Source of the DNA: Clostridia bacterium
Lineage (GTDB): Bacteria; Bacillota; Clostridia; Oscillospirales; UBA644
Assembly: GCA_017621705.1 (NCBI GenBank)
Contig: JAGASR010000018.1
Span: 1 to 64,000, forward strand
Length of the DNA stretch: 64,000 nt
Direction of reading: 5' to 3'
In this document: piece by piece, positions 1 through 64,000 of the stretch
Layout of the letters: every line of letters begins with the position of its first letter
Numbering within the stretch: position 1 is the stretch's first letter
Program-made: the position numbers and the translations under genes
Notes under the pieces: generated by a model
What the model saw: only the letters and a program-made list of their open reading frames with translations
What the model was told of the DNA's origin: nothing
The model's database searches: none

Positions 1-1
1 A

Positions 2-427
2 ACCGTTCCGTGGAAAGAAAAGGATTACGCTGCCGATCATGTTTCATCTTGGGGATTATCTATCTGTTCTGAACCGGAAGGTTGCACAGGCAGAAAGAAC
101 AACAACATTTTCTTTTCTTTGGGCGAGGGATATGTCGCTCCGAATGGTTCACAAATGCGTGATCTAAAGATAACAATGGAACAATTTTCAAATCTAAACG
201 TGCTGAAAACATTGTTTGCTTTACACGGATTGACTGTTTCCGATTTTGATCTTTTTGTTACCGCAGATCAGATTGCCGCAACAGCTTTTCTCAAAGAGGA
301 AGAAGTCGAAACGGCATTGAGAGAACTTCCTTTGACCGTCAAAGAAGAAGAGGGGATATATAAGTATCGTATAGAAGGATCATTCTCTTATATTCCTTCG
401 CTCCTTTCGTTTTTTTATGAAATGTAA
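2..427 (+). CDS. 5'-truncated regulator paralogue (C-terminal half only)
   Basis: The reading frame is open from the window edge, so this is the 3' part of a longer gene; a TTG at 119 is internal. The visible 141 residues align by eye with the C-terminal half of the next gene (569-1351): a W-G-x-S-x-C segment, an F-F-S run, a central helix-rich stretch, then a winged-helix-like end finishing in I-P-S-L-L-S. It is therefore probably an XRE-type regulator whose N-terminal HTH lies outside the window. Remnants matching the true end of the paralogue follow its stop codon, showing a tandem duplication that has since diverged. Ligand and targets are unknown. Confidence 0.6.
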   Translation, partial: TVPWKEKDYAADHVSSWGLSICSEPEGCTGRKNNNIFFSLGEGYVAPNGSQMRDLKITMEQFSNLNVLKTLFALHGLTVSDFDLFVTADQIAATAFLKEEEVETALRELPLTVKEEEGIYKYRIEGSFSYIPSLLSFFYEM

Positions 428-441
428 TCAATTTACTACCT

Positions 442-536
442 ATCCTCTCATTACTTGATTTTAAATAACTGTTGAATATTTTTTTTTAAATCTTGTCAGC
501 AAATCGGAAAATACCACACTTGCTATAATATAGGTG
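442..536 (+). repeat. Direct repeat copy A (gene end plus promoter region)
   Basis: This roughly 95-nt segment matches 1325-1416 with few differences. It starts in what corresponds to the last codons of the downstream paralogue and runs through the intergenic promoter region. The stretch 492-520 is identical in both copies. Confidence 0.8.
521..529 (+). promoter_or_regulatory. Extended -10 promoter of the XRE regulator
   Basis: TTGCTATAAT contains TGC immediately before TATAAT (524-529), an extended -10 element. TTGTCA at 493-498 is too far upstream (25 nt) to be a conventional -35. The invariant 492-520 block just upstream is a plausible regulator-binding site, inferred only from its conservation between the two copies. 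Confidence 0.5.
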
Positions 537-568
537 TAGCTACAAATACACATTATGAGGTTATAAAT

Positions 569-1351
569 ATGAACACGATCAAAATAAATGAACAGATAGC
601 CTTTTTAAGAAAACAGAAAGGGCTTACACAGGAAGATCTTGCCAACGCCCTCGGTGTTACAAATCAGGCGGTTTCAAAATGGGAATCGGCACAATGCTGT
701 CCGGATATTCAGCTTCTCCCCGATCTCGCGAAACTCTTTGATGTTTCGGTGGACGAGCTTCTCGGATACACGCCTGTTTCCACAACTGAAGACATTGTAC
801 TTGCGATTCGCAAGCGCATAGAGTCTTTGCCCAAGGGGGAGGATTTTGACTTTACGTTCAGAGTGGCTGCAGCCCTTCACACTATTATTTTGTCCAAAGG
901 AATGACAGAAGATAACATGAATCCCGGATGGGATACAGAAGATGCTATTGAGCATGCTGGAAATGCTGAATGGGGTTATTCTTGCTGCAATATTCCGGAG
1001 ATAACAACGACGATGAGACACGGAGCTGTGTTCTTTTCAAACAATAAGAACTTAACCCTGATGAATACGGATGTTCGTCGAATCGTAACAATGATTAAAC
1101 CGTTTAGTGATACGAAGAATTTGAAGATTGCCACAGCTCTGTACCAGTTGACCGTTCATTCCGAGGATGCTTATACAACCATTGCTCAGATCAGCGATAG
1201 GTCTGGGGTATCTCCGGAAAAAGTCCAAGATTGTCTTGAGGGCGATCTGTCGCAATTTATTATTGAAAAGGAAGGGACGGAAAGCATATTTCGGTTTGAT
1301 GGAATGTATATGAACATAATACCGATCCTCTCATTACTTGACTTTAAATAA
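569..1351 (+). CDS. XRE-family regulator with C-terminal winged-helix-like domain
   Basis: 260 aa. Residues 1-66 form a classic XRE helix-turn-helix (LTQEDLANALGVTNQAVSKWE) ending in the usual VSVDELLGY segment, so DNA binding is well supported. Residues 85-260 have no family I recognise but are shared with the truncated gene upstream. The last 70 residues (TTIAQISDRSGVSPEKVQDCL and following) look like a winged helix similar in style to the C-terminal part of the neighbouring sigma factor. The start follows a GAGG ribosome site. The gene lies directly upstream of the ECF-like sigma gene and ABC exporters, which it may control; it may also be autoregulated through the duplicated promoter segment. 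Confidence 0.8.
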   Translation: MNTIKINEQIAFLRKQKGLTQEDLANALGVTNQAVSKWESAQCCPDIQLLPDLAKLFDVSVDELLGYTPVSTTEDIVLAIRKRIESLPKGEDFDFTFRVAAALHTIILSKGMTEDNMNPGWDTEDAIEHAGNAEWGYSCCNIPEITTTMRHGAVFFSNNKNLTLMNTDVRRIVTMIKPFSDTKNLKIATALYQLTVHSEDAYTTIAQISDRSGVSPEKVQDCLEGDLSQFIIEKEGTESIFRFDGMYMNIIPILSLLDFK

Positions 1352-1416
1352 TTGTTGAATAAATTTTTTCCTAAAAATCTTGTCAGCAAATCGGAAAATA
1401 CCACACTATATAGGTG
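1325..1416 (+). repeat. Direct repeat copy B (end of XRE gene plus promoter of sigma gene)
   Basis: Second copy of the 442-536 repeat. The 29-nt block 1379-1407 is identical to 492-520, but 7 nt just downstream, containing the extended -10 of copy A, are missing here and leave only TATATAGG. The sigma gene therefore shares the upstream block with the XRE gene but must use an altered core promoter. Confidence 0.75.
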
Positions 1417-1432
1417 AAAGGGGGAGAAAAGG

Positions 1433-2968
1433 ATGAAAAATTTAAATATGCTTAGGAATTCGATGATAAAAGACTTTGCAGAAAATTATATGGAAAAGCT
1501 TTTTTATTTCTGTTTGAAGAAAACGGGTGATAATCAAGCGGCCGAAGATCTGACTCAGGATATAGCATTTAATGTCATAAACAGTCTGAACAGAGGCAAT
1601 ATTCCCGATAATTTTCCTGCATGGGTCTGGCGGATAGCGAGAAACCGTTATTCTTCATGGGCTGATGCAAAACACAGATATAAGGAGTCTGTGGTCGATT
1701 CCTATATTGAAGACTGTGTTATTGCCGATGAAAACGGTGATATACTTGGTGACATGGTTTACGAAGAACAACTTTCACTCCTTCGTCGTGAGCTTGCCTT
1801 TATCAAGAGCGATTACCGTAATATCGTTGTGGCGTATTATTTCGAAAACAAAAGCATACGCGAGATTTCATCCTCGACTTCTCTTTCAGTCAGCGCAGTT
1901 CAACAAAGACTGCATCGTGCAAGAATAATTTTGAAAGAAGGTATTGACATGGCAAGAGAATTTGGAAAACGCAGTTACAACCCGGAGAATATAACATTCG
2001 TAAAAGACGGTAAGAACGGTGATTTGGGCCAGCCCTGGTCTATTGTTTCGCGTTTACTTTATAAAAACATTTTTCTTGAGACATACGAAAATCCTCAGAC
2101 CGCAGAAGAATTATCTCTTGAACTCGGCATCGCTCTTCCGTATATGGAAGATGACCTTGAATTTCTTGTGAGAGAACAGCTTCTTCGCAAAGAAGGAAAC
2201 AAGTATCAGACTGATTTTGAGATCATCAGCAAGGAAGATCAGCTTGCGGCATATGAAACCCATAGAAAATTGCAAAAACCTATTACGGATAGACTTTGCG
2301 AACTTATCGATCTTTATATGAACGAAGACGGTAGAAAGGTCGATATATCGTCTATGCGTTACGATGATGCCAAGTGGGCGCTTTTGGGTGCTGCGTTTGA
2401 TTATATTTACAGCCCGATCTGGCAAAACAATCCGTATTGGGTGAAAAAGACTTTGCCAAAACGTCCCGATAACGGCGCATGGATCCTGACTGGATACGAA
2501 TCGGTCGATCTGTATTATCCCGATTACGGAGGATTGCACACCGCAAGGACGGACGATTTAGGCAATGAGATAGAGTTCGGTCAGTACCGCCTCAAATATA
2601 ATCAGGAAAAACTACCTCAATTCTTATCATTCAATGAAGCGAAAAATCTTTTGCTTATTTGTCAGGGTGATCAGAAAGAATGTAATAATTTTTACGTTGA
2701 TAAACTGATCGAATACGGATACGTTAAAAAGATAAACGATACATTGAAGCCGAATACTGTTATTTTCTATAAAAAAGTTGCAGACAAAGAACCGTCCGAG
2801 AAAATCATTGAATTAAGAGATGAATTGGTTGACCTTTTCAAACAGACTTTAAGTCCTTATATGGATTTTCTTGACCGTGGTCTGATTTTTGAGCAAGCGT
2901 TAAATGACGGTTGGCTCAAATATGATGATAAATCCGAAATTACAATAGGTTCTTATATAAATATTTGA
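1433..2968 (+). CDS. ECF-like sigma factor with long C-terminal extension
   Basis: 511 aa. Residues 1-70 match sigma-70 region 2 (FYFCLKKTGDNQAAEDLTQD, then FPAWVWRIARNRYSSW). Residues 120-170 match region 4 (YRNIVVAYYFENKSIREIS followed by SVSAVQQRLHRAR). ECF sigmas are usually about 180 aa; the extra ~330 residues include a winged-helix-like segment around 220-265 and a helical and beta C-terminus with no family I recognise. Such extensions usually carry signal sensing in place of an anti-sigma factor; that role is inferred. A GGGGGAGAAAAGG ribosome site precedes ATG. The gene lies between the XRE regulator and two ABC genes and probably directs their expression. Confidence 0.8.
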   Translation: MKNLNMLRNSMIKDFAENYMEKLFYFCLKKTGDNQAAEDLTQDIAFNVINSLNRGNIPDNFPAWVWRIARNRYSSWADAKHRYKESVVDSYIEDCVIADENGDILGDMVYEEQLSLLRRELAFIKSDYRNIVVAYYFENKSIREISSSTSLSVSAVQQRLHRARIILKEGIDMAREFGKRSYNPENITFVKDGKNGDLGQPWSIVSRLLYKNIFLETYENPQTAEELSLELGIALPYMEDDLEFLVREQLLRKEGNKYQTDFEIISKEDQLAAYETHRKLQKPITDRLCELIDLYMNEDGRKVDISSMRYDDAKWALLGAAFDYIYSPIWQNNPYWVKKTLPKRPDNGAWILTGYESVDLYYPDYGGLHTARTDDLGNEIEFGQYRLKYNQEKLPQFLSFNEAKNLLLICQGDQKECNNFYVDKLIEYGYVKKINDTLKPNTVIFYKKVADKEPSEKIIELRDELVDLFKQTLSPYMDFLDRGLIFEQALNDGWLKYDDKSEITIGSYINI

Positions 2969-2973
2969 TAAAC

Positions 2974-3009
2974 TATGAACAAGTCTGTTGAGAAACGGAC
3001 TTGTTCATA
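2974..3009 (+). promoter_or_regulatory. 16-bp hairpin with GAGA tetraloop between sigma and ABC genes
   Basis: TATGAACAAGTCTGTT and AACGGACTTGTTCATA are inverted copies (one U-G pair) around a GAGA loop, a GNRA-type tetraloop. No oligo-T run follows, so it is not a standard intrinsic terminator. It may be an mRNA-stability element, an attenuator or an operator controlling the ABC genes. Confidence 0.6.
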
Positions 3010-3034
3010 AAGTACTGTCTGGAGAGTTCAAATT

Positions 3035-4834
3035 ATGAAAAATGTAAAGTCTATTTTGTGGAGTTTAAAAATAGGATTTCACCATGCTCCTATTTCTTTT
3101 ATATTCTTCATTCTTACCCAAATTATTCGTTCTACATTAGTCGTCTATACCACTGTTTTGTTGGGTGATATTATTAGTGAGGTTCAAAGCATACTTGCTG
3201 ATAAGGGGGAGCTGTCGCAGATTATTCCCACCCTGATCCTCTACGGTGCTTTGAATGTTGTTGTTTGGTTGGCAGTTGAAATACAATGGAGATTTAAGGA
3301 TGATTATCTTCCTATACGGACATCTGTCGGGACATCTAAAATGCTGATTAAAGTATCGAAATATATACCGTTGCGGAAGTACGATGATGCTGTGTTTTGC
3401 GATCAGTATGATCGGTTTCAGGACGGTATTCGATCTCAACCGCGTTTTCTATTAACATGGATATCTATAGGAACTACGATATACTCTTTAATTCTTTCCT
3501 GTATTGCTCTTGCTGAATTGCACTTTAGTTTTGTTATTCTTCTCGTCTTATTTTTCATTATTGAAATGCTTTCTGTTAAATCCCATTCGGAAATTCAAAA
3601 CAACGTAAGAAAAGAGATTACACCGTTTAATAGACTTGCGGATTATCTGCAAACGATGTTTTTCGGAGTCTACAACAGAGATACCCGTTTGTATGGTTTG
3701 AAAGATCAATATATCGATCAATGGGCCTATAACAAACGTACCGTTTCTGAGAAGAGCGTTTCCGGAAATACTAAAATATCTAACACTAAAGGGAGACTTT
3801 ATTTTTTACAAAATGGATTATGTCCTCTTGTTATTATCGGAATGGCATTGTTTTTGATAATGCGAGGGGTTGTTCCGATCGGTAGCATTTATACAATATG
3901 GCAGCTTTCTCGGACAACCTTGAGTAATTCAGCAGATACGACAAATCGTATTGCAGATTGTATTGTGCAATGTAAACATGCGAAAGAAACATATGATTTT
4001 TACATAGATATTAAGAAAAACTCTTCAATTAACAATACCATCATTCCTTTAGCAGATAATACCGCTCCTGCATTGTTTGTGAAGGATGTTGATTTTTCAT
4101 ATTTACCTGAAAAGAAAGTATTACATTCAATATCTTTGGATGTGAGAAAAGGGGAAATTATAGCCTTGCTTGGTGAAAATGGTAGTGGCAAATCAACGCT
4201 TATAAAACTTCTGTTAGGAATTTATACTCCGAATAGCGGTGTTGTTCTAGTCTTTGGAAATGATGCCGGAGCTAATGAAGAATATATACGAAATCATATA
4301 AGTGTAGCTTTTCAAGATTTTTGTTGTTATCCATTCAGCCTTCGTGAAAATGTTGGATTTGGGAATATTTCAGAAATTTCAAAAGATAATAATATAATAG
4401 ATTGTTTGAAGTTCGCACAAGCTGATGAAATTCTCAACAGGGCGAAAAATATTGACCGTATGTTGGGAAGAAGCATTGACAATGAAGGCATTGAACTCTC
4501 CGGTGGTGAATGGCAAAGACTTGCATTGGCCAGAGCGTATTTGGGTGCGAAGGATATAATGATATTTGACGAACCTGCAGCAAAACTTGATCCTTTGGCT
4601 GAGGAAAAACAATTTGCAAATATAATTCAATATGCTAAGACACACGGAAAAACACTAATCCTTGTTTCACATCGTGTTGGATTTGCTCGAATGGCAGACA
4701 AAATTGTTCTTCTTAAAGAAGGTAGAATAATAGAATCAGGCAACCATTCTCAGTTGATGAAAGCAAATGGAGAGTATAAAAGAATGTTTGATTCTCAAAG
4801 AGAAATGTATGCAACAAAGGAGGATGTGAAATGA
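3035..4834 (+). CDS. ABC exporter half-transporter (permease plus ATPase), subunit 1
   Basis: 599 aa. The N-terminal ~320 residues hold about five or six hydrophobic segments (first at 18-45). The C-terminal nucleotide-binding domain has Walker A GENGSGKST near 380, signature LSGGEWQRLALARA near 488, Walker B IMIFDEP near 508 and H-loop LVSHR. All catalytic elements are present; the D-loop reads AAKLD instead of the usual SALD. The stop overlaps the next gene's ATG, so the two half-transporters are translationally coupled and probably form a heterodimer. The substrate is unknown. No peptide precursor or modification enzyme is adjacent, so a lantibiotic-type role cannot be claimed; drug or peptide export under the sigma/XRE pair is an inference. 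Confidence 0.85.
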   Translation: MKNVKSILWSLKIGFHHAPISFIFFILTQIIRSTLVVYTTVLLGDIISEVQSILADKGELSQIIPTLILYGALNVVVWLAVEIQWRFKDDYLPIRTSVGTSKMLIKVSKYIPLRKYDDAVFCDQYDRFQDGIRSQPRFLLTWISIGTTIYSLILSCIALAELHFSFVILLVLFFIIEMLSVKSHSEIQNNVRKEITPFNRLADYLQTMFFGVYNRDTRLYGLKDQYIDQWAYNKRTVSEKSVSGNTKISNTKGRLYFLQNGLCPLVIIGMALFLIMRGVVPIGSIYTIWQLSRTTLSNSADTTNRIADCIVQCKHAKETYDFYIDIKKNSSINNTIIPLADNTAPALFVKDVDFSYLPEKKVLHSISLDVRKGEIIALLGENGSGKSTLIKLLLGIYTPNSGVVLVFGNDAGANEEYIRNHISVAFQDFCCYPFSLRENVGFGNISEISKDNNIIDCLKFAQADEILNRAKNIDRMLGRSIDNEGIELSGGEWQRLALARAYLGAKDIMIFDEPAAKLDPLAEEKQFANIIQYAKTHGKTLILVSHRVGFARMADKIVLLKEGRIIESGNHSQLMKANGEYKRMFDSQREMYATKEDVK

Positions 4835-6633
4835 GTCATATTATTTGCATCATGAAAGATGCAATGAACGCAGTTAAGAATCGTAAGAAAATACTCGGAA
4901 CAGTATGTTTATTATGGTTATTAACTTTATCATATTACGTTGTTCGCATGATGACTCCACTGTTGCAGTCTGCTCTTCTTGACGGTGCTGTCGGTGTTTT
5001 AAATAATACTAATAGTAATCTTCTTTTGATAATTGGTTTTATTGGATTATTTATTTCAGAGGGAATCCTCGCGTTGTACAGTTCTAAATGGGGTATTCTT
5101 TTTGAAAAAGCAAGTAATGAAATACATATTGGAATTCAGTCAAAAATATTTGATAAACTCTGTAAAGTACCTTACAGTGTATTTAATTCTCCACAAATAT
5201 ATGAAAAAATTGAACTTGTATCGGAAAAGTATTCGAAATATTGTTCAGGATTTCTGGCTGGACGTACATTAAGCAGCCTAATAGGAACATTCATTTCGTT
5301 TGTTTTTACAACGATCGTTCTTATTAATGTTGATCCTTTGATTGCTTTTGTTGTTGTATGCGGTAATTTCTTTGGAATATTCAAAACATGGTTAGAAGCA
5401 AAACTTAACTACTATTCAACTGTGGAAAAAATGAAAGAACGTCGCTACGCAGATACATATAAATCTGCTTTGTTTGATCGAAATATGATTAAGGAAATCA
5501 AGCTTTTAGGGTTGACAGATTATATTGAAAAAAAATGGTATGAATATACTGTTCGTGTTAACCGTAAAACTATGAATTATAACGTTCTTTTCCTTCTTTT
5601 GGATTTAACGACATATTTAATAGCAAATGCGTTTACTGTAATATCTCTTATTTTAACAGCTAAAATGATATTGAACGGAGAGACAAGCATAGGTTCTTTT
5701 ATCTTAGTATATTCATCGTCAGGAGCTTTGATAGATACTTCCGGAAGTTTGTTTGGTGCATTCCGTGAACTTAGTTCATCGTCATACTATCACTCTTTAT
5801 ATCGTGATCTCATGTCTATGCCTAATGTTGAACCCAATAAGTCTGAAGCGAATTGTGAGAAAAAATCAGATGTCTCTTTTGACATTCTTTTTGATCATGT
5901 TGATTTTTCGTATGAAGGAAGTGAAAACAAAATAATTGATGATTTGTGCCTGAATATAAAACAAGGGGAAAAAATCGCAATTGTGGGCGAAAACGGATGT
6001 GGAAAAACAACACTTGTTGCTTTGTTGAACCGTCTTTATGTACCTAATAAAGGTGAGATCTTTATATCAGGGAAAAGCCAAGCGGACAATTTATTCGGTC
6101 TTCGTCGTTGTGTTTCCACTGTTTTTCAAGATTTTGGGAAATACGAAACCAGTTTCCGCGAAAATATAATAATGAGTGATAAGTCACAGCATTATTCTGA
6201 TGAGGAAGTTATGATGTGTGTAAGAAAAACCGGATTGGAAAACAAAATACATGAATTTGAGTCCGGTCTTGATACGCCAATAGGACGATTTGTTCCGGGA
6301 GGGATCAATCTTTCAGGAGGCGAATGGCAGAAACTTGCTATTACTCGCGGTCTTATTCCTAAAGATACGAAGGTATTGATTATGGATGAACCGAATTCAG
6401 CACTTGATCCTATCTCTGAAGCTACTGTGTATAAACAAGTATTCGACGCTGTTAAAGAAGATCAAACATTGATTCTTATCACTCACCGATTAGGTGCCAT
6501 AAGACATGTCGATCGAATTATTGTTATGGATCATGGCCGAATTATTGAAGATGGTTCACATGATAATCTCATGGAACAAAAAGGGAAATACTTTGAGATG
6601 TATAATGCTCAAGCCAAGTGGTATGAGGTGTGA
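4831..6633 (+). CDS. ABC exporter half-transporter (permease plus ATPase), subunit 2
   Basis: 600 aa, same layout as the preceding gene. It has an N-terminal transmembrane domain (segments near 20-50, 65-85, 150-190 and 250-290) and a C-terminal ATPase with Walker A GENGCGKTT near 387, signature LSGGEWQKLAITRG near 493, Walker B LIMDEP near 515, D-loop SALDP and H-loop LITHR. The start ATG overlaps the upstream stop and has AAGGAGG before it. It is the last gene of the XRE/sigma/ABC group and is followed by a strong terminator. Confidence 0.85.
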   Translation: MSHIICIMKDAMNAVKNRKKILGTVCLLWLLTLSYYVVRMMTPLLQSALLDGAVGVLNNTNSNLLLIIGFIGLFISEGILALYSSKWGILFEKASNEIHIGIQSKIFDKLCKVPYSVFNSPQIYEKIELVSEKYSKYCSGFLAGRTLSSLIGTFISFVFTTIVLINVDPLIAFVVVCGNFFGIFKTWLEAKLNYYSTVEKMKERRYADTYKSALFDRNMIKEIKLLGLTDYIEKKWYEYTVRVNRKTMNYNVLFLLLDLTTYLIANAFTVISLILTAKMILNGETSIGSFILVYSSSGALIDTSGSLFGAFRELSSSSYYHSLYRDLMSMPNVEPNKSEANCEKKSDVSFDILFDHVDFSYEGSENKIIDDLCLNIKQGEKIAIVGENGCGKTTLVALLNRLYVPNKGEIFISGKSQADNLFGLRRCVSTVFQDFGKYETSFRENIIMSDKSQHYSDEEVMMCVRKTGLENKIHEFESGLDTPIGRFVPGGINLSGGEWQKLAITRGLIPKDTKVLIMDEPNSALDPISEATVYKQVFDAVKEDQTLILITHRLGAIRHVDRIIVMDHGRIIEDGSHDNLMEQKGKYFEMYNAQAKWYEV

Positions 6634-6724
6634 TAAAAATTAACGTAGTTTTATTTTATCGAAATGTCGATTTGTATACAGTATTTATATTGTAAATTAT
6701 TTGTTGAAGACTAAGATAGGTAAA

Positions 6725-6754
6725 AAGGAAACCCGAATGTTTACGGGTTTCCTT
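6725..6754. terminator. Bidirectional intrinsic terminator (ABC operon / spoIVA)
   Basis: AAGGAAACCCG and CGGGTTTCCTT form a perfect 11-bp stem with an 8-nt loop between two convergent genes, with short A/T runs on both sides. Confidence 0.85.
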
Positions 6755-6771
6755 AAGTTTTATAGTCTGTT

Positions 6772-8241
6772 TTACAAAATAATACAGATAAGACCGCCGC
6801 TTCCTTCGTTGATGATCTTTTGAAGGGTTTCCTGCATTTTATCTCTTGCATCGTCGGGCATTCTGTTCAGTTTGTTGTTTAAGCCTTCGTTGACGAGCTC
6901 ATGAAGTGATTTACCGAAAATATTACTTTCCCAGATCTTTTTAGGCTCATCTTCAAAACCCGTAAGCAAAAATTTAATCAGATCTTCCGATTGTTTCTCG
7001 CTTCCGACGATAGGGGCGACTTCTGTTTCGATATCTGCTTTTATTATATGATAGCTCGGCGCCGATGCTTTGAGCTTTACTCCGTATCTGCTTCCTTGCC
7101 TCATTATTTCGGGTTCATCAAGAGATAATTCGTCTATAGTGGGCGTAACGATACCGTATCCTTTACATTCCGCTTCATTCATTGCGGAAGCGATCTTATC
7201 GTAATTTTTCTTTGATTGAGAAAGATCGGATATAATATTGAAAAGATCTTTATCGTTCGAGACTTCAACACCCGTTGTCTCTCCGAGGATCTTATAAAAA
7301 AGAACCTGAGGTATATCTGCGGAAATCTCGACCGAACCTTTGCCCAGTTCGACGGAAGAAACAGAGGCGTCAAGAATATATTCGTTATTGCAAAGAACCG
7401 TCGCGAGTTCCTGAACCTGACGTATTTTCTGTATATTTACGCATGAGGTTGATATATCTTCGATGATCGATTTTTTCAGCCAATGGTCTTTGTTTAAAAG
7501 CGTTATCCATTGCGGAATATTGATGTTTACCTCTTTTACGGGGAATTCATACAGGATTGTTTTCATGATCCCGTTTATGGTTTCTTCATCGAGAGAAAGG
7601 CAGTCTACAGGGATTACAGGAACATTGTATTCTTTTGAAAGTTCTGTGCAGAGGAGATTTGCTCTGTTGCTTTTGGGTTCGATGGTGTTCATCAGAACAA
7701 CAAACGGTTTTTCGAGTTCTTTAAGTTCGGAGATTACTCGTTTTTCTGCTTCGATATAGTCTGTTCTCGGGATCTCGCCAATGCTTCCGTCTGTCGTTAC
7801 AACGAGACCGATTGTTGAATGATCTTTGATTACTTTCTGTGTTCCTATCTCTGCTGCTGCATTGAATGGGATCGTATTTTCAAACCACGGTGTCATGACC
7901 ATTCTCGGCTCATCGTTTTCTATATGTCCGAGCGCGCTGGGAACGATATAGCCGACGCAGTCAATAAGCTTTACACTGCAGGAAATATTCTCGTCAAGTC
8001 TGATATTTACTGCTTCGGCAGGAACGAATTTGGGTTCTGTCGTCATGATCGTTCTTCCTGCGGCGCTTTGCGGAAGCTCGTCGTTAGCTCGTTCTTTTGC
8101 AAATTCATTGGAAATATTTGGAATAACCATGTTTTCCATGAATTTCTTGATAAAAGTAGATTTTCCCGTGCGAACAGGACCCACGACACCTATATAAATG
8201 TCTCCTTGTGTCCTTTCTGCAATATCCTTATAAATGTCCAT
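6772..8241 (-). CDS. spoIVA: Stage IV sporulation protein A, coat-anchoring ATPase
   Basis: 489 aa, close to the usual ~492. SpoIVA is a mother-cell ATPase that polymerises on the forespore outer membrane and forms the coat basement layer. Seen here: N-terminal MDIYKDIAERTQGDIYIGVV, a Walker A GPVRTGKS at residues 21-28, a DCVGY Walker-B-like segment, the EIPRTDYIEAEKRV region, and a hydrophobic glycine-containing C-terminus typical of the forespore anchor. The frame is open to 8379, but the strong AGGAGG site and the conserved N-terminus place the start at 8241. It is transcribed alone, divergent from manA. Its presence shows the organism makes, or recently made, endospores. Confidence 0.96.
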   Translation of the reverse strand: MDIYKDIAERTQGDIYIGVVGPVRTGKSTFIKKFMENMVIPNISNEFAKERANDELPQSAAGRTIMTTEPKFVPAEAVNIRLDENISCSVKLIDCVGYIVPSALGHIENDEPRMVMTPWFENTIPFNAAAEIGTQKVIKDHSTIGLVVTTDGSIGEIPRTDYIEAEKRVISELKELEKPFVVLMNTIEPKSNRANLLCTELSKEYNVPVIPVDCLSLDEETINGIMKTILYEFPVKEVNINIPQWITLLNKDHWLKKSIIEDISTSCVNIQKIRQVQELATVLCNNEYILDASVSSVELGKGSVEISADIPQVLFYKILGETTGVEVSNDKDLFNIISDLSQSKKNYDKIASAMNEAECKGYGIVTPTIDELSLDEPEIMRQGSRYGVKLKASAPSYHIIKADIETEVAPIVGSEKQSEDLIKFLLTGFEDEPKKIWESNIFGKSLHELVNEGLNNKLNRMPDDARDKMQETLQKIINEGSGGLICIIL

Positions 8242-8270
8242 TGTTTTGTCCTCCTGAATTCGGTTTAGTA

Positions 8271-8301
8271 ATTCATATGCGATCAAATAAAATAAAATAC
8301 C
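8271..8301 (-). promoter_or_regulatory. Candidate sigma-E promoter of spoIVA
   Basis: On the minus strand GGTATTTT, a 14-nt spacer and CATATGAAT resemble the sigma-E -35 and -10 elements, and spoIVA belongs to the sigma-E regulon in other spore formers. The match is imperfect. Confidence 0.35.
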
Positions 8302-8337
8302 TTCGAATGTGAAATTTTTGTGTTTCGGCCAGAAGCC

Positions 8338-8366
8338 TTGAAAAATGTAGAAAAAAGTATTATAAT
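8338..8366 (+). promoter_or_regulatory. Sigma-A promoter of manA
   Basis: TTGAAA (8338-8343), a 17-nt spacer and TATAAT (8361-8366), 34 nt before the manA start. Confidence 0.75.
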
Positions 8367-8399
8367 AAAAGAAAAACACACAAACGGAGGTAAATTAAT

Positions 8400-9344
8400 A
8401 TGAATATAACAAGACTCGAACCCGTTTATAAGGATTATATTTGGGGCGGCAACAAACTCAATGAATTTTACGGTAAAAACAGCGGTCTTTCCGTAACAGC
8501 TGAAAGCTGGGAGCTTTCCTGTCATAAAGACGGTATGTGCCGTATTATCGATGGCGACTATGCAGGCAGAACTCTTCTCGATGCTATAACCGATGATCCT
8601 GCTGCTCTCGGTGAAAAAGCTGCACGTTTTGAATTCTTTCCGATTCTTATAAAATTCATAGACGCTCTCAGTGATCTTTCTGTTCAGGTACATCCGTCCG
8701 ACGAATATGCTCTCAAAAATGAGGGACAATACGGTAAGACCGAAATGTGGTACGTTGTTGAAGCCGAAGAAGATGCAAAACTTGTTTACGGTCTCAATAA
8801 AGAAGTTTCAAGAGAAGAGTTTGCGGAACTTGCAAAAGGTCCCGAACTTATGAATGTTCTTAACTTCGTACCCGTAAAAAAAGGCGATGTTTTCTTCATT
8901 CAGTCCGGCGTTATCCATGCAATCGGTAAAGGCCTTCTTATCTGTGAGATCCAGCAGAACAGTAACCTTACTTACCGTGTTTATGACTACGACAGAACCG
9001 ATGCTCAGGGCAACAAACGTCCTCTCCATGTAGAAAAAGCGATTGCTGTTTCCAAACTCGGCACGGAACCGCTCAAAACATCCGGAGAACTTGTTCTTAA
9101 AAACGATACCGTCACAGTCGAAAACCTTGCTACCTGTGAATACTTCGTCGTAGATAAGATCGTTCTTGACGGAACATATTCCATAGTTCCTGACGGAAGC
9201 TTTATCTCCGTTACCGTTGTTGACGGCTGTGGTAAAATCGGCGGACTCGAAGTTTCCAAAGGTACTACTGTTTTCATTCCCGCAAATGCCGGTTCCGCAC
9301 TCCTCGAAGGAAATATGACTGTTCTTTCGTCATATGTTAAATAA
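8400..9344 (+). CDS. manA: Mannose-6-phosphate isomerase, class I
   Basis: 314 aa, typical of the short Firmicutes type. It interconverts mannose-6-phosphate and fructose-6-phosphate in the cytoplasm using zinc. Visible hallmarks are the YIWGG N-terminal motif, LSVQVHPSDEYA with a metal-binding His, the GKTEMWYV segment that normally supplies a metal ligand, and GVIHAIGKG. CEIQQNSNLTYRVYDY is the conserved substrate-site signature. A GGAGG ribosome site lies 11 nt before ATG. It is 32 nt upstream of the LtaS-like gene and probably co-transcribed with it; mannose-6-P could feed sugar nucleotides for envelope polymers. Confidence 0.93.
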   Translation: MNITRLEPVYKDYIWGGNKLNEFYGKNSGLSVTAESWELSCHKDGMCRIIDGDYAGRTLLDAITDDPAALGEKAARFEFFPILIKFIDALSDLSVQVHPSDEYALKNEGQYGKTEMWYVVEAEEDAKLVYGLNKEVSREEFAELAKGPELMNVLNFVPVKKGDVFFIQSGVIHAIGKGLLICEIQQNSNLTYRVYDYDRTDAQGNKRPLHVEKAIAVSKLGTEPLKTSGELVLKNDTVTVENLATCEYFVVDKIVLDGTYSIVPDGSFISVTVVDGCGKIGGLEVSKGTTVFIPANAGSALLEGNMTVLSSYVK

Positions 9345-9376
9345 TTTTTAAAGAAACATAAAGGTTTAAAATACAA

Positions 9377-11443
9377 ATGACAACCAACAAGAAAAAGAAG
9401 AGCAAGTTTTCGAAACGCTATTTCTGGTTTGTTTTTCCTCTTGCTATTCTTTTTTATGAATTTATCCTTAAAGTGAAAGTCTTCGGATTTTCTTTTGATG
9501 AAGGCTTTTTCTTTACACTTTTATTTTCGCTTTCGGCAGGTCTTTTTATGACCGCTGTCTGCACATTTTTCAAAACCAAGATCGCAAATATAATAACAAT
9601 AGTCTCTCTTTCGTTCTTCCTTGTTTTATATGGGTCTCACCTTGTATATAATGAGATCTTTAAAAAGTTTTATACACTGTTTTCTCTGCAGGGAGCAGGG
9701 GAGGCAATCAAGGGTTTTACCACTTCAATGTGGAAAGGCATAGGCGTATCTATCCCGTTTATCCTCCTTTTTATTGCTCCTCTTGCAATATATCTTATAT
9801 TCAGAAAAAAACAGTTAAAACCGAGAAGAACAAAGCCGAAGATGACTATCGCACTGCTCTCTTCGTCAGTTGCTATATTTGTTTTAACGCTTGTTCTTGT
9901 TAACTTTTCATCTGTCGGAACTCCCAGCGCAAAAGATCTGTATTATCATTCTTTATCGATAGAGCCGTCTGTACGTAATTTCGGTATTCTTACGTCTGTA
10001 CGTTTGGATTTTCAGCATATGTTTATTCCTTATACTGAAAATCTCGGAGACGACGATATTGTAGATATCCCCGATATTCCGGTTCTTCCTCCCGTTGTTG
10101 AAGATCCTATTGATGAGCCTATTACGGAAGATCCTGTTGTCGAAGAGGTTGTCGAAGAAGTATTTACTCCCGTAGACAATGCGATGATAATCGATTTTGA
10201 GACTCTTATCAATACTGAGACAGACAGCGAACTTCTCGCCATGAATAAGTATTTTTCAAGCCTTACGCCAACTCTTACAAATGAGTATACTGGTATTTTT
10301 GAAGGCAAAAATCTTATTTTTATGACGTGTGAAGCTCTGTCGAAGTATGCTGTTCGCCCTGATACAACGCCGACTTTATATAAAATGATGACGGAAGGCT
10401 TCTATTTTACGAACTTCTATAATCCCAGTTGGCCTGTTTCGACTTCGGATGGTGAATATGTCGCATGTACAGGTCTTATACCGAAATCAGGCGTATGGAG
10501 TTTTTACCGTTCCGGTTTAAATAATAACCTTATGCCGTTCTGTATGGGTAACGCATTAAATCCTCTCGGATACAGAACCCTTGCTTATCATAATAACGAT
10601 TATACCTATTATAATCGAGATCTTTCTCATCCCAATATGGGATATATATATAAAGGTGAGGGCAATGGTTTGAATATTACCAAACGTTGGCCCCAGAGCG
10701 ACCTTGAAATGATGCAACTTACGTATAATGAGTTTATGCATAACACGCCGTTTCATGCTTATTATATGACGGTAAGCGGGCATATGGAATATACATGGAT
10801 CGATAACTCGATGTCTTCAAAACATAAGCAAGAAGTAATCGATCTTCCGTACTCAATGCCTGTTCAGGCATATCTTGCTTGCAATATGGAGCTCGATAAG
10901 GCTTGTGAATTTCTTCTCGAAAAGCTCAATGAGCTCGGTATTGCCGAAGATACTGTTATTGTTATGAGCCCCGACCATATTCCTTACGGTCTGACTTATG
11001 AGGAATACAGCGAACTTGCAGGCGAAGAGCTCAGCCCTGATCTCGGTCCCGATTATTTTGAAAGTGTCTGCATAATTTACTGCCAGGGCATGGAACCGAT
11101 AGTTGTCGATAAGATAACCTGCAGTCTTGATATTATCCCGACTCTGTGTAACCTTTTCGGCCTCGAATTCGATTCCCGTTTGCTTATGGGCTACGATATG
11201 CTTTCCACTGCGCCTTCTCTTGTTATTTTTGATAACTACAGTTGGCTTTCCGATGCAGGCTTTTACAATGCGAAGACAAGAACTTTTACTCCCGCAGATG
11301 GTCTGGAAGTCGATAAATCGTATGTTTCGACTATGAACACCGTCGTTGCCAATAAATTCAAGTATTCGGCAAGAATACTTGATAGAGATTATTACGGTTA
11401 TCTTCAGGATAAACTCGGTCTATGGCCGCAACTCCAAGATTAA
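9377..11443 (+). CDS. LTA synthase-like membrane sulfatase
   Basis: 688 aa. About five hydrophobic segments fill residues 12-205. An acidic, proline-rich linker follows (roughly 220-265, built on repeated E/D-P-V/I units). The extracellular alkaline-phosphatase-superfamily domain comes next: GKNLIFMTCEAL gives a metal-binding Glu, PVSTSDGEY supplies the likely catalytic Thr, and VIVMSPDHIPYG the distal Asp/His metal ligands. This layout fits LtaS-type phosphoglycerol transferases that polymerise glycerol-phosphate on lipoteichoic acid; transfer onto another glycan is also possible. The acidic linker is longer than in Staphylococcus or Bacillus LtaS and probably acts as a wall spacer. Confidence 0.85.
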   Translation: MTTNKKKKSKFSKRYFWFVFPLAILFYEFILKVKVFGFSFDEGFFFTLLFSLSAGLFMTAVCTFFKTKIANIITIVSLSFFLVLYGSHLVYNEIFKKFYTLFSLQGAGEAIKGFTTSMWKGIGVSIPFILLFIAPLAIYLIFRKKQLKPRRTKPKMTIALLSSSVAIFVLTLVLVNFSSVGTPSAKDLYYHSLSIEPSVRNFGILTSVRLDFQHMFIPYTENLGDDDIVDIPDIPVLPPVVEDPIDEPITEDPVVEEVVEEVFTPVDNAMIIDFETLINTETDSELLAMNKYFSSLTPTLTNEYTGIFEGKNLIFMTCEALSKYAVRPDTTPTLYKMMTEGFYFTNFYNPSWPVSTSDGEYVACTGLIPKSGVWSFYRSGLNNNLMPFCMGNALNPLGYRTLAYHNNDYTYYNRDLSHPNMGYIYKGEGNGLNITKRWPQSDLEMMQLTYNEFMHNTPFHAYYMTVSGHMEYTWIDNSMSSKHKQEVIDLPYSMPVQAYLACNMELDKACEFLLEKLNELGIAEDTVIVMSPDHIPYGLTYEEYSELAGEELSPDLGPDYFESVCIIYCQGMEPIVVDKITCSLDIIPTLCNLFGLEFDSRLLMGYDMLSTAPSLVIFDNYSWLSDAGFYNAKTRTFTPADGLEVDKSYVSTMNTVVANKFKYSARILDRDYYGYLQDKLGLWPQLQD

Positions 11444-11488
11444 ATATTTAGTTCGACAAAAAGTCACTAATATTTTACAGATAGGGGC

Positions 11489-11517
11489 TTGCAAAACCGA
11501 TTTATTTGTGTTATAAT
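11489..11517 (+). promoter_or_regulatory. Promoter of tRNA-Arg
   Basis: TTGCAA (11489-11494), a 17-nt spacer and TATAAT (11512-11517), 60 nt before the mature tRNA. Confidence 0.8.
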
Positions 11518-11520
11518 ATC

Positions 11521-11563
11521 CAAGCTGATTTGAGAGACGTCATGACCTCTTAAAATCAGCTTG
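11521..11563 (+). other. Imperfect hairpin in the tRNA-Arg leader
   Basis: CAAGCTGATTTGAGAG and CTCTTAAAATCAGCTTG pair around a 10-nt loop (one bulge or mismatch). The hairpin lies between promoter and tRNA. It could guide 5' processing or folding of the precursor; there is no T-run, so termination is unlikely. Confidence 0.6.
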
Positions 11564-11576
11564 AATATATGCGTGT

Positions 11577-11653
11577 GCGCTTTTAGCTCAGCTGGATAGA
11601 GCAACTGCCTTCTAAGCCGTAGGTCGGGGGTTCGAGTCCCTCAAAGCGCGCCA
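11577..11653 (+). tRNA. tRNA-Arg: tRNA-Arg (anticodon UCU), prophage integration site
   Basis: 77-nt cloverleaf with encoded CCA. The acceptor stem is GCGCTTT/AAAGCGC with discriminator G, followed by a GCTC/GAGC D-stem, anticodon loop CTTCTAA (UCU, Arg), and a GGGGG T-stem with a G-U pair around TTCGAGT. The anticodon stem ACTGC/GCCGT has one U-C mismatch at positions 29/41. The 3' part from the anticodon loop onward is duplicated at 45995-46044, so the prophage restored the gene when it integrated. Confidence 0.95.
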
Positions 11654-11658
11654 AAGAT
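11609..11658 (+). repeat. attL core (50-bp direct repeat)
   Basis: Identical over 50 nt to 45995-46044. It begins in the tRNA anticodon loop and ends 5 nt past CCA, in the standard position for a tyrosine-integrase phage using a tRNA 3' half. Confidence 0.95.
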
Positions 11659-11711
11659 AAAACCTTGAAATCATGCGTTTTTCGCTTGGTTGCAAGGTTT
11701 TTCTTTTTTTA
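11659..11711 (+). terminator. Phage-borne terminator downstream of tRNA-Arg
   Basis: AAAACCTTG and CAAGGTTTT form a 9-bp stem around a 25-nt loop, followed by TTCTTTTTTT. It lies on the phage side of attL, so it replaces the host terminator now stranded at 46043-46071. Confidence 0.75.
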
Positions 11712-11769
11712 TAAATAAATATTAATCCGTGCGTAAGTGTGCGTAAAAGAATATTTAAAAGCGTGTACG

Positions 11770-11791
11770 TGTTGTCAAAAATGGTGTCAAA
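11770..11791 (+). other. Candidate integrase arm-type sites, left end
   Basis: TGTTGTCAAAA (11770-11780) followed by GGTGTCAAA (from 11784). The same TGTTGTC word recurs three times beside attR. Identification as Int-binding arms is inferred from position and repetition. Confidence 0.45.
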
Positions 11792-11829
11792 TATAAATTC
11801 ATTTACCTTTAATAAGATATAAAATAATA

Positions 11830-11882
11830 AAAAACAGCCTGAACGGAAGGACGAAGGATACTGCTCCGCAAAGGCTGTTTTT
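11830..11882 (-). terminator. Terminator of the late operon
   Basis: On the minus strand AAAAACAGCCT and AGGCTGTTTTT form an 11-bp stem around a 31-nt loop followed by TTATTATTTT, just beyond the stop of the 2252-aa gene. Confidence 0.8.
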
Positions 11883-11896
11883 CATATGATGATATT

Positions 11897-14800
11897 TTAT
11901 TCTTTTGATTTAGCTTTATTTTTACGTTTCTTCATTTCAGAATTGATCTTCGTCAGTTCGAAACCGTCTCGGAGCATTATTCTCTTGAGTGATTTATATT
12001 CTGACTGATCGTTTTTGAAAGCATCATAAAGTAGATCGTAAAATCTTGATTTACTGCCGAGACCGTATCGTGCCTTTAAGACAGCATACTGCGCATCGTA
12101 GCCGACTGCTTTTGCGGTATTCGAGACCATCCCATAAAAAATATTTTTTATGTTTCCTGCAGGTATCTTGCAGAGTTCGGCGACACAGATTCCCATATTC
12201 TCGACAGATCTGAAAAGAGATTCTGCAGATCCTTCGCCGTCAACAAGTTTATCTGCATGTGAACTAACTTTTTGTATTGAATTAAGAAGTTTTTCCACGC
12301 TTCCAAAAAAAACATTTGACGTCCCGTAATAGAGATCGTGTGTCGTCAATGAATACATCGCATCAAAAAGTTCTTGGCCGAGTACTACGGATCCGAAAGT
12401 GTCTGACAAAATGTCTATGCCAAGTCCTTTTAATACCGAACCTACAGTCATTTCACCGCCTTCTTCGTAATTTTCAAGTTTATCAAGAAGGATTTTTGCA
12501 ATAAAGCCCATAACGGCGGTTGTCATATTTTTTACGACTGTTGCAGATATTGTTAACGCTATTTTCTCGTTTGATTCATCAAGTTTCGTTCTTGCTTCTT
12601 TGAGAACCTCTTGGTTTAACGGATTCTTTTCTGCATTTCGAAATTCCTTTGTTCTTACTGAATGCTCGGAAATAGCTTCGCATACTTCACCATAGGTTTT
12701 GAACGCATCTGTTTTAAAACTTGTGAACAGCTGATCGAGAGGATTGTTGCTTCTCAATATTCCGGGCAGCTGTATTGGTTCTCGAGAGGCTTGTGTCCTT
12801 TCCATGATTTCTTCAAAGATTTTTGCAACTACTCTGTTATACTCGTTAGAACCTTTTTCCCACTTTCCATCTTGATTTAGGTTATCGTCTACATAGTGTT
12901 CAGCGACACTCCATTGACGTCGAGCAACTCCTGCATCGATATATTGTAGCCAATCCATCAACCACGGAAATCTTTTTTCCCAACCCTGTTTTCGGTAGAA
13001 ATTACTGAACTCATACGGCTTATTTCTTGACCAGAGAAGAGGGGAGAACTCGTTTATTGTTTTAATATCTGCAACCGATTTCCCGACAAGATTATGGGTT
13101 GCTGTTTTAAGGACCGGCTTCCAACCAACGACAGCTGCCGCCGCAGGAAATGCGCTGATCTGTTTTGCGGCAGAAGAAAGGTTCGCACTCAAAACAGCCG
13201 TTGCAGCATTTCCTTTCAATTTTCTTCCTATTTCTTGAAAGAGACCGTCCGGGGATTTTCGATTCCCCTCGATGTCTGCAATAAAATCCATAATGTATCT
13301 TTTCGCGCTTTCTCCCCATTCTGCGCCTATGGTTTTTTCTACAGACTCTCGTCTACCTTCAAAGACAGTCCCATATACGCTTTTAAAATCTCGTAAGGGA
13401 ATCGCAAGACCAGCAAAGAATGATACTCCTTTAAGGTGATTATCTACGACAGAGAAAACATCCTGCAAAAGTATCGCACCGTTTGCCCCTGAAACCCTAT
13501 CTTTCAGATGTGACCAACTTTCAACTGTCTGAATTGCATCGGTCATAAAACTTGTAGTCGGATCTTTGCTTGCTAAGCTTTTTACTGTTGATATGGGGAA
13601 ATAATATCCTTCCCCGGCTTTCATAAATCCGTAGAGCACAAGAGCTACTTCGTTTATGAGGTTCGGCGCAATAACATTCATATAGTCTTCAACCAGTTCC
13701 GCAATCCTTTTCTCAAACGGTGTTGCGCTTTCCCACAAAACGTCGATTTCTCGTCTTGAGAGGTTTACCACTTCCCCTTGGTCTTCGGCTGCTTTTGTTT
13801 TTCCTTCTTTCAGAAGCTTGATGTCCGGAATCAGAATACCTCCGCCTTTGAGAAATGGGGTGTCCTGAATATGGTACATAGCATGGTCGTCTTTGCTGAG
13901 ACAATGAAGAGCTATTAATTGGGCAGGAGTTATTTTTAATGCCTTGGTTTTTCCGTCTTTTTTATCGACAATGTTTTTGGCAAAAATTTCTCTTGCCTTC
14001 GGTCCGGTTATCTCTTTCATTTTTTCTGTCTCTTTGAAGACTTCTTCAAATTTCATAGTGACATCTTTCGTAATGCTTAGGGTTTTTTTATACCCTTCGG
14101 AAATATTTTCAAACAGTTCGACAAAAACACTTCCCTCTTTATATCCGCTCATCATTCGGGCAACATGCATAGGGGACAGCATCGAAAGTTTGAATTTAGA
14201 AAACTTAGATACGGGGTTGACTTTTTGTATTTTGGCACCATAGCTTACTTCTTCTGCAAGTTTTTCTGCGTAATCATATATTTTATGTTTTTTTCTTGCC
14301 CCCAGTAGATATTCTCCGTTTCTGACCTGGTTTTCAAGGGCAAGACCTGCATTAATCAGGCTTTGAAGTTTATCTGTAGATATATTTGATATTTCTATCT
14401 TTTTGCCGTCTTTTATTTCCCCAAGACTTGATATGTCCCTTTTATCAAACTCTATAGATCTGAGATCGGATATATCACGTTTCATTTTCTCACTTAATGC
14501 AAGTGTTGTTCCGCTTTCTTTTTGGTATTCCTCTATCTTCTTTGCCAGTTGACTGATAGATGTTTTTGTTTTGCTTGACATCGAAACATCTCCGGTATAC
14601 AGTTTACCGATAGTTTCTTCTATCAGCTTGATGTTTTCCGGTGTGGTTTTCATACGCTGTAAGCGACGTGAAACACGCAAAAGCTGCTCCTGAAGCTCTC
14701 TTGTTTTTTTATTCGCTTTTTCGTCAGCATGTTTCTCTTTGACATATTCGAGTTCACGACGGGCTTCGGCTTTCTCTTCAATGAGTTTCTGTCTGTATTC

Positions 14801-17800
14801 TTCACGAATAACGTCGGAATCTCTTGCTCCTGACCATTCGTCAAGCACCGCAGAGAGAAGATCTTTCTTTATGGACTCGATAATTTCGGGTGTTGCTTCT
14901 TCAAACCTCGGTGCATAGGTCTTCTTTAAAGACTTTGCCACCTCTGCGATCTGTTTGAGTTGCTCGATCTCGTCCTCAATTCCGTTCGGGAACTTATCGG
15001 GATATCTTTCTACAAGGTCGCTGTAGATATCTCCGATATTGGGAGACTCTTTGAGCTCCTTGTTTGGATTTTCGGGATCGAACGTCATGTCATTCTTTGA
15101 AACAATACTTATTTTTGGCATAACGCCGAGAAGGCTTTGCCTGAACTTGGTGAAGTCACGTTTTCTTTCTCCGAAATTGTATGAGCTCATAAGAGACACC
15201 CTGAATTGAGTATCTTTCAACTCTTGTTTCAGCTTTGTTTCTTCCGAAGAAGGAGACGACACTTCCGATCTTGCAGCTTCTGCGATCTCACTCGCAACAA
15301 TATTCAATGCTTTGTTGTATTTTTCATTTGAAGAAAATCCTTTCTCGAGATCTTCGATGCTCATGTTGTTTAAACTTTCAGCGACGATCTCGGAAATATC
15401 CGAAGCAGAGATCTCACCGTTGGGAACATCAAAATCTTTCAAAAATTTTCTGACCGCAGGCCGAACATCTTCAGCGATAAAAACGGTTCTGTTGTCTATT
15501 CTTTTACGTATAAGAGATTCAAGAACCTCAGAAGATGCTTCCTCACCCCCCTCCGAACTGAGTTCAGAAGTGCTGTCGTCGTCCTTGAATGAATATTTCC
15601 CGTCGTTTTGCGTATTATGGGTATTGACAGAAGTATCGGTTTGTGGTATACTGTCTTCAAAAGAGGAAACAGCTTCTTGCGATGTTAAAACAGGGGACCT
15701 TCGGGTTGGCCAGTTGGCTAAGGGCTGTTTCCTCATTTTTTTGTTTTCTTTTAAGGAAACGGTGTAAACGTACTTCCCTGTCTCGTTTTCCTTTACGTTT
15801 ATTACAACATCAAAATAATCACCGTCCGACTGTATGGTTTTAACGAAATAATCATAATTAAAGACGCCCTCGTGTCCTTTCTTGGTTTCCGTTCCCTCTC
15901 TTGGAGGAGCAGAACCCTCATATCTTGAATTTTCAAACAAAGTGAATATATCGCCGCCCGCGCCTATGTTTGTTCTCGCATTACCCCCGGATCTATCCGA
16001 ATTTCTGTCGCCGTGCACAAATTTATATGCATCTTTAGGATCAATGCTCGCATAATATGCTGTATTGTCGATAAAAAACTTTGCTGTCTTGCCTTTGTAT
16101 TCATTTTTTATTTTGTTTACAAGGATCTTTTTCCTATCGTTATATCGTAACTTTTTGACATCTTCGCTCGTCTCATAAATCTCAATACCGTTTTTATCTA
16201 CGCCCTTAAAAACAAACATTCCGTCGCTGTCCGTTGAAATTATATTCTCTTTTCCCTTTGCTGTCTTTGCAGAAGCGGCGAAAAGATCGGAATAACGTTT
16301 TTCGAGGGCTTCGAGGTTTGATATTTCCGTTTCCGTATTATTTGCGGAGGCGGATTTTTTTGTGAAAACGGATTTGATATTTTCAATAATATTGCGGAGA
16401 AAGTCAAGGAACTTCTGCGCGGCGGTTCTGTTATTTTTAACGAGGGATTCGAAGGCAGTATCATCACCGTCAAAAAGTCTCTTTGAAAACTCTGCTGCAA
16501 CTTCCTCCGCAGCTTCGATATCGGAGAGTATCTTTCCTTTGTTTGCGTATTCTGCTTTCTTCCGTGCTATAAGATCTGTTTCCGGGATCTGTTTTTCCTC
16601 GGAAAGGAAAGAGAGAGCTTCTTTTTGATAGCTTCCGTAAAGATCCGGAGCAGTTTCCGCGAAACGGTGGATCAATTCATGCCGCGCGATAGAATAAACT
16701 TTACTCGGATCTGAAATGTTGATGTGGATAACACCGTCTTTGTAGTAGCCGTCAGCTTTCCCGTCTGCGATATTGTCCGTGAGAATTATTTTTGTACCGA
16801 GTATCTTTGCAGTATCAGACAGCGTCTTACGCTGTTGCTTTGTGAGTGTATCTGAAAATTCGTTCATAACAAGTCCCGACTTCTTTCCTAAATAAGTAAC
16901 GGAACCCGTGCGCAGTTTTTCTCTTGCCGCCGCCTGAGCAATAGCGTATTCTTTCTGACCGAGGGAAAAAGCATCTTTTATGCCTGTTATATCTTTGAAG
17001 ACCTGCAGCTCGGTCGCTCTCGAGATCGGGAGCCCGACCTTACCCATAGTATAGAAACGTTCAAATTCTGCGGCAATACTACTCTGAGGCACGTCGACGT
17101 TATCTTCATAAAGATCTGAAAGGAGCTTCTTTGCATCATCGGAGAATTTCGAGGAATCAACATTGTTCGGTACCGTCACAGTCCAACCATGAGAGGGAGA
17201 GACTGAAACGGACTGATTTTCCGTTCTCGGCATTTGCGCAGTGTAAATCTCCGAAGGATCAACGTTCTTTTGGATTCGCTCAAGAAAATCGTCGGTAAAC
17301 ATCGTCTGCTGACCTTTTTCCGTAAGAACGGGGGACGGCCTATTCGAATTTGTTCCTTTTGAAAATTGATTCACAGCGAAAGAGCCACTGCCGAGCAGTG
17401 CGGAATAACCGAGCGAATAAAGGAATCCTGTGAGGGCAGAAGAAAGAAGCTCCTTACCGGTTGCGGTCTCTGCATCGGGATCGTATGTCTGCTGTTTTGC
17501 GTAAGGCTCGATAAAGCTCACCACGGCTTCTTCGAGACCTTCACCGAGTTGTGGAATAACATTAAAAGCAGTTCCGAGAATGATCTTTCCGGCTTTGCTG
17601 TCAACGAAGTTCGGGAGGATCTTTCGGGCGACTTTTGTAAGAGTTTTTTGATTAATAAAACCGCCGAGAACTTTCTCAAACGGTGAGAACATAACTTCGC
17701 TTAATGCTTCTGCAGTACCCATGACCGTTGAATAAGCGGAGGCATCGTCGAGCGTTGCACCTTCGGAGAGAGCCGAACGCATAGAACCGCCTTTTGCGGA

Positions 17801-18655
17801 TAAAAGAGTGGCGGCGCTCTGCAGAAGCTTTGATGCGGCGCCGGTTCCGCCCGTCGCCATAGTAACAAGAGCGGTCGGCGCCATTCGTCCTGCGTTATAT
17901 CCGAAATCATAAAGCGCGGATCCTGCCTTGCTTTCGATCGGACTGTATTTCTGAAGATCTTCGGGTGATCTGAAGACTGCGCTTTCCTGCAGGGCTTTAA
18001 GACCTTCGGAAAATCTGTTATCGTCTGTCAGACCGAGATTTCGGGTAAGATCCGAAACAGATATTGCTGTATCTGCCGCAGCCTGCGCTATACCGACGAC
18101 AGGGCTCGCCGCAACCTGAAGAGCATCGTTAAGGACACCGCTTTTCATAATCTCCGGTCTTGCTTCCATATTTTTACGCCGTAGTTCTTCGAGGGATCTT
18201 TTTGTGGTCGTAAGCTTTCCGTATTCCTTTTGATGCTCAGTTTTTTGCATACCGAGATCAGGCAGAGAGCCGGGGGCAGTAAAACCGTATTCTTTAATAT
18301 TATCGAGCGCTGTCGGAAGGTTCTTTATACTCTCCGCTTTTCTCTGTTCTTTGTAGATCTTCGCTGCTTTATTCGGATCAGTCGATACAACTGCGTTTTT
18401 CCCGAGTGTCGTTTCAAGTTTCGGCATACCGAGATCAGGCAGAGAACCGGGGGCAGTAAAGCCCTCGGTTTTTATGCGACTGACGGCTTCAGCGGTCGTC
18501 AGACTTTCTTTTCTCTTTTTGCTTGCTTCTTCAAAAGCCGTAAACGGGTCTTTCTGTTTGTTTTGGGTACCGAGAATATCGGAATTATTTTTTACGAATT
18601 CAGCATATGTAAGTTTTTTCTTTTGGTTTTTCTTAACGGTATCGATATAACTCAT
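11897..18655 (-). CDS. Giant polyvalent protein with metallopeptidase and LPD-like domains
   Basis: 2252 aa, last gene of the late operon. N-terminal 65-77 and 124-136 carry an exact repeat (GFTAPGSLPDLGM). Residues 180-430 are alanine- and glycine-rich with hydrophobic helices. RHELIHRF near 655 is an HExxH zinc-peptidase motif. Residues about 835-975 resemble the LPD3-type domain of phage polyvalent proteins. Residues 1050-1480 are charged and coiled-coil rich. The C-terminal 750 residues are mixed helical with hydrophobic patches around 2000-2060. No transglycosylase motif was recognised. Such proteins are packaged in podovirus-like virions and enter the host with the DNA; ejection, wall or protein processing and host takeover are inferences. 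Confidence 0.75.
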   Translation of the reverse strand: MSYIDTVKKNQKKKLTYAEFVKNNSDILGTQNKQKDPFTAFEEASKKRKESLTTAEAVSRIKTEGFTAPGSLPDLGMPKLETTLGKNAVVSTDPNKAAKIYKEQRKAESIKNLPTALDNIKEYGFTAPGSLPDLGMQKTEHQKEYGKLTTTKRSLEELRRKNMEARPEIMKSGVLNDALQVAASPVVGIAQAAADTAISVSDLTRNLGLTDDNRFSEGLKALQESAVFRSPEDLQKYSPIESKAGSALYDFGYNAGRMAPTALVTMATGGTGAASKLLQSAATLLSAKGGSMRSALSEGATLDDASAYSTVMGTAEALSEVMFSPFEKVLGGFINQKTLTKVARKILPNFVDSKAGKIILGTAFNVIPQLGEGLEEAVVSFIEPYAKQQTYDPDAETATGKELLSSALTGFLYSLGYSALLGSGSFAVNQFSKGTNSNRPSPVLTEKGQQTMFTDDFLERIQKNVDPSEIYTAQMPRTENQSVSVSPSHGWTVTVPNNVDSSKFSDDAKKLLSDLYEDNVDVPQSSIAAEFERFYTMGKVGLPISRATELQVFKDITGIKDAFSLGQKEYAIAQAAAREKLRTGSVTYLGKKSGLVMNEFSDTLTKQQRKTLSDTAKILGTKIILTDNIADGKADGYYKDGVIHINISDPSKVYSIARHELIHRFAETAPDLYGSYQKEALSFLSEEKQIPETDLIARKKAEYANKGKILSDIEAAEEVAAEFSKRLFDGDDTAFESLVKNNRTAAQKFLDFLRNIIENIKSVFTKKSASANNTETEISNLEALEKRYSDLFAASAKTAKGKENIISTDSDGMFVFKGVDKNGIEIYETSEDVKKLRYNDRKKILVNKIKNEYKGKTAKFFIDNTAYYASIDPKDAYKFVHGDRNSDRSGGNARTNIGAGGDIFTLFENSRYEGSAPPREGTETKKGHEGVFNYDYFVKTIQSDGDYFDVVINVKENETGKYVYTVSLKENKKMRKQPLANWPTRRSPVLTSQEAVSSFEDSIPQTDTSVNTHNTQNDGKYSFKDDDSTSELSSEGGEEASSEVLESLIRKRIDNRTVFIAEDVRPAVRKFLKDFDVPNGEISASDISEIVAESLNNMSIEDLEKGFSSNEKYNKALNIVASEIAEAARSEVSSPSSEETKLKQELKDTQFRVSLMSSYNFGERKRDFTKFRQSLLGVMPKISIVSKNDMTFDPENPNKELKESPNIGDIYSDLVERYPDKFPNGIEDEIEQLKQIAEVAKSLKKTYAPRFEEATPEIIESIKKDLLSAVLDEWSGARDSDVIREEYRQKLIEEKAEARRELEYVKEKHADEKANKKTRELQEQLLRVSRRLQRMKTTPENIKLIEETIGKLYTGDVSMSSKTKTSISQLAKKIEEYQKESGTTLALSEKMKRDISDLRSIEFDKRDISSLGEIKDGKKIEISNISTDKLQSLINAGLALENQVRNGEYLLGARKKHKIYDYAEKLAEEVSYGAKIQKVNPVSKFSKFKLSMLSPMHVARMMSGYKEGSVFVELFENISEGYKKTLSITKDVTMKFEEVFKETEKMKEITGPKAREIFAKNIVDKKDGKTKALKITPAQLIALHCLSKDDHAMYHIQDTPFLKGGGILIPDIKLLKEGKTKAAEDQGEVVNLSRREIDVLWESATPFEKRIAELVEDYMNVIAPNLINEVALVLYGFMKAGEGYYFPISTVKSLASKDPTTSFMTDAIQTVESWSHLKDRVSGANGAILLQDVFSVVDNHLKGVSFFAGLAIPLRDFKSVYGTVFEGRRESVEKTIGAEWGESAKRYIMDFIADIEGNRKSPDGLFQEIGRKLKGNAATAVLSANLSSAAKQISAFPAAAAVVGWKPVLKTATHNLVGKSVADIKTINEFSPLLWSRNKPYEFSNFYRKQGWEKRFPWLMDWLQYIDAGVARRQWSVAEHYVDDNLNQDGKWEKGSNEYNRVVAKIFEEIMERTQASREPIQLPGILRSNNPLDQLFTSFKTDAFKTYGEVCEAISEHSVRTKEFRNAEKNPLNQEVLKEARTKLDESNEKIALTISATVVKNMTTAVMGFIAKILLDKLENYEEGGEMTVGSVLKGLGIDILSDTFGSVVLGQELFDAMYSLTTHDLYYGTSNVFFGSVEKLLNSIQKVSSHADKLVDGEGSAESLFRSVENMGICVAELCKIPAGNIKNIFYGMVSNTAKAVGYDAQYAVLKARYGLGSKSRFYDLLYDAFKNDQSEYKSLKRIMLRDGFELTKINSEMKKRKNKAKSKE

Positions 18656-18664
18656 TTTTTCACC

Positions 18665-20152
18665 TTAATAATCTGATTCTGTAATAGCGGATTGCGCACT
18701 TTTTACGCTCGATGCCATTTCAAGAGCCGCAAGGTATTGAGAATATGTGATCTGCCCCTGATTAAACATTTGCTTTAAGAAATACGGAACAGATCCACCT
18801 TGGTTGAAGAGATTTTCAGAGGGAATCTCAATCTCGTTTCCCAGATCAGTTATCTTTACCGCATGACTCCTTGCTGTTCCGGCAAGATCCGCATACTTCT
18901 GCGCCTGCGCGAGAATTGTATCTATAACATCGGTTGAAAGCGGATCGTAGTCGTCTGTTTCGGCGGTGGTTTCGTATGCGGAGGTATCGATGCCGAGAGC
19001 TTTTAAACGGCTGAAATCTCCGTACTCTGCGGCAAGAACTGCCTCTTCAAAAAGTCTGTTACGTTCTTCTTGAGTTTGCGCCGCTTCAAACTCGGTGCGC
19101 CATTGGTTGAACGCAATATCATTCTGCTGTCTTTCATAATCGAGGGCTTCGTTGTAGCGCTGATCTTCGATATTGTCTCTGTCGAGCTGATACTGGTAGT
19201 TGCGATCATTGAGATATTTCTGATATTCAAATTCCCGTTCTGCCGCGTCACGGTCATATTCGAGTGCATTTGCGTATCTCTGATCCTCGATCTCGTCGCG
19301 TCCGATCTGATACTGATAATTTCTGTCGTTAAGCATTTTCTGATATTCGAAATCACGTTCGTTTATCATGCGTTCATACTCAAGAGCTTCGTCGTAGCGC
19401 TGATCTTCGATTGCATCACGCTCGAGTTGATAAAGATAGTTTCTCTCATTGAGATATTGATTATATTCATATTCGCGGTCTGCATTGTACTGCGAAAGTT
19501 CTGTGAGATATTTGTTATACTCTGTATTCTCAAGATTCATGAGTGTCGAAAGTCTTGAGTATTTGTCCTGCCTTTCGTTTGCCCAACGAGAATATGCATT
19601 AGCCGAAAGTTCCGGAATAACGCCTGCAAGCTGTGCCATATAACCGTTATATGCCTGCTGACCTGCGGATCCTGCATATGAAGATGCAATACCGCCCGTC
19701 GATGCTGCCATCGTTCCGACCGTGTCTTCCATCGCTCTGCGGCCTGCATCGGTGTATATCTGGCGGTATGCTTCATAGTCGGGATCCTTTTTATAGTCAT
19801 ACTCGAACGATCCGCCTGCCTCGAGCTGTGAAAGCATAGCGTCTATCTGTGCCCCGTAGGGAGAAGCGTACTGCGGTTTTTCGGTGTTCACCTGCGGTAA
19901 GGAAATATTCCCGTTCCATGTTTGTGATGTTTGTTTTACTGGCATCTGAACCGGCGAGGAATAGGGAACGAGCTGTTCCGATGAAGCGGAAACAGCTTTC
20001 GGTTTTGTCGACGTAGTCTGTTGTACCTTTGTCGAAGAAGAACCGTTTCCGGTAGATTTATAATCAAGTCCGGTAACCTTGTTATATTCTTCTCGAAGAG
20101 GTTCGATCACCGGTTGGTCGAGCAGGTATTTTCTTTTTTGAGCTTCTGTCAT
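18665..20152 (-). CDS. Repeat-rich virion protein with three 40-aa units
   Basis: 495 aa. Residues 30-110 are a low-complexity Ser/Thr/Gln linker; 140-180 are glycine- and alanine-rich with possible amphipathic membrane helices. Residues 228-267, 268-307 and 308-347 are three exactly spaced 40-residue repeats built on YxxxLNxRNYxYQ, RDxIEDQRY and ALxYxR, predicted to be long charged helices. The C-terminus is less repetitive. It lies between the papain-like peptidase and the giant protein, the usual place of internal or ejection proteins in podovirus-like genomes; a tube or ejection-scaffold role is inferred. No sequence family is recognised with certainty. Confidence 0.65.
   Translation of the reverse strand: MTEAQKRKYLLDQPVIEPLREEYNKVTGLDYKSTGNGSSSTKVQQTTSTKPKAVSASSEQLVPYSSPVQMPVKQTSQTWNGNISLPQVNTEKPQYASPYGAQIDAMLSQLEAGGSFEYDYKKDPDYEAYRQIYTDAGRRAMEDTVGTMAASTGGIASSYAGSAGQQAYNGYMAQLAGVIPELSANAYSRWANERQDKYSRLSTLMNLENTEYNKYLTELSQYNADREYEYNQYLNERNYLYQLERDAIEDQRYDEALEYERMINERDFEYQKMLNDRNYQYQIGRDEIEDQRYANALEYDRDAAEREFEYQKYLNDRNYQYQLDRDNIEDQRYNEALDYERQQNDIAFNQWRTEFEAAQTQEERNRLFEEAVLAAEYGDFSRLKALGIDTSAYETTAETDDYDPLSTDVIDTILAQAQKYADLAGTARSHAVKITDLGNEIEIPSENLFNQGGSVPYFLKQMFNQGQITYSQYLAALEMASSVKSAQSAITESDY
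19112..19471 (-). repeat. Three tandem 120-bp coding repeats
   Basis: In-frame units encode the 40-aa repeats of the 495-aa protein. Unit length is exactly conserved although nucleotides have diverged. Confidence 0.85.
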
Positions 20153-20610
20153 TTCATTCTCCTTTTAATATGAATTATACGGAAATCAACTGCGCCGAGA
20201 AATTCTATAAGATCGTTCGGCGGTTGCGCTCTGAATGTTGGATTGAAGTATCTGAACACATTCTCTTTCGGGAGATATTCGCAAAGAAGATAATGTGCTC
20301 GGAGATCTTTTTTTCGGTACCATAAAATGCTGATGCGGTCTTTCTTCATTCTTTCGAAGTCTGCCTCGGAAATATCAAAGTCAATGCGAAAAGAGGACAG
20401 TGCGCTTTCAAAACAATAAAACGGCATACCGAACAGTCCGCCCATTGGCAGAAAGCTCTCGGCTTGCCGTTTAATGTTTGTTCTGTTCGGTTTTTCACCC
20501 ATGAGTTCGAGCGCATTGCAAATGGCTATCCAGGAACAGCCGTTATAACTGCTCGGGAAAAGACCGTATCTGATATTTTTAACACCTTTTTCCGTTTGAG
20601 TATATATCAC
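20149..20610 (-). CDS. Papain-like cysteine peptidase-type protein
   Basis: 153 aa. It has a plausible catalytic triad of the C39/papain fold: Cys in YNGCSWIAICNAL near residue 25, His in DLRAHYLLCEYL near 105, and a polar residue in YFNP near 118. The hydrophobic helix after the Cys is typical. No signal peptide is visible. It overlaps the next gene by 4 nt and precedes the repeat-rich and giant proteins, so it may mature virion or ejection proteins, or act in the host after ejection. Function is inferred from motif order only. Confidence 0.55.
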   Translation of the reverse strand: MIYTQTEKGVKNIRYGLFPSSYNGCSWIAICNALELMGEKPNRTNIKRQAESFLPMGGLFGMPFYCFESALSSFRIDFDISEADFERMKKDRISILWYRKKDLRAHYLLCEYLPKENVFRYFNPTFRAQPPNDLIEFLGAVDFRIIHIKRRMK

Positions 20611-20801
20611 GTCAAACTCTCCTTTAATGTTTTCACTTCTTCCCGGATCAGTTTCAGATCCGGGATATTGTTTTCATCAAGTGATGTAAAAAGAACTGTA
20701 AGCTGAATATCAAGCTTTGATATGTAATCGTATAATTTATCGAGATCTTTTGTCAGATTTCCCGTTCGGTGCGGAACAATCGGACGATCAAATACTGCCA
20801 T
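20607..20801 (-). CDS. Small coiled-coil phage protein
   Basis: 64 aa, with helical heptads (LTKDLDKLYDYISKLDIQL) and a second helix at the C-terminus. It overlaps the peptidase gene by 4 nt and follows the 582-aa tail protein. It may be an oligomerisation or adaptor protein; no family recognised. Confidence 0.6.
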   Translation of the reverse strand: MAVFDRPIVPHRTGNLTKDLDKLYDYISKLDIQLTVLFTSLDENNIPDLKLIREEVKTLKESLT

Positions 20802-20816
20802 AAAGTTTCCTTTCTT

Positions 20817-22565
20817 TTATATACCGACTTCGCGAACGATAGCGCGAAGATTTACTCTCCCGTACCCTGATATTCTGATCCTGAAGCTGTCGCATCTGTC
20901 GGGTCTGATCGGTATATCCGCAACAGGAGATCTGTCCGAATATTTTTCCGTCGCAGCAACGATCCACGGGCCGCCGTCGCAAGAATATTCTGTTTTGATC
21001 CAGCTTCGTTCTGTGAGCTCTGCGCGTAGCCAAAGACGGGAATATGTTTTCTTATCTTTCGTTGTTTCCGTTATCGGGCAAAGCTCCGCCGACCATTCAA
21101 ACGGCTGATCGGATATTGAAGAGGGGAGATAAACGCTTTTATATCCTCTGTATATTGCGGAAAGCCTGAAACGGTAGTTTGTATCCCCCTCGGGAATGGA
21201 TATGGTGTTATCTGCAGCATCTACGTAAAAAAGGGTATTATCGTAATATGCAAAAGCAAGAGCTTTCGTATTGTCTTCTTTGAGCCATGTGCCGTAAAGC
21301 GTGTTATATACGTAAAGTCCCCATTTATCGGATGAATCTTTCATCGAGATATAATATCTCTCTCCGTCAGATCCTGCGACAGCTTCAGCATAAAGGCCCG
21401 TTATGTTGTCCGAGACTTTTACCGGGAATGAACCGTCGTATGCATAAACACCGTCAGGTGCTTTATAGTAAAGTACAGACCGTACGTTGCAGATGCTTTT
21501 CTCGCTTCCGAGCTGAACCCCGGGGGCCGTTATGGTTGTAAGAGAAAAAGAGGAGGGGGTTGATCCGTAAATTCTGTGAATACAGTTTTCTTTAAAGAGT
21601 AGAAGCTGATCTCCGAAAGCGGCCATGCCCGTGAAGTCTCCGGCAGATCCGATCGCAACCGCCCATGAATCTGTAGCTGTTCCGTCATATCTGAAATAGT
21701 TCGAAGGATCACCGAGAGCCGAAGCATATATCGTATCACCTGCAAGTCCCCAGATTCGGTTATTCCATTCGACCGCAAAATCAAAATCGGGTATAGTCTT
21801 TGAAAGGGTGAAAGATGTCTCGTATGCGTGTTCGAATATATTATAGTCGAACGGAATTACATGAAATTCGACATTTTCAGTCCATCCGGTTGTGATCTCA
21901 CCTCGGATTGTTGCGTATTTGTTGTTTACGGTTTCCGAGCAGCCTTCGATCTTGACTGTATCACCCTGAGAAAAAGGAAAGTCACTTGAAAAATATTCCT
22001 GTGCGCCGATACCGTAGATCTTTTCCGTTCCGTTTTGTTCTTTTGTGAACTCACCGAATACCCATGTTCCGCCGACCGATGTCGCGGAGAAAGTTTCCTT
22101 GAGATTTTTTGATACGGTACCTTCTTCGCCTACGGAAAGCATTTGTCCCAAGGGGAAGACAATCACGCTGTCTGTGATTGCGACAACTGCTTTCGGCTTT
22201 TGTGGCGAAAAGCAAAGACCGCCTCCCTTGATCTGACCGTCTTCGATATATTCCCATATCGTCATATATCTACTGTCTTCAATTTCGTTTGGGAAATATA
22301 TCGTGCTTATAAGACCATTACGAGCGCAAATATTGATCGTCTGTGCACCTGCATACGAAGGTATCAGAGATTCGCCTGAACCCATTACGGTGTGACACGG
22401 GGTTCTTGTTGCACGTTGATTTATAATCGGGAAGTTTTCACCTGATAAATTGAATGTTTCCCTGAATTCGCCCTCTCTGCAGTTTTCTGTCATATTAAGA
22501 CCGCCGAAGTTTACAGTATACTGTTTCTGTTTTGAAACAGATGTTGCCATAGGATATCTTACCAT
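20817..22565 (-). CDS. Tail stabilisation or tubular-type structural protein
   Basis: 582 aa. Predicted mostly beta with frequent aromatic and glycine turns (YTVNFGGLNM, WNNRIWGLAGDTIYAS, LLLFKENCIHRIYG). It resembles the large beta-propeller-like tail proteins that follow the head-tail connector in podovirus-type prophages of Clostridia (P22 gp10-like position). It follows the 117-aa connector and precedes the small coiled-coil and peptidase genes. The first 8 residues before MATSV may be dispensable, but the ribosome site supports 22565. Assignment rests on context and general composition. Confidence 0.6.
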   Translation of the reverse strand: MVRYPMATSVSKQKQYTVNFGGLNMTENCREGEFRETFNLSGENFPIINQRATRTPCHTVMGSGESLIPSYAGAQTINICARNGLISTIYFPNEIEDSRYMTIWEYIEDGQIKGGGLCFSPQKPKAVVAITDSVIVFPLGQMLSVGEEGTVSKNLKETFSATSVGGTWVFGEFTKEQNGTEKIYGIGAQEYFSSDFPFSQGDTVKIEGCSETVNNKYATIRGEITTGWTENVEFHVIPFDYNIFEHAYETSFTLSKTIPDFDFAVEWNNRIWGLAGDTIYASALGDPSNYFRYDGTATDSWAVAIGSAGDFTGMAAFGDQLLLFKENCIHRIYGSTPSSFSLTTITAPGVQLGSEKSICNVRSVLYYKAPDGVYAYDGSFPVKVSDNITGLYAEAVAGSDGERYYISMKDSSDKWGLYVYNTLYGTWLKEDNTKALAFAYYDNTLFYVDAADNTISIPEGDTNYRFRLSAIYRGYKSVYLPSSISDQPFEWSAELCPITETTKDKKTYSRLWLRAELTERSWIKTEYSCDGGPWIVAATEKYSDRSPVADIPIRPDRCDSFRIRISGYGRVNLRAIVREVGI

Positions 22566-22574
22566 ACTGTACCT

Positions 22575-22928
22575 CTACCCGAATAAATTTTTGAAATGGG
22601 ACGGGGTTTTGGCGTTCTTTTGAGCTGTTTCCCTTCGGAAGTCTTCGAGCATTGACGTGTAAAGTGCAATATTGTTGTTATACTCTGCATAATCTTTCTG
22701 CCAGAAAAATATCATTGCGACAAGGCAGTATATATAGATCTCCGTGTATCTGCTCGGCAGGAAGAGTTCTTTTTCTTCGTCTTCAGGATATGACAGAACG
22801 ATTTCCTCGTCATTGAATTCTTTACGTAAACGTTCTTCGAGCCGTTGGATCGGGAAAGCTTTTTCACTTAAAGAAAAAGCGTTTTTTGCTATAGAATCCG
22901 CCGCGCGGATTACTTCGTTTATTTTCAT
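22575..22928 (-). CDS. Head-tail connector/adaptor protein
   Basis: 117 aa. The order MKINEVIRAAD, LPSRYTEIYIYCLVAMIFFWQKDYAEYNNNIALYTSMLEDF matches the small head-tail adaptor proteins common in Clostridia prophages, which have an acidic SYPEDEE segment before the tyrosine-rich helix. It lies directly upstream of the 582-aa tail protein. It would sit under the portal to receive the tail. In this genome it is separated from portal and capsid by the fibre and lysis genes, which is unusual. Confidence 0.65.
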   Translation of the reverse strand: MKINEVIRAADSIAKNAFSLSEKAFPIQRLEERLRKEFNDEEIVLSYPEDEEKELFLPSRYTEIYIYCLVAMIFFWQKDYAEYNNNIALYTSMLEDFRRETAQKNAKTPSHFKNLFG

Positions 22929-22937
22929 GATATCTCC

Positions 22938-24179
22938 TTATTTGCCGAATACTTTCCAACCGGTGACCATTGCATAAAAATTAGAGTATCCCGACTGTGC
23001 AAATGCAAGTGTGATGTTCTGCCCGTTATTTATCATCTGTCCTTCCGGATGAGCCACCCCGTCCCCCTGGTGCACGATCCAGGAGAATCCTTGGTATTGT
23101 GAAGATAGGGAAACCGGAGTATAGTCCGGAACGACAATATTCCGAAGATCGTATATTATATTTCTCACATTGCTCGGTGCTTCAAGGTCTGTAAATAGAG
23201 GATAAAAACTAATCACTACAAATTCGGCGGTTATTCCTGCGCTGATCGTTATATAGCAGTAGCCATTCTGTGGATATTTGAATTGAGGCGTGAGCGTTTC
23301 CTCTTTCATTTTCATACCGCCACCCGTGCCGGTCAGACCGAAAACTGTATTGCCCGATGCGATCTTATCAGCTGTCAGGCCTGCTGCGGAAACGATGCTT
23401 TCGTTCGAAAGGTATAATCCGCTTTCTGTTGTCATATAACCGTTGACAGGGCTCTTTGCTGTCAGCCCCGATCCGTCTGATGAAACGGATAATGAAGACA
23501 GCAGATCTCCCGACCAGTCATTCATCGTACCTTCGGTAAGAACACCGTCTGCAGACATAAACATTGAACCGAGCAGAACCTTATCAGCCGTTGCGCTTAC
23601 TCCGGAAAGGTCTGTTTTCGGTGCTGCCTTGACTGTTACTTTTGAAAAGTATTTACCGTCAGAGGGAATAACGGTCTGATCTTCCTCGGAGGGAGCAACC
23701 GTCATTTCTTCTGTCTGAATAGCTTCGACCGTTACTTCCGAAAGATATTTACCGTCAGAGGGTGTTACGGTTTGATCGACTTCGGAAGGGGAGACAGACT
23801 TTTCCTCTGTCTGAATAGCTTCGACAACAACTTCTGAAAGAACTTTACCCTCGGAAGGAATAACAGACTGTTCTGTAATGCCGGGAACGACGGTTTTCTG
23901 TTCTGGAACGATATAGACTTTTCCGCTTCCGTCGTGAGCGCCGCGCGGAATCGTTTTTGAGGGTGTTTTGGCGGTCAGAACGGTCTGTTGTGCGCTGATA
24001 ATCGGACGAGTTCCTGTAAGTCTTTCTCCTGCGACGTAAAACTTTCTTCCCTCGTCAACCTGATCCTGCGTTGCATCGTATTCGTCCGAGACAAATGTAC
24101 TGTCATTAACATTCCCCGTCATGTTTTTTGCAATGATCCATTCACCGGTTTCGGGATCCTTGATTTTAACAACAGGCAT
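22938..24179 (-). CDS. Tail fibre/receptor-binding protein with repeats
   Basis: 413 aa. After an N-terminal VVKIKDPETGEWIIAK segment there is a short GAHDGSGKVYIVP turn, then three imperfect ~32-aa repeats (residues about 85-190) on the pattern VxPSDGKYLSEVTVEAIQTEE. A fibre shaft-like region follows (190-285) with glycine- and serine-rich turns, then a C-terminal beta domain (290-413). It is distantly similar to the 193-aa protein at 25921. Both probably bind the cell surface. The lysis genes lie between the two. Confidence 0.65.
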   Translation of the reverse strand: MPVVKIKDPETGEWIIAKNMTGNVNDSTFVSDEYDATQDQVDEGRKFYVAGERLTGTRPIISAQQTVLTAKTPSKTIPRGAHDGSGKVYIVPEQKTVVPGITEQSVIPSEGKVLSEVVVEAIQTEEKSVSPSEVDQTVTPSDGKYLSEVTVEAIQTEEMTVAPSEEDQTVIPSDGKYFSKVTVKAAPKTDLSGVSATADKVLLGSMFMSADGVLTEGTMNDWSGDLLSSLSVSSDGSGLTAKSPVNGYMTTESGLYLSNESIVSAAGLTADKIASGNTVFGLTGTGGGMKMKEETLTPQFKYPQNGYCYITISAGITAEFVVISFYPLFTDLEAPSNVRNIIYDLRNIVVPDYTPVSLSSQYQGFSWIVHQGDGVAHPEGQMINNGQNITLAFAQSGYSNFYAMVTGWKVFGK

Positions 24180-24181
24180 AA

Positions 24182-24427
24182 CTACTCTTCGTCCGTTTCT
24201 TCTTCAACAATAACAGTTTCTTTTTCTTCCTCGGAAACTGCGGCCTTATCGATTGCACCTTCCGTAAGCATATATACGGCGATAGCACCGATACCGGTTA
24301 TTATAACAACGACCTGCTCGGCGGTCAAAGACGGAACACCGAAAGCCGTCAGTATAGAAAGAACGAGAGCCGCGAGCATTGCCCAGAATTTACGGGAAGA
24401 AAGTTTCTTTTTCCAGTCTATTTTCAT
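24182..24427 (-). CDS. Holin-like protein (phi-LC3 type)
   Basis: 81 aa. MKIDWKKKLSSRKFWAML resembles the start of the phi-LC3 holin family. Two hydrophobic segments (18-33 and 39-58) and a strongly acidic C-terminus (SEEEKETVIVEEETDEE) fit a holin that opens the membrane for the adjacent endolysin. Stop and next start nearly touch. Confidence 0.75.
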   Translation of the reverse strand: MKIDWKKKLSSRKFWAMLAALVLSILTAFGVPSLTAEQVVVIITGIGAIAVYMLTEGAIDKAAVSEEEKETVIVEEETDEE

Positions 24428-24440
24428 ATCGCTGTCTCCT

Positions 24441-25061
24441 TTAATTTTTAAGTATGATTTTTTTGAGCTTTTTCAGAAAAGAGATTTTTTTCTGATTATC
24501 TGTTAGCGTTTCATGTAACGGTTTGTCCGCAGGAAGAATATCAGGCTCCCTTGTCGTCTCAATATAGTCTATTTCGGGAACTTTCAGCCAGTGCGTCCAG
24601 TTTGTGTCATGTAATTTTGTTTTTACAATTCCGTCGCCCCTCGATCCGAGCGTACATTCAATGACGTTTCCGTCACCGATATATACACCGACGTGTCCTT
24701 CCTTGTAAACGACTGTTCCGGGAAGTTCCGGCAAGGTTGAGATTATCCCTTTTTCTTTTGCCTCTCTGTAAAGACCTCCGGTTCCTCTGTCTGTTGCGGC
24801 ATTGTATCTGATAGGAGCGTCAAGATCTCCGTTTGTCCAGAGCGCCCATTTAATCAGCCCGGTACAGTCGCACCCGACCGTTTCTCCGTCAATATTTTTA
24901 CGCAAAAGAGAAAGACGTGATTCCGAATATCTGTTCGGATATTGTTTTTTCTTTGAGGAAATAAGGTTTTCTGTGATCTTCTTTCCGTATGTTCCCCACA
25001 TATACAGAGAACGTACAGACAGCGCATTTAAACAAAAAGAAGAAAATACCTTGTTATTCAT
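24441..25061 (-). CDS. NlpC/P60-type endolysin
   Basis: 206 aa. CDCTGLIKWALW supplies the catalytic Cys of an NlpC/P60 peptidase, EGHVGVYIGDG the catalytic His, and NVIEC the third polar position. The family cuts peptide bonds in peptidoglycan stems. No signal peptide is seen, so it depends on the holin for release. A basic C-terminal tail (about 165-206) replaces a recognisable wall-binding domain. The first residues are basic and hydrophobic but do not form a clear membrane segment. Confidence 0.85.
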   Translation of the reverse strand: MNNKVFSSFCLNALSVRSLYMWGTYGKKITENLISSKKKQYPNRYSESRLSLLRKNIDGETVGCDCTGLIKWALWTNGDLDAPIRYNAATDRGTGGLYREAKEKGIISTLPELPGTVVYKEGHVGVYIGDGNVIECTLGSRGDGIVKTKLHDTNWTHWLKVPEIDYIETTREPDILPADKPLHETLTDNQKKISFLKKLKKIILKN

Positions 25062-25321
25062 TCGGTCCCGTCTCCTTCCTCAATATTGTTTTCGTGATTA
25101 TTGTGAAGATATCCGTATTTACTGATGTTATGTTTATCTACTGCCGATGCGGTACAGTATGCCGCATATGCCCCTAAAACAACGTAGATTAACGCGGTAT
25201 CGGTCGAAGGATCCACGGATATTCCGCAAATTGAAAATATCCTGCCTACTGATATATACGCAAGTGCAAAAATGCATACAAGCGCGAAAGCGACTTTTTT
25301 ATATTCGATCTTTCTCTTCAT
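25058..25321 (-). CDS. Small phage membrane protein of the lysis cassette
   Basis: 87 aa, two hydrophobic segments (10-31 and 42-60) and an acidic C-terminus. It overlaps the endolysin start by 4 nt and the upstream XhlA-like gene by 4 nt. Probably a second holin or holin regulator; family not recognised. Confidence 0.6.
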   Translation of the reverse strand: MKRKIEYKKVAFALVCIFALAYISVGRIFSICGISVDPSTDTALIYVVLGAYAAYCTASAVDKHNISKYGYLHNNHENNIEEGDGTE

Positions 25322-25560
25322 TTGTGATATTCCTCGAGATCTTTGATTCTGTTGTTTGCAACCTTTATCTCTTCGTCAACGACCGCCCGGTGCGTTTCAA
25401 GAGCATACACTCTATCCACGACATTATTATGCTTTTCGACCTTCTTTTCAAGTTGTTCGATGCGGTAGTTGACAAGCTTGTTTGCAACTAAAATACCGCC
25501 TGCCGAGCCGCAGAGCATTCCGATAAAGGAGATAATGGCGACTATAATTTCTGTATTCAT
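25318..25560 (-). CDS. XhlA/haemolysin-like membrane protein
   Basis: 80 aa. An N-terminal membrane helix (residues 4-26) is followed by a continuous charged coiled coil (YRIEQLEKKVEKHNNVVDRV onward). This layout is seen in small lysis-cassette proteins such as XhlA. It is translationally coupled to the next gene and probably helps holin assembly or membrane anchoring of the lysis complex. Confidence 0.6.
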   Translation of the reverse strand: MNTEIIVAIISFIGMLCGSAGGILVANKLVNYRIEQLEKKVEKHNNVVDRVYALETHRAVVDEEIKVANNRIKDLEEYHK

Positions 25561-25604
25561 GTCGGCTGATTGCTCCTTATGTGGTTTATATATTTATCTG
25601 ATTT

Positions 25605-25805
25605 TTAAACGAGAGGCTTTGCGGCGACGACAAGACCTCTCGTTTTCGATATTCGGAACTCAGCATCAAACGATACGGAAGCAGAGACGATATTGAATAC
25701 AACCGTATTGATTTTTGCCATAGATCCGAGCGAACAGCATTTTAGATATAATCGAGAGCTTTTGAGAAGTGAAAACATATCAGATATCGAGCACACTGTT
25801 ATCAT
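25605..25805 (-). CDS. Possible small phage protein
   Basis: 66 aa from the ATG at 25805. The stretch AKINTVVFNIVSASVSFDAE has beta-strand character, and codon use matches neighbours, but no good ribosome site is present. It fills a 360-nt gap between the 193-aa fibre protein and the lysis genes. It may be a minor tail protein or not a gene. Confidence 0.35.
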   Translation of the reverse strand: MITVCSISDMFSLLKSSRLYLKCCSLGSMAKINTVVFNIVSASVSFDAEFRISKTRGLVVAAKPLV

Positions 25806-25920
25806 CAAATGCGTAGTTTACCCTGATTATTTTTGACCGACCGCATTATGTCATTACGCATTTAAAGATACTTCCGCAGAGTGTGATCTGAAAATCAAAA
25901 TATGTTTTGGAACGTGTGTT

Positions 25921-26502
25921 TTATACGACAGACAGCGCTCTTTCAATGTCCTCCGTAAGCGATACCTCACCGCCGGATATAAAACCTGTCGGGAGAATAC
26001 AACTTGTAATTGAAAGACCGTCAATCGTTTTTTCAAGATATCCGTTGTTCTTCATCGTTCCTTCTGCCATTGTCCCATTTGATTTGACGAAGCTCTTTTT
26101 TTCAAGAACGTCACTTTCTATAGCAGTCACCTCAGAAATATCCTGATATTGGGCAGGAATAGCCCTGACAGTTACTTCTGAAAGACCATAATATCCGTTA
26201 TCGGAAGATACTGTTTGAATTTCTTCAGACGGAGTAATTTCCTTTTCCTGCAGCGAGTAGTTTCCGCCGCCAGCAATGCCCGAAACCTTTCCTGCGCCGC
26301 TGTGATAACCTCGAGGGATTAAATAGGTTTCACCTTCTTTAAGTGAAACATCTACAGCACCGTTATCCTGGATCTCATTGAGTAGTGCTGCAAGTGTGTC
26401 GAGTTTATCGTCATCTTCTGCAATTCCGAGCGCGACGAGTTTTGATCTGATAGAATCTCGCGCGGATTTAAGTCTTAAAAGCTCTGTATTTATCATTTGC
26501 AT
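25921..26502 (-). CDS. Short tail fibre-like protein related to the 413-aa fibre
   Basis: 193 aa. The helical N-terminus (LLRLKSARDSIRSKLVALGI) is followed by YLIPRGYHSGAGKV, a turn also present in the 413-aa protein, and by VSSDNGYYGLSEVTVRAIP, which matches that protein's repeat unit. The C-terminal part repeats SFVKSNGTMAEGTM. It probably sits with the neighbouring BppU-like protein in the host-binding apparatus. Duplication and shuffling between the two fibre genes is likely. Confidence 0.6.
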   Translation of the reverse strand: MQMINTELLRLKSARDSIRSKLVALGIAEDDDKLDTLAALLNEIQDNGAVDVSLKEGETYLIPRGYHSGAGKVSGIAGGGNYSLQEKEITPSEEIQTVSSDNGYYGLSEVTVRAIPAQYQDISEVTAIESDVLEKKSFVKSNGTMAEGTMKNNGYLEKTIDGLSITSCILPTGFISGGEVSLTEDIERALSVV

Positions 26503-26511
26503 TCCTTTCTG

Positions 26512-27570
26512 TCATATAGTCTCAAGCAGTGCGTTTATGTTGCCGATCTCTTTAAAGACACCTGCAGATGTAATCGGTTTTTGTAGATTTTCCTCTGCGT
26601 AATCAACCATGTCGACTGAGAGCTTATTTGTGCTTTCGTCTACAGTAAGTCCTCCGCCGATAGTGTACCCGGGAGCGGAAGATCCGCTGTCGGGAGATTC
26701 TGAAGGCGCTTCTTCGTCTGTATCGAGCCAGATCACTGTGTCGGGATCTGTAGGAGCCTCCGGGCCAACATGAACGCCCCTGCTTCCCGGTAAACCCTGT
26801 GGGCCACGGGGCAGACTGAAATGAAGATTTATATTCCCGTCCTTATCTTGCCTTTCGACGTTTATTTCGTCACTCTCTTCTGCCGATACAGTAAGCTCTG
26901 AGATTGCATTTCGGGCATCTTCCGCTCGTTTAGCCGCATTTTCAGCAGCCTTTTCGGATTCATATGCTTTCTGCTCAGCCGAAGTCGCCGTTCTGGCTGA
27001 TTCGGAAGCCGATGCCGACGCTCTTTCTGCCGCATCCGTAGAAACATCTATCGAAGCCGCTGCATTTTCGGCACGATCGGCAGCGTCAGATGCTTCTGAT
27101 GCGTATCTTGACATATCTGAAAGCACGCTGTCGATCTGCGCTTGAATCTGTTCAAGTTGTGACGGGGTAGGATCTGCAGATGCTCCTGCATCGGGAGAGA
27201 GTGCACCGCCTATACCTGGCAAAACGTCAAGTAATATATGCTCGGTTTCCATAACGGATACTTTTTCACCTTCACGGATACCGTAAACTATTGCAAGACA
27301 TTTCCCGGAATAGATAAGTGCTTCAGGAGGAATAAGGATTGAATATTCATTAATTGATGATGAGAGGTCGAGCAGGTCAGCGGCAGTAAGAACTATGCTT
27401 ACACCGTTCTGCCCCCGAGCGTCGGTAAAAATTACTTTCTTTGTAAATCCGTTCCAACTCTCGGAAAAGCGCAGGGTCATCTCGGTGACATTCGCTTCGC
27501 CGGCTATACCGGCAATGCCTCCGTTTATTCTTACGACCTCGTCGACCACCTCGATTTTTACGCTGCGCAT
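26512..27570 (-). CDS. BppU-like fibre protein with coiled coil and collagen-like turn
   Basis: 352 aa. Residues 1-115 form a beta domain (VTEMTLRFSESWNGFTKKVIF) like the N-terminus of baseplate upper protein or similar fibre anchors. Residues 145-220 are an alanine-rich trimeric coiled coil. Residues about 250-265 contain a short collagen-like run (RGPQGLPGSRG). The C-terminal 60 residues (TIGGGLTVDESTNKLSV) look like a fibre tip. It probably attaches the receptor-binding proteins to the tail. Confidence 0.65.
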   Translation of the reverse strand: MRSVKIEVVDEVVRINGGIAGIAGEANVTEMTLRFSESWNGFTKKVIFTDARGQNGVSIVLTAADLLDLSSSINEYSILIPPEALIYSGKCLAIVYGIREGEKVSVMETEHILLDVLPGIGGALSPDAGASADPTPSQLEQIQAQIDSVLSDMSRYASEASDAADRAENAAASIDVSTDAAERASASASESARTATSAEQKAYESEKAAENAAKRAEDARNAISELTVSAEESDEINVERQDKDGNINLHFSLPRGPQGLPGSRGVHVGPEAPTDPDTVIWLDTDEEAPSESPDSGSSAPGYTIGGGLTVDESTNKLSVDMVDYAEENLQKPITSAGVFKEIGNINALLETI

Positions 27571-27587
27571 CTTGTCACCTCTTTGTT

Positions 27588-28004
27588 TTAAAGTTTGGCG
27601 CTTTCAAGCTTTGCAAGGCTTTCAGCCTGCTTCTGTTCCATATACTGAAGCGCAGAAATTTCCTGCATGCGCGAATTTTCATACATTCGAGCAAACTTTC
27701 TTTTGATTTTAACCCTTTTACCGCGTTTGATAATACAGGTTTCGTCGTTTATGGATAAAACAACGTCGTCCTTTGCTTCGCGCGTCGGCATGATCTCGAT
27801 CGTAACAAGATCGTCCGCGTCTCTTCTTTTCGTCATTCTTCTTGAAGAACGATTCTCGTTTATACCTACCGGGCTATCGGTTTTCACGGAAGCCATAGCC
27901 TCCGATACAGCCTCGTCAACGGCTTCTGCTATAAGCTTTCTGACTTCTTCAATCGTGAATTTCGGTTCTTTTTCATTAACTTTGTTTTCATTTTCTTTTG
28001 ACAT
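27588..28004 (-). CDS. Head-associated structural protein
   Basis: 138 aa. The N-terminus is helical and acidic. Residues 65-110 read VTIEIMPTREAKDDVVLSIN and CIIKRGKRVKIKRKFARMYENS, followed by a glutamine-rich helix. This pattern is common just downstream of N4-gp56-type capsid genes in Clostridia phages. A capsid decoration or head completion role is likely but not established. Confidence 0.55.
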   Translation of the reverse strand: MSKENENKVNEKEPKFTIEEVRKLIAEAVDEAVSEAMASVKTDSPVGINENRSSRRMTKRRDADDLVTIEIMPTREAKDDVVLSINDETCIIKRGKRVKIKRKFARMYENSRMQEISALQYMEQKQAESLAKLESAKL

Positions 28005-28029
28005 ATTAAGTCTCCTTATTTATGCACTG

Positions 28030-28055
28030 CCCCCGGAGTTAACTGCCTCCGGGGG
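28030..28055. other. GC-rich hairpin between capsid gene and downstream gene
   Basis: CCCCCGGAG and CTCCGGGGG form a perfect 9-bp stem around an 8-nt loop just after the capsid stop codon. No T-run follows on the minus strand, so it more likely stabilises the capsid mRNA 3' end than terminates fully. Confidence 0.65.
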
Positions 28056-28079
28056 AAAATACTGCGTATTATCTCGTTA

Positions 28080-29330
28080 TTAGTTTGCGCCGCTCTCGAA
28101 AGTGGAGCAGGATTCAATTCTTACAAGGTTTTCCTGTACGAGAATAGCCGCACCCTGCATTGCTTTCCAGCCTGCGGTCGCTCTCTGGTTGAGAGGGTCT
28201 TCACCGGAACCGAGGGGTTTATAGATGTGCTCAAGGCCGCCGCCTTCAACGGAAGTAACACCGTATGCATTGGCGCCTATAATGAGGGTGGAGTAAACGT
28301 CTCTGCCTTCTGCGCCTGCTTCGCCGGGATATACTTTATCGCCTGCCGCAGGCACATCTGCAATATCTGAAACGTTTTCGAAAGTAATGGTTGCAGATCC
28401 TGCCGCAGCGGCTTTCGCTGATGCAATTTTGAGAATTTCGGATCCGATAAGTACAGATCTGCCTTCCAGAGCAGCTGCATCTTCGGCTGTGATTGCTTCA
28501 TTAACGGTTGCAACGCCGCTCGTATATCCTTTGACGGTAAGTTCTCTTGCATCTGCTGTAAGGTCTTCAGCATGGAAGATCTTTGCTTCGGAAGTTTCAA
28601 CGAAACGGGCACCGGCGATTCTGCCGATCTCGCCTTCATAGAGATCTTCTGTGTCGACGTACTGTTTCGGATATTCCCACTTCGGATCATCCATAAGATC
28701 AAATTCTGTATCGGGGTGAATGATGCCTACGTAGTGTTTGTCAATTCTTGCCGCATCGAAGGCTTTGAGTTTGCGCACCGCTTTTCGTACGTCACGAACT
28801 GTAATATAGTCGTCGTCTGTGCCGGTACCGCCCACAAGGAGAGATCTTTCTTCTTTACCGCCGGAATAGATAACGTTTGTTCCGGAGTTGATAACTTCAC
28901 GGATTACGGTGTCGAGTGTTCTGCCTGCCTGATCGCCGAGAAGCTCGACAGCCTCTGCAAGGTTGTTATCGATTGCGGTGAGGGTGAGAACATCGGATAC
29001 GCCGATATAATCACCGAACTGATAGAGATCTGCGGTAACAGTGGAAACAGAGAGTTTGTTTCCGGCTTTGGTAACGCCTTCGGTGAGGGGAATGAGTGCT
29101 TTGGGAAGCTTGGAATATTTGCGGAACTCGATCGATTTACCTTTGTTTTTAGGTACCGGTCTTTTCTGACCGAACTGCGCATGGACGAGTTTCGGACGCG
29201 CAATATCAACGATATAATCGCTGTAAAAGACTTTCATTTCCGCAGAAAGATCTGCAGATTCTGTAGTCTGAATGTTGTAGGTTACGTCTTCGCCTGCAAA
29301 AAGCTGAAGAGAAAAAATATTATTGTTCAT
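28080..29330 (-). CDS. Major capsid protein, N4-gp56 type
   Basis: 416 aa. It follows the scaffold and shows the pattern of N4-gp56-family HK97-fold capsids of Clostridia phages: SLQLFAGED start, RPKLVHAQFGQK, KGKSIEFRKYSKLPKALIPL followed by TEGVTKAG, GDYIGVSDVLTL, and the conserved KHYVGIIHPDTEFDLM with WEYPKQY and IGRIAGARFVETSEA. The C-terminal AYGVTSVEGGGLEHIYKPLG is also typical. It forms the icosahedral shell. An alanine-rich insertion (roughly residues 265-330) lies in the middle of the C-terminal half. Confidence 0.9.
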   Translation of the reverse strand: MNNNIFSLQLFAGEDVTYNIQTTESADLSAEMKVFYSDYIVDIARPKLVHAQFGQKRPVPKNKGKSIEFRKYSKLPKALIPLTEGVTKAGNKLSVSTVTADLYQFGDYIGVSDVLTLTAIDNNLAEAVELLGDQAGRTLDTVIREVINSGTNVIYSGGKEERSLLVGGTGTDDDYITVRDVRKAVRKLKAFDAARIDKHYVGIIHPDTEFDLMDDPKWEYPKQYVDTEDLYEGEIGRIAGARFVETSEAKIFHAEDLTADARELTVKGYTSGVATVNEAITAEDAAALEGRSVLIGSEILKIASAKAAAAGSATITFENVSDIADVPAAGDKVYPGEAGAEGRDVYSTLIIGANAYGVTSVEGGGLEHIYKPLGSGEDPLNQRATAGWKAMQGAAILVQENLVRIESCSTFESGAN

Positions 29331-29370
29331 AGACTTCCTTTCGATTAATGCTCAAGAAGCCCGTATATCT

Positions 29371-30345
29371 TTATAAACCGCTGAAACGTGCTTTTTTGAC
29401 AGCTTCTTTACGTTCTTCGGGTGTCATCTGGGAATATTTATTCGCCGCGGTAGCGTTCGATGCGGATCCGAGAACTGAGGGGCGGCTTTGGCTATGACCG
29501 ACGGCTGCCTTAAACCTGGCTTCAGCTTCATCAACTGCTTTTTTGATCTCTGCAGAGCGGATTTCATCCGCATGAACAGTCTGATAAGCAGCGATCTGCG
29601 GAACTCCTGCAGATATAAGCTTCTTGAATATGGGATTTTGTGATTCTTTTAAAAAGTCGTACTTCGGAATAGTTTTTCGGATCTCGGTTTCCTCGTTTTT
29701 CATACGAATGAAATTTACTCTTTCGTTCTTTTCACGAACGAGCTCTGCGATAAGGTCATCATCTCTTTTTGATTTGGCCTTCATCTGCTGAAAAGCTTTG
29801 AACTGTTCGACACTCATACCTGCGGCATCTGCAGCCTCTTCAATAAGAGCATCATCATCGTCAAGAGCCTTTAAAAGAGCTTCGGTATCTGCGCCGTCAA
29901 GAGAATATCTTCCTGCCACTCTGTCTGCGATTGCCTTGTATTTATCAAGTTCTGCGTTCGCTTTTTCCATGGCTGTATTATTATTCTTGAAACGGTCGGC
30001 TAGTATTTTTTTGATTCTTTCACCGAATTGATCTTTATACTCTCCGGAAATAAGTTCCTCGAACTTTGCCGCTTTATCCTCTGTCTGATTCGGTTCGGAA
30101 TTTGTGACGGCTGTCTGTTCGGTTGTTTTCCCCTCTGCCGGTTCCGCTCCGGTCGTTGTTACTGGTTTGATTTGTGGGGTATTGCCTTTTGCCTCGAGAA
30201 CGGCTCTTCTTCTTTCCGCCGCAGAAGATCTCGCTGATCTGCTGACGGGTGAAGAACTTTCTTCCGTTGCGTTTGTCGTCTCTCCTGCAGGTGCAGAGAC
30301 CGCGCCTTCTTCCGCAAAAAGCTGTAGTTTAAAATTACCTGTCAT
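29371..30345 (-). CDS. Capsid scaffolding protein
   Basis: 324 aa, immediately upstream of the capsid gene. It starts FKLQLFAEE, a motif shared with the capsid protein. Residues 10-95 are low-complexity, rich in Thr, Ala and Glu. Residues 95-290 are charged helices (coiled coil), and the C-terminus is basic (RKEAVKKARFSGL), the usual capsid-binding end of scaffolds. No protease domain is visible. It should occupy the procapsid and be expelled during packaging. Confidence 0.75.
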   Translation of the reverse strand: MTGNFKLQLFAEEGAVSAPAGETTNATEESSSPVSRSARSSAAERRRAVLEAKGNTPQIKPVTTTGAEPAEGKTTEQTAVTNSEPNQTEDKAAKFEELISGEYKDQFGERIKKILADRFKNNNTAMEKANAELDKYKAIADRVAGRYSLDGADTEALLKALDDDDALIEEAADAAGMSVEQFKAFQQMKAKSKRDDDLIAELVREKNERVNFIRMKNEETEIRKTIPKYDFLKESQNPIFKKLISAGVPQIAAYQTVHADEIRSAEIKKAVDEAEARFKAAVGHSQSRPSVLGSASNATAANKYSQMTPEERKEAVKKARFSGL

Positions 30346-30415
30346 GTTTCACCTCAAAAGATTGGGCCGACGATGCCCGTTTATGCTTATATTTTACAGC
30401 ATTTTTCGGCTCTGT

Positions 30416-30444
30416 TAAATAGCATTTTTGCCGCGATTTTTCAA
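30416..30444 (-). promoter_or_regulatory. Candidate internal promoter before scaffold/capsid genes
   Basis: On the minus strand TTGAAA, a 17-nt spacer and TATTTA, about 70 nt before the scaffold start and downstream of a terminator-like hairpin. It would allow separate expression of head genes. Confidence 0.35.
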
Positions 30445-30526
30445 AACAAATAAAGAACGGCTCTTATCTGTGGATAAAACTGAGAAAATCACCCTGTAAT
30501 CTGTCGGAAAAAGACTTTAAGGCAAA

Positions 30527-30548
30527 AGACAGACCCTGCGGTCTGTCT
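30527..30548 (-). terminator. Terminator-like hairpin after HTH gene in late operon
   Basis: AGACAGACC and GGTCTGTCT form a 9-bp stem with a 4-nt loop, followed on the minus strand by TTTTGCCTT. It lies between the HTH gene and the scaffold. Confidence 0.55.
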
Positions 30549-30553
30549 ATCGC

Positions 30554-30820
30554 TTATTTTTTGTAAATTCCACGGTAAAAAATTTTGTATTTACTGTAGT
30601 TTGCTGGCTTCTTCGACGGCAGGGTTTCGTAGAGAGCATCGATTATCTCACACATTGTCCATTCTTTTTCGTATGTTTTGGGCACCGTTCGTCCCCATTT
30701 ATAATTTTGAACTGTCCTCGGAGTAACACCGAGCATTGCAGAGAGCTTTGTAAGGGTTATTTCTTTCTCCGAAAACAATCGTTCAAGGCGTTCCTGCAAG
30801 CTCATAGTTTGTTTTTTCAT
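30554..30820 (-). CDS. Small HTH DNA-binding protein inside the late operon
   Basis: 88 aa. Residues 10-45 form a helix-turn-helix (LFSEKEITLTKLSAMLGVTP, then RTVQNYKWGRTVP). The basic C-terminus may add DNA contacts. An AAGGAATG site precedes ATG. It sits between packaging and head genes, followed by a hairpin terminator, where transcription-control genes are uncommon. It may regulate late or internal promoters, or be a moron gene; no direct evidence. Confidence 0.65.
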   Translation of the reverse strand: MKKQTMSLQERLERLFSEKEITLTKLSAMLGVTPRTVQNYKWGRTVPKTYEKEWTMCEIIDALYETLPSKKPANYSKYKIFYRGIYKK

Positions 30821-30846
30821 ATTATCATTCCTTGAGGGGAATCTTG

Positions 30847-31185
30847 TTATTTGTATACAAGCGTGATCTGTTTCGGATAAGTGTTTGCAAGACCGATAAA
30901 TCCTGCTTTAAGAAATTCTATCAGATGTCGCCCTTCGGAAGTCCCTGCGGAAACGAAAAGATATGCACTACCTTTTTCCGCAAAGTTATCCTCGTGTTTT
31001 CCGAAAAGTTCAGCAGAGAGCTTTATTCCGATCTCAAAGAGCAACGATATCGAACAGCAGGGGATACTTCCGAATATAGGCGGTTCTTCTTTTGTATAGT
31101 GTCTTAAATGTTCAGGAACCGGAGCATGTCCGATTGCTCTGAAGATACTTCCTGCCTCTGATTCTGCAATATATAACCGAATCAT
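30847..31185 (-). CDS. Uncharacterised phage protein coupled to portal
   Basis: 112 aa from the ATG that overlaps the portal stop codon (TGATG), with AAGGTG upstream. It has MIRLYIAESEAGSI, an EHLRHYTKEEPPIF segment and a C-terminal GLANTYPKQITLVYK. It contains adjacent cysteines (IPCCSIS). Mixed alpha/beta and soluble. No family recognised. The coupling to portal suggests a virion or packaging role, but it could be an inserted accessory gene. Confidence 0.55.
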   Translation of the reverse strand: MIRLYIAESEAGSIFRAIGHAPVPEHLRHYTKEEPPIFGSIPCCSISLLFEIGIKLSAELFGKHEDNFAEKGSAYLFVSAGTSEGRHLIEFLKAGFIGLANTYPKQITLVYK

Positions 31186-33005
31186 CACATCACCTTCGGC
31201 ATAGCCGCATCTGCGGTTTTTTTCATATATGCGGTTTTGGTATCAGTATCTGTATCGATCGATTCGGGATCTGAATCGGTTGACGGTTCTGATGCTGTCG
31301 GGATTGAATAGTTTCCGTCTGCAGAAACGTGCTGTCCGGATATTTTTTCGATTATCTTCATAGCTTTCTGCAGTTCCGTCTGTAACATGGTGATCGTCTT
31401 CGCTGCGGTCTGCCCTTGTTTTACCTTTTCAATCACTTTTTCTTTGCCTTCAAATTCCATAAGGTCGAGGATTGCAAGCGACTGATCCGCTAACTGCGGA
31501 TTGAATATCCCCATTGAAAGCAATAGTTTCGAAAGCTCATTCTGAACAGCTTTCGAATACGGATTTTTACGCTGAGGCTTGATTTCTATATCGAATATCG
31601 GTGCGCCCTGGATCCGCCCGTCACCGCTTTTTATTCTGCTGTTATTGAAAGAAATATATTCAGCACTTCCGGTTGAGCCCGTTATTCTGAATGTTCTTGA
31701 AATATCGTAATGCTCCCGAATGTTCTCAATAATGAGGTAACAGATCTGTGTAAATCCGTTATAAAGCCCGGAAAGCACGTCTCTTGACTGTTTATTGCCT
31801 GCTTCCTGCAGTGCAGAGATCGCCGCCGCTGCTGTGATTCCGCCGGAGCTTTCGCCCTGATTGACGTCTCGGTTTGCGCTCGTTTCTTTCAGTTCCTGGA
31901 TCTCCATTTCAAGCAGTCTGATGTTTTCCGCACCGAAAGACGGTTTATCGAGAAATTTAACAACGTCTTCAATATTCCCGGTGCAGTCGATCTCGATAAC
32001 CTCTTTTGAAAGATCCGCGAGATCCTCCTTGTTGACGTTTGCGGATTTCTTAGTGAGCATTCTCGGCTTTCCGTGTGCTGCGGATTCAAGATAAAGCTGT
32101 TTGAGCTTATCGATATACATTTGCGGTGATTTCATTATATCGAGATAAGAGAAAGCAAAGCAGGATCCTTCTTCAGGGAAGAGCGGAATGAGAACGAAGG
32201 GATAAAGACCGTGTTTCGCATAGCATTCGTCCCCGTTATTTTCGCTTGACCAAAGAACGGTATCTTCACAGTATCTGCACATATGGAGTTTTCCGTTTTT
32301 GCGGTAATACCAGTCTATGATCTCCGCTTTATCTGTGTCGACGGATGACCTCGGATTATTGTCGTATTCATAGCCGGAATGAACGCCGCCGGTGATTTTA
32401 CCTTCAGCCTGCGGAAACTCTTCGATAATCGCGTCCTTGTCGCGAATCTCGGTTGCGAAGAAATAACGGCTCTTCTGGATATCGTCCACGGTGGGATCCC
32501 AGAATAGATTAAGCGTATCAATCCGACTTACAGCTATATCTCCGAGACCTCCGCAGAGAGATTTGTCCCAGTCTACATATGCCGCCGAAAGCCCTGTCTT
32601 GACAACAGACCATGCGATCCTGCTGTATGTTTTTGAGAAATTATTGTTTTTCAGTACGACCGGAAGAATTGTTTCGAGCGAGGAAGCATCTTCTTCGTCA
32701 CCCTCTTCTCTTGCAAGAACGTTTGCTTCCGGTTCGTTATCGACAATATCTGCGTGCTTATTCGCCAGAGAGTTGAAAAGCCATGCTGATGTAGGACGAG
32801 CTCTGAAGGCCTGTCTTCGACGCGCTTCTTCGTCAAGATTTGCGCCGTTTTCCGCAACTTCCCAATGTCGACCCCTCCACCATTTCTCGTTTTCAATGCA
32901 TTTATTATCAAAAAGAGCTTTACCGTCTTTATATTTCTGCAAGAAGGCCGAGGCCTTTCTTATCTCATTTTCTGTTATAGGTTTGTTTTCTTTTACGATG
33001 TCCAT
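31185..33005 (-). CDS. Portal protein
   Basis: 606 aa, downstream of TerL. Portal-type features of the podovirus families are present: an N-terminal NEKWWRGRHWEVAENG segment, FNSLANKHADIVDNEPEANV, a beta-rich clip and wing region (RIDTLNLFWDPTVDD), the helix LYLESAAHGKPRMLTKK, SSGGITAAAAISALQEAG, and a long C-terminal helix that could form a barrel-like extension. Twelve copies would form the DNA channel. The length fits short-tailed phages whose portals are larger than those of siphoviruses. The C-terminal 50 residues are rich in Ser, Asp and Thr (STDSDPESIDTDTDTKT) and may be flexible. Confidence 0.85.
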   Translation of the reverse strand: MDIVKENKPITENEIRKASAFLQKYKDGKALFDNKCIENEKWWRGRHWEVAENGANLDEEARRRQAFRARPTSAWLFNSLANKHADIVDNEPEANVLAREEGDEEDASSLETILPVVLKNNNFSKTYSRIAWSVVKTGLSAAYVDWDKSLCGGLGDIAVSRIDTLNLFWDPTVDDIQKSRYFFATEIRDKDAIIEEFPQAEGKITGGVHSGYEYDNNPRSSVDTDKAEIIDWYYRKNGKLHMCRYCEDTVLWSSENNGDECYAKHGLYPFVLIPLFPEEGSCFAFSYLDIMKSPQMYIDKLKQLYLESAAHGKPRMLTKKSANVNKEDLADLSKEVIEIDCTGNIEDVVKFLDKPSFGAENIRLLEMEIQELKETSANRDVNQGESSGGITAAAAISALQEAGNKQSRDVLSGLYNGFTQICYLIIENIREHYDISRTFRITGSTGSAEYISFNNSRIKSGDGRIQGAPIFDIEIKPQRKNPYSKAVQNELSKLLLSMGIFNPQLADQSLAILDLMEFEGKEKVIEKVKQGQTAAKTITMLQTELQKAMKIIEKISGQHVSADGNYSIPTASEPSTDSDPESIDTDTDTKTAYMKKTADAAMPKVM

Positions 33006-33023
33006 AATTGACCTTTCTTTTAT

Positions 33024-34463
33024 TTAACTGACGAGCCACCAGTCGTATACGCTGCTCTTCTTTGAAGAAAGCGGATCCCAGGGAACGTGAACTTTTTCGG
33101 GTTCAGCAGGCGGCGCTATCGGATTAAGCATACAGACATATCGCCATTCGTCGTATATATGATCTTCGCCCGTTGTATCAACGTCTTCCGTATCCCTCGG
33201 AGAATATACAAGAGAGGGGACTGTGCGTATAAAATTCTTGCATGATGAAAAAACGTAGAACATCGGTATCCCGTTTTCATCAAAACGGAGACGATAGTGG
33301 CACTGCATTTTACCTGATATCCTCGAATTGTCGCCTTTTTCAAAATATACTCCAAATTTCTCAAAAAGAGCGGCCGTTGAACTTCCGGAATTTTCTTCCG
33401 CCCAGATCGCAGGATCCGCCACTCCGTCAATGCGACGGCCTTTCAGGTTTTCATCTTCGCTTTCGATCCGCCGGATCTCCTGCGCGATCTTCGAAACGTC
33501 CCATTTTATACCAACGTTCGGATTCCCGTCCGAGCCGTAAAGCTCCCTTATGCGCCATAATCTTCCGTCGTGATCCACTGCGTACCAACCGACAGAAAAC
33601 GGTTTTGAATAACCGAAGTCGAAAGATCTGAAAACTCTCCATGTTTTCGGAATTCGAAAAGGTAAAACAACGTGCGAATTTATCCGTGTCATATATCCGT
33701 CCGGATTATCTCTCCATTCAGAGAAGACCTGTCCCGAAAAGCTGTCCCACGATCCGTACAGTAAAGCTTCACGCTCCGCCGCAGGGAGCATGGCAAGGCT
33801 TTCGAGGTATTCGGGAGCATTTGAGAGCAGGGCAGGGTTATCGAAAACGCTTGACGGGATAAAGATCCTTTTTCGTGTTCGCTCAACTGCTTTTCCGTTC
33901 GGCAGTCTGATCGTAAATGACTGAGTGATCGGCGTACCTGCAGGGGCAGGGGTAATAAACCGTTCTTTGACCCATCCATGCCCTATACCTCCGGGGTTTC
34001 CGGTGGCTCTTACATAACAAAGCGTTCCGGGGCCCGAAGGTCTGTTTCTTGAGAAAAGATAACTGTATTCGTCCCATGTAAACTGCGTAAGTTCGTCAAA
34101 TCCGATAAAATCGTACTGCTTGCCCTGATAGTTTGTTCTGTCGGCGGTACGGTGCATTGAACCGAAATAGATCTTTGAGCCGCTCGGAAAAGTCCAGCAG
34201 TGCGCTGTTTCGTTATATTTTGCTCGGGGATACGCTTTCTTGTAATAGAATCTCGATACGTCGATTATATCCGAAAGCTGAGGATATGTCTTTCTCAGAA
34301 TCAGACCTCTGTAATGCGGAATTTTAACTTGACGCAAAGCCTCCATTATAAGCGCCATACTCTTTCCGCCGCCTGCTGCTCCTCCATAAAATGCCTCGTA
34401 TTCGGATCTTTCGAGAAATGCGGCCTGCCGTTCCTGCGGTCTCCATATCGCACGATCACTCAT
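33024..34463 (-). CDS. terL: Terminase large subunit
   Basis: About 480 aa; the frame also allows an ATG one codon upstream at 34466. Walker A GGAAGGGKS (residues 28-36 from that upstream ATG) and Walker B YDFIGFDE (near 124) form the packaging ATPase. The C-terminal RNase-H-like nuclease has FRSFDFGYSKPFSVGWYAVD and GVADPAIWAEE as acidic catalytic strands. It cuts concatemers and drives DNA into the procapsid. It overlaps TerS by 8 to 11 nt. Confidence 0.93.
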   Translation of the reverse strand: MSDRAIWRPQERQAAFLERSEYEAFYGGAAGGGKSMALIMEALRQVKIPHYRGLILRKTYPQLSDIIDVSRFYYKKAYPRAKYNETAHCWTFPSGSKIYFGSMHRTADRTNYQGKQYDFIGFDELTQFTWDEYSYLFSRNRPSGPGTLCYVRATGNPGGIGHGWVKERFITPAPAGTPITQSFTIRLPNGKAVERTRKRIFIPSSVFDNPALLSNAPEYLESLAMLPAAEREALLYGSWDSFSGQVFSEWRDNPDGYMTRINSHVVLPFRIPKTWRVFRSFDFGYSKPFSVGWYAVDHDGRLWRIRELYGSDGNPNVGIKWDVSKIAQEIRRIESEDENLKGRRIDGVADPAIWAEENSGSSTAALFEKFGVYFEKGDNSRISGKMQCHYRLRFDENGIPMFYVFSSCKNFIRTVPSLVYSPRDTEDVDTTGEDHIYDEWRYVCMLNPIAPPAEPEKVHVPWDPLSSKKSSVYDWWLVS

Positions 34464-35055
34464 CATGACCCTCTTCTTTCCGTCCCTCCGGTTCTGTTTG
34501 CTCGTCGGTGATCCTTGTCGGGAGTTCTATCACTCCGCCGCCTTCGTCATCTGTATTGAAACCGCCTCGTTTTTCTTCAAGTTCGAGTTTCCTCAATGCT
34601 ATATCTGCAGACTGCTGCTCTGCATCGTTCAGATAACCGCCTATCGTTCTCTTTATATCGACTGTTTGTTTCAACACTTTTGCCGCTGCTGAAAGTGCTT
34701 GCATATCGATCTTTTCGAATATCTTCTCCTTGGTTTGCAGTTCACCGTCGTAACCTTCTGTGACTATGTATCTGCAGAACTGATTATCATCTTTTAATGC
34801 TTTCTGTAAAATGCCCGTGAGCTTCGTCGCTACACGGTATTCTTTCGCCAGTCTTTTGGCTGCGGAATTTGCTATTTTTTTTGATGCTTTTTCAATGACG
34901 TTTTGACGATGCTCCGATCTTCCTTCCGACCATTTCTCTTTTTGAGCTCTGCTTCGGACGGTCGCTTCAGGTATACCGAAGTGTTCGGCAACTTCACGTA
35001 TCGACTTATTAGAAGTTATATAAAGTAGCTTGACTTCTGTCCAGTCGTAATCCAT
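34456..35055 (-). CDS. terS: Terminase small subunit
   Basis: 199 aa. The HTH (SIREVAEHFGIPEATVRSRA) at residues 20-40 recognises packaging DNA. The middle contains helical segments and the C-terminus is acidic and binds TerL in related proteins. An in-frame ATG lies 15 nt upstream, but it overlaps the AAAGGAGC ribosome site, so 35055 is preferred. First gene of the late operon. Confidence 0.85.
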   Translation of the reverse strand: MDYDWTEVKLLYITSNKSIREVAEHFGIPEATVRSRAQKEKWSEGRSEHRQNVIEKASKKIANSAAKRLAKEYRVATKLTGILQKALKDDNQFCRYIVTEGYDGELQTKEKIFEKIDMQALSAAAKVLKQTVDIKRTIGGYLNDAEQQSADIALRKLELEEKRGGFNTDDEGGGVIELPTRITDEQTEPEGRKEEGHDE

Positions 35056-35086
35056 TTTTGCTCCTTTCATCTTCTTTTATGTCCTG

Positions 35087-35116
35087 ATTTTAACATATGA
35101 AATTATGATTTTTAAA
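35087..35116 (-). promoter_or_regulatory. Candidate late promoter before terS
   Basis: On the minus strand TTTAAA, an 18-nt spacer and TAAAAT, about 30 nt before terS. The -35 is weak, as expected if a phage activator is needed. Confidence 0.3.
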
Positions 35117-35154
35117 GCCTATTTTCGCCGCGAAAACCGACCTCGATTTTTTTG

Positions 35155-35183
35155 TAAAAAAAACGAGCCCCAAAACAGGGCTC
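35155..35183 (-). terminator. Terminator between early and late operons
   Basis: GAGCCC and GGGCTC form a 6-bp stem around 7 nt, followed on the minus strand by GTTTTTTTT. It would stop early leftward transcripts before terS unless they are antiterminated. Confidence 0.7.
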
Positions 35184-35270
35184 AAAATCAAAACAAATTA
35201 AAGAAAGGTTTCTATCATGTATAGGGATTTACCCTTATGAGGAATAAGCTTTTGTAAACCATGAAATGTA

Positions 35271-35299
35271 TTGACAATGTGTGTATATTGTGATATAAT
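35271..35299 (+). promoter_or_regulatory. Promoter of the RelB/YafQ module
   Basis: Perfect TTGACA (35271-35276), a 17-nt spacer and TATAAT (35294-35299). AATGTGTGTATA and AATGTGTATA repeats overlap it and are candidate antitoxin-binding sites. Confidence 0.85.
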
Positions 35300-35325
35300 G
35301 TGTATAATGATATGGGAGGTGCTTT

Positions 35326-35598
35326 ATGGAAAGTGCAAATATAAATATTCGAACAGATAAAGAAGTAAAGATCGCTGCGGAGAAGATTTTCGAGGATCTC
35401 GGGTTGAATATGTCGACCGCTGTTAATATTTTTTTGAGACAGACTATCAGACAGAATGGAATTCCGTTCGATCTCAGGCTTGACACACCGAATGAAACCA
35501 CCGAAGCGGCAATCAAAGAAGGAAGAGCTCTCGCGTATGATAAAACCGCCGCAGGATATTCCGCAATCGAAGATCTTAAGGCGGCTCTTGACGTATGA
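35326..35598 (+). CDS. RelB/DinJ-family antitoxin
   Basis: 90 aa. The ribbon-helix-helix N-terminus INIRTDKEVKIAAEKIFEDL is followed by GLNMSTAVNIFLRQ, the classic RelB/DinJ signature. It ends in a toxin-wrapping segment with KEGRALAYDK. It is preceded by GGGAGG and overlaps the toxin by ATGA. It neutralises YafQ and represses the shared promoter in known systems. It points opposite to all flanking phage genes, so it is expressed in the lysogen independently of the lytic programme. Confidence 0.9.
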   Translation: MESANINIRTDKEVKIAAEKIFEDLGLNMSTAVNIFLRQTIRQNGIPFDLRLDTPNETTEAAIKEGRALAYDKTAAGYSAIEDLKAALDV

Positions 35599-35873
35599 AG
35601 TACGAAATTAAATTCACAACTCAGTTTAAGAAAGACCTGAAGCTTGCAAAGAAGCAGGGTAAAAACACAGATAAACTCTTTGAAGTTATAGAGCAGCTCG
35701 CAAATGGCGAATCTCTTGATCCGAAATACCGCGATCATGATCTTACCGGAAATTACAGAGGCTGCCGCGAATGTCATATCGAGCCCGACTGGCTTCTGAT
35801 TTACGAGATAATCGGTGATGTCCTCGTCCTTATGCTCTACCGTCTCGGAACTCATTCCGAATTATTTAAATAA
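35595..35873 (+). CDS. YafQ/RelE-family mRNA interferase toxin
   Basis: 92 aa. Starts YEIKFTTQFKKDLKLAKKQG, with YRGCRECHIEPDWLLIYEI and the C-terminal LYRLGTHSELF, matching YafQ; the final His is the key catalytic residue in that family. It cleaves translated mRNA. It could stabilise the prophage or act as an abortive response against other phages. Confidence 0.9.
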   Translation: MKYEIKFTTQFKKDLKLAKKQGKNTDKLFEVIEQLANGESLDPKYRDHDLTGNYRGCRECHIEPDWLLIYEIIGDVLVLMLYRLGTHSELFK

Positions 35874-35879
35874 TCTGAT

Positions 35880-35905
35880 CTGCGACCTTGTGTCGCAGTT
35901 TTTTT
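35880..35905 (+). terminator. Terminator of the toxin-antitoxin operon
   Basis: CTGCGAC and GTCGCAG form a 7-bp stem with a 5-nt loop followed by seven T. It overlaps the end of the convergent gene by 2 nt. Confidence 0.85.
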
Positions 35906-36287
35906 ATACTTCTTTTTTCTCTTCGGGCTCTCGGATATATATTCGAACCATTCGTTTGTCTTTGTCTTCCGAATGAAGAACACACATTTCGCATCCGAGC
36001 AGTTTATTTATATCGTCAAGTCGAATGTCAAGGTATTTGTCGCTGTCTCGGCGATCGGATCCGTCGGGCGCAAAATCAACACCCTCGGGGACAGGCACCG
36101 CCAATTTCGAAAACGAGTATGTCAGATAGGCATCAAGCATCTGTTTTGTCTGTTTGTGTCCGGTTATTGTTTTATTTAAACGTCTGATCTCTTCGTTCTG
36201 ATCGTGTACCTTTCGGATATATTTTGCAAGAGTGATCTCAAGCTGTTCGATTTTGGTTTTTTTTCTGATTTTCATTTCAGAAGTCAT
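35904..36287 (-). CDS. Uncharacterised coiled-coil phage protein
   Basis: 127 aa. The N-terminal 50 residues are a basic coiled coil (KIEQLEITLAKYIRKVHDQN and onward). The C-terminal part is mixed (FAPDGSDRRDSDKYLDIRLD). No family recognised. It is the last gene of the early leftward operon and overlaps the next gene upstream by 4 nt. Confidence 0.6.
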   Translation of the reverse strand: MTSEMKIRKKTKIEQLEITLAKYIRKVHDQNEEIRRLNKTITGHKQTKQMLDAYLTYSFSKLAVPVPEGVDFAPDGSDRRDSDKYLDIRLDDINKLLGCEMCVLHSEDKDKRMVRIYIREPEEKKEV

Positions 36288-36517
36288 TCTCCTTCGTAAA
36301 ATTTGTTTTTTTCGTTAGCAAGTGTACATTTTTTCCAGTTTTGAGTATAACAATATCGCCGAGTGAAATCACCTCGGCTTTTTATATTCGGAAAAGGGAT
36401 CCGGGCGCACTCACATTCGAGGCACACGGATCTCGATCGCGCTGTCTCTCTGTAGTAGTACGGACAGACGGCGCTTTTTGATTCAAAATAAGCGTATCCG
36501 CTTTTGTTTTTCTTCAC
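36284..36517 (-). CDS. Small cysteine-rich phage protein
   Basis: 77 aa with six cysteines in CPYYY, CLECEC, YCYTQ and KKC positions, consistent with a small zinc-binding protein. It overlaps Rep upstream by 4 nt and the coiled-coil gene downstream by 4 nt. It may serve Rep or late transcription; unknown. Confidence 0.6.
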   Translation of the reverse strand: MKKNKSGYAYFESKSAVCPYYYRETARSRSVCLECECARIPFPNIKSRGDFTRRYCYTQNWKKCTLANEKNKFYEGE

Positions 36518-37260
36518 CTTCTGTCGTTTCGCCTCCGCTTCATCAATACATTTATGTAAATTTGCCCGAAGATGTCCGGCTCGGTTACTTCGTATTCGAC
36601 AACACGATACCCCGGATATATCTTCTCAACGGCTTCACAGTCGAGCTCGTCCGTGAAAATAAGTTCACGAACCGCTCTTTGTGAAAGGTGCCCCGTCCGC
36701 TGATCTGCTTTCGGCTTTTCAAGGTTACGTGATCCCCACCAACTTTTTTTACCGCGCACATCGTCTGATCTTATAAACTGCTTTGTGCCGCCGACATAGT
36801 GGGAGAGGGGAGAAAACATTCTGTCGTCTCTGTCCTGAAGACGATCGGCGTTTGCTGTGCCGAGCTTCCAGAGAGCTTCCAGATCGCTTCGCCCGAATTT
36901 ATCCGTGCCTGTGATCGTTATATGCGCATGGCGGCGGCTCATGCCGTCTCTGCCACCGAGCACAATGATATATTTTAAAGTTTTTTCTTCACCGTGTTTT
37001 TTGTAAAGTCTCTTGACCCTGCGCATGAAATTCTGAATTTCTCTTTTGTGATCGTCGTCACTCTTTGGTAAAAACTCTGAACTGAATGTCAAGTGCAGTT
37101 CCCAGTCGTGGCCTGCTCTGAAATTGAGATGAAGCGTTCGACGAAGTTTCTTCTCGGACGCTTTTCTGTTTAACCGCTCCTGAATCTCTGATGTCGGCTT
37201 CGCTTTACTTTTTCTTGTTTTGCCCGTTTTTTTTACGGTGAAGATATCAATATCAAGCAT
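36514..37260 (-). CDS. HUH-type rolling-circle replication protein
   Basis: 248 aa from the ATG at 37260, which has GGAGGAG close upstream; the frame extends to an ATG at 37332. RRHAHITITG contains the HUH metal-binding motif (His-Ala-His). DLEALWKLGTAN and LSHYVGGTKQF followed by WWGSRNLEKPK match the rolling-circle Rep family common in Clostridia prophages; the Tyr in LSHY is the likely nicking residue. It would nick the phage origin and covalently hold the 5' end. A lysine-rich N-terminus precedes the catalytic part. It is the only replication initiator in the prophage and follows ssb. Confidence 0.75.
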   Translation of the reverse strand: MLDIDIFTVKKTGKTRKSKAKPTSEIQERLNRKASEKKLRRTLHLNFRAGHDWELHLTFSSEFLPKSDDDHKREIQNFMRRVKRLYKKHGEEKTLKYIIVLGGRDGMSRRHAHITITGTDKFGRSDLEALWKLGTANADRLQDRDDRMFSPLSHYVGGTKQFIRSDDVRGKKSWWGSRNLEKPKADQRTGHLSQRAVRELIFTDELDCEAVEKIYPGYRVVEYEVTEPDIFGQIYINVLMKRRRNDRR

Positions 37261-37301
37261 ATCTCCTCCGACGTATCTGTTTTCTCGAATAAGATTGATG
37301 C

Positions 37302-37315
37302 GGATCACCTCCTTT
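37302..37315 (-). promoter_or_regulatory. 14-nt extended Shine-Dalgarno inside the Rep 5' region
   Basis: AAAGGAGGTGATCC on the minus strand is complementary to the standard 16S rRNA 3' tail over 14 nt. No ATG, GTG or TTG follows at normal spacing; ATC at 37297-37299 does. See findings. Confidence 0.7.
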
Positions 37316-37446
37316 GAACCTTTTTTAGTCATTAAGTTATTATTTACTTACAAGCTTTAAAACCCACCTAAATGGGCGTAAAGAAAAGAAAACCTGCGCC
37401 GCTTTTTCTTTTTTGAATCGCTATATTATAATATGAAGATAAGATG

Positions 37447-37896
37447 TCAGAACGGCAGTTCTTCTTCATGTCCGAAGTATTCGTTTTGTAGAACGTCTAC
37501 CGATCCCGAAGCCGCCTGAACTGGAGTTTCAGACGGCTTTTCTGTTGAACTGTTGTCTGTGGGCTGATCCGGAACGGGCGAACTGTGATCCGTCTGTCTG
37601 AAGCTTTCTGCTTCTTCGACGTTGACAAAGATCGATGTCCTGTTGTTCCCGTCCTTGTCTTTCCATTCCTCAACCTGCAGACTGCCCGATACCGAGATCG
37701 GAGAACCCTTTGAGAGATATTTGAAAATAAATTCCGCAGTATTTCCCCATGCGGTGCAGGGCAGAAAATCTGTTTTATCTTTGGATCCGCGTCGGCGGAC
37801 AGCTATCCTGAATCGAACGACAGATGTTCCGCTTGTTGTCTTTTTAAGTTCCGGATCCGCCGTCAGGCGTCCTGTCAGAATTGCATTGTTAATCGT
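37447..37896 (-). CDS. ssb: Single-stranded DNA-binding protein with non-AUG start
   Basis: 149 aa. The OB-fold reads INNAILTGRLTADPELKKT, VVRFRIAVRR, FLPCTAWGNTAEFI, LSKGSPISVSGSLQ and NNRTSIFVNVEEAE. A Pro/Ser/Thr-rich linker leads to the acidic tip EEELPF that recruits replication partners. The frame has no ATG, GTG or TTG. AAGGAGTGATCC is followed at 6 nt by ACG, exactly where the initiator Met aligns (Met-Ile-Asn-Asn in relatives), and a TGA lies immediately upstream in frame. Start is therefore ACG (37896) or, less likely, the next codon ATT. SSB protects single strands made by Rep and the replisome. Confidence 0.9.
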   Translation of the reverse strand, partial: TINNAILTGRLTADPELKKTTSGTSVVRFRIAVRRRGSKDKTDFLPCTAWGNTAEFIFKYLSKGSPISVSGSLQVEEWKDKDGNNRTSIFVNVEEAESFRQTDHSSPVPDQPTDNSSTEKPSETPVQAASGSVDVLQNEYFGHEEELPF

Positions 37897-37906
37897 GGAT
37901 CACTCC

Positions 37907-38302
37907 TTATCTTTTTTTATCGATTGTTCCGATATTTGCTTTGTATCTCTTCTTGAGACCGTCTATTGCCCGATAGCATTCGCGCGGACGAAATACGGTT
38001 ACCGGTTTTAAAGAGTTGTCTGATGACGGATACGTGTTATCAAGTAAAATTTTTTCTACCGATTCTATCGCTTGTATTGCGGCTTCAGCTCGTATCTCGC
38101 TGTACAGCTTGCCGATGTCGGCAAAACGATCGTTGTCCTTTTTTAACTTTTCATTTTCTGCATTCAGATTATACATCATATCCCAGGTAAGACCGGCAAG
38201 AGTTTCTCTGCAAGAGGGTTTACCTTGCAGGGGACAATTTCGACAGACCCGATCAGCGCAACTGCGCAAGGCTTTCATTACATCGTCGTATCTGTTTTTC
38301 AT
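37907..38302 (-). CDS. Uncharacterised cysteine-motif phage protein
   Basis: 131 aa from the ATG at 38302, one base after the upstream stop; longer starts would run through that gene. CADRVCRNCPLQGKPSC is a probable zinc- or metal-binding cluster near residue 14-30. A charged helix (NAENEKLKKDNDRF) and a C-terminal segment typical of early phage proteins follow. Its stop overlaps the ssb ribosome site. Confidence 0.6.
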   Translation of the reverse strand: MKNRYDDVMKALRSCADRVCRNCPLQGKPSCRETLAGLTWDMMYNLNAENEKLKKDNDRFADIGKLYSEIRAEAAIQAIESVEKILLDNTYPSSDNSLKPVTVFRPRECYRAIDGLKKRYKANIGTIDKKR

Positions 38303-38303
38303 T

Positions 38304-38618
38304 TCACGTCTCGTCTCTTTTTTCAGTTCTGCTGTCGAGCCTGTTGATCCAACGAACCGCCTTTTCTTCGGAGCGGTAAAAATCGAGGGCAAGAACGTCA
38401 ACACAAATTACTATGTCCGTAAGCTCTTCGAGCAGATTTTCCTCTGCGTCCTGAACTGAAACGGGTGTCGGATTCTCTCCTGTGAGTGCTCGGCGTAATT
38501 TCAGTGCGGCATGAGCTGCTTCGGAACATTCTTCGGCAAATTGACAAAGAACTTCCTCAGAGCGTAATTTTTCTCTGATACTGACTATTTTGTCAATATA
38601 GGATTCAATATTGTTCAT
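38304..38618 (-). CDS. MazG-like nucleotide pyrophosphohydrolase
   Basis: 104 aa. FAEECSEAAHAALKL gives the EExxE metal-binding helix and NLLEELTDIVICVDVL the second ExxD helix of all-alpha NTP pyrophosphatases. It probably hydrolyses dNTPs or (p)ppGpp-like nucleotides during infection. It overlaps its upstream neighbour by 4 nt. Confidence 0.75.
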   Translation of the reverse strand: MNNIESYIDKIVSIREKLRSEEVLCQFAEECSEAAHAALKLRRALTGENPTPVSVQDAEENLLEELTDIVICVDVLALDFYRSEEKAVRWINRLDSRTEKRDET

Positions 38619-39016
38619 CGGCGCTCTCCTTTTATCTTACCCCTCACACATCCGACTTTATCTGAAGCGTTAGCAGCAAATGTCCCTTTGTATCCTTTGG
38701 AACATTGGGCGTAACAGTCGGAAACCATGAGAAATACGCACTCCGAGCATTTTACGGGCTCAAGCTTCTGTTCCGCAATCCACCAGGAGAGTAGATAGCT
38801 CTCATTATCTTTTTCGTTCGGTGGTCGTCTTAGCAGAAGATCTTCAAAACTCTCGTCATATCCGCAACCGCGGCAAATGTAGATATCTGCCCTGCGGCTT
38901 TTAGTGTTTCTGTGAAGATTGTGATCCATGGAGGCAAGTCCGCATCTTGGACAGCGCAAAAATCTTGATCCTTCTTTTTGCTGATCTGCATATTCTTCTA
39001 TTATTTTATGAATCAT
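38615..39016 (-). CDS. Zinc-ribbon phage protein
   Basis: 133 aa. LRCPRCGLASMDHN and ICRGCGYDE form one C4 zinc ribbon; KCSECVF, CYAQCS and GCVRG may form another. The centre has a helical tryptophan-containing segment (YLLSWWIAEQK). It belongs to the many small zinc-ribbon early proteins of Clostridia phages, whose roles are unknown. Confidence 0.65.
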   Translation of the reverse strand: MIHKIIEEYADQQKEGSRFLRCPRCGLASMDHNLHRNTKSRRADIYICRGCGYDESFEDLLLRRPPNEKDNESYLLSWWIAEQKLEPVKCSECVFLMVSDCYAQCSKGYKGTFAANASDKVGCVRGKIKGERR

Positions 39017-39399
39017 TTTATTTCCTCACTTTCGGAATGTTCGTTTTCTCGTTCGGTTTTTTTAAGATCTGCTCTTTCTCTGAAAGCCTGATAATATAAT
39101 CTGCCTATGGATTCGGAGAGTTTTATTAGTTTTTTGAGCTGATTCGACCACATCTTAAATTTCAATGTGGAAACAACCGAAGTAGTCAGTCCGACAGAGA
39201 TCGTAAGATCTCCGACTTCTCCGTTTTCGTCTATGTTCTGATCTTTAAATATTGTTTGCTGTGGATCCGGAATGAATTGAAGCCGGAAAGGGTATTCTTC
39301 ATCTCTGACAACAACGGAAAACTCGGTTTCTTTTTCGCAGTATTTATGCAGTTCTACGACAGCTGCGCTGTATAAGTCTTGTGCTTCGTAGGAATTCAT
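39013..39399 (-). CDS. Uncharacterised early phage protein
   Basis: 128 aa. The N-terminal half is alpha/beta (FSVVVRDEEYPFRLQFIPDP), and the C-terminus is a long charged helix (LKKLIKLSESIGRLYYQAF). No family recognised. It overlaps both neighbours by 4 nt and belongs to the early operon. Confidence 0.6.
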   Translation of the reverse strand: MNSYEAQDLYSAAVVELHKYCEKETEFSVVVRDEEYPFRLQFIPDPQQTIFKDQNIDENGEVGDLTISVGLTTSVVSTLKFKMWSNQLKKLIKLSESIGRLYYQAFRERADLKKTERENEHSESEEIK

Positions 39400-39860
39400 A
39401 TTATATCTCCTTCTAATGCTCTGCGCATTATTTCAAAAGATTTATCGACAGTCTTGTCCGATTGATTTTTCGTAATTGAGCGGATAGGGCCGAGAGTAGA
39501 AAGATCGTCCTCCCACTGTTCGCCGTTGATGAATGTCGCCGGGTTCGGTATATATCCCTTTTTCCAACGCTCTGTGTTTTTATGATCTTCGACAGACTTC
39601 ATGATCTTACCGAACAGTCCGTCTGAAAGATCGAGCTTTCTCCATGCGGATTTTGCTTCTTTCTTTTTGACTTTCAGCGGCCATTCTTCCCAGAATTTAT
39701 CAAAAAGTTTATCATTCCCGTTTGGATCGGTTTCTTTTTTGTGTTTGGACGAAAGCCTTTCTATCAGATCTGCGGCATCGAGTAAAGTCTGACTGTCGAT
39801 CGGTGTTCCGCGAATGGCGGCAGCTCGGAATTTCTGTGAAAGCTCTTTTGCGTAGTCCAC
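39396..39860 (-). CDS. Replisome-loader-like protein (C-terminal domain type)
   Basis: 154 aa. FDKFWEEWPLKVKKKEAKSA and KGYIPNPATFINGEQWEDDL match the C-terminal domain commonly attached to phage replication/helicase-loader proteins (DnaD/O-like). A short helical N-terminus takes the place of the usual winged helix, so it may be a minimal or truncated form. It probably recruits the host helicase together with Rep and SSB. Confidence 0.65.
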   Translation of the reverse strand: MDYAKELSQKFRAAAIRGTPIDSQTLLDAADLIERLSSKHKKETDPNGNDKLFDKFWEEWPLKVKKKEAKSAWRKLDLSDGLFGKIMKSVEDHKNTERWKKGYIPNPATFINGEQWEDDLSTLGPIRSITKNQSDKTVDKSFEIMRRALEGDII

Positions 39861-39863
39861 CGT

Positions 39864-40187
39864 TCACACCTCCCAGAGTGAATGAAAATGTTTCTTTGCA
39901 ATATCGTATCCGAGCGGACAGTCGCAGAATTCGTCTTTATCTTTTCCTACGAGTACGACTGTACCGTAAAAGTCGAGACCGAAAAGATGTAAACAAGGAG
40001 GCAGGCCCAATATCCGACCTTCTTCATTGCACACGAGAACAAGATCTTCGAGGACTGTCACTGTTTCTATATATCCGCCAACGGTTTTTTGAAAAGCTTC
40101 GAGCGTGTTTTCAAGCTTGGTGAACCTCGGAAACTTCCCGGGTTCTTTTATGATAACATCTATAAGCTCCGATTTTTTCTTCTTCAT
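39864..40187 (-). CDS. DUF3846-type phage protein
   Basis: 107 aa. IDVIIKEPGKFPRFTKLENT, followed by GGYIETVTVLEDLVLVCNEEG and the RILGLPPCLHLFGLDFYGTV core, matches DUF3846. The family is widespread in Firmicutes phages and conjugative elements; function unknown. Confidence 0.75.
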   Translation of the reverse strand: MKKKKSELIDVIIKEPGKFPRFTKLENTLEAFQKTVGGYIETVTVLEDLVLVCNEEGRILGLPPCLHLFGLDFYGTVVLVGKDKDEFCDCPLGYDIAKKHFHSLWEV

Positions 40188-40465
40188 TTTCTTCTTTTCG
40201 ACCTTTCTTTACAAAAATAAAAATGAGGTATGTATGCAAGAGTATCGCCCACAAGCATTCCTGTTTCTATGATCGCACGGACAAGACGTCCATGCGGCGG
40301 AACACATACCCAATGCCTTCCGATCGGGGAGAGTATGACCATTCTCGGCTCTTCTTCGAATGCGGTTCTGCCCCAGGGAGTGTCAATATAAACAAGATGC
40401 GCACCGCACTTACAAATATTAGGATACGTTCGCGCTCGGTATCTTCGTTTTGTTGCCGTCATCAT
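40184..40465 (-). CDS. Uncharacterised early phage protein
   Basis: 93 aa, basic. ICKCGAHLVYIDTPWGRTAF and HWVCVPPHGR suggest a small zinc or nucleic-acid-binding fold. Overlaps DUF3846 by 4 nt. No family recognised. Confidence 0.55.
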   Translation of the reverse strand: MMTATKRRYRARTYPNICKCGAHLVYIDTPWGRTAFEEEPRMVILSPIGRHWVCVPPHGRLVRAIIETGMLVGDTLAYIPHFYFCKERSKRRK

Positions 40466-40743
40466 CTGAACCTTTCTTTATTAAAATGCACGGTGATTCC
40501 CGTCTCTTCGAAAAGCATTTTCTGAATATCGGAGAAACTGATTTCACCGTTGGAAAGAAATGCTCCTTTCCCTTCCATAAAATCAAGGCATTCCTGCATC
40601 TCCTCCGGCTTCGGGGAAAGAACATCGTGAATTGCCCATATACCGAGCAACATCATTCCGCTGATACCATCTTCGCGGCCCTGACGTTCCGAATCTTTCT
40701 TGATCTTACGAACTTCTGTTTCTGTGTAATATTTAACTTTCAT
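40462..40743 (-). CDS. Uncharacterised early phage protein
   Basis: 93 aa from the ATG at 40743, which follows an AGAGG site; an upstream start would overlap the zinc-finger gene. It has an amphipathic N-terminal helix (TETEVRKIKKDSERQGREDG), a central hydrophobic helix (ISGMMLLGIWAIHDVL) and a charged tail. Unknown function. Confidence 0.55.
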   Translation of the reverse strand: MKVKYYTETEVRKIKKDSERQGREDGISGMMLLGIWAIHDVLSPKPEEMQECLDFMEGKGAFLSNGEISFSDIQKMLFEETGITVHFNKERFR

Positions 40744-40759
40744 AATAGAACCTCTTTTG

Positions 40760-40999
40760 TCAGACGGATTTGTATTTTCCGTCGTTTTGTCTGATGTTTT
40801 CATTAAATACATCAATCCAGGCCCTCGGATCATGTAGCTTTTCTTTTGCCCTGGCTGCGGCGATCAATTTATTCTCTCTTCTGACCGACGCATGGTTTTT
40901 CTTGTCATATTCTTTGCGATAACATTTCCTTGAGCAGTAGCTTGCGCCGCATTTGCTTTCAAAGGACTTACCGCAGACTTTACATATAGAAACCGACAT
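40760..40999 (-). CDS. Small zinc-finger phage protein
   Basis: 79 aa. CKVCGKSFESKCGASYCSRK followed by C gives a C4-C5 zinc-finger N-terminus like HNH or treble-clef proteins but without the nuclease part. The rest is charged and helical. Probably DNA- or RNA-binding. Confidence 0.65.
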   Translation of the reverse strand: MSVSICKVCGKSFESKCGASYCSRKCYRKEYDKKNHASVRRENKLIAAARAKEKLHDPRAWIDVFNENIRQNDGKYKSV

Positions 41000-41011
41000 A
41001 TTAATCCTCCG

Positions 41012-41257
41012 TTACAGATCGTCTCCTCCGAAAACAAATCCGATTCCAAGCAGACCGAGCCCGACGGCTATCATTGCGAAAAAGAAAACTTCTTCTCCTG
41101 CAATAAGTGCATTTATCCTTGAAAGATAAGCGTATACCATAACCGAAGGTGTAAGTATACCGATTCCGCAAGCGCATACGATTGCAGTTGCAACTCTGAG
41201 TATTCTTTTTAGTCGACGCTTCTCGTTTTCCTGCTTTGCGATCATATAGTTTTTCAT
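41012..41257 (-). CDS. Small phage membrane protein
   Basis: 81 aa from the ATG at 41257 (site GGAGACACAAAGG). The basic N-terminus is followed by two hydrophobic segments (22-45 and 56-75). Overlaps the next upstream gene by 4 nt. Possible superinfection-exclusion or lysis-inhibition role is only a guess from its size and topology. Confidence 0.6.
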   Translation of the reverse strand: MKNYMIAKQENEKRRLKRILRVATAIVCACGIGILTPSVMVYAYLSRINALIAGEEVFFFAMIAVGLGLLGIGFVFGGDDL

Positions 41258-41523
41258 CCTTTGTGTCTCCTTTCGGATATCTGTTTTCGTTGGATCTTTA
41301 TCATTTCGTTTATTAAATATTCGTTTCTCTTTCGGATCGGTTCGCATAACGCTATAACCAGGATCCGCTCTGCTTGCCGTAACGTACAGTTTCGGCAGAT
41401 ATACTGTTCGTTGTCTTCGTTCTTCCCGGGAACCGTTCCGTGCGATATTCCGCCGTTACGGTGAAGCCCGTTTTCTTTTAACCAACATTCTTTACAGCAT
41501 GTCTCATATCGCACGCGCTTCAT
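41254..41523 (-). CDS. Small cysteine-rich early phage protein
   Basis: 89 aa. CCKECW and ICRNCTL are two CxxC pairs for one zinc. The C-terminal half is a charged helix. It overlaps the excisionase-like gene by 4 nt. Unknown function. Confidence 0.6.
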   Translation of the reverse strand: MKRVRYETCCKECWLKENGLHRNGGISHGTVPGKNEDNEQYICRNCTLRQAERILVIALCEPIRKRNEYLINEMIKIQRKQISERRHKG

Positions 41524-41744
41524 CTGATTTTGAAGCTCTTCGGCGGACGTGTAAGAAAATCCGCAAGATCGGCAATCGAAACGTAATATCTCGATGCAAC
41601 TTTCCTGATCGGCAAAAGCTGTGCCTCGATCAGGGTTCTTTTCTGAACCCCGAGCACCGCCGCCGCTTCAATTACGGTTATAAGCTCACGCCCGGAGTGT
41701 GAATCTCTCAACCGCGCCGCAGTTTCTCTGTATTGCTCAGTCAT
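41520..41744 (-). CDS. Excisionase-like HTH protein
   Basis: 74 aa. LITVIEAAAVLGVQKRTLIE is an AlpA/Xis-type winged HTH, followed by PIRKVASRYYVSIADLADFL. AAAGGAGG lies 9 nt before ATG. Position as second early gene and the fold suggest the directionality factor for Int. Confidence 0.7.
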   Translation of the reverse strand: MTEQYRETAARLRDSHSGRELITVIEAAAVLGVQKRTLIEAQLLPIRKVASRYYVSIADLADFLTRPPKSFKIR

Positions 41745-41768
41745 TGGTGGCTTCCTCCTTTCGGCTTT

Positions 41769-41969
41769 CTAGCTGAAAAATATTTCCTGAACGGTTTTTC
41801 CGAAATATTCCGCGATTTTCATTTTAATTTCGTCTTTGGGGGTTCTTTCGCCTTGTTCGTACATAGATAAGGCAGAAACGCTTATTCCGATATTGGCGGC
41901 AACTTCTCCCTGTGATCTTTCTCCTCTTAATGATTTGAGGAGAATACCGATATTTTTCTTTCTGCTCAT
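41769..41969 (-). CDS. Cro-like XRE repressor
   Basis: 66 aa from the ATG at 41969 (site AAGGAGACATC). The full XRE helix-turn-helix RSQGEVAANIGISVSALSMY and EQGERTP is seen, with YFGKTVQEIFF at the end. First gene of the early operon, facing the S24 repressor, as Cro does. Confidence 0.85.
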   Translation of the reverse strand: MSRKKNIGILLKSLRGERSQGEVAANIGISVSALSMYEQGERTPKDEIKMKIAEYFGKTVQEIFFS

Positions 41970-42001
41970 GATGTCTCCTTTGCGTGATAGCTTTAGGTTA
42001 T

Positions 42002-42047
42002 ACAATTTGTGTTACACAAAAAGTATAACATATGTTATACAAATTGT
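42002..42047. promoter_or_regulatory. Operator cluster with 18-bp perfect palindrome
   Basis: GTATAACATATGTTATAC (42023-42040) is its own reverse complement. It is flanked by ACAATTTGT (42002-42010) and ACAAATTGT (42039-42047), which are inverted copies. It overlaps the leftward promoter and probably binds the repressor and Cro-like protein. Confidence 0.75.
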
Positions 42048-42050
42048 CAA
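42022..42050 (-). promoter_or_regulatory. Leftward early promoter
   Basis: On the minus strand TTGACA (42045-42050), a 17-nt spacer and TATACT (42022-42027). The palindromic operator fills the spacer. Confidence 0.85.
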
Positions 42051-42107
42051 TATGATAAAATATACAAAAAGTATCACTACGAAGTCGCCGTTTTGTGTAA
42101 TTCGCTC

Positions 42108-42137
42108 TTGACTTAAGGTACACAAATCGTGTATAAT
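42108..42137 (+). promoter_or_regulatory. Lysogeny promoter for repressor operon
   Basis: TTGACT (42108-42113), an 18-nt spacer and TATAAT (42132-42137). ACACAAATCGTGTATAATA overlaps the -10 and echoes the operator words, so autoregulation is likely. Confidence 0.8.
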
Positions 42138-42168
42138 ATAGGCAAAGCTATTGGTAGAGGTGCTATTT

Positions 42169-42843
42169 ATGATTAGGTTAAATGAGAGAATAAAACAACT
42201 TCGTAATGAAGCAGGAATGACACAGCAAGAATTTGCAAATCTTCTTAAAATGTCCAGGAGCGCCGTGATAATGTATGAACGAGGGGAGCGTGAGCCTAAT
42301 CTTGAGACGTTGACATTTATCGCTGATTATTTCGATGTCGATATGGATTATCTTCTCGGAAAAACCGATCATAGAAATAAACTTTCTTGGCTCAAGAATC
42401 TCAATGAATCAGAAGATATATCAATTATCGATGCTATCAAGGGCATTTCTCCTCTGGAAACAAAAAAATACCGTCTCCTCGGAAATGTTGCGTGCGGTGA
42501 ACCGATATTCGCAAACGAGGAAACGGAGGTTTATATTGAAGCAGGTGAAGATCTGAAAGCAGACTTTTGCCTTCGTGCGAAAGGGGACAGTATGATCGGC
42601 GCAAGAATATATGACGGCGATATTGTTTTTATACGGCAGCAGGACACCGTCGAAGACGGGGAGATTGCAGCCGTACTGATTGAAGACGAAGCGACCCTCA
42701 AGAGAGTATATTTTGATAAAGAAGCAGGGATCCTTTCTCTCTTTGCTGAAAATCCCCAGTATAAAACTCTTCGATACTCCGGAGAACAGCTTAACACCAT
42801 AAGGATCCTCGGAAAAGCAGTTGCGTTTCAGAGTAGGTTATGA
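42169..42843 (+). CDS. S24-type phage repressor (CI/LexA-like)
   Basis: 224 aa from the ATG at 42169 (AGAGGTG upstream); a start 18 nt earlier would lack a ribosome site. N-terminal XRE HTH at residues 17-37. The C-terminal S24 autoprotease has cleavage site Ala108-Cys109-Gly110, catalytic Ser141 in KGDSM and Lys178 in ATLKRVY. It should block the leftward promoter and be self-cleaved with host RecA after DNA damage. The cleavage site is Ala-Cys-Gly, not the commoner Ala-Gly; the catalytic pair is intact. Confidence 0.9.
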   Translation: MIRLNERIKQLRNEAGMTQQEFANLLKMSRSAVIMYERGEREPNLETLTFIADYFDVDMDYLLGKTDHRNKLSWLKNLNESEDISIIDAIKGISPLETKKYRLLGNVACGEPIFANEETEVYIEAGEDLKADFCLRAKGDSMIGARIYDGDIVFIRQQDTVEDGEIAAVLIEDEATLKRVYFDKEAGILSLFAENPQYKTLRYSGEQLNTIRILGKAVAFQSRL

Positions 42844-42849
42844 GAACAA

Positions 42850-44667
42850 ATGAAGGATATAATTATTATATCAGTATGTTTTATTTTTCTTTTCTTGCTT
42901 CCTTTTTTTATTATTTTGTTTTCTAAAATCAGCGATAAATTATCTGATTTTAGAGCGAACAGAAAATATAAAAAGAGGATTAGAAAAGAATCAGAGAAGC
43001 TTATTGAAGAAAAAGACAAGCAAATAGCATGGCACATAAAGAAAGAATCCGAGTTTGAACAAAAAAACAAGAATCTTCAAGAGAAAATATTCAAGCTTGA
43101 AAACGTGGAAGATCAAGTTAAAATAGCAAAGGACAAAGAGACGTATTACTCTGCACATAACAAGTATTTATTGGGCGTAAACAAAAAACTTGAAGATGAG
43201 ATCGACAGACTAAGAAATAAAGTAATTCTTTTAGAAAAAGCGAATACGGGAGATATTTCTTCGGATATTAAAACGAAGGACGAAAAGATTGCTGAGCTTA
43301 AGGAAACATTAAGGCTTACTCGGGATGAACTAAAAAAAGTCAGACAGTCGGAAATTTCACTCGCAAATACAAGTAATAAATATTCAGCTACAAATAAATG
43401 GCTGAAAAACGTAAATGAAAACCTTCAAGCCACAATAAAGAGCCTTGAAGCTAAAATTGAAACCTTGGAGTTAGCTAACATAATACAAAGTAATTCAAAC
43501 CGGGAAAACGAGAAAGATGAAATCTTTGAAGAAACTTCTAATTATATTAACGAGATAGAAAAAGAACTACAGTCTGTAAGATCAGATTTAGAAATTACTC
43601 AAAAGGAAAAAGACGAGCTTCAAAGCCAATTAACTAAACTTGAAGAATCGAAGATCGGCGAATACGACGATTTTTGGGACGTCTCTTATACCGCATTACA
43701 TAGAACCATAGATGAATATAAACAAGAGTTTTCGTCGAACAAGACAGCTATTCCGTACATGGCAAAGATAATTGCCGAGATCGAAACGATCGACTTGAAG
43801 AGAACTGCAAAAGCGTTATCTTGGGGAAATAACCAGGAGCGCAGAAAGAAAGTCGCCCATATAAACGAGATCAAGGCAGAAGCGCAGGAGAAGATCGAGA
43901 GCCTAAAATGGGCTGAGTATCAGTTGGCATATCTTCTCGAGTTATACCCGTCTCTTCAAGATGTCATTGACTCGGATTTTGAATCTATTCCGCAGAGTTT
44001 TGAAATTATATCCGAACATGATCCCGTAAGAGACTGGTTATCTCTTGACGAATGGAAAGAGCTTTCCGAAACGGACAGAAGCCAACTTGCGCTCGACAGA
44101 TACATACAGTCTCATCAAAAATCGAAGTGGCAAGTTGGCAGAGACTATGAATTATTCTGTGGTCATTGTTATGAAAAGAAAGGATATACCGTCGAATATT
44201 TCGGAGAGTTTATGGGGCTTGAAGATATGGGCCGCGATCTGATCGTACGAAACGGACAAGACGTGCGTATCGTTCAGTGTAAATATTGGTCTAAAAACAA
44301 GCAGATTCACGAAAAACATGTCATGCAGCTCTTCGGCTCTGTCGTTGAGTACAATTCTGAACATAATGCTTCTGCAAAAGGGATCCTCGTTACTAATACG
44401 ACGCTCTCCGAAAAGGCTCGGAAGTTTGCGGAGATTCTTGGGATAATGTATACCGAAGAATTCGAGATAGGTGATTTTCCTCGAATCAAATGTAATATTG
44501 GCGAACATCAAGCAAAGATATACCACCTCCCCATGGACGCGAATTATGACGTTACAAAGATCGACCGTCCGGGCGAATTCATGGCATACACCGTGGAACA
44601 AGCAGAGGCGGCAGGTTTCCGTCGAGCCTATAAATGGCACGGCGGATGGACGATCAGTATAAACTGA
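42850..44667 (+). CDS. Membrane-anchored coiled-coil protein with Mrr-like nuclease domain
   Basis: 605 aa. A hydrophobic N-terminal helix (residues 4-26) is followed by a basic patch and about 240 residues of coiled coil. A helical middle domain leads to a restriction-endonuclease-like core near 425-530: GRDYELFCGHCYEKKGY, GRDLIV (Asp near 462) and VQCKYW (Gln-Cys-Lys near 475-477), the D...QxK variant used by Mrr-type enzymes. The last 50 residues (HLPMDANYD, TVEQAEAAGFRRAYKW) form a small domain. It is only 6 nt after the repressor and upstream of int, so it is made in the lysogen. A role in excluding other phages is inferred; DNA is the likely target. Confidence 0.75.
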   Translation: MKDIIIISVCFIFLFLLPFFIILFSKISDKLSDFRANRKYKKRIRKESEKLIEEKDKQIAWHIKKESEFEQKNKNLQEKIFKLENVEDQVKIAKDKETYYSAHNKYLLGVNKKLEDEIDRLRNKVILLEKANTGDISSDIKTKDEKIAELKETLRLTRDELKKVRQSEISLANTSNKYSATNKWLKNVNENLQATIKSLEAKIETLELANIIQSNSNRENEKDEIFEETSNYINEIEKELQSVRSDLEITQKEKDELQSQLTKLEESKIGEYDDFWDVSYTALHRTIDEYKQEFSSNKTAIPYMAKIIAEIETIDLKRTAKALSWGNNQERRKKVAHINEIKAEAQEKIESLKWAEYQLAYLLELYPSLQDVIDSDFESIPQSFEIISEHDPVRDWLSLDEWKELSETDRSQLALDRYIQSHQKSKWQVGRDYELFCGHCYEKKGYTVEYFGEFMGLEDMGRDLIVRNGQDVRIVQCKYWSKNKQIHEKHVMQLFGSVVEYNSEHNASAKGILVTNTTLSEKARKFAEILGIMYTEEFEIGDFPRIKCNIGEHQAKIYHLPMDANYDVTKIDRPGEFMAYTVEQAEAAGFRRAYKWHGGWTISIN

Positions 44668-44687
44668 ATTCAGAAAGGAGTCCACAC

Positions 44688-45815
44688 ATGACCCGACGTG
44701 AAGACGGCAGATATGTTGAAACCGTTACATTAAAAAACGGTAAGCGAAAATACTTTTACGGAAAAACACAAGCGGAAGTCCGAAGAAAGATCCGCGAATA
44801 CGATGAAGTCAAAGATCTTGCCCCGACGTTCGGAGAAGTTGCCGCGGATTGGGCGCGAGAGTTTGAACCGACTGTTTCTCATAAAACGATGTCGGTATAT
44901 TCTCCGGCTCTCGAAAGAATCCTCGAGGACTTTTCAGACGTTGAAATAACAAAGATTGAGCCGGTTGATATTCAGAATTTTATAAGCAAACTCAAATCAA
45001 TGGGTTATTCGCAGAAATATATCAAGAACCATAAAACTGTATTTATAAAAGTATTCGATCGTGAAATAATGAAAAAGGGCGCATCGATCAAGGTTAATCC
45101 TGCAATCTCTGCGAAGATCCCGAAGAACACACAGCCGAAGAAGATCCACGCGGCAACACCGGAGCAGGAAACAGTAATAAAAAAATCGGTATCTGCGCCG
45201 TTCGGACTGTATGCGTTCTTACTTCTTTATACCGGCTGTCGATCTCAGGAAGCTCTTGCTTTGCAGTGGGCGGATATTGATTTTGAGGCGGATACGGTTT
45301 CCGTAAACAAAGCAGTTACTTATCCGCACAACCAAGCAGTCATAAAAGAAACGAAAACAGAGAGCAGCGTTCGCATGATACCGTTACTTGCTCCGCTTAA
45401 AAGAGAGCTGATGAAAGCTCGACCGGATCCGTATAACGAGGATCTATATTTATTCGGTTCGGAAAGACCGTATTCTCAGCAAGAATATGTCAGACGGTGG
45501 AGACAGTACGCTTTGACGGTCGGTTTTCTTGAGGAGTATTTTGTTGATGTAAACGGAAACAAGCTTGAAACGCTCTCCGAGCTTCAACGAATTCCGCATA
45601 AAAAAATAAGAAAAACGACCCTGACACCGCATCAACTTCGCCACTCCTTCGCGACGATGTGTTTCGAGGCTGAACTTTCCCCGGAAGATGCACAGAAGTT
45701 TCTCGGGCATTCCGATATCAAAACAACGGTAAACATTTATACCGATATAAGAGCAGCGAAGCAAAAGGCGGCGGCAAATAAGCTGAATGCTTTTGTCGGC
45801 AGATCGGAACAGTAG
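44688..45815 (+). CDS. int: Tyrosine-family integrase
   Basis: 375 aa from the ATG at 44688 (AAAGGAG upstream); an earlier ATG runs into the nuclease gene. N-terminal arm-binding AP2-like segment (DGRYVETVTLKNGKRKYFYG), then a SAM-like core-binding domain at 60-150. The catalytic domain has Arg in YTGCRSQEAL, HxxR in HQLRHSF, and GHSDIKTTVNIYTDI with the nucleophilic Tyr. It recombines the 50-bp core at tRNA-Arg and lies 180 nt from attR. Confidence 0.95.
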   Translation: MTRREDGRYVETVTLKNGKRKYFYGKTQAEVRRKIREYDEVKDLAPTFGEVAADWAREFEPTVSHKTMSVYSPALERILEDFSDVEITKIEPVDIQNFISKLKSMGYSQKYIKNHKTVFIKVFDREIMKKGASIKVNPAISAKIPKNTQPKKIHAATPEQETVIKKSVSAPFGLYAFLLLYTGCRSQEALALQWADIDFEADTVSVNKAVTYPHNQAVIKETKTESSVRMIPLLAPLKRELMKARPDPYNEDLYLFGSERPYSQQEYVRRWRQYALTVGFLEEYFVDVNGNKLETLSELQRIPHKKIRKTTLTPHQLRHSFATMCFEAELSPEDAQKFLGHSDIKTTVNIYTDIRAAKQKAAANKLNAFVGRSEQ

Positions 45816-45915
45816 ATCTCACACGACTTCGGTCATAATAATATTCTCGAAATTACGATTAAAGTCGGTAATACTCGGATTTTTGGACGCACTCTTTCCC
45901 CGAAAACTACATTTC

Positions 45916-45955
45916 TGTTGTCAAAACTTCAATCTGTTGTCTTAAATGTTGTCAA
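45916..45955 (+). other. Candidate integrase arm-type sites, right end
   Basis: TGTTGTC occurs at 45916, 45935 and 45947, the first and last continuing as TCAA. The word matches the left-end repeat at 11770. Confidence 0.5.
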
Positions 45956-45994
45956 CAGCTATAAAATAATTGAAAATACAGATTTTTAAACACT

Positions 45995-46044
45995 CTTCTA
46001 AGCCGTAGGTCGGGGGTTCGAGTCCCTCAAAGCGCGCCAAAGAT
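45995..46044 (+). repeat. attR core (50-bp direct repeat)
   Basis: Identical to attL (11609-11658). It contains the displaced 3' half of tRNA-Arg from the anticodon loop to beyond CCA, with no 5' half, so it is not a functional tRNA. Confidence 0.95.
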
Positions 46045-46071
46045 CCAAGTCTAAGACTTGGATTTTTTTTT
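46043..46071 (+). terminator. Original host terminator of tRNA-Arg
   Basis: ATCCAAGTC-TAA-GACTTGGAT followed by nine T. A perfect 9-bp stem, now separated from its tRNA by the prophage. Confidence 0.85.
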
Positions 46072-46186
46072 ATGCTTTTTAATACATACATCTAATAATC
46101 AGATTTATGTATCTATGAATTCGAAGAACAGAATGCTATTTCCCGAATTGTCTGTTTCGGATGAGTATTTGTCACTTTCAAAGTTC

Positions 46187-46215
46187 TTGACAAGCATATT
46201 TTTATCCAGTATAAT
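46187..46215 (+). promoter_or_regulatory. Promoter of the amber-interrupted membrane-protein gene
   Basis: TTGACA (46187-46192), a 17-nt spacer, TATAAT (46210-46215). Confidence 0.8.
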
Positions 46216-46252
46216 TAATTCATGAGATAAATATGAAGGTGGATGATCTTTC

Positions 46253-46864
46253 ATGAATTATTTTAAATTGATCAGAAAAACATTATTTCAGGTCTAGTTG
46301 ATAGGTTTTGCTTCTTTTGCAGCCTATTATGTGATTATGCTTTTTACCGGATTTATAAGCTTTTTGATGTCGTTCCTTTTTATTTTTATGACTTTCGGCG
46401 GTTTCTTTATAGCAGCTATGATTTTGATCTGGAAATTATCAGAAGCTGAAGGTAATGATCTTGAATGGGCAGGAAAATTTGATAAAAGAAAATATTTACT
46501 CGGGATTTCAATTGCGATCTCAATAAATCTTGCATTGGCTATTCTGATATCTTTTTCACCTCCGCAATCGTTTCTGCAAATGTTTCATATGATTAACTAT
46601 TATTTTATTTTCCCAAATAATATTCTGCTGGTATATTTTCATTTGCCGTACGAAATATCAATTCGCATTTCGTATATAATTGATTCACTCATAATTATAG
46701 CGGTAAAATATTTTGCCGCTTGCAGTGGTAGCAGATATGCGATCTATGTACGTGAAAATACTGAAAACGAGTCCGGATCGTCAGAACTTCTCATTAACTC
46801 AAGCACAACTACTCCACGTAGACAAGGAGCATGGAAAGACAGTATAAAACAATACAAGGACTAA
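46253..46864 (+). pseudogene. Membrane-protein gene with in-frame amber codon
   Basis: ATG at 46253 follows AAGGTGG and reads MNYFKLIRKTLFQV, then TAG at 46295-46297; the same frame continues for 188 residues. The body has about four hydrophobic helices, charged loops and the end AWKDSIKQYKD. It resembles the next gene, which has a similar length and ends SWKDSISNKE. The start and ribosome site show the true reading frame began at 46253, so this is a nonsense mutation or a rare reinitiation case at TTG 46298. Function unknown. Confidence 0.7.
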
Positions 46865-46926
46865 TTCTCTACGGAGAAATACGGTTAAACTCAATGCTAT
46901 TGTTAAAACATAAACAATTAAACCAT

Positions 46927-46955
46927 TTGAATATATGTAATAAATGATTTATAAT
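46927..46955 (+). promoter_or_regulatory. Promoter of the intact membrane-protein paralogue
   Basis: TTGAAT (46927-46932), a 17-nt spacer, TATAAT (46950-46955), just before an AGAGGTG ribosome site. Confidence 0.6.
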
Positions 46956-46974
46956 TTAAAGAGGTGACAAACAT

Positions 46975-47562
46975 ATGATCAAAACAATTCTTAAAAATCT
47001 CGGTTTGCTGTGTATCTTTTCTTTTATTTTTATGTATGCAGGGTCTTTTATCGCTTTTTTTACCAATTTTCTTGTCTTCATGGAGTATCCCGACAGAGTT
47101 TGTCTGAGCTATGCAATTTCCTGTTTACTGTATTTGATAGCATTTTACCTGTACGGACAATCAAACGGATATATTTTGACGAGTAAGTTACGTTTTGATA
47201 AAAAAGAGCAGATTTTAGGCACAATAATCGGTGTCTTGATTTATTCTCTGATTGCTTTTGTCCTCATTTTTTGCCCCAAAGGTATACAGAGACTTCCTTT
47301 AAACTTCTATGGTATCGGTGTGATACAGCTTTATGTTTTTGATCATTTGTTCGGACCTGTTACTGTTAGTGCAAAATCCGCATACACTCTTGTTTTTGCT
47401 GAAGCTCCGCTTTTTATAGGTATCCGTTTGCTTGGATTATTTGTCGGAAGATATATGAGGATCAGTGAAACACCTGCTTTTGATGAACTGAATGAAAGAG
47501 TTGTTGCAGAACGAAAAGAGGAAAAGAAATCATGGAAAGACAGTATCAGCAACAAGGAATAA
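46975..47562 (+). CDS. Small integral membrane protein
   Basis: 195 aa. Predicted membrane segments at about 8-35, 42-62, 80-103 and 130-165, and a charged C-terminal tail with SWKDSISNKE. It is related to the interrupted gene just upstream (same size, segment layout and tail motif). AGAGGTG precedes ATG. No transporter or enzyme motif seen; unknown function. Confidence 0.7.
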   Translation: MIKTILKNLGLLCIFSFIFMYAGSFIAFFTNFLVFMEYPDRVCLSYAISCLLYLIAFYLYGQSNGYILTSKLRFDKKEQILGTIIGVLIYSLIAFVLIFCPKGIQRLPLNFYGIGVIQLYVFDHLFGPVTVSAKSAYTLVFAEAPLFIGIRLLGLFVGRYMRISETPAFDELNERVVAERKEEKKSWKDSISNKE

Positions 47563-47569
47563 AATCATA

Positions 47570-47598
47570 TTGACAGAAATAAATGACCGTGATATAAT
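47570..47598 (+). promoter_or_regulatory. Promoter of FAD oxidoreductase gene
   Basis: TTGACA (47570-47575), a 17-nt spacer and TATAAT (47593-47598), with TGA just before the -10 (extended type). Confidence 0.85.
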
Positions 47599-47645
47599 TA
47601 ATATATATTTGGAACGATTTTCGTTTATCAGACCGGGTGAGTTTT

Positions 47646-48854
47646 ATGATTCATATTTTAGAGAGTAATAAGAAATATGACGTTGTTGTCTGCGGTTGTG
47701 GAAGTGCGGGCTTTTGTGCTGCGGTTGCAGCTGCTCGTAATGGTGCAAGGACAGCCGTAATTGAAAAATATTCTACTCCCGGAGGTATATTAACCGTTCT
47801 CGGAAATAATTCAATCGATCAGTTTAACAATCCGTTCAGAAAAACAAACAAAATGGTCATAGGCGGAATCGGCTGGGAGTTTGTTCTTAAATTATATCGA
47901 GACGGTTTTGCGAGAATTCCCGATATGAATGCGGATTATGTGGATCATTCACAGTACGGGGTTAAAGTAAACCCCGTCGCGGCGGCAAAAGTCATGGATG
48001 ATATGCTTATTGATGCAGGAGTTGATCTCTATTACGGTCAACCGATCGTTGATGTTGAAACCGAAGATCGTATGATAAAAAGCGTTTTGATCTCCACGAA
48101 AGACGGTGTCAAGAGAATTGAAGCAGCTTTATTTATTGATTGTACAGGTGATGCGGATATTGCCCATTTCGCAAAAGCGACGACTTTTGACGGTGACGGA
48201 GACGGGCATTTTCAGCCCGGAACGATAAGATACTATCCAGCGATATCTCCGGATGCATCAGATAAGGTGTTGAATTACGGTGATAACCGCAATCATGTTA
48301 GTATGAACAGTACGAACAGCGATATGGTAACTTTATCAGAGATCGAATCGAGACGGTTACTTTATAACGATATGCTCGGCGGCAAATTGATAATGGGATC
48401 TGCGCCGGCTGTTGCTCCGAGAGAAGGGCGAAGAATAAAAGGCATTTCAACAATGAAAGTTGAAGACTATTTTTCGGGGAAACAGTATGATGATTCTGTT
48501 TGTTATACTTTCTGGTTTGTTGATATTCATAGAAAAGGTATGGCATCTGAAATTCATTATATCAAACATGAAAATACTCCTTCAGTCAGATTGTCGTCAA
48601 TGATATCGTCTGAATTTGATAATCTTGCAATGGCAGGCCGTTGTATCAGTACGGACAGACAAACAAACTCAGCTATAAGAGTAAAAGCGAGCTGTATGGC
48701 AATGGGGCAGGCTATCGGCACAGCATCTGCGGTTGCTGTGAAAAATAAAATAAAAATCAAGGATATAAGTGTTAACGAATTAAAATCAAAGCTTTCTTTA
48801 CAGGGTGCGATCGTCCCCGGTATTTCCGACGGAGAAGAGTTTGTGCTGAACTGA
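47646..48854 (+). CDS. FAD-dependent oxidoreductase (FAD_oxidored family)
   Basis: 402 aa from the ATG at 47646, with GGGTGAG just upstream; a GTG 9 nt earlier is less supported. The N-terminal Rossmann motif VVVCGCGSAGFCAAVAAARNG binds FAD; CTGDADIAHFA and the C-terminal ASCMAMGQAIGTASAVA are the other conserved family segments. Such proteins oxidise or reduce small organic substrates, but the substrate is not evident here. It is transcribed alone. Confidence 0.85.
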   Translation: MIHILESNKKYDVVVCGCGSAGFCAAVAAARNGARTAVIEKYSTPGGILTVLGNNSIDQFNNPFRKTNKMVIGGIGWEFVLKLYRDGFARIPDMNADYVDHSQYGVKVNPVAAAKVMDDMLIDAGVDLYYGQPIVDVETEDRMIKSVLISTKDGVKRIEAALFIDCTGDADIAHFAKATTFDGDGDGHFQPGTIRYYPAISPDASDKVLNYGDNRNHVSMNSTNSDMVTLSEIESRRLLYNDMLGGKLIMGSAPAVAPREGRRIKGISTMKVEDYFSGKQYDDSVCYTFWFVDIHRKGMASEIHYIKHENTPSVRLSSMISSEFDNLAMAGRCISTDRQTNSAIRVKASCMAMGQAIGTASAVAVKNKIKIKDISVNELKSKLSLQGAIVPGISDGEEFVLN

Positions 48855-48894
48855 TTCTGAAGTTACTGTTTATCAATGTTCTAAAAGTAATTTC

Positions 48895-48923
48895 TTGACA
48901 GACTTTGTAAATCGTGATATAAT
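48895..48923 (+). promoter_or_regulatory. Promoter of M28 peptidase gene
   Basis: TTGACA (48895-48900), a 17-nt spacer, TATAAT (48918-48923), with the same CGTGA before the -10 as the preceding gene's promoter. Confidence 0.85.
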
Positions 48924-48960
48924 AAAATCATAAATATCAAACAGAATGAAGGTATAATTT

Positions 48961-50184
48961 ATGAGAGCAGAATTAATAGATAAGATATTTGCCGATACTG
49001 CGTATGTCCGTCTCGGCGGAAGTGCGGAAGAACTAAAAACTGCAGAATATATAAAAAATATATGCGTAGATCTTGGTCTCGATGCGCATCTTGAAGCGTT
49101 TGAAGTTGATATGGCAACCGTAAACGAAGCAGTTTTGACTATCGACGGAAAAGAAATAACCTGTAAAGGTTATAAATGCGCAGGTTCGGGAGAAATCGAA
49201 GCTCCTCTGTATTATCTGACTGAAGATGACCGTTATTCTCTTTCTCTTTGTAAAGGAAAGATCGTTATGATCGACGGTTACCTCGGTTATTGGAAATATC
49301 ATGATCTTCTTGATAACGGCGCAGTCGGTTTTATAACTTATGACGGCAATGTTAATTTTGCAGATAACGATATAGACCACCGTGAACTTCGTACTTATAT
49401 CTCCAAAGGTCAGAAGATTCCCGGTGTCAATATCAATGCAAAAGATGCAGTATCCATAATCAACGGTGATGCAAAGACAGCAAAAATAGTCCTTAAACAG
49501 GATGAATATAAAGGTAATTCACATAACGTAATTGTTGATATAAAGGGTGAAATAGACGAAAAGATCGTCTTTACCGCTCATTATGACAGTACTTCTCTTT
49601 CTCAGGGCGCTTACGATAATATGTCCGGTTGTGTCGGACTTATCGGTATGGCAGAATACTTTGCCGCAAATAAGCCCCGTTACAGCATGCGCTTTATTTT
49701 CTGCGGAAGTGAGGAGAGGGGACTGCTTGGCTCGAAAGCATACTGTGCCGCTCATGAAGAAGAACTTAAAGATATTGCACTCGTAATCAATCTTGATATG
49801 ATCGGTTGCATTATGGGTAAATTCGTCGCTTGCTCAACTTGCGAAATGTCTCTCGTTAATTATATTTCATATATGGGCTGCGAACTCGGTTTCCAGGTAA
49901 AATCTTATCAGGATGTTTATTCCAGCGACTCCACACCGTTTGCGGATAAAGGTGTCCCCGCCGTTTCGTTTGCACGTTTAGCCGGCGGAAATCTTGCTCC
50001 GATACATAACAGCTACGATACCGTCAAAGTCATGAAAACTTCTCAGATGCAGAAAGATATCGAATTTATTACCGCTTTTGCATCACGTATGGCAAACTCT
50101 CAGCTTTGTCCCGTTTCTCGTACAATTCCCGATAATATTAAAGAAAAACTTGACGAATATCTTCTCAGAAAACGCAAGAAATAA
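48961..50184 (+). CDS. M28-family zinc metallopeptidase
   Basis: 407 aa. Zinc ligands: His in VFTAHYDS, Asp in AYDNMSG, the GSEERGLLGS Glu pair, LDMIG Asp and PIHNSYD His. An N-terminal segment (1-60) and a PA-like insertion (90-180) precede the catalytic core. No signal peptide or membrane segment is visible, so it is probably a cytoplasmic aminopeptidase or peptide hydrolase. Confidence 0.9.
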   Translation: MRAELIDKIFADTAYVRLGGSAEELKTAEYIKNICVDLGLDAHLEAFEVDMATVNEAVLTIDGKEITCKGYKCAGSGEIEAPLYYLTEDDRYSLSLCKGKIVMIDGYLGYWKYHDLLDNGAVGFITYDGNVNFADNDIDHRELRTYISKGQKIPGVNINAKDAVSIINGDAKTAKIVLKQDEYKGNSHNVIVDIKGEIDEKIVFTAHYDSTSLSQGAYDNMSGCVGLIGMAEYFAANKPRYSMRFIFCGSEERGLLGSKAYCAAHEEELKDIALVINLDMIGCIMGKFVACSTCEMSLVNYISYMGCELGFQVKSYQDVYSSDSTPFADKGVPAVSFARLAGGNLAPIHNSYDTVKVMKTSQMQKDIEFITAFASRMANSQLCPVSRTIPDNIKEKLDEYLLRKRKK

Positions 50185-50204
50185 TAGTTTTCGAGGTAAA
50201 TAAT

Positions 50205-50372
50205 ATGACAGTATTATATCTGCTTCTCGCAGTTTTTGCCTTATTGACTATATATTTTATATACGGCGATTATAAAAAGGGTACTTTTTCAAAAAAAGCA
50301 TTTATTTTGGTTGTTGTGCTCGAAACCGTCGTTGCGATAGTTTCAATATTATTATTTATTTTCTCGTTATAG
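50205..50372 (+). CDS. 55-aa two-helix membrane protein
   Basis: ATG at 50205 with GAGGT upstream encodes 55 residues: helix 1 (3-20, VLYLLLAVFALLTIYFIYG), a KKGTFSKK turn, and helix 2 (33-54). It is 20 nt downstream of the peptidase gene and followed by a perfect terminator. A small regulatory or subunit-like membrane protein; unknown. Confidence 0.75.
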   Translation: MTVLYLLLAVFALLTIYFIYGDYKKGTFSKKAFILVVVLETVVAIVSILLFIFSL

Positions 50373-50379
50373 CAAAAAA

Positions 50380-50405
50380 AGCAGAGCATTTTGCTCTGCT
50401 TTTTT
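50380..50405 (+). terminator. Terminator of peptidase/small-protein operon
   Basis: AGCAGAGCA-TTT-TGCTCTGCT followed by T5. Confidence 0.9.
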
Positions 50406-50408
50406 ATG

Positions 50409-50437
50409 TTGACATATTATAATTTTTATGATATAAT
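50409..50437 (+). promoter_or_regulatory. Promoter of MATE exporter gene
   Basis: TTGACA (50409-50414), a 17-nt spacer, TATAAT (50432-50437). Confidence 0.8.
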
Positions 50438-50503
50438 CAATACGTTTAGTGATATCAGCGTGCCATAAAATGACATAATATTTCAGATATCGAAAGGCGA
50501 ATT

Positions 50504-51901
50504 ATGGGATTGTTTGGTAAAAAGAAAAATACGATGGATATGACGGAAGGCAATATTCTTAAAATATTGATCACTTTTGCTATTCCGCTTTTCCTCGGTC
50601 AGCTCTTTCAGCAACTGTATAATACTGTTGATACATATGTTGTCGGAAACTATGTCAGTAACGATGCTTTTGCTGCTGTCGGCAATACCGGTCCTATAAT
50701 CAATACTCTTATCGGTTTGTTTGCAGGTTTTTCAACCGGTGCAGGTGTTGTCATTTCTCAGTATTTCGGAGCAAAACAATATGAAAATGTAAGAAAGGCT
50801 GTCAATACAACAGTTCTTGTCACGATTCTCCTCGGAATTGTTTTTACGTTTATTGGAATTGCTATTGTCCCGTTCATGCTTAAACTTATGAAAACTCCCG
50901 ATGAAGTTTTCGAAGAAGCAAAAGCTTATCTTTCGATATATTTTTCGGGCATAATCGGACTAATGCTCTATAACGTCGGTTCGGGTATTTTGAGGGCGGT
51001 AGGGGATTCCCGCAGACCGTTTATCTTCCTTGTTGTTTCTGCTCTTATGAACGTATTTCTTGATCTTCTTTTTGTTATCGGTTTTAAGATGGGGGTTGAG
51101 GGTGTCGCTTATGCAACGATCATTTCGCAGGGAGTTTCCGCAATACTTGTAATGATCGTTCTTTTAACCTCAAAAGACTGCTACAGACTTTCCGTTAAAG
51201 ATTTTAAATTCTCAGGAAGTATTCTTCTTAAAATCGTAAAAGTCGGTTTACCGGCTTCTTTGCAAATGGCGGTTACTGCTTTTTCAAATGTATTTATTCA
51301 GTCTTATATAAACTATTTCGGTCCGAACTTTATGTCCGGTTGGACGGCATACGCAAAGATCGACCAGTTTGTCCTTCTGCCGATGATGAGTATTTCGATG
51401 GCATCGACTACTTTTGTCGGTCAGAATCTCGGTAAAGGCAATACTGAGCGCGCGAAAAAAGGTGCAAACACAGCACTTTTGCTTACGGTATGTTTTACTG
51501 TTATTCTGATGATTCCCGTTATGATTTTTGCGCCCGATCTTGTCAGATTTTTCAATAAAGAATCTGAAGAAGTCGTTGCTTATGGCGCTATCTTATTACG
51601 TATTCTTTCTCCGTTCTATGTCCTTTGCTGCGTAAATCAGATCTACTCCGGCGCTCTTCGCGGTGCAGGCAGATCCACGGCTCCGATGGTTATAATGCTT
51701 ACAAGCTTTGTTGCTTTCAGACAGATCTATCTCGCGATCGTTTCAGCTGTTTATAACCATTATGTCCTCGTCGCTCTCGGCTACCCTGCAGGTTGGATCC
51801 TTTGCAGTTTGCTTATCTTTATTTATTATACAAAGAGCGGCTGGGAGAATAAATTGCTGATAAAGAAACAAGAGGGTGTTTCCGAAAATGAAACATGCTG
51901 A
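50504..51901 (+). CDS. MATE-family efflux transporter
   Basis: 465 aa with about 12 hydrophobic helices. The N-terminal TEGNILKILITFAIPLFLGQ and LYNTVDTYVVGNYVSNDAFA start, with a paired internal repeat, is typical of MatE/DinF-like proteins. It expels drugs or metabolites in exchange for Na+ or H+. The C-terminal end overlaps the next gene by 14 nt. Confidence 0.9.
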   Translation: MGLFGKKKNTMDMTEGNILKILITFAIPLFLGQLFQQLYNTVDTYVVGNYVSNDAFAAVGNTGPIINTLIGLFAGFSTGAGVVISQYFGAKQYENVRKAVNTTVLVTILLGIVFTFIGIAIVPFMLKLMKTPDEVFEEAKAYLSIYFSGIIGLMLYNVGSGILRAVGDSRRPFIFLVVSALMNVFLDLLFVIGFKMGVEGVAYATIISQGVSAILVMIVLLTSKDCYRLSVKDFKFSGSILLKIVKVGLPASLQMAVTAFSNVFIQSYINYFGPNFMSGWTAYAKIDQFVLLPMMSISMASTTFVGQNLGKGNTERAKKGANTALLLTVCFTVILMIPVMIFAPDLVRFFNKESEEVVAYGAILLRILSPFYVLCCVNQIYSGALRGAGRSTAPMVIMLTSFVAFRQIYLAIVSAVYNHYVLVALGYPAGWILCSLLIFIYYTKSGWENKLLIKKQEGVSENETC

Positions 51902-52277
51902 GAATGTAAGATTTGAAAAATGGAAACCGCCTCATTTCCCGCATTGGGATCATGACTTTAGGTTTGATGTAGAAAATGTATCGGTTTCAAACGGTTATTT
52001 AAATATTTTTCTTAATTCGTCAGACAGAAATTCTGATTTCCATATCAAGTGGCAATATTCTGATGTTATCTCGTATTCTGTATGTGATGAAACATATCGT
52101 GCAGACTGTTGGAAATTTGATTTTAATACGGACGGGCGATTTTTTATCGTGAAAGACTCGGAATATTTGGAAATGATTAAAATAAAAAGTCCGTTGGTGC
52201 CGGAAAATACGATTCATTTCCTTATTGTCGGAACGAATACTATTGTTGATGTTTTGGCGAAAGATTATCCCATATAA
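51888..52277 (+). CDS. Uncharacterised 129-aa protein
   Basis: Beta-rich protein starting in the end of the MATE gene (ATG 51888 with GAGGGTG upstream; a GTG at 51876 is possible). It has KPPHFPHWDHDFRFDVENV, rich in aromatic and His residues, then alternating strands and LIVGTNTIVDVLAKDYPI. No signal peptide. It lies just before the restriction-modification gene and is likely co-transcribed with the MATE gene. Function unknown. Confidence 0.6.
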   Translation: MKHAENVRFEKWKPPHFPHWDHDFRFDVENVSVSNGYLNIFLNSSDRNSDFHIKWQYSDVISYSVCDETYRADCWKFDFNTDGRFFIVKDSEYLEMIKIKSPLVPENTIHFLIVGTNTIVDVLAKDYPI

Positions 52278-52310
52278 ATAATAAAAAAGAGTAATAAAGG
52301 ACACGATATT

Positions 52311-55097
52311 ATGACAGAAACAGAAAGAAAAAAGGCGGCTAAAGCTTTCAGTGAATATTGGTTGAATCGTGGAGATGAAAAAAGTGATAGCCAGTCATTT
52401 TGGTTATCTTTTATTCGTGATGTTCTCGGTGTGGATGAGCCTGAAAAATATATTATTTTTGAAGAACGTGTAAAGCTTGACCATACAAGTTTTATTGATG
52501 GACATATTCCTTCAACCCATGTTTTGATTGAACAAAAGAAAAAAGGGCTCAATCTTCGTAGCCCGATTAAACAGTCCGACGGTTCTCTATTAACTCCTTT
52601 TCAGCAAGCTCAGAGGTATTCTGCTGCCTTGCCTTATTCTCAACGTCCTCGTTGGATTATTACCTGTAATTTTGATGAGTTTCTTATTTACGATATGGAA
52701 AAACCAACCGGCGAACCTGAATGCATTCTTTTGAAAGACCTTGAAAAAGAATATTATCGCTTTCAGTTCCTTGTTGAACAAAAAAATGAGATCCTTCAAA
52801 AAGAAGAGCAGGCTTCTATTCAGGCAGGTGAACTTGTAGGTAAGCTTTATGATGCTATCCTTAAACAGTATATCCATCCTGATGATCAATCTTCTCTTCA
52901 TAGCCTTAACATCCTCTGCGTTCGTCTTGTTTTCTGTCTTTATGCCGAAGATTCCGGTATTTTCGGGGAACATAACAAGTTTAATCATTATATCAGAAAA
53001 GTTGCTGATAATGACATTGACGATGTTCGTGAAGCTTTGATAAAACTTTTTCGCATTCTTGATACCCCGTATGATAAAAGAAGCGATTATCTTAAAGCTG
53101 AACTTGCTTCTTTCCCTTACGTTAACGGTGGACTGTTCGCCGATGAAAATATTGAAATTCCTAATTTTACGCAGGAGATCGTTGATATTCTTCTCCGTAA
53201 AGCAAGCGCAGGCTTTGACTGGTCTTCAATAAGCCCTACAATATTTGGTGCGGTTTTTGAATCTACGTTAAACCCCGAAACCCGTCGCAGCGGCGGTATG
53301 CATTATACCTCTATCGAAAATATCCATAAACTTATCAATCCGCTTTTTCTTGATGATCTTCTTGAAGAGTTTGCTGAAATCAAACAGATAAAGATTCAGA
53401 AAACACGTAAAGAAAAAGCCGAAGCTTTCAGAAATAAACTTGCAAGCCTTACTTTTTTAGACCCTGCATGTGGCTCCGGTAATTTCCTTACGGAAACTTA
53501 TATCTCGCTTCGCCGTCTTGAAAACGAAGCACTTAAACTGATCAATGAAGATCAGATCGTTCTCGGCTTCGATGATATTATTAAGGTCTCTATAGGTCAG
53601 TTTTACGGTATCGAAATTAATGACTTTGCTGTAACGGTTGCTAAAACAGCACTTTGGATCGCCGAATCTCAGATGATGAAAGAAACCGAGCAGATAATAG
53701 ATGCAAATCTTGACTTTCTTCCGCTTAAATCTTATGCAAATATAGTCGAGGGCAACGCTCTTCGTATAGATTGGGAAACCGTTGTCCCGAAAGAAAAGCT
53801 CAATTATATTATGGGTAATCCGCCGTTTTCAGCAGGAAGAAGAATGGGGGAAAGTCAAAGAAAAGACATGGTAGATATTGCCTATGATTTTGATAATAAT
53901 GGTAATTTAGATTACGTCTGTCTTTGGTATATTTGTGCGGCTCGATTTATGCAAAATACAGCTATTAAAGCAGGTTTTGTTTCTACCAGCTCAATTACCC
54001 AAGGCGAACAAGTAGTGCTACTCTGGAAAACATTGTTTGAAAAATATAAGCTTAATATTTTTTATGCTATAAGATCTTTTAATTGGCAAAGTGAAGCAAA
54101 AATAAAAGCGGGAGTTCATTGCGTAATAATTGAGTTTGTTATAGGAAATATTTACATTGATAAGTATATAGTTGATAATAAGAGAATAAAAAAAGTAAAC
54201 TTTATTAATGGTTATTTAATGGAATCAGAAAATGTTTGGATTGTTGGACAAAACAAACCGATTTGTGATGTTCCTATAATTAGTAATGGAAGTAAACCGT
54301 TAGATAATGCTATATGTGCATTTACACCTGAAGAAAAAAATGAATTTATAAAAAAAGAACCATCTTCAGAACCATATTTTTATAAATATATGGGTAGTAA
54401 GGAATTTATAAATAATATAGAGCGTTGGTTTTTACTTATCAATAGAATTCCTCTACAATTACTATCAAAAATGCCCTATGTTTTAAAAAAATTACAGGAA
54501 ATTAAAGAATACAGATTAAGTTCTTCGAGTATTCCAACTCAAAAATTAGCGGATACTCCTTCAAAATTTCATTTTGAAAATATACCTACTAATGAGTATT
54601 TGGTTATTCCTCAGACTTCGTCTGGTCGAAGAAAGTATATTCCGATAGGTTTTCTTTCTCCTGAAGTTATTGTTAATAATAAATTACAGGTTATGCGTGA
54701 TGGAGGATTGTATGAATTTGGTGTTTTATCATCAAATGTGCATAATTCTTGGATGCGCGCTGTTGCAGGTAGATTAAGAGAAGATTATACATATTCGGTA
54801 AGTGTTGTATACAATACATTCCCTTGGCCAACGCCCAAAGAAGAACAAAAAATAAAAATAAAACAAACAGCGCAGGCTATTCTTGATGCTCGTGCACTTT
54901 ATCCGGAATGTTCATTAGCTGATCTTTATAATGAATTGACAATGCCTGTCGAATTAAGAAAGGCACATCAGGCTAATGACCGCGCCGTAATGCAGGCGTA
55001 TGGCTTTGATGTTAAAACTATGACGGAAAGTAGCTGCGTAGCGGAGCTTATGAAAATATATCAATTAAAAACATTATTGCCTAATACTATTGAATAA
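52311..55097 (+). CDS. MmeI-like type IIL restriction-modification enzyme
   Basis: 928 aa, close to MmeI (about 919). The N-terminal nuclease has FIDGHIPSTHVLIEQKKKG (Asp63, Glu74, Lys76: D-x10-ExK), then LTPFQQAQRYS and PRWIITCNF. The methyltransferase has LDPACGSGNFL (near 384) and NPPF (near 503), an adenine-N6 methylase of the gamma class. The C-terminal target-recognition region (about 640-880) is lower in GC than the rest. One polypeptide cuts at a distance from its site and methylates one strand for self-protection. The nuclease residues are intact. It defends against foreign DNA. Confidence 0.9.
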   Translation: MTETERKKAAKAFSEYWLNRGDEKSDSQSFWLSFIRDVLGVDEPEKYIIFEERVKLDHTSFIDGHIPSTHVLIEQKKKGLNLRSPIKQSDGSLLTPFQQAQRYSAALPYSQRPRWIITCNFDEFLIYDMEKPTGEPECILLKDLEKEYYRFQFLVEQKNEILQKEEQASIQAGELVGKLYDAILKQYIHPDDQSSLHSLNILCVRLVFCLYAEDSGIFGEHNKFNHYIRKVADNDIDDVREALIKLFRILDTPYDKRSDYLKAELASFPYVNGGLFADENIEIPNFTQEIVDILLRKASAGFDWSSISPTIFGAVFESTLNPETRRSGGMHYTSIENIHKLINPLFLDDLLEEFAEIKQIKIQKTRKEKAEAFRNKLASLTFLDPACGSGNFLTETYISLRRLENEALKLINEDQIVLGFDDIIKVSIGQFYGIEINDFAVTVAKTALWIAESQMMKETEQIIDANLDFLPLKSYANIVEGNALRIDWETVVPKEKLNYIMGNPPFSAGRRMGESQRKDMVDIAYDFDNNGNLDYVCLWYICAARFMQNTAIKAGFVSTSSITQGEQVVLLWKTLFEKYKLNIFYAIRSFNWQSEAKIKAGVHCVIIEFVIGNIYIDKYIVDNKRIKKVNFINGYLMESENVWIVGQNKPICDVPIISNGSKPLDNAICAFTPEEKNEFIKKEPSSEPYFYKYMGSKEFINNIERWFLLINRIPLQLLSKMPYVLKKLQEIKEYRLSSSSIPTQKLADTPSKFHFENIPTNEYLVIPQTSSGRRKYIPIGFLSPEVIVNNKLQVMRDGGLYEFGVLSSNVHNSWMRAVAGRLREDYTYSVSVVYNTFPWPTPKEEQKIKIKQTAQAILDARALYPECSLADLYNELTMPVELRKAHQANDRAVMQAYGFDVKTMTESSCVAELMKIYQLKTLLPNTIE

Positions 55098-55146
55098 AAT
55101 GAATTAATAAAGAAATTTAAAAAAAATATAGAAGGGTAGATATCAA

Positions 55147-55788
55147 ATGAATAATGATATAAGAGATGTTGATACTCAAATTGAAGAAACTGCTTTAAAT
55201 ATTGCCAAACTTGCTTTTGATGAAATTATCCGTTTAATTTGGGAAGATCAAAGTTTTTTTATTAAATTAGGTTTTGAAATTTGTAAATTTCCAAGTCTGG
55301 TAATTGAACGATATCGTTGGGAAAAATTCGAAAGATTAGCAAGAGGAATAAAAAGCGATCCGGTATTTGAAACGAAGTTTGCTGATAAAATAACTAATTC
55401 TGAAAATCGAGATCAATTTGCGAAAAGAATAGTTGCTATACTAGATAAAATTGATGAAATTGAGAAAGTTGATTTCATTATAAATGCAACACGTGCGTTA
55501 TGTTGGAATAAAATTGATCATACAGGATACTTTAGAATTTGTCATGTGATAAAAAATGTATATTATGAAGATTTAATTTTCCTAAAAGAAAATTTTAGAA
55601 AAGGAAGATTCTTTAAAAATGACATAACTGTTCAAGCATTGACTTTAAATAACTTAATGTATGCTGCTGTTTTGGGAGGCGGTACCTCTAATCTGAATGA
55701 AATGTCTGAAACTCATACTTTTACAGAGTTAGGTTGTTTAGTATGTGAATATTCTTTAAATTATGAGAAAGTTAACTTGTTGAATTAA
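55147..55788 (+). CDS. Low-GC companion gene of the restriction enzyme
   Basis: 213 aa, helical. After an acidic N-terminus comes IIRLIWEDQSFFIKLGFEIC, then GIKSDPVFETKFADKI, a central RALCWNKIDHTGYFRICHVI and a glycine- and serine-rich end (GGGTSNLNEMSETHT). AT-rich codon use differs from most neighbours and matches the recognition domain upstream. Starts 49 nt after the enzyme, probably in the same transcript. It could be a second defence effector, an immunity protein or unrelated cargo; no family recognised. Confidence 0.6.
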   Translation: MNNDIRDVDTQIEETALNIAKLAFDEIIRLIWEDQSFFIKLGFEICKFPSLVIERYRWEKFERLARGIKSDPVFETKFADKITNSENRDQFAKRIVAILDKIDEIEKVDFIINATRALCWNKIDHTGYFRICHVIKNVYYEDLIFLKENFRKGRFFKNDITVQALTLNNLMYAAVLGGGTSNLNEMSETHTFTELGCLVCEYSLNYEKVNLLN

Positions 55789-55817
55789 GAGTCAAATCAT
55801 TCTTAGTATTGAACATA

Positions 55818-55843
55818 AAGGACGAAGCTCAAACTTCGTCCTT
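55818..55843. terminator. Bidirectional terminator (RM locus / coat-like gene)
   Basis: AAGGACGAAG and CTTCGTCCTT form a perfect 10-bp stem with a 6-nt loop between converging genes. Confidence 0.85.
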
Positions 55844-55864
55844 TTGCTGTATTTTGTTTATGTT

Positions 55865-56656
55865 TCAGCAAGAGCAATTATCTCTTTGCGCGGGAGGGAA
55901 AAATTCGTCGTTCGGGAAGTCCATATTGTTGAAAAGGGTGCAGGGGTCGTCATCTGTCGGACTGCAGCATTCTTTTTCGGGAATACAGAAATCGTATGAC
56001 GGGACGACGAGCTGAACTTCTCTCATCAGACGTACTATCGAGAATATGCCGAGCGTTGTATAAAGATTATTGCCTTCTCTGCAATCCTGCAGAGGACCGT
56101 CAAAACAAGCGCATACGGGTTCGGGAATTGATGCTGTGTCGCATTGACAGCAACCGCAGGGGATAGAGGCATCTACAACTTTTGCTGAAAGCATGATGGG
56201 GGGAACTACTTCGACACTTGCTTTCGGAAGATTTGATCTCATCATGAAATCCGTATCGTGTTTCGTGGGAACATAAAGCGAAGAATAGATGCTTGCGCCA
56301 CCCTCGCTGCCGAATAAGATTACACGTTTGTCATAAGTCGCAAGACCTTCAATGCGTGTTGGACGAATAAGACCCGTAAAAAGATCGAAATATGTTTTGA
56401 AAAAATATTTAATATCGAGTGTATAAAATCCTTTGTTGAACGGAAGGGGCTCGATGTCTATATACGTCCATAAAATATCTGCGGAAACGGGTTTAACATT
56501 AACCGCATTATTCAATAGCGCTTGAGTCTGTGGTGTTACATACACTCGAAGATCTGTCGCGCAATCCTTATCTTTACACGAATCGTAGACTCTGTCTACA
56601 TTTATACAAACGGTCTCGCGCTGAATTTTCTCGCGGCCGGTTTCATTTGTTGGCAT
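55865..56656 (-). CDS. Cysteine-rich spore coat-like protein
   Basis: 263 aa with 19 cysteines, many in clusters (CGCCQCDTA, PVCACFDGPLQDC, EKECCSPTDDDPC). The beginning IQRETVCINVDRVYDSCKDKDC is like coat-associated proteins of Clostridia, and the centre (WTYIDIEPLPFNKGFYTLDI) forms a beta-rich core. No signal peptide, as expected for a coat protein assembled in the mother cell. AGGAGG-like site ahead of ATG. Spore location is inferred. Confidence 0.55.
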   Translation of the reverse strand: MPTNETGREKIQRETVCINVDRVYDSCKDKDCATDLRVYVTPQTQALLNNAVNVKPVSADILWTYIDIEPLPFNKGFYTLDIKYFFKTYFDLFTGLIRPTRIEGLATYDKRVILFGSEGGASIYSSLYVPTKHDTDFMMRSNLPKASVEVVPPIMLSAKVVDASIPCGCCQCDTASIPEPVCACFDGPLQDCREGNNLYTTLGIFSIVRLMREVQLVVPSYDFCIPEKECCSPTDDDPCTLFNNMDFPNDEFFPPAQRDNCSC

Positions 56657-56840
56657 TTGTTTTACCTCCGATTTGTGATTTACTACATATTATTCCGAAG
56701 TTTGGAAAAGAGTTCCGAAGAAGAGGAAATTGTGCTCGATTTTTGATTTTTTATAATATAAAAATCAGTTTGAAATATGTTAAAGTTATGTCCTAAAATA
56801 AACAATTTCGGTAAAACTGCAAATAACGAATTAAAGGATA

Positions 56841-56869
56841 TTGCAAATAGGCGATTTTTATGGTAAAAT
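56841..56869 (+). promoter_or_regulatory. Promoter of the MBOAT gene
   Basis: TTGCAA (56841-56846), a 17-nt spacer, TAAAAT (56864-56869) with TGG just before it (extended -10). Confidence 0.75.
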
Positions 56870-56918
56870 CATGCTAATTGGAATTAAGCCAAAAGCTATA
56901 TTTTTTTGGAGGTTATTT

Positions 56919-58394
56919 ATGCAATTTAATTCCTCTTTATTTGTTATGCTGTTTTTACCACTTCTTCTTGTAATTTACTATGCGGTACCTAACAAATATA
57001 AAAACCTTATACTTCTTGCTTCCAGCATAGCCTTTTATGCCTGGGGTGAACCCATTTACTGCTTCATGCTTATAATCAGCTTGATAGTTAACCATGTTTT
57101 AGGTAAATATATCGCTGAAAGTAAAGATAATAACAGAAAGCTGTTTTTAATTCTTTCGATAGTTTTTAACCTCGGTGTCGCTGCTGTATTCAGATATGCG
57201 GCATTCCTTTGTATCTCTCTTCGTGAGTTCATTTCGCTTTTCTGGATGGGGCTCGGCTCGTTCGTTCCCGTTGTTGAATACGGTATGCCGTTCGGCGTTG
57301 CGATTTTTACTATCCAGGCGATCTCTTATAGCGTAGACATCTACAAAGGTGCTCCCAGAAGAGAAAACTTTGTTGATACGGGGCTTTATCTTGCATTTTT
57401 CCCGAACCTTATCGTGGGCCCCGCTCTCAAATATAACTCAATGATCCCTCAGATTGAAAACAGAGAGTATAATCTCAAAAATATCTCTGAAGGTCTTTTG
57501 AGATTTGCAAGCGGTCTGATCAAGATCGTACTTGTCGCAAATAACCTCAAGATAGTTGTTGACGGTATTTTTTCTCTTACAAAAACAAGTCTTTCCATCG
57601 CAATTTCATGGACAGGTGTTATTTGCCTTGCTCTTCAGGTTCTTTATGAATTCACCGGTTATGTCGATATGGCTATTGGTCTTGCACGTATCTTCGGTTT
57701 TGTTCTTCCCGAAGAATTCAACAATCCTTACGGCGCAAAATCCGTAACCGATTTCTGGACCAACAGATGGAGAGTAAGCCTTTCTGCATGGTTTAAAGAA
57801 TATATTTATATCCCTCTCGGCGGAAATTTGAAGGTCGGTGGCAACGAACACAGTCGTAAGTGGATGTACATAAATATGGGCATTACGATCTTCCTCTGTG
57901 CCCTTTGGCATAAAGCTTCCTGGATCGCAATTCTTGTCGGCATTTATTTCGGTTTCTTCCTCATGATTGAAAAGACAAGACGAGTTGAGCGTATTAAAGC
58001 AAAAGTACCTGCAAAAGTCGGAAGAGTTCTCGGAAATATCTATGCTGTTGCAGTTGTTGTTCTTGGTTGGATGATGCTCAGGGTTGACTCTGTTTCTCAG
58101 CTTTGGTCTTTCATTCGCGCAATGGCCGGTTTCGGATATATCAATACGAGAATGGGTATCAGAGAATTATTTGATAACGAATCTTTCATTATCTTTATCT
58201 TTGCTCTCATATTCGCACTTCCGTTTACCAAAACTTTACTTACAAAACTTTACACTAAGCTTAAAGAAAAATTTGCATGGTTTGAAAATATTTACCGTCC
58301 CGTGTATGTTATTGCGGTTACGGCGATTCTTGCGTTTACTGTTCTTTCTCTCTCATCCGGAGAAAACAGTGTATTCGAATATTTCAGATATTAA
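56919..58394 (+). CDS. MBOAT-family O-acyltransferase (AlgI-like)
   Basis: 491 aa from ATG 56919 (TTGGAGG); a TTG further upstream overlaps the promoter. About 11 hydrophobic helices. FLCALWHKASW carries the essential His. FWTNRWRVSLSAWFKEYI and YIPLGGN match the second conserved block, but the usual RWHxSLS is RWRVSLS, so its His is missing. MBOAT proteins transfer acyl groups across the membrane onto wall polymers or exopolysaccharides. It is paired with the AlgX-like gene. The acceptor is unknown. Confidence 0.8.
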   Translation: MQFNSSLFVMLFLPLLLVIYYAVPNKYKNLILLASSIAFYAWGEPIYCFMLIISLIVNHVLGKYIAESKDNNRKLFLILSIVFNLGVAAVFRYAAFLCISLREFISLFWMGLGSFVPVVEYGMPFGVAIFTIQAISYSVDIYKGAPRRENFVDTGLYLAFFPNLIVGPALKYNSMIPQIENREYNLKNISEGLLRFASGLIKIVLVANNLKIVVDGIFSLTKTSLSIAISWTGVICLALQVLYEFTGYVDMAIGLARIFGFVLPEEFNNPYGAKSVTDFWTNRWRVSLSAWFKEYIYIPLGGNLKVGGNEHSRKWMYINMGITIFLCALWHKASWIAILVGIYFGFFLMIEKTRRVERIKAKVPAKVGRVLGNIYAVAVVVLGWMMLRVDSVSQLWSFIRAMAGFGYINTRMGIRELFDNESFIIFIFALIFALPFTKTLLTKLYTKLKEKFAWFENIYRPVYVIAVTAILAFTVLSLSSGENSVFEYFRY

Positions 58395-58408
58395 GGAGGG
58401 GATAGATC

Positions 58409-60409
58409 ATGTTAGAAAATTTAGATTTAGTTTTTAACAAGAAAAAACTTATTGAATTCGGTATTTTCTTCGGCGTATTTGTCGTAGCTACAGTACTTGT
58501 TTATTTTCTTGCTGTAAATCCTCTTCTCGGTGATAACGCAGAAGGTCTTACTTATACCGTTTCTCTCGATATCAAAACAACCGTAAGTGATACTTTTACT
58601 CTTTATTACGATAATCTTGACGGTTCTCGTTTTGACGATGCAAACAAACAGACTGTTTCCGTAAAAGGACAGAATGCTTTCCAGACTGTCTCTTTCGAGG
58701 TTCCGGCTGATCGTATTTCGTTTTTACGTTTTTCTCTTGCAACCCAGAATAACGTTAATTTTGCGATCAGAAGCATAAATATCGAGTCTTTTTCCAGAGA
58801 GAGAAAGATCACTTATGATAAGATCGGCTCTGTTTTTGATATAGTTTCAAAAATGTCCAACTTCTCCGATAAAGACGGATATGCTTCGATCAAGGCATCT
58901 AAGATCGGTTCTTATTTCACTAACTCTCAGCCTATTACCGTTACCAACGGACGTCCTACTCTTGTTATCATTTCTTCTTCAATCACACTTGCACTTATGT
59001 TTGCAATTCTTTTGATTATGAAAATGATAAAGAGCGGCGATAAAAAATGGTATCAGAGTCCGGAATTTATTCTTTTTGTAGGATTTGCCGCAGCTGTTAT
59101 CGCAATACTTGTTTTCGGCTTGGGAATTTCTCCTTCGGGTGTTTCTGATTATATTATCAAAACAGTTGCTGTATTGATAATTTTTGCGGTTTGTGCAATA
59201 ATAGGTATTATTAAATTTATAAAATCAAAGCAGAAAACAAATTTTGCGGAAGTAATAACTGTGGTTTGTATCGGCATCGTATTTTGTGCACCTATACTTT
59301 CCGGTGTTTTCTTTGCTTCCGAACTTCCTGAAGAATATCAGGCTCCCGACTTTACTATTGCCCGTTTTATGCAGTATTCGGGCGAGGCTGAGGATCAGTT
59401 TGAAAATCAGTATCCCGTAAATACTCTTCTTTCTACAAACTATTCAAGTCTTAAAACTTTCCTTTTTGCCGATTCTCAGTATGATGAGGTTGTAATCGGT
59501 AAAAATAACTGGCTTTTCAGCGCGGACGAACTTGTAACCTATAAACGCATGAATTCGTTTACAAAGGAAAACCTTATCAGCATCAGAGATACTCTTCTTA
59601 ACTATGAAAAGATCCTTAATGCGCAGGGTATAAGTTTTTACGTTCTTATTGTTCCCGATAAGAGTGCTGTATATGAAAATATGATGCCTTCTTCTGTTCG
59701 CAGGATGGCAAGAGAAGACCGTCTTACTCAGGTGTATGATTATCTTTGGAAATATTCCGATATGAATATCGTTGAGATCCGAGATCAGCTTATATCTGCG
59801 GCATACGACAGAGATGTTTTCTATAAGACAGATAATTATCTTAACAGTTACGGTGCTTTTACAACGACAAATCTTCTTCTTGCGAAGATAGCAGGTAACG
59901 ATGAAACAATCGAAACACTCGATATTGAATCCTATGATATCGAAGTTGCAGAGACTAAGATCAAAAATCTTGCTATGATCATGGGTTATGCGGACAGTTA
60001 TACAGAATATGACTACTCGTTTAAAACAAGCAGAAAACAGAATGTAAATATCACCACTGCACAGGTAAATCCCTTTAAAACTTCTGCAGAAACGGAAACT
60101 CCTGTTCTTCCAGATCTTAACAAACTTTTTGGCGCAGGTGTTCTTGCTGAACTTGAAGACAAGGATGAAATGTATCGTACCGAAAATTATATTAACACAA
60201 CAAATAAATCCGGTCTTAACGATAAGCATGTTGTCGTAGTTCACGACGAAGCCCTTGTCACAATGATGCCGTTTATCTCTCAGTCCTTTACCAATGTAAG
60301 CTATATTCTTAACAATAAAGAGTTCTCAACAAGAGAGATCATTAATGAAGGACCCGATATTGTTGTATTCCAGATTTCCGAAAAATACCTTGCAGACCTT
60401 ATTGACTAA
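58409..60409 (+). CDS. AlgX/AlgJ-like membrane protein lacking recognisable SGNH catalytic motifs
   Basis: 666 aa. One membrane segment at 15-37, a beta domain (45-150), three or four more segments (190-310), then an extracellular AlgX-like domain (about 330-666) with VVIGKNNWLFSADELVTYKR and QGISFYVLIVPDKSAVYENM. The usual catalytic positions appear changed: the Asp-His-Trp site reads DNYLNSYGAF near 474, and the GDS-type Ser block reads VVVHDEALVTMMPF near 608, with no Ser. It is 14 nt after the MBOAT gene. It may bind or guide substrate without hydrolysis, or use other residues; O-acylation of an envelope polymer is an inference. Confidence 0.7.
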   Translation: MLENLDLVFNKKKLIEFGIFFGVFVVATVLVYFLAVNPLLGDNAEGLTYTVSLDIKTTVSDTFTLYYDNLDGSRFDDANKQTVSVKGQNAFQTVSFEVPADRISFLRFSLATQNNVNFAIRSINIESFSRERKITYDKIGSVFDIVSKMSNFSDKDGYASIKASKIGSYFTNSQPITVTNGRPTLVIISSSITLALMFAILLIMKMIKSGDKKWYQSPEFILFVGFAAAVIAILVFGLGISPSGVSDYIIKTVAVLIIFAVCAIIGIIKFIKSKQKTNFAEVITVVCIGIVFCAPILSGVFFASELPEEYQAPDFTIARFMQYSGEAEDQFENQYPVNTLLSTNYSSLKTFLFADSQYDEVVIGKNNWLFSADELVTYKRMNSFTKENLISIRDTLLNYEKILNAQGISFYVLIVPDKSAVYENMMPSSVRRMAREDRLTQVYDYLWKYSDMNIVEIRDQLISAAYDRDVFYKTDNYLNSYGAFTTTNLLLAKIAGNDETIETLDIESYDIEVAETKIKNLAMIMGYADSYTEYDYSFKTSRKQNVNITTAQVNPFKTSAETETPVLPDLNKLFGAGVLAELEDKDEMYRTENYINTTNKSGLNDKHVVVVHDEALVTMMPFISQSFTNVSYILNNKEFSTREIINEGPDIVVFQISEKYLADLID

Positions 60410-60454
60410 GGTCTGCAAAAAGGATCGATATTAATCTTGAAAGGAAAACGTGTT

Positions 60455-60991
60455 ATGGTATATTTTATGATGGCGAACGGCTTTGAAGAAGCCGAAGCAC
60501 TTGTTCCGTTTGATATTCTTAACAGATGCGGTCTTGACTGTACTCTTGTTTCTTTCGAACAAACAGAAGTAGTCGAAGGCGCTCACGGAATTAAAGTAAT
60601 TTGTAATTTACTCGTAAAAGATCTCGATCTTTCAGATGCCGAATGTATAGTTTTCCCCGGAGGCGGTCTCGGAACTGAAAATCTTGATAATTCTGAATAT
60701 ACGGACGGAATACTTAAATCTGCTGTCGAAAAAGATCTTCTTTTAGGTGCAATATGCGCAGCTCCGTCTGTACTCGGTAAAAGAGGATATTTAAAAGGAT
60801 TGAAGGCGACTTGCTATCCCGGTTTCGAAGAATATCTTATTGATGCTGACGTGACAGGTGAACGTGTCGCCGTTAACGATAAGATCATTACCGCAAAAGG
60901 TGCGGGTGCTGCTTATGAATTCGGTTACGCGTTGGCATCTGCTCTCAAAAATTCTGAAATCGCTCAAACAGTTAAAGAGAAAATTTATTAA
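60455..60991 (+). CDS. DJ-1/PfpI-family protein
   Basis: 178 aa from ATG 60455 (AAAGGA upstream). Catalytic Cys in LLGAICAAPSVLG, Glu in GFEEAEA, and ITAKGAGAAYEFGYALA near the C-terminus. Related proteins act as deglycases, chaperones or amidases; the exact activity is uncertain. First gene of a tight housekeeping cluster. Confidence 0.85.
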   Translation: MVYFMMANGFEEAEALVPFDILNRCGLDCTLVSFEQTEVVEGAHGIKVICNLLVKDLDLSDAECIVFPGGGLGTENLDNSEYTDGILKSAVEKDLLLGAICAAPSVLGKRGYLKGLKATCYPGFEEYLIDADVTGERVAVNDKIITAKGAGAAYEFGYALASALKNSEIAQTVKEKIY

Positions 60992-60993
60992 TT

Positions 60994-61560
60994 ATGGATA
61001 TCAGAACATATAAAAATGAACTTCGAGCAATGTATTCCGAAAAAAGGAATTCCTTGCCTGTAGATGAAAAAACAAAGCTTGACGATAAGATAGCTAATCG
61101 TTTTCTAAATATGCTTTCTTACCGTTATGCAAATCAGATTCTGTTTTACGCTTCGACTGATGCGGAAATATCTACTGTTTCGATTTTCGAACAGGCTCTC
61201 AAAGCAGGAAAAGCTTGCTATTTCCCAAAATGTTACGAGAATTCTCAGATGTCATTTTATCGTGTAAACAGTCCCGATGAGCTCGTTACTGATGCTTTTA
61301 ATATTAAAGCGCCTGTAAATGAATCGGATATTTATACTCCGCAACCATCGGATATAATTATTGTTCCAGCAATGGCTTATGACGTAAAGGGCTTCCGTTT
61401 AGGCTACGGTAAAGGCTTTTATGACCGCTTCCTTCCTGATTTTATGGGAACAAAGATAGGTCTTTGCTATTCCGATTTTATGACGGATACGCTGCCTAAA
61501 GGTCGCTATGATATTTCTGTTGATATTATTGTAACAGAAAAAAAGGTCATTTCTTTATGA
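60994..61560 (+). CDS. 5-formyltetrahydrofolate cyclo-ligase
   Basis: 188 aa. N-terminal YKNELRAMYSEKRNSL, then FYASTDAEISTVSIFEQALKAG, FPKCYENSQM, IIVPAMAYDVKGFRLGYGKG and FYDRFL. Uses ATP to convert 5-formyl-THF to 5,10-methenyl-THF, restoring folate flux. 2 nt after the DJ-1 gene and overlaps the CPBP gene by 4 nt. Confidence 0.93.
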   Translation: MDIRTYKNELRAMYSEKRNSLPVDEKTKLDDKIANRFLNMLSYRYANQILFYASTDAEISTVSIFEQALKAGKACYFPKCYENSQMSFYRVNSPDELVTDAFNIKAPVNESDIYTPQPSDIIIVPAMAYDVKGFRLGYGKGFYDRFLPDFMGTKIGLCYSDFMTDTLPKGRYDISVDIIVTEKKVISL

Positions 61561-62369
61561 AGAGATTTATATTAACAGCAAGTATATGTGCTTTTATTGT
61601 TGTTGTTTTAAAAGTTTTCTCGTTTTTTGATTTCGAAAGCAGAGAACTTGTTTACACGGCATTGAGCATCGGGCTTTTTGTTCTCGGAAGTATTTTTTTA
61701 AAAATTACGGGCCCGAAAATGTCCAGAAAACGTTTTTTAAAGCTCCAGTTCTTTAAAAATCAGGATTTTAAATTGCTATTGCATATGACGGTTCTTGTAA
61801 TAACTGGAGGATTTCTTATAAATCTTCTGACAATTACTGTTCTTGACCTTTTCGGAACAACTGTTCCGGTAAGTTCTTTTGCAATGTTTGATTCGGATAA
61901 TATGTGGCTTTCAGTTCTTACCGTTGCGATTGTTCCTGCGATTTTTGAGGAATTGTTCTTTCGCGGCGCCGTGTTGTCTTCGCTTTCTTCCGAAAAAACA
62001 ATAATGGCTATCCTTATTTCATCTGTGTTTTTTGCTGCAGTTCATGGCTCGATATATTATCTTGTAAGTAATTTCTTTGCAGGAATCGTATTTTCATTGA
62101 TGGTATATATTACCGGGTCAATCTTCGTTTCGATGACTGCGCATTTTCTTAATAATATTTTGTCTTATGTTTTATTTGTATACAGCAATAGGCTTACTAC
62201 AGTTGGCTTTGATGCTGTAGTTGTTTGGGTTCTTATCTTTGTATTTCTTGTTGCTCTTTATAATACGGTTGGTGCTACTGCAAAAAAATATAAAGATGAG
62301 CTTAAACTCGATCGTCCGTTAGTAAATGAGGGAGAACTCTTATGGGAAAAAAGAAAAGAAAAAAGATGA
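61557..62369 (+). CDS. CPBP-family intramembrane metalloprotease
   Basis: 270 aa with about seven or eight hydrophobic helices. The catalytic motifs are EELFFRG near 132 (EExxxR), AAVHGSIYY (His) and MTAHFLNNILSY (HxxxN/B-type). These are Abi/CAAX proteases that cleave membrane substrates; the target is unknown. Overlaps mltG by 28 nt. Confidence 0.9.
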   Translation: MKRFILTASICAFIVVVLKVFSFFDFESRELVYTALSIGLFVLGSIFLKITGPKMSRKRFLKLQFFKNQDFKLLLHMTVLVITGGFLINLLTITVLDLFGTTVPVSSFAMFDSDNMWLSVLTVAIVPAIFEELFFRGAVLSSLSSEKTIMAILISSVFFAAVHGSIYYLVSNFFAGIVFSLMVYITGSIFVSMTAHFLNNILSYVLFVYSNRLTTVGFDAVVVWVLIFVFLVALYNTVGATAKKYKDELKLDRPLVNEGELLWEKRKEKR

Positions 62370-63400
62370 TCAAAAAGATCGTTAAACTTGTGTTTTGCCT
62401 TATCTTGATCGGTGCTATTGCTACCGGAGCTTTTTATCTTATAGATATAATGAATGATATTCGCGGTGATGAAATTTCGACCGATGAAGAAATTCTTATC
62501 ACAATCGAAAAAGGCGACACAGCAACTAAGCTTGTGCAATCATTAAAAGATGCGGGAGTTATAAAATATACTACTGTGTTCAAATTGATGGCACGTCTTG
62601 AATCTCTCGAGACAAGACTTCAGGTTGGTACTTTTACCGTTTCAAGCGGTATGTCTTATGATGAGATTTTCAATGTTTTTAAGACCACTCAAAATTACCG
62701 TAAAACCGTAAAAATAACCTTTATCGAAGGTAAAGGTGTAGGGGAGATCATTGATCTTCTTGTCGAAAACGGTGTAGGCTCAAAAGACCGTTATGAACAG
62801 GTAATCAAAGGTTGGGATTTCGGTTATGACTATCTTCCCGAAGCAGGTACGGAGAATCGTCTCGAAGGCTTTTTATATCCCGATACTTACGAGTTCTTTC
62901 TTGATGAATCTGAGGAAAGTGTAATCAAGCGTTTTCTTGATAACTTTGATAAAAAAGCAAAGGCTTCCGAGATCTTTACACTCCTTGAGAACAGCGGCAG
63001 AGATTTTTATAAAGTTATGATCCTTGCCTCTATAATCGAGGAGGAAAGCCAGGTAGATGCAGAAAAAGCAAGAATTGCCTCTGTTTTCTATAACCGACTT
63101 GAGATTAATATGAAGCTCCAGAGCGATGCTACCGTAAACTATCTTCTTGATGTCGAAGACAGGCGAGGTTCTTCAACTGCCGAAAGTCTTGCGATAGACA
63201 GTCCGTATAACACTTATAAGTATTACGGCTTGCCTCCGACTCCTGTTTCAAATCCGACTATTAGCTCGATTATTGCTGCTATTAATCCGGAAGAAACAAC
63301 ATATTATTATTTCTGTTCTAAGAATGACGGTACAGGTGTTCATGTTTTTGCCGAAACACTTGAAGAACACGAGAAAAACGTCAATGAGTATTTAAGATAA
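62342..63400 (+). CDS. mltG: Endolytic murein transglycosylase
   Basis: 352 aa. A basic N-terminus and one membrane helix (8-32) are followed by a LysM-like beta domain (50-120) and the YceG catalytic domain: EGFLYPDTYEF, LASIIEEESQ (catalytic Glu) and SPYNTYKYYGLPPTPVSNPT. MltG cuts glycan strands to end their growth near the synthesis complex. Stop overlaps the next start by 1 nt (TAATG). Confidence 0.95.
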   Translation: MGKKKRKKMIKKIVKLVFCLILIGAIATGAFYLIDIMNDIRGDEISTDEEILITIEKGDTATKLVQSLKDAGVIKYTTVFKLMARLESLETRLQVGTFTVSSGMSYDEIFNVFKTTQNYRKTVKITFIEGKGVGEIIDLLVENGVGSKDRYEQVIKGWDFGYDYLPEAGTENRLEGFLYPDTYEFFLDESEESVIKRFLDNFDKKAKASEIFTLLENSGRDFYKVMILASIIEEESQVDAEKARIASVFYNRLEINMKLQSDATVNYLLDVEDRRGSSTAESLAIDSPYNTYKYYGLPPTPVSNPTISSIIAAINPEETTYYYFCSKNDGTGVHVFAETLEEHEKNVNEYLR

Positions 63401-64000
63401 TGGAAAAATTCGGAATAACATACGACCATATAACAGAATATCTTCATGCTTTAAGGCGTGAAAGACAAGGCGAGCTTGCTGAAAAAGAAAAACTATGGCG
63501 ATCTGCAGGATTACCGATCGCAGAACCTGAAGTCGGGGATCTTATAGAGATCATGTGCAGGTTGAAACAGCCGTCTAAAATTCTTGAGATTGGTGCCTGT
63601 GTTTGTTTCTCTGCGATTTTAATGAGTCAGACTGTTCCCGATGCAGAGATAACAACTATTGAACGCAATCCTGTCATGATAAAGGATGCAAAAGAAAATC
63701 TTGAGTATTTTGATAAAAACAAAAAGATTACTCTTCTTGAAGGCGATGCTGCAAAAATTCTTCCTGAGCTTTCGGGCCCGTATGATCTGATTTTTCTCGA
63801 CGCCGCCAAAGGACAGTATCCGACGTATTTCCCCGAAATCAAGAGACTTCTTTCAAGTGGTGGTATCTTTATAAGCGATAATGTTTTGTTTAACGGTTAT
63901 GTTGCCAAAGGAGCTCCGGACAGACACAGAAACAAAACGATCGTTGTTCGTCTAGATGAATACTTAAAGATGCTAGAGACCGATACTGATTTTAAAACCG
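63400..64000 (+). CDS. trmR: tRNA 5-hydroxyuridine methyltransferase, 3'-truncated
   Basis: The open frame starts at ATG 63400 and runs off the window (at least 200 aa). LEIGACVCFSAILMS is the SAM-binding motif I; TTIERNPVMIKDAKENL, DLIFLDAAKGQYPTYFPEI and ISDNVLFNGYVA match the O-methyltransferase family that TrmR belongs to. TrmR makes 5-methoxyuridine at tRNA position 34. The mltG-trmR order is conserved in Firmicutes (yrrL-yrrM). Confidence 0.85.
   Translation, partial: MEKFGITYDHITEYLHALRRERQGELAEKEKLWRSAGLPIAEPEVGDLIEIMCRLKQPSKILEIGACVCFSAILMSQTVPDAEITTIERNPVMIKDAKENLEYFDKNKKITLLEGDAAKILPELSGPYDLIFLDAAKGQYPTYFPEIKRLLSSGGIFISDNVLFNGYVAKGAPDRHRNKTIVVRLDEYLKMLETDTDFKT

Follow-up and report, generated by a model that had tools for sequence, protein, structure and literature searches.

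A membrane-tethered Mrr-type nuclease in the lysogeny module of a clostridial prophage as a candidate injection-coupled superinfection-exclusion protein

The window, a stretch of 64,000 nucleotides from a Clostridia bacterium (assembly GCA_017621705.1, contig JAGASR010000018.1), contains a prophage in which a gene between repressor and integrase encodes a predicted membrane-tethered nuclease of the Mrr type. This protein is probably, if by no means certainly, a superinfection-exclusion nuclease that is encoded by the prophage, expressed in the lysogen, coupled to DNA injection, and directed at other phages. The best reading of the analysis is that it works like SNIPE, a membrane-bound nuclease acting at the injection site, but is no SNIPE. 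By analogy with SNIPE we infer membrane anchoring, DNA cleavage, coupling to injection, and sparing of the prophage's own DNA, while lysogenic expression is supported, indirectly, by a predicted promoter and the layout of the operon.

The open reading frame coincides exactly with positions 42850–44667 of the forward strand and runs from ATG to TGA over 605 codons (605 amino acids). The original prediction had read a transmembrane anchor, a long coiled coil, a helical domain, a D...QxK nuclease, and a small C-terminal domain into this single protein, and each of these parts was recovered by profile searches, hydropathy, or structure prediction. The transmembrane helix (residues ~4–25; 42859–42924) is predicted by hydropathy, with a Kyte-Doolittle mean of up to 3.2 over 19 residues. 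Since a very basic stretch, KISDKLSDFRANRKYKKRIRK, lies C-terminal of it, an N-out/C-in topology is predicted by the positive-inside rule. The helix is followed by a coiled-coil tether of ~270 residues (26–294; 42925–43731), in which AlphaFold2 models long helices at residues 2–131, 140–213, and 222–294 and whose length varies within the family. When the coil was compared with itself it reached a score of 73, shuffled sequences averaging 40 (sd 6.8; maximum of 500 shuffles 67), which is suggestive only of an internal duplication, as coiled coils generally resemble one another. Next comes a conserved helical domain of ~83 residues (297–380; 43738–43989), to which no Pfam, NCBIfam, or PHROGs model could be matched. 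Structure prediction, proposed earlier as a check, gave high-confidence models of both this domain and the nuclease domain, the last 300 residues being mostly of high confidence with pLDDT above 90 in most blocks.

The nuclease domain (44125–44454) matches Mrr_cat (PF04471) at residues 430–528 with an E-value of 3.8e-12, above the curated cut-off. Its catalytic residues, E434 (codon 44149–44151), D463 (44236–44238), Q476 (44275–44277), and K478 (44281–44283), the last two forming the QxK element, are all intact. Matches to solved structures obtained with Foldseek fall on the nuclease core and include AF1548, MspJI, EndoMS/NucS, and archaeal Hjc, and also AspBHI; MspJI, EndoMS/NucS, and Hjc are known PD-(D/E)XK enzymes, and AF1548 is uncharacterised. 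Taken together, the PF04471 core, the D...QxK motif, and the Foldseek matches place the protein in the Mrr-type PD-(D/E)XK superfamily; the structure matches do not identify a substrate. A sequence search of the PDB yielded no informative relative. The small C-terminal domain corresponds to the 'sunset' model NF051437 (residues 546–593; 44485–44628; E 4e-7, above the cut-off), and no literature on a 'sunset domain' was found.

The prophage is bounded by exact 50-bp att repeats, the left one (11609–11658) within a tRNA-Arg gene (11577–11653) and the right one at 45995–46044, and encodes a terminase, a portal protein, a major head protein, and an internal virion protein. As originally described, the nuclease gene is placed between repressor and integrase. 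The stop codon of a CI-type repressor with HTH_3 and Peptidase_S24 domain matches (42169–42843, forward strand) lies 6 nt before the nuclease ATG, and a tyrosine integrase (PF00589; 44688–45815, forward strand), which has its own ribosome-binding site, AGAAAGGAG, follows the nuclease stop codon at a distance of 20 nt. A cro-type HTH regulator, the first lytic gene, is encoded divergently (41769–42005, reverse strand). In a consensus scan, the region's two best promoter matches form a divergent pair in the gap between this gene and the repressor: a forward promoter for the repressor, nuclease, and integrase (42108–42137; TTGACT-18-TATAAT, 11 of 12 matches) and a lytic promoter on the reverse strand (42022–42050; TTGACA-17-TATACT, 11 of 12 matches, extended -10). 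Operator-like repeats, TTATACAANTTGT and ACACAAATCGTGT, overlap both promoters (41994–42133), and no terminator-like site was found on the forward strand from the forward promoter to the att site. The genes for repressor, nuclease, and integrase thus appear to form a single operon that is on in the lysogen, consensus scans being no proof of this; because the nuclease would be translated from the repressor operon, it should be made in the lysogen. The repressor operon, the att-bounded prophage with its head and packaging genes, and the promoter scan together mark the gene as cargo of the lysogeny module, a moron. Such a slot favours lysogenic expression and not an anti-phage function as such.

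Three reverse-strand genes of the prophage deserve mention in their own right. At its far end, a protein of 2252 amino acids (11897–18655) bears a weak match to the large-polyvalent-protein domain LPD3 (E 0.005) and is possibly injected along with the phage DNA. An internal virion protein (20817–22565) matches phrog_511 with an E-value of 1e-49, and a replication protein (36514–37332) has a domain of the ORF2/G2P type, a rolling-circle initiator (PF23343, E 1e-7), in what is the prophage of a tailed phage. Going by the internal virion protein, the prophage may have podovirus-like ejection proteins, so that its own entry machinery may not be the one used by the phages it is proposed to exclude.

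Relatives of the nuclease escaped a search of viral and genome contigs with the single protein, but were found when an alignment served as query. This query retrieved 18 full relatives and one weak one from IMG/VR. In genomes of bacteria and archaea it gave 216 confirmed places, and the 80 best of these were retained; removal of near-copies from the combined set left 94 non-redundant loci. Among sequenced phage records, tblastn with the window protein or with the member L012 found no relatives, and with L022 two short partial matches. Its members come from many phyla of bacteria and from at least one assembly of an archaeon, and the recurrence of the architecture in 94 non-redundant loci of many phyla is far beyond chance. 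The 85 aligned members provide the reference for motif and domain counts: the four catalytic residues are invariant in all 85, the helical domain is matched by its own HMM in all 85, Mrr_cat in 78, and NF051437 in 80. By a simple hydropathy rule, an N-terminal membrane helix is present in 79 of the 94 loci, several of the others being truncated or frameshifted. Both the E/D/QxK residues and the membrane helix appear, on this pattern of conservation, to be under selection. Ahead of the helical domain, members of the family have anywhere between 19 and 354 residues. In three members (L013, L021, and L030) the helical domain is clearly present twice, with coiled coil between the copies, and in a fourth (L034) the second copy is partial and weaker, so the domain can be regarded as an independent unit. 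Among 391 genomes of the class, no clear occurrence of it was seen outside the nuclease family, nor any reuse with other nucleases. In the locus L111 (1014–2334, forward strand), a frameshift within the helical domain splits the member gene, which is still flanked by an XRE gene and a serine recombinase; this locus resembles an anchorless member of the family and, on account of the frameshift, was not taken as evidence for a soluble form. PADLOC defence models gave only weak nuclease or coiled-coil matches to the family, and no published description of it was found in a literature search, most subscription papers lying outside its reach.

The arrangement seen in the window recurs in 26 of the 94 loci, where an XRE-type repressor upstream, the nuclease, and an integrase downstream are encoded on a single strand. 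The integrase is of the tyrosine type in 18 of these and of the serine type in 8, and its type switches at least seven times on the nuclease tree; the nuclease stays while the integrases differ. None of 28 other Mrr-related proteins from the same class occupied the slot when flanks of ~1.5 kb were inspected, a few of them matching sunset only. In 55 of the 94 loci, neither repressor nor integrase is within reach, a figure that is a counterweight to a putative anti-phage role. Many of the copies lie on chromosomes, in Bacteroidota, Patescibacteria, Planctomycetota, and others. Among 148 neighbours of the non-prophage loci, a small number, as a raw count, match defence families at E ≤ 1e-10, and Gabija, AbiE, PD-Lambda-3, type IV restriction, and other families stand beside some of these copies. 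One set of loci comprises L003 and L004 together with Hymenobacter loci (L076, L079, L083, L085–L087), in which the Hymenobacter copies lie on plasmids or contigs; the two annotated Hymenobacter plasmid copies adjoin heavy-metal and arsenic resistance genes, not defence genes. A tight clade without linkage to repressor or integrase (L054, L059, L062, L064, L068, L069, L074, L080, L084, L089, and L096) spans assemblies of Patescibacteria, Omnitrophota, Desulfotomaculaceae, and Deltaproteobacteria, which suggests a recent spread between distant groups.

SNIPE (PD-Lambda-1; Saxton et al. 2026), a membrane-bound protein composed of a transmembrane segment, DUF4041, and a GIY-YIG nuclease, cuts the DNA of phages while it is being injected, is associated with the tape measure protein, spares an induced prophage, and does not block plasmid transformation (PMC13190303). 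It provides an experimental precedent for injection-point cutting by a membrane-anchored nuclease (PMC13190303), and it occupies the same genomic slot as the nuclease described here. SNIPE and the Mrr-type protein have in common a single polypeptide with an N-out membrane helix, a variable helical or coiled region, a helical domain in the middle, and a nuclease at the C-terminus; for the window protein, an N-terminal membrane anchor with a cytoplasmic nuclease is a prediction from hydropathy and flanking charge only. The nuclease is of the GIY-YIG type in SNIPE, whereas the family described here is of the PD-(D/E)XK Mrr type, lacks DUF4041, and has the additional sunset domain. Membership in SNIPE was rejected, as the window protein has no Pfam match to DUF4041 (PF13250) or GIY-YIG and aligned to eight Clostridial SNIPE homologues with an hhalign probability of 5%. 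Hidden homology between the helical domain and DUF4041 was likewise rejected, no meaningful alignment being obtained there at that probability. The simple hydropathy rule also finds an N-terminal membrane helix in 14 of 59 SNIPE homologues compared with 79 of 94 in the nuclease family.

In phages of Gram-positive bacteria, SNIPE is placed between repressor and integrase as the nuclease is. Of 59 non-redundant IMG/VR loci with SNIPE homologues, a repressor lies upstream in 45, accompanied in 33 by an integrase, and five of eight Clostridial SNIPE loci adjoin a repressor, precede an integrase, or do both. The annotation of phage EJ-1 reads cI, a DUF4041 gene, one ORF, and int, and that of phage phiS10 reads repressor, one ORF, a 'putative phage membrane protein', and integrase. 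The repressor of the window's prophage is 56% identical over 225 amino acids to the repressor of the loci L202 and L203, in which a SNIPE gene follows 14 bp downstream, succeeded by a second SNIPE-like gene, another ORF, and a tyrosine integrase; the tandem SNIPE-like genes occupy positions 4908–7759 in L202 and are found likewise in L203. Related repressors are therefore followed by the Mrr-type nuclease here and by SNIPE there, so that two unrelated nuclease genes fill one place. Whether the family, with a membrane helix, a coiled-coil tether, and a putative new helical recognition domain joined to an Mrr-type nuclease, evolved independently as a second class of defence nucleases coupled to injection, exchanging with SNIPE at the same lysogeny-module site, is, in our estimate, an even question.

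In the proposed mechanism, the nuclease would be translated from the repressor operon and be present in the lysogen, where the N-terminal helix would anchor it in the cytoplasmic membrane and the coiled coil would point into the cytoplasm. Tethering would keep it away from the chromosome. Upon injection by another phage, the helical domain, the coiled coil, or both would probably make contact with the injection machinery or with the DNA as it enters, which the Mrr-type domain would cut before circularisation. Because cutting would be tied to entry, the prophage's own induced, replicating genomes would be spared. Elements of this scheme have counterparts in other systems. In Zorya, the Mrr-like nuclease ZorD is recruited by the membrane motor ZorAB and acts at phage injection sites (PMC12904381). 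Weak matches to ZorD1 ('SWI2/SNF2 helicase, Mrr-like nuclease') were obtained for 6 of 85 members, but ZorD includes a helicase of the SWI2/SNF2 type and depends on ZorAB as a separate motor, whereas the nuclease here has its own anchor and no helicase. Ltp of phage TP-J34 is a defence or exclusion gene in the lysogeny region, and Ltp/Sie proteins of phages of Gram-positive bacteria are likewise lysogeny-module, membrane-tethered, prophage-expressed proteins that act on DNA injection (PMC3952083). However, Ltp is a lipoprotein outside the membrane and blocks entry without being a nuclease, whereas the predicted nuclease would cut. A further precedent for defence genes in the lysogeny region is Tha, which staphylococcal phages express together with the cI operon (PMC11087260).

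Since the Mrr_cat core and the D...QxK motif are shared with type IV restriction enzymes of the Mrr and MspJI kind, the protein might instead be a membrane-bound, modification-dependent enzyme of this kind, in which the helical or the sunset domain reads modified bases and the membrane merely places it near the site of entry. The Foldseek matches to MspJI and AspBHI, weak mREase_IV matches in 10 of 85 members, and the fact that no methyltransferase is seen among the genes adjoining the nuclease agree with this explanation, which we nevertheless regard as rather unlikely. The fold matches cover the nuclease core only, and repair and junction nucleases match equally well. In contrast to Mrr and MspJI enzymes, no N-terminal DNA-reader domain was found, Pfam returning no match to Mrr_N (winged-helix) or an SRA-type domain in the window protein up to an E-value of 1; the protein has a membrane helix and coiled coil, the retention of which a type IV enzyme leaves unexplained.

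That many copies are chromosomal or plasmid-borne and lie outside prophages would fit a membrane nuclease directed against DNA that enters by conjugation or natural transformation, guarding its element or host from plasmids and other elements. The strong recurrence in phage lysogeny modules argues against such a role, as does the indifference of SNIPE to plasmid transformation (PMC13190303), and it seems quite improbable. A protein of the phage life cycle that processes the phage's own DNA, for example by resolving or trimming it at integration or excision, would account for the adjacent integrase and for the resemblance of the core to the junction and repair nucleases Hjc and EndoMS, but is scarcely to be expected: the nuclease occurs with unrelated tyrosine and serine integrases, is replaced by SNIPE behind a homologous repressor, has no integrase beside it in over half of the loci, and is predicted to be membrane-anchored. 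The superinfection-exclusion nuclease remains our preferred reading, well supported as to architecture and position, with its function argued from the parallel with SNIPE.

The large family and the parallel to a known, non-homologous system go beyond the original prediction. With at least 94 non-redundant loci and 216 confirmed matches in one genome scan, the family is large, and it is without a match in the defence library used; the published SNIPE assays are applicable to it (PMC13190303). SNIPE tells self from non-self DNA by location, at the injection site. If the reading of the Mrr-type family as a counterpart is true, discrimination by location would have arisen at least twice, from unrelated nuclease families in the same slot, and the gap between repressor and integrase of temperate phages would be a predictable place to seek such systems. 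Cutting at the injection site would then not be a one-off invention but a strategy that recurs, with examples in many phyla of bacteria as well as in at least one assembly of an archaeon.
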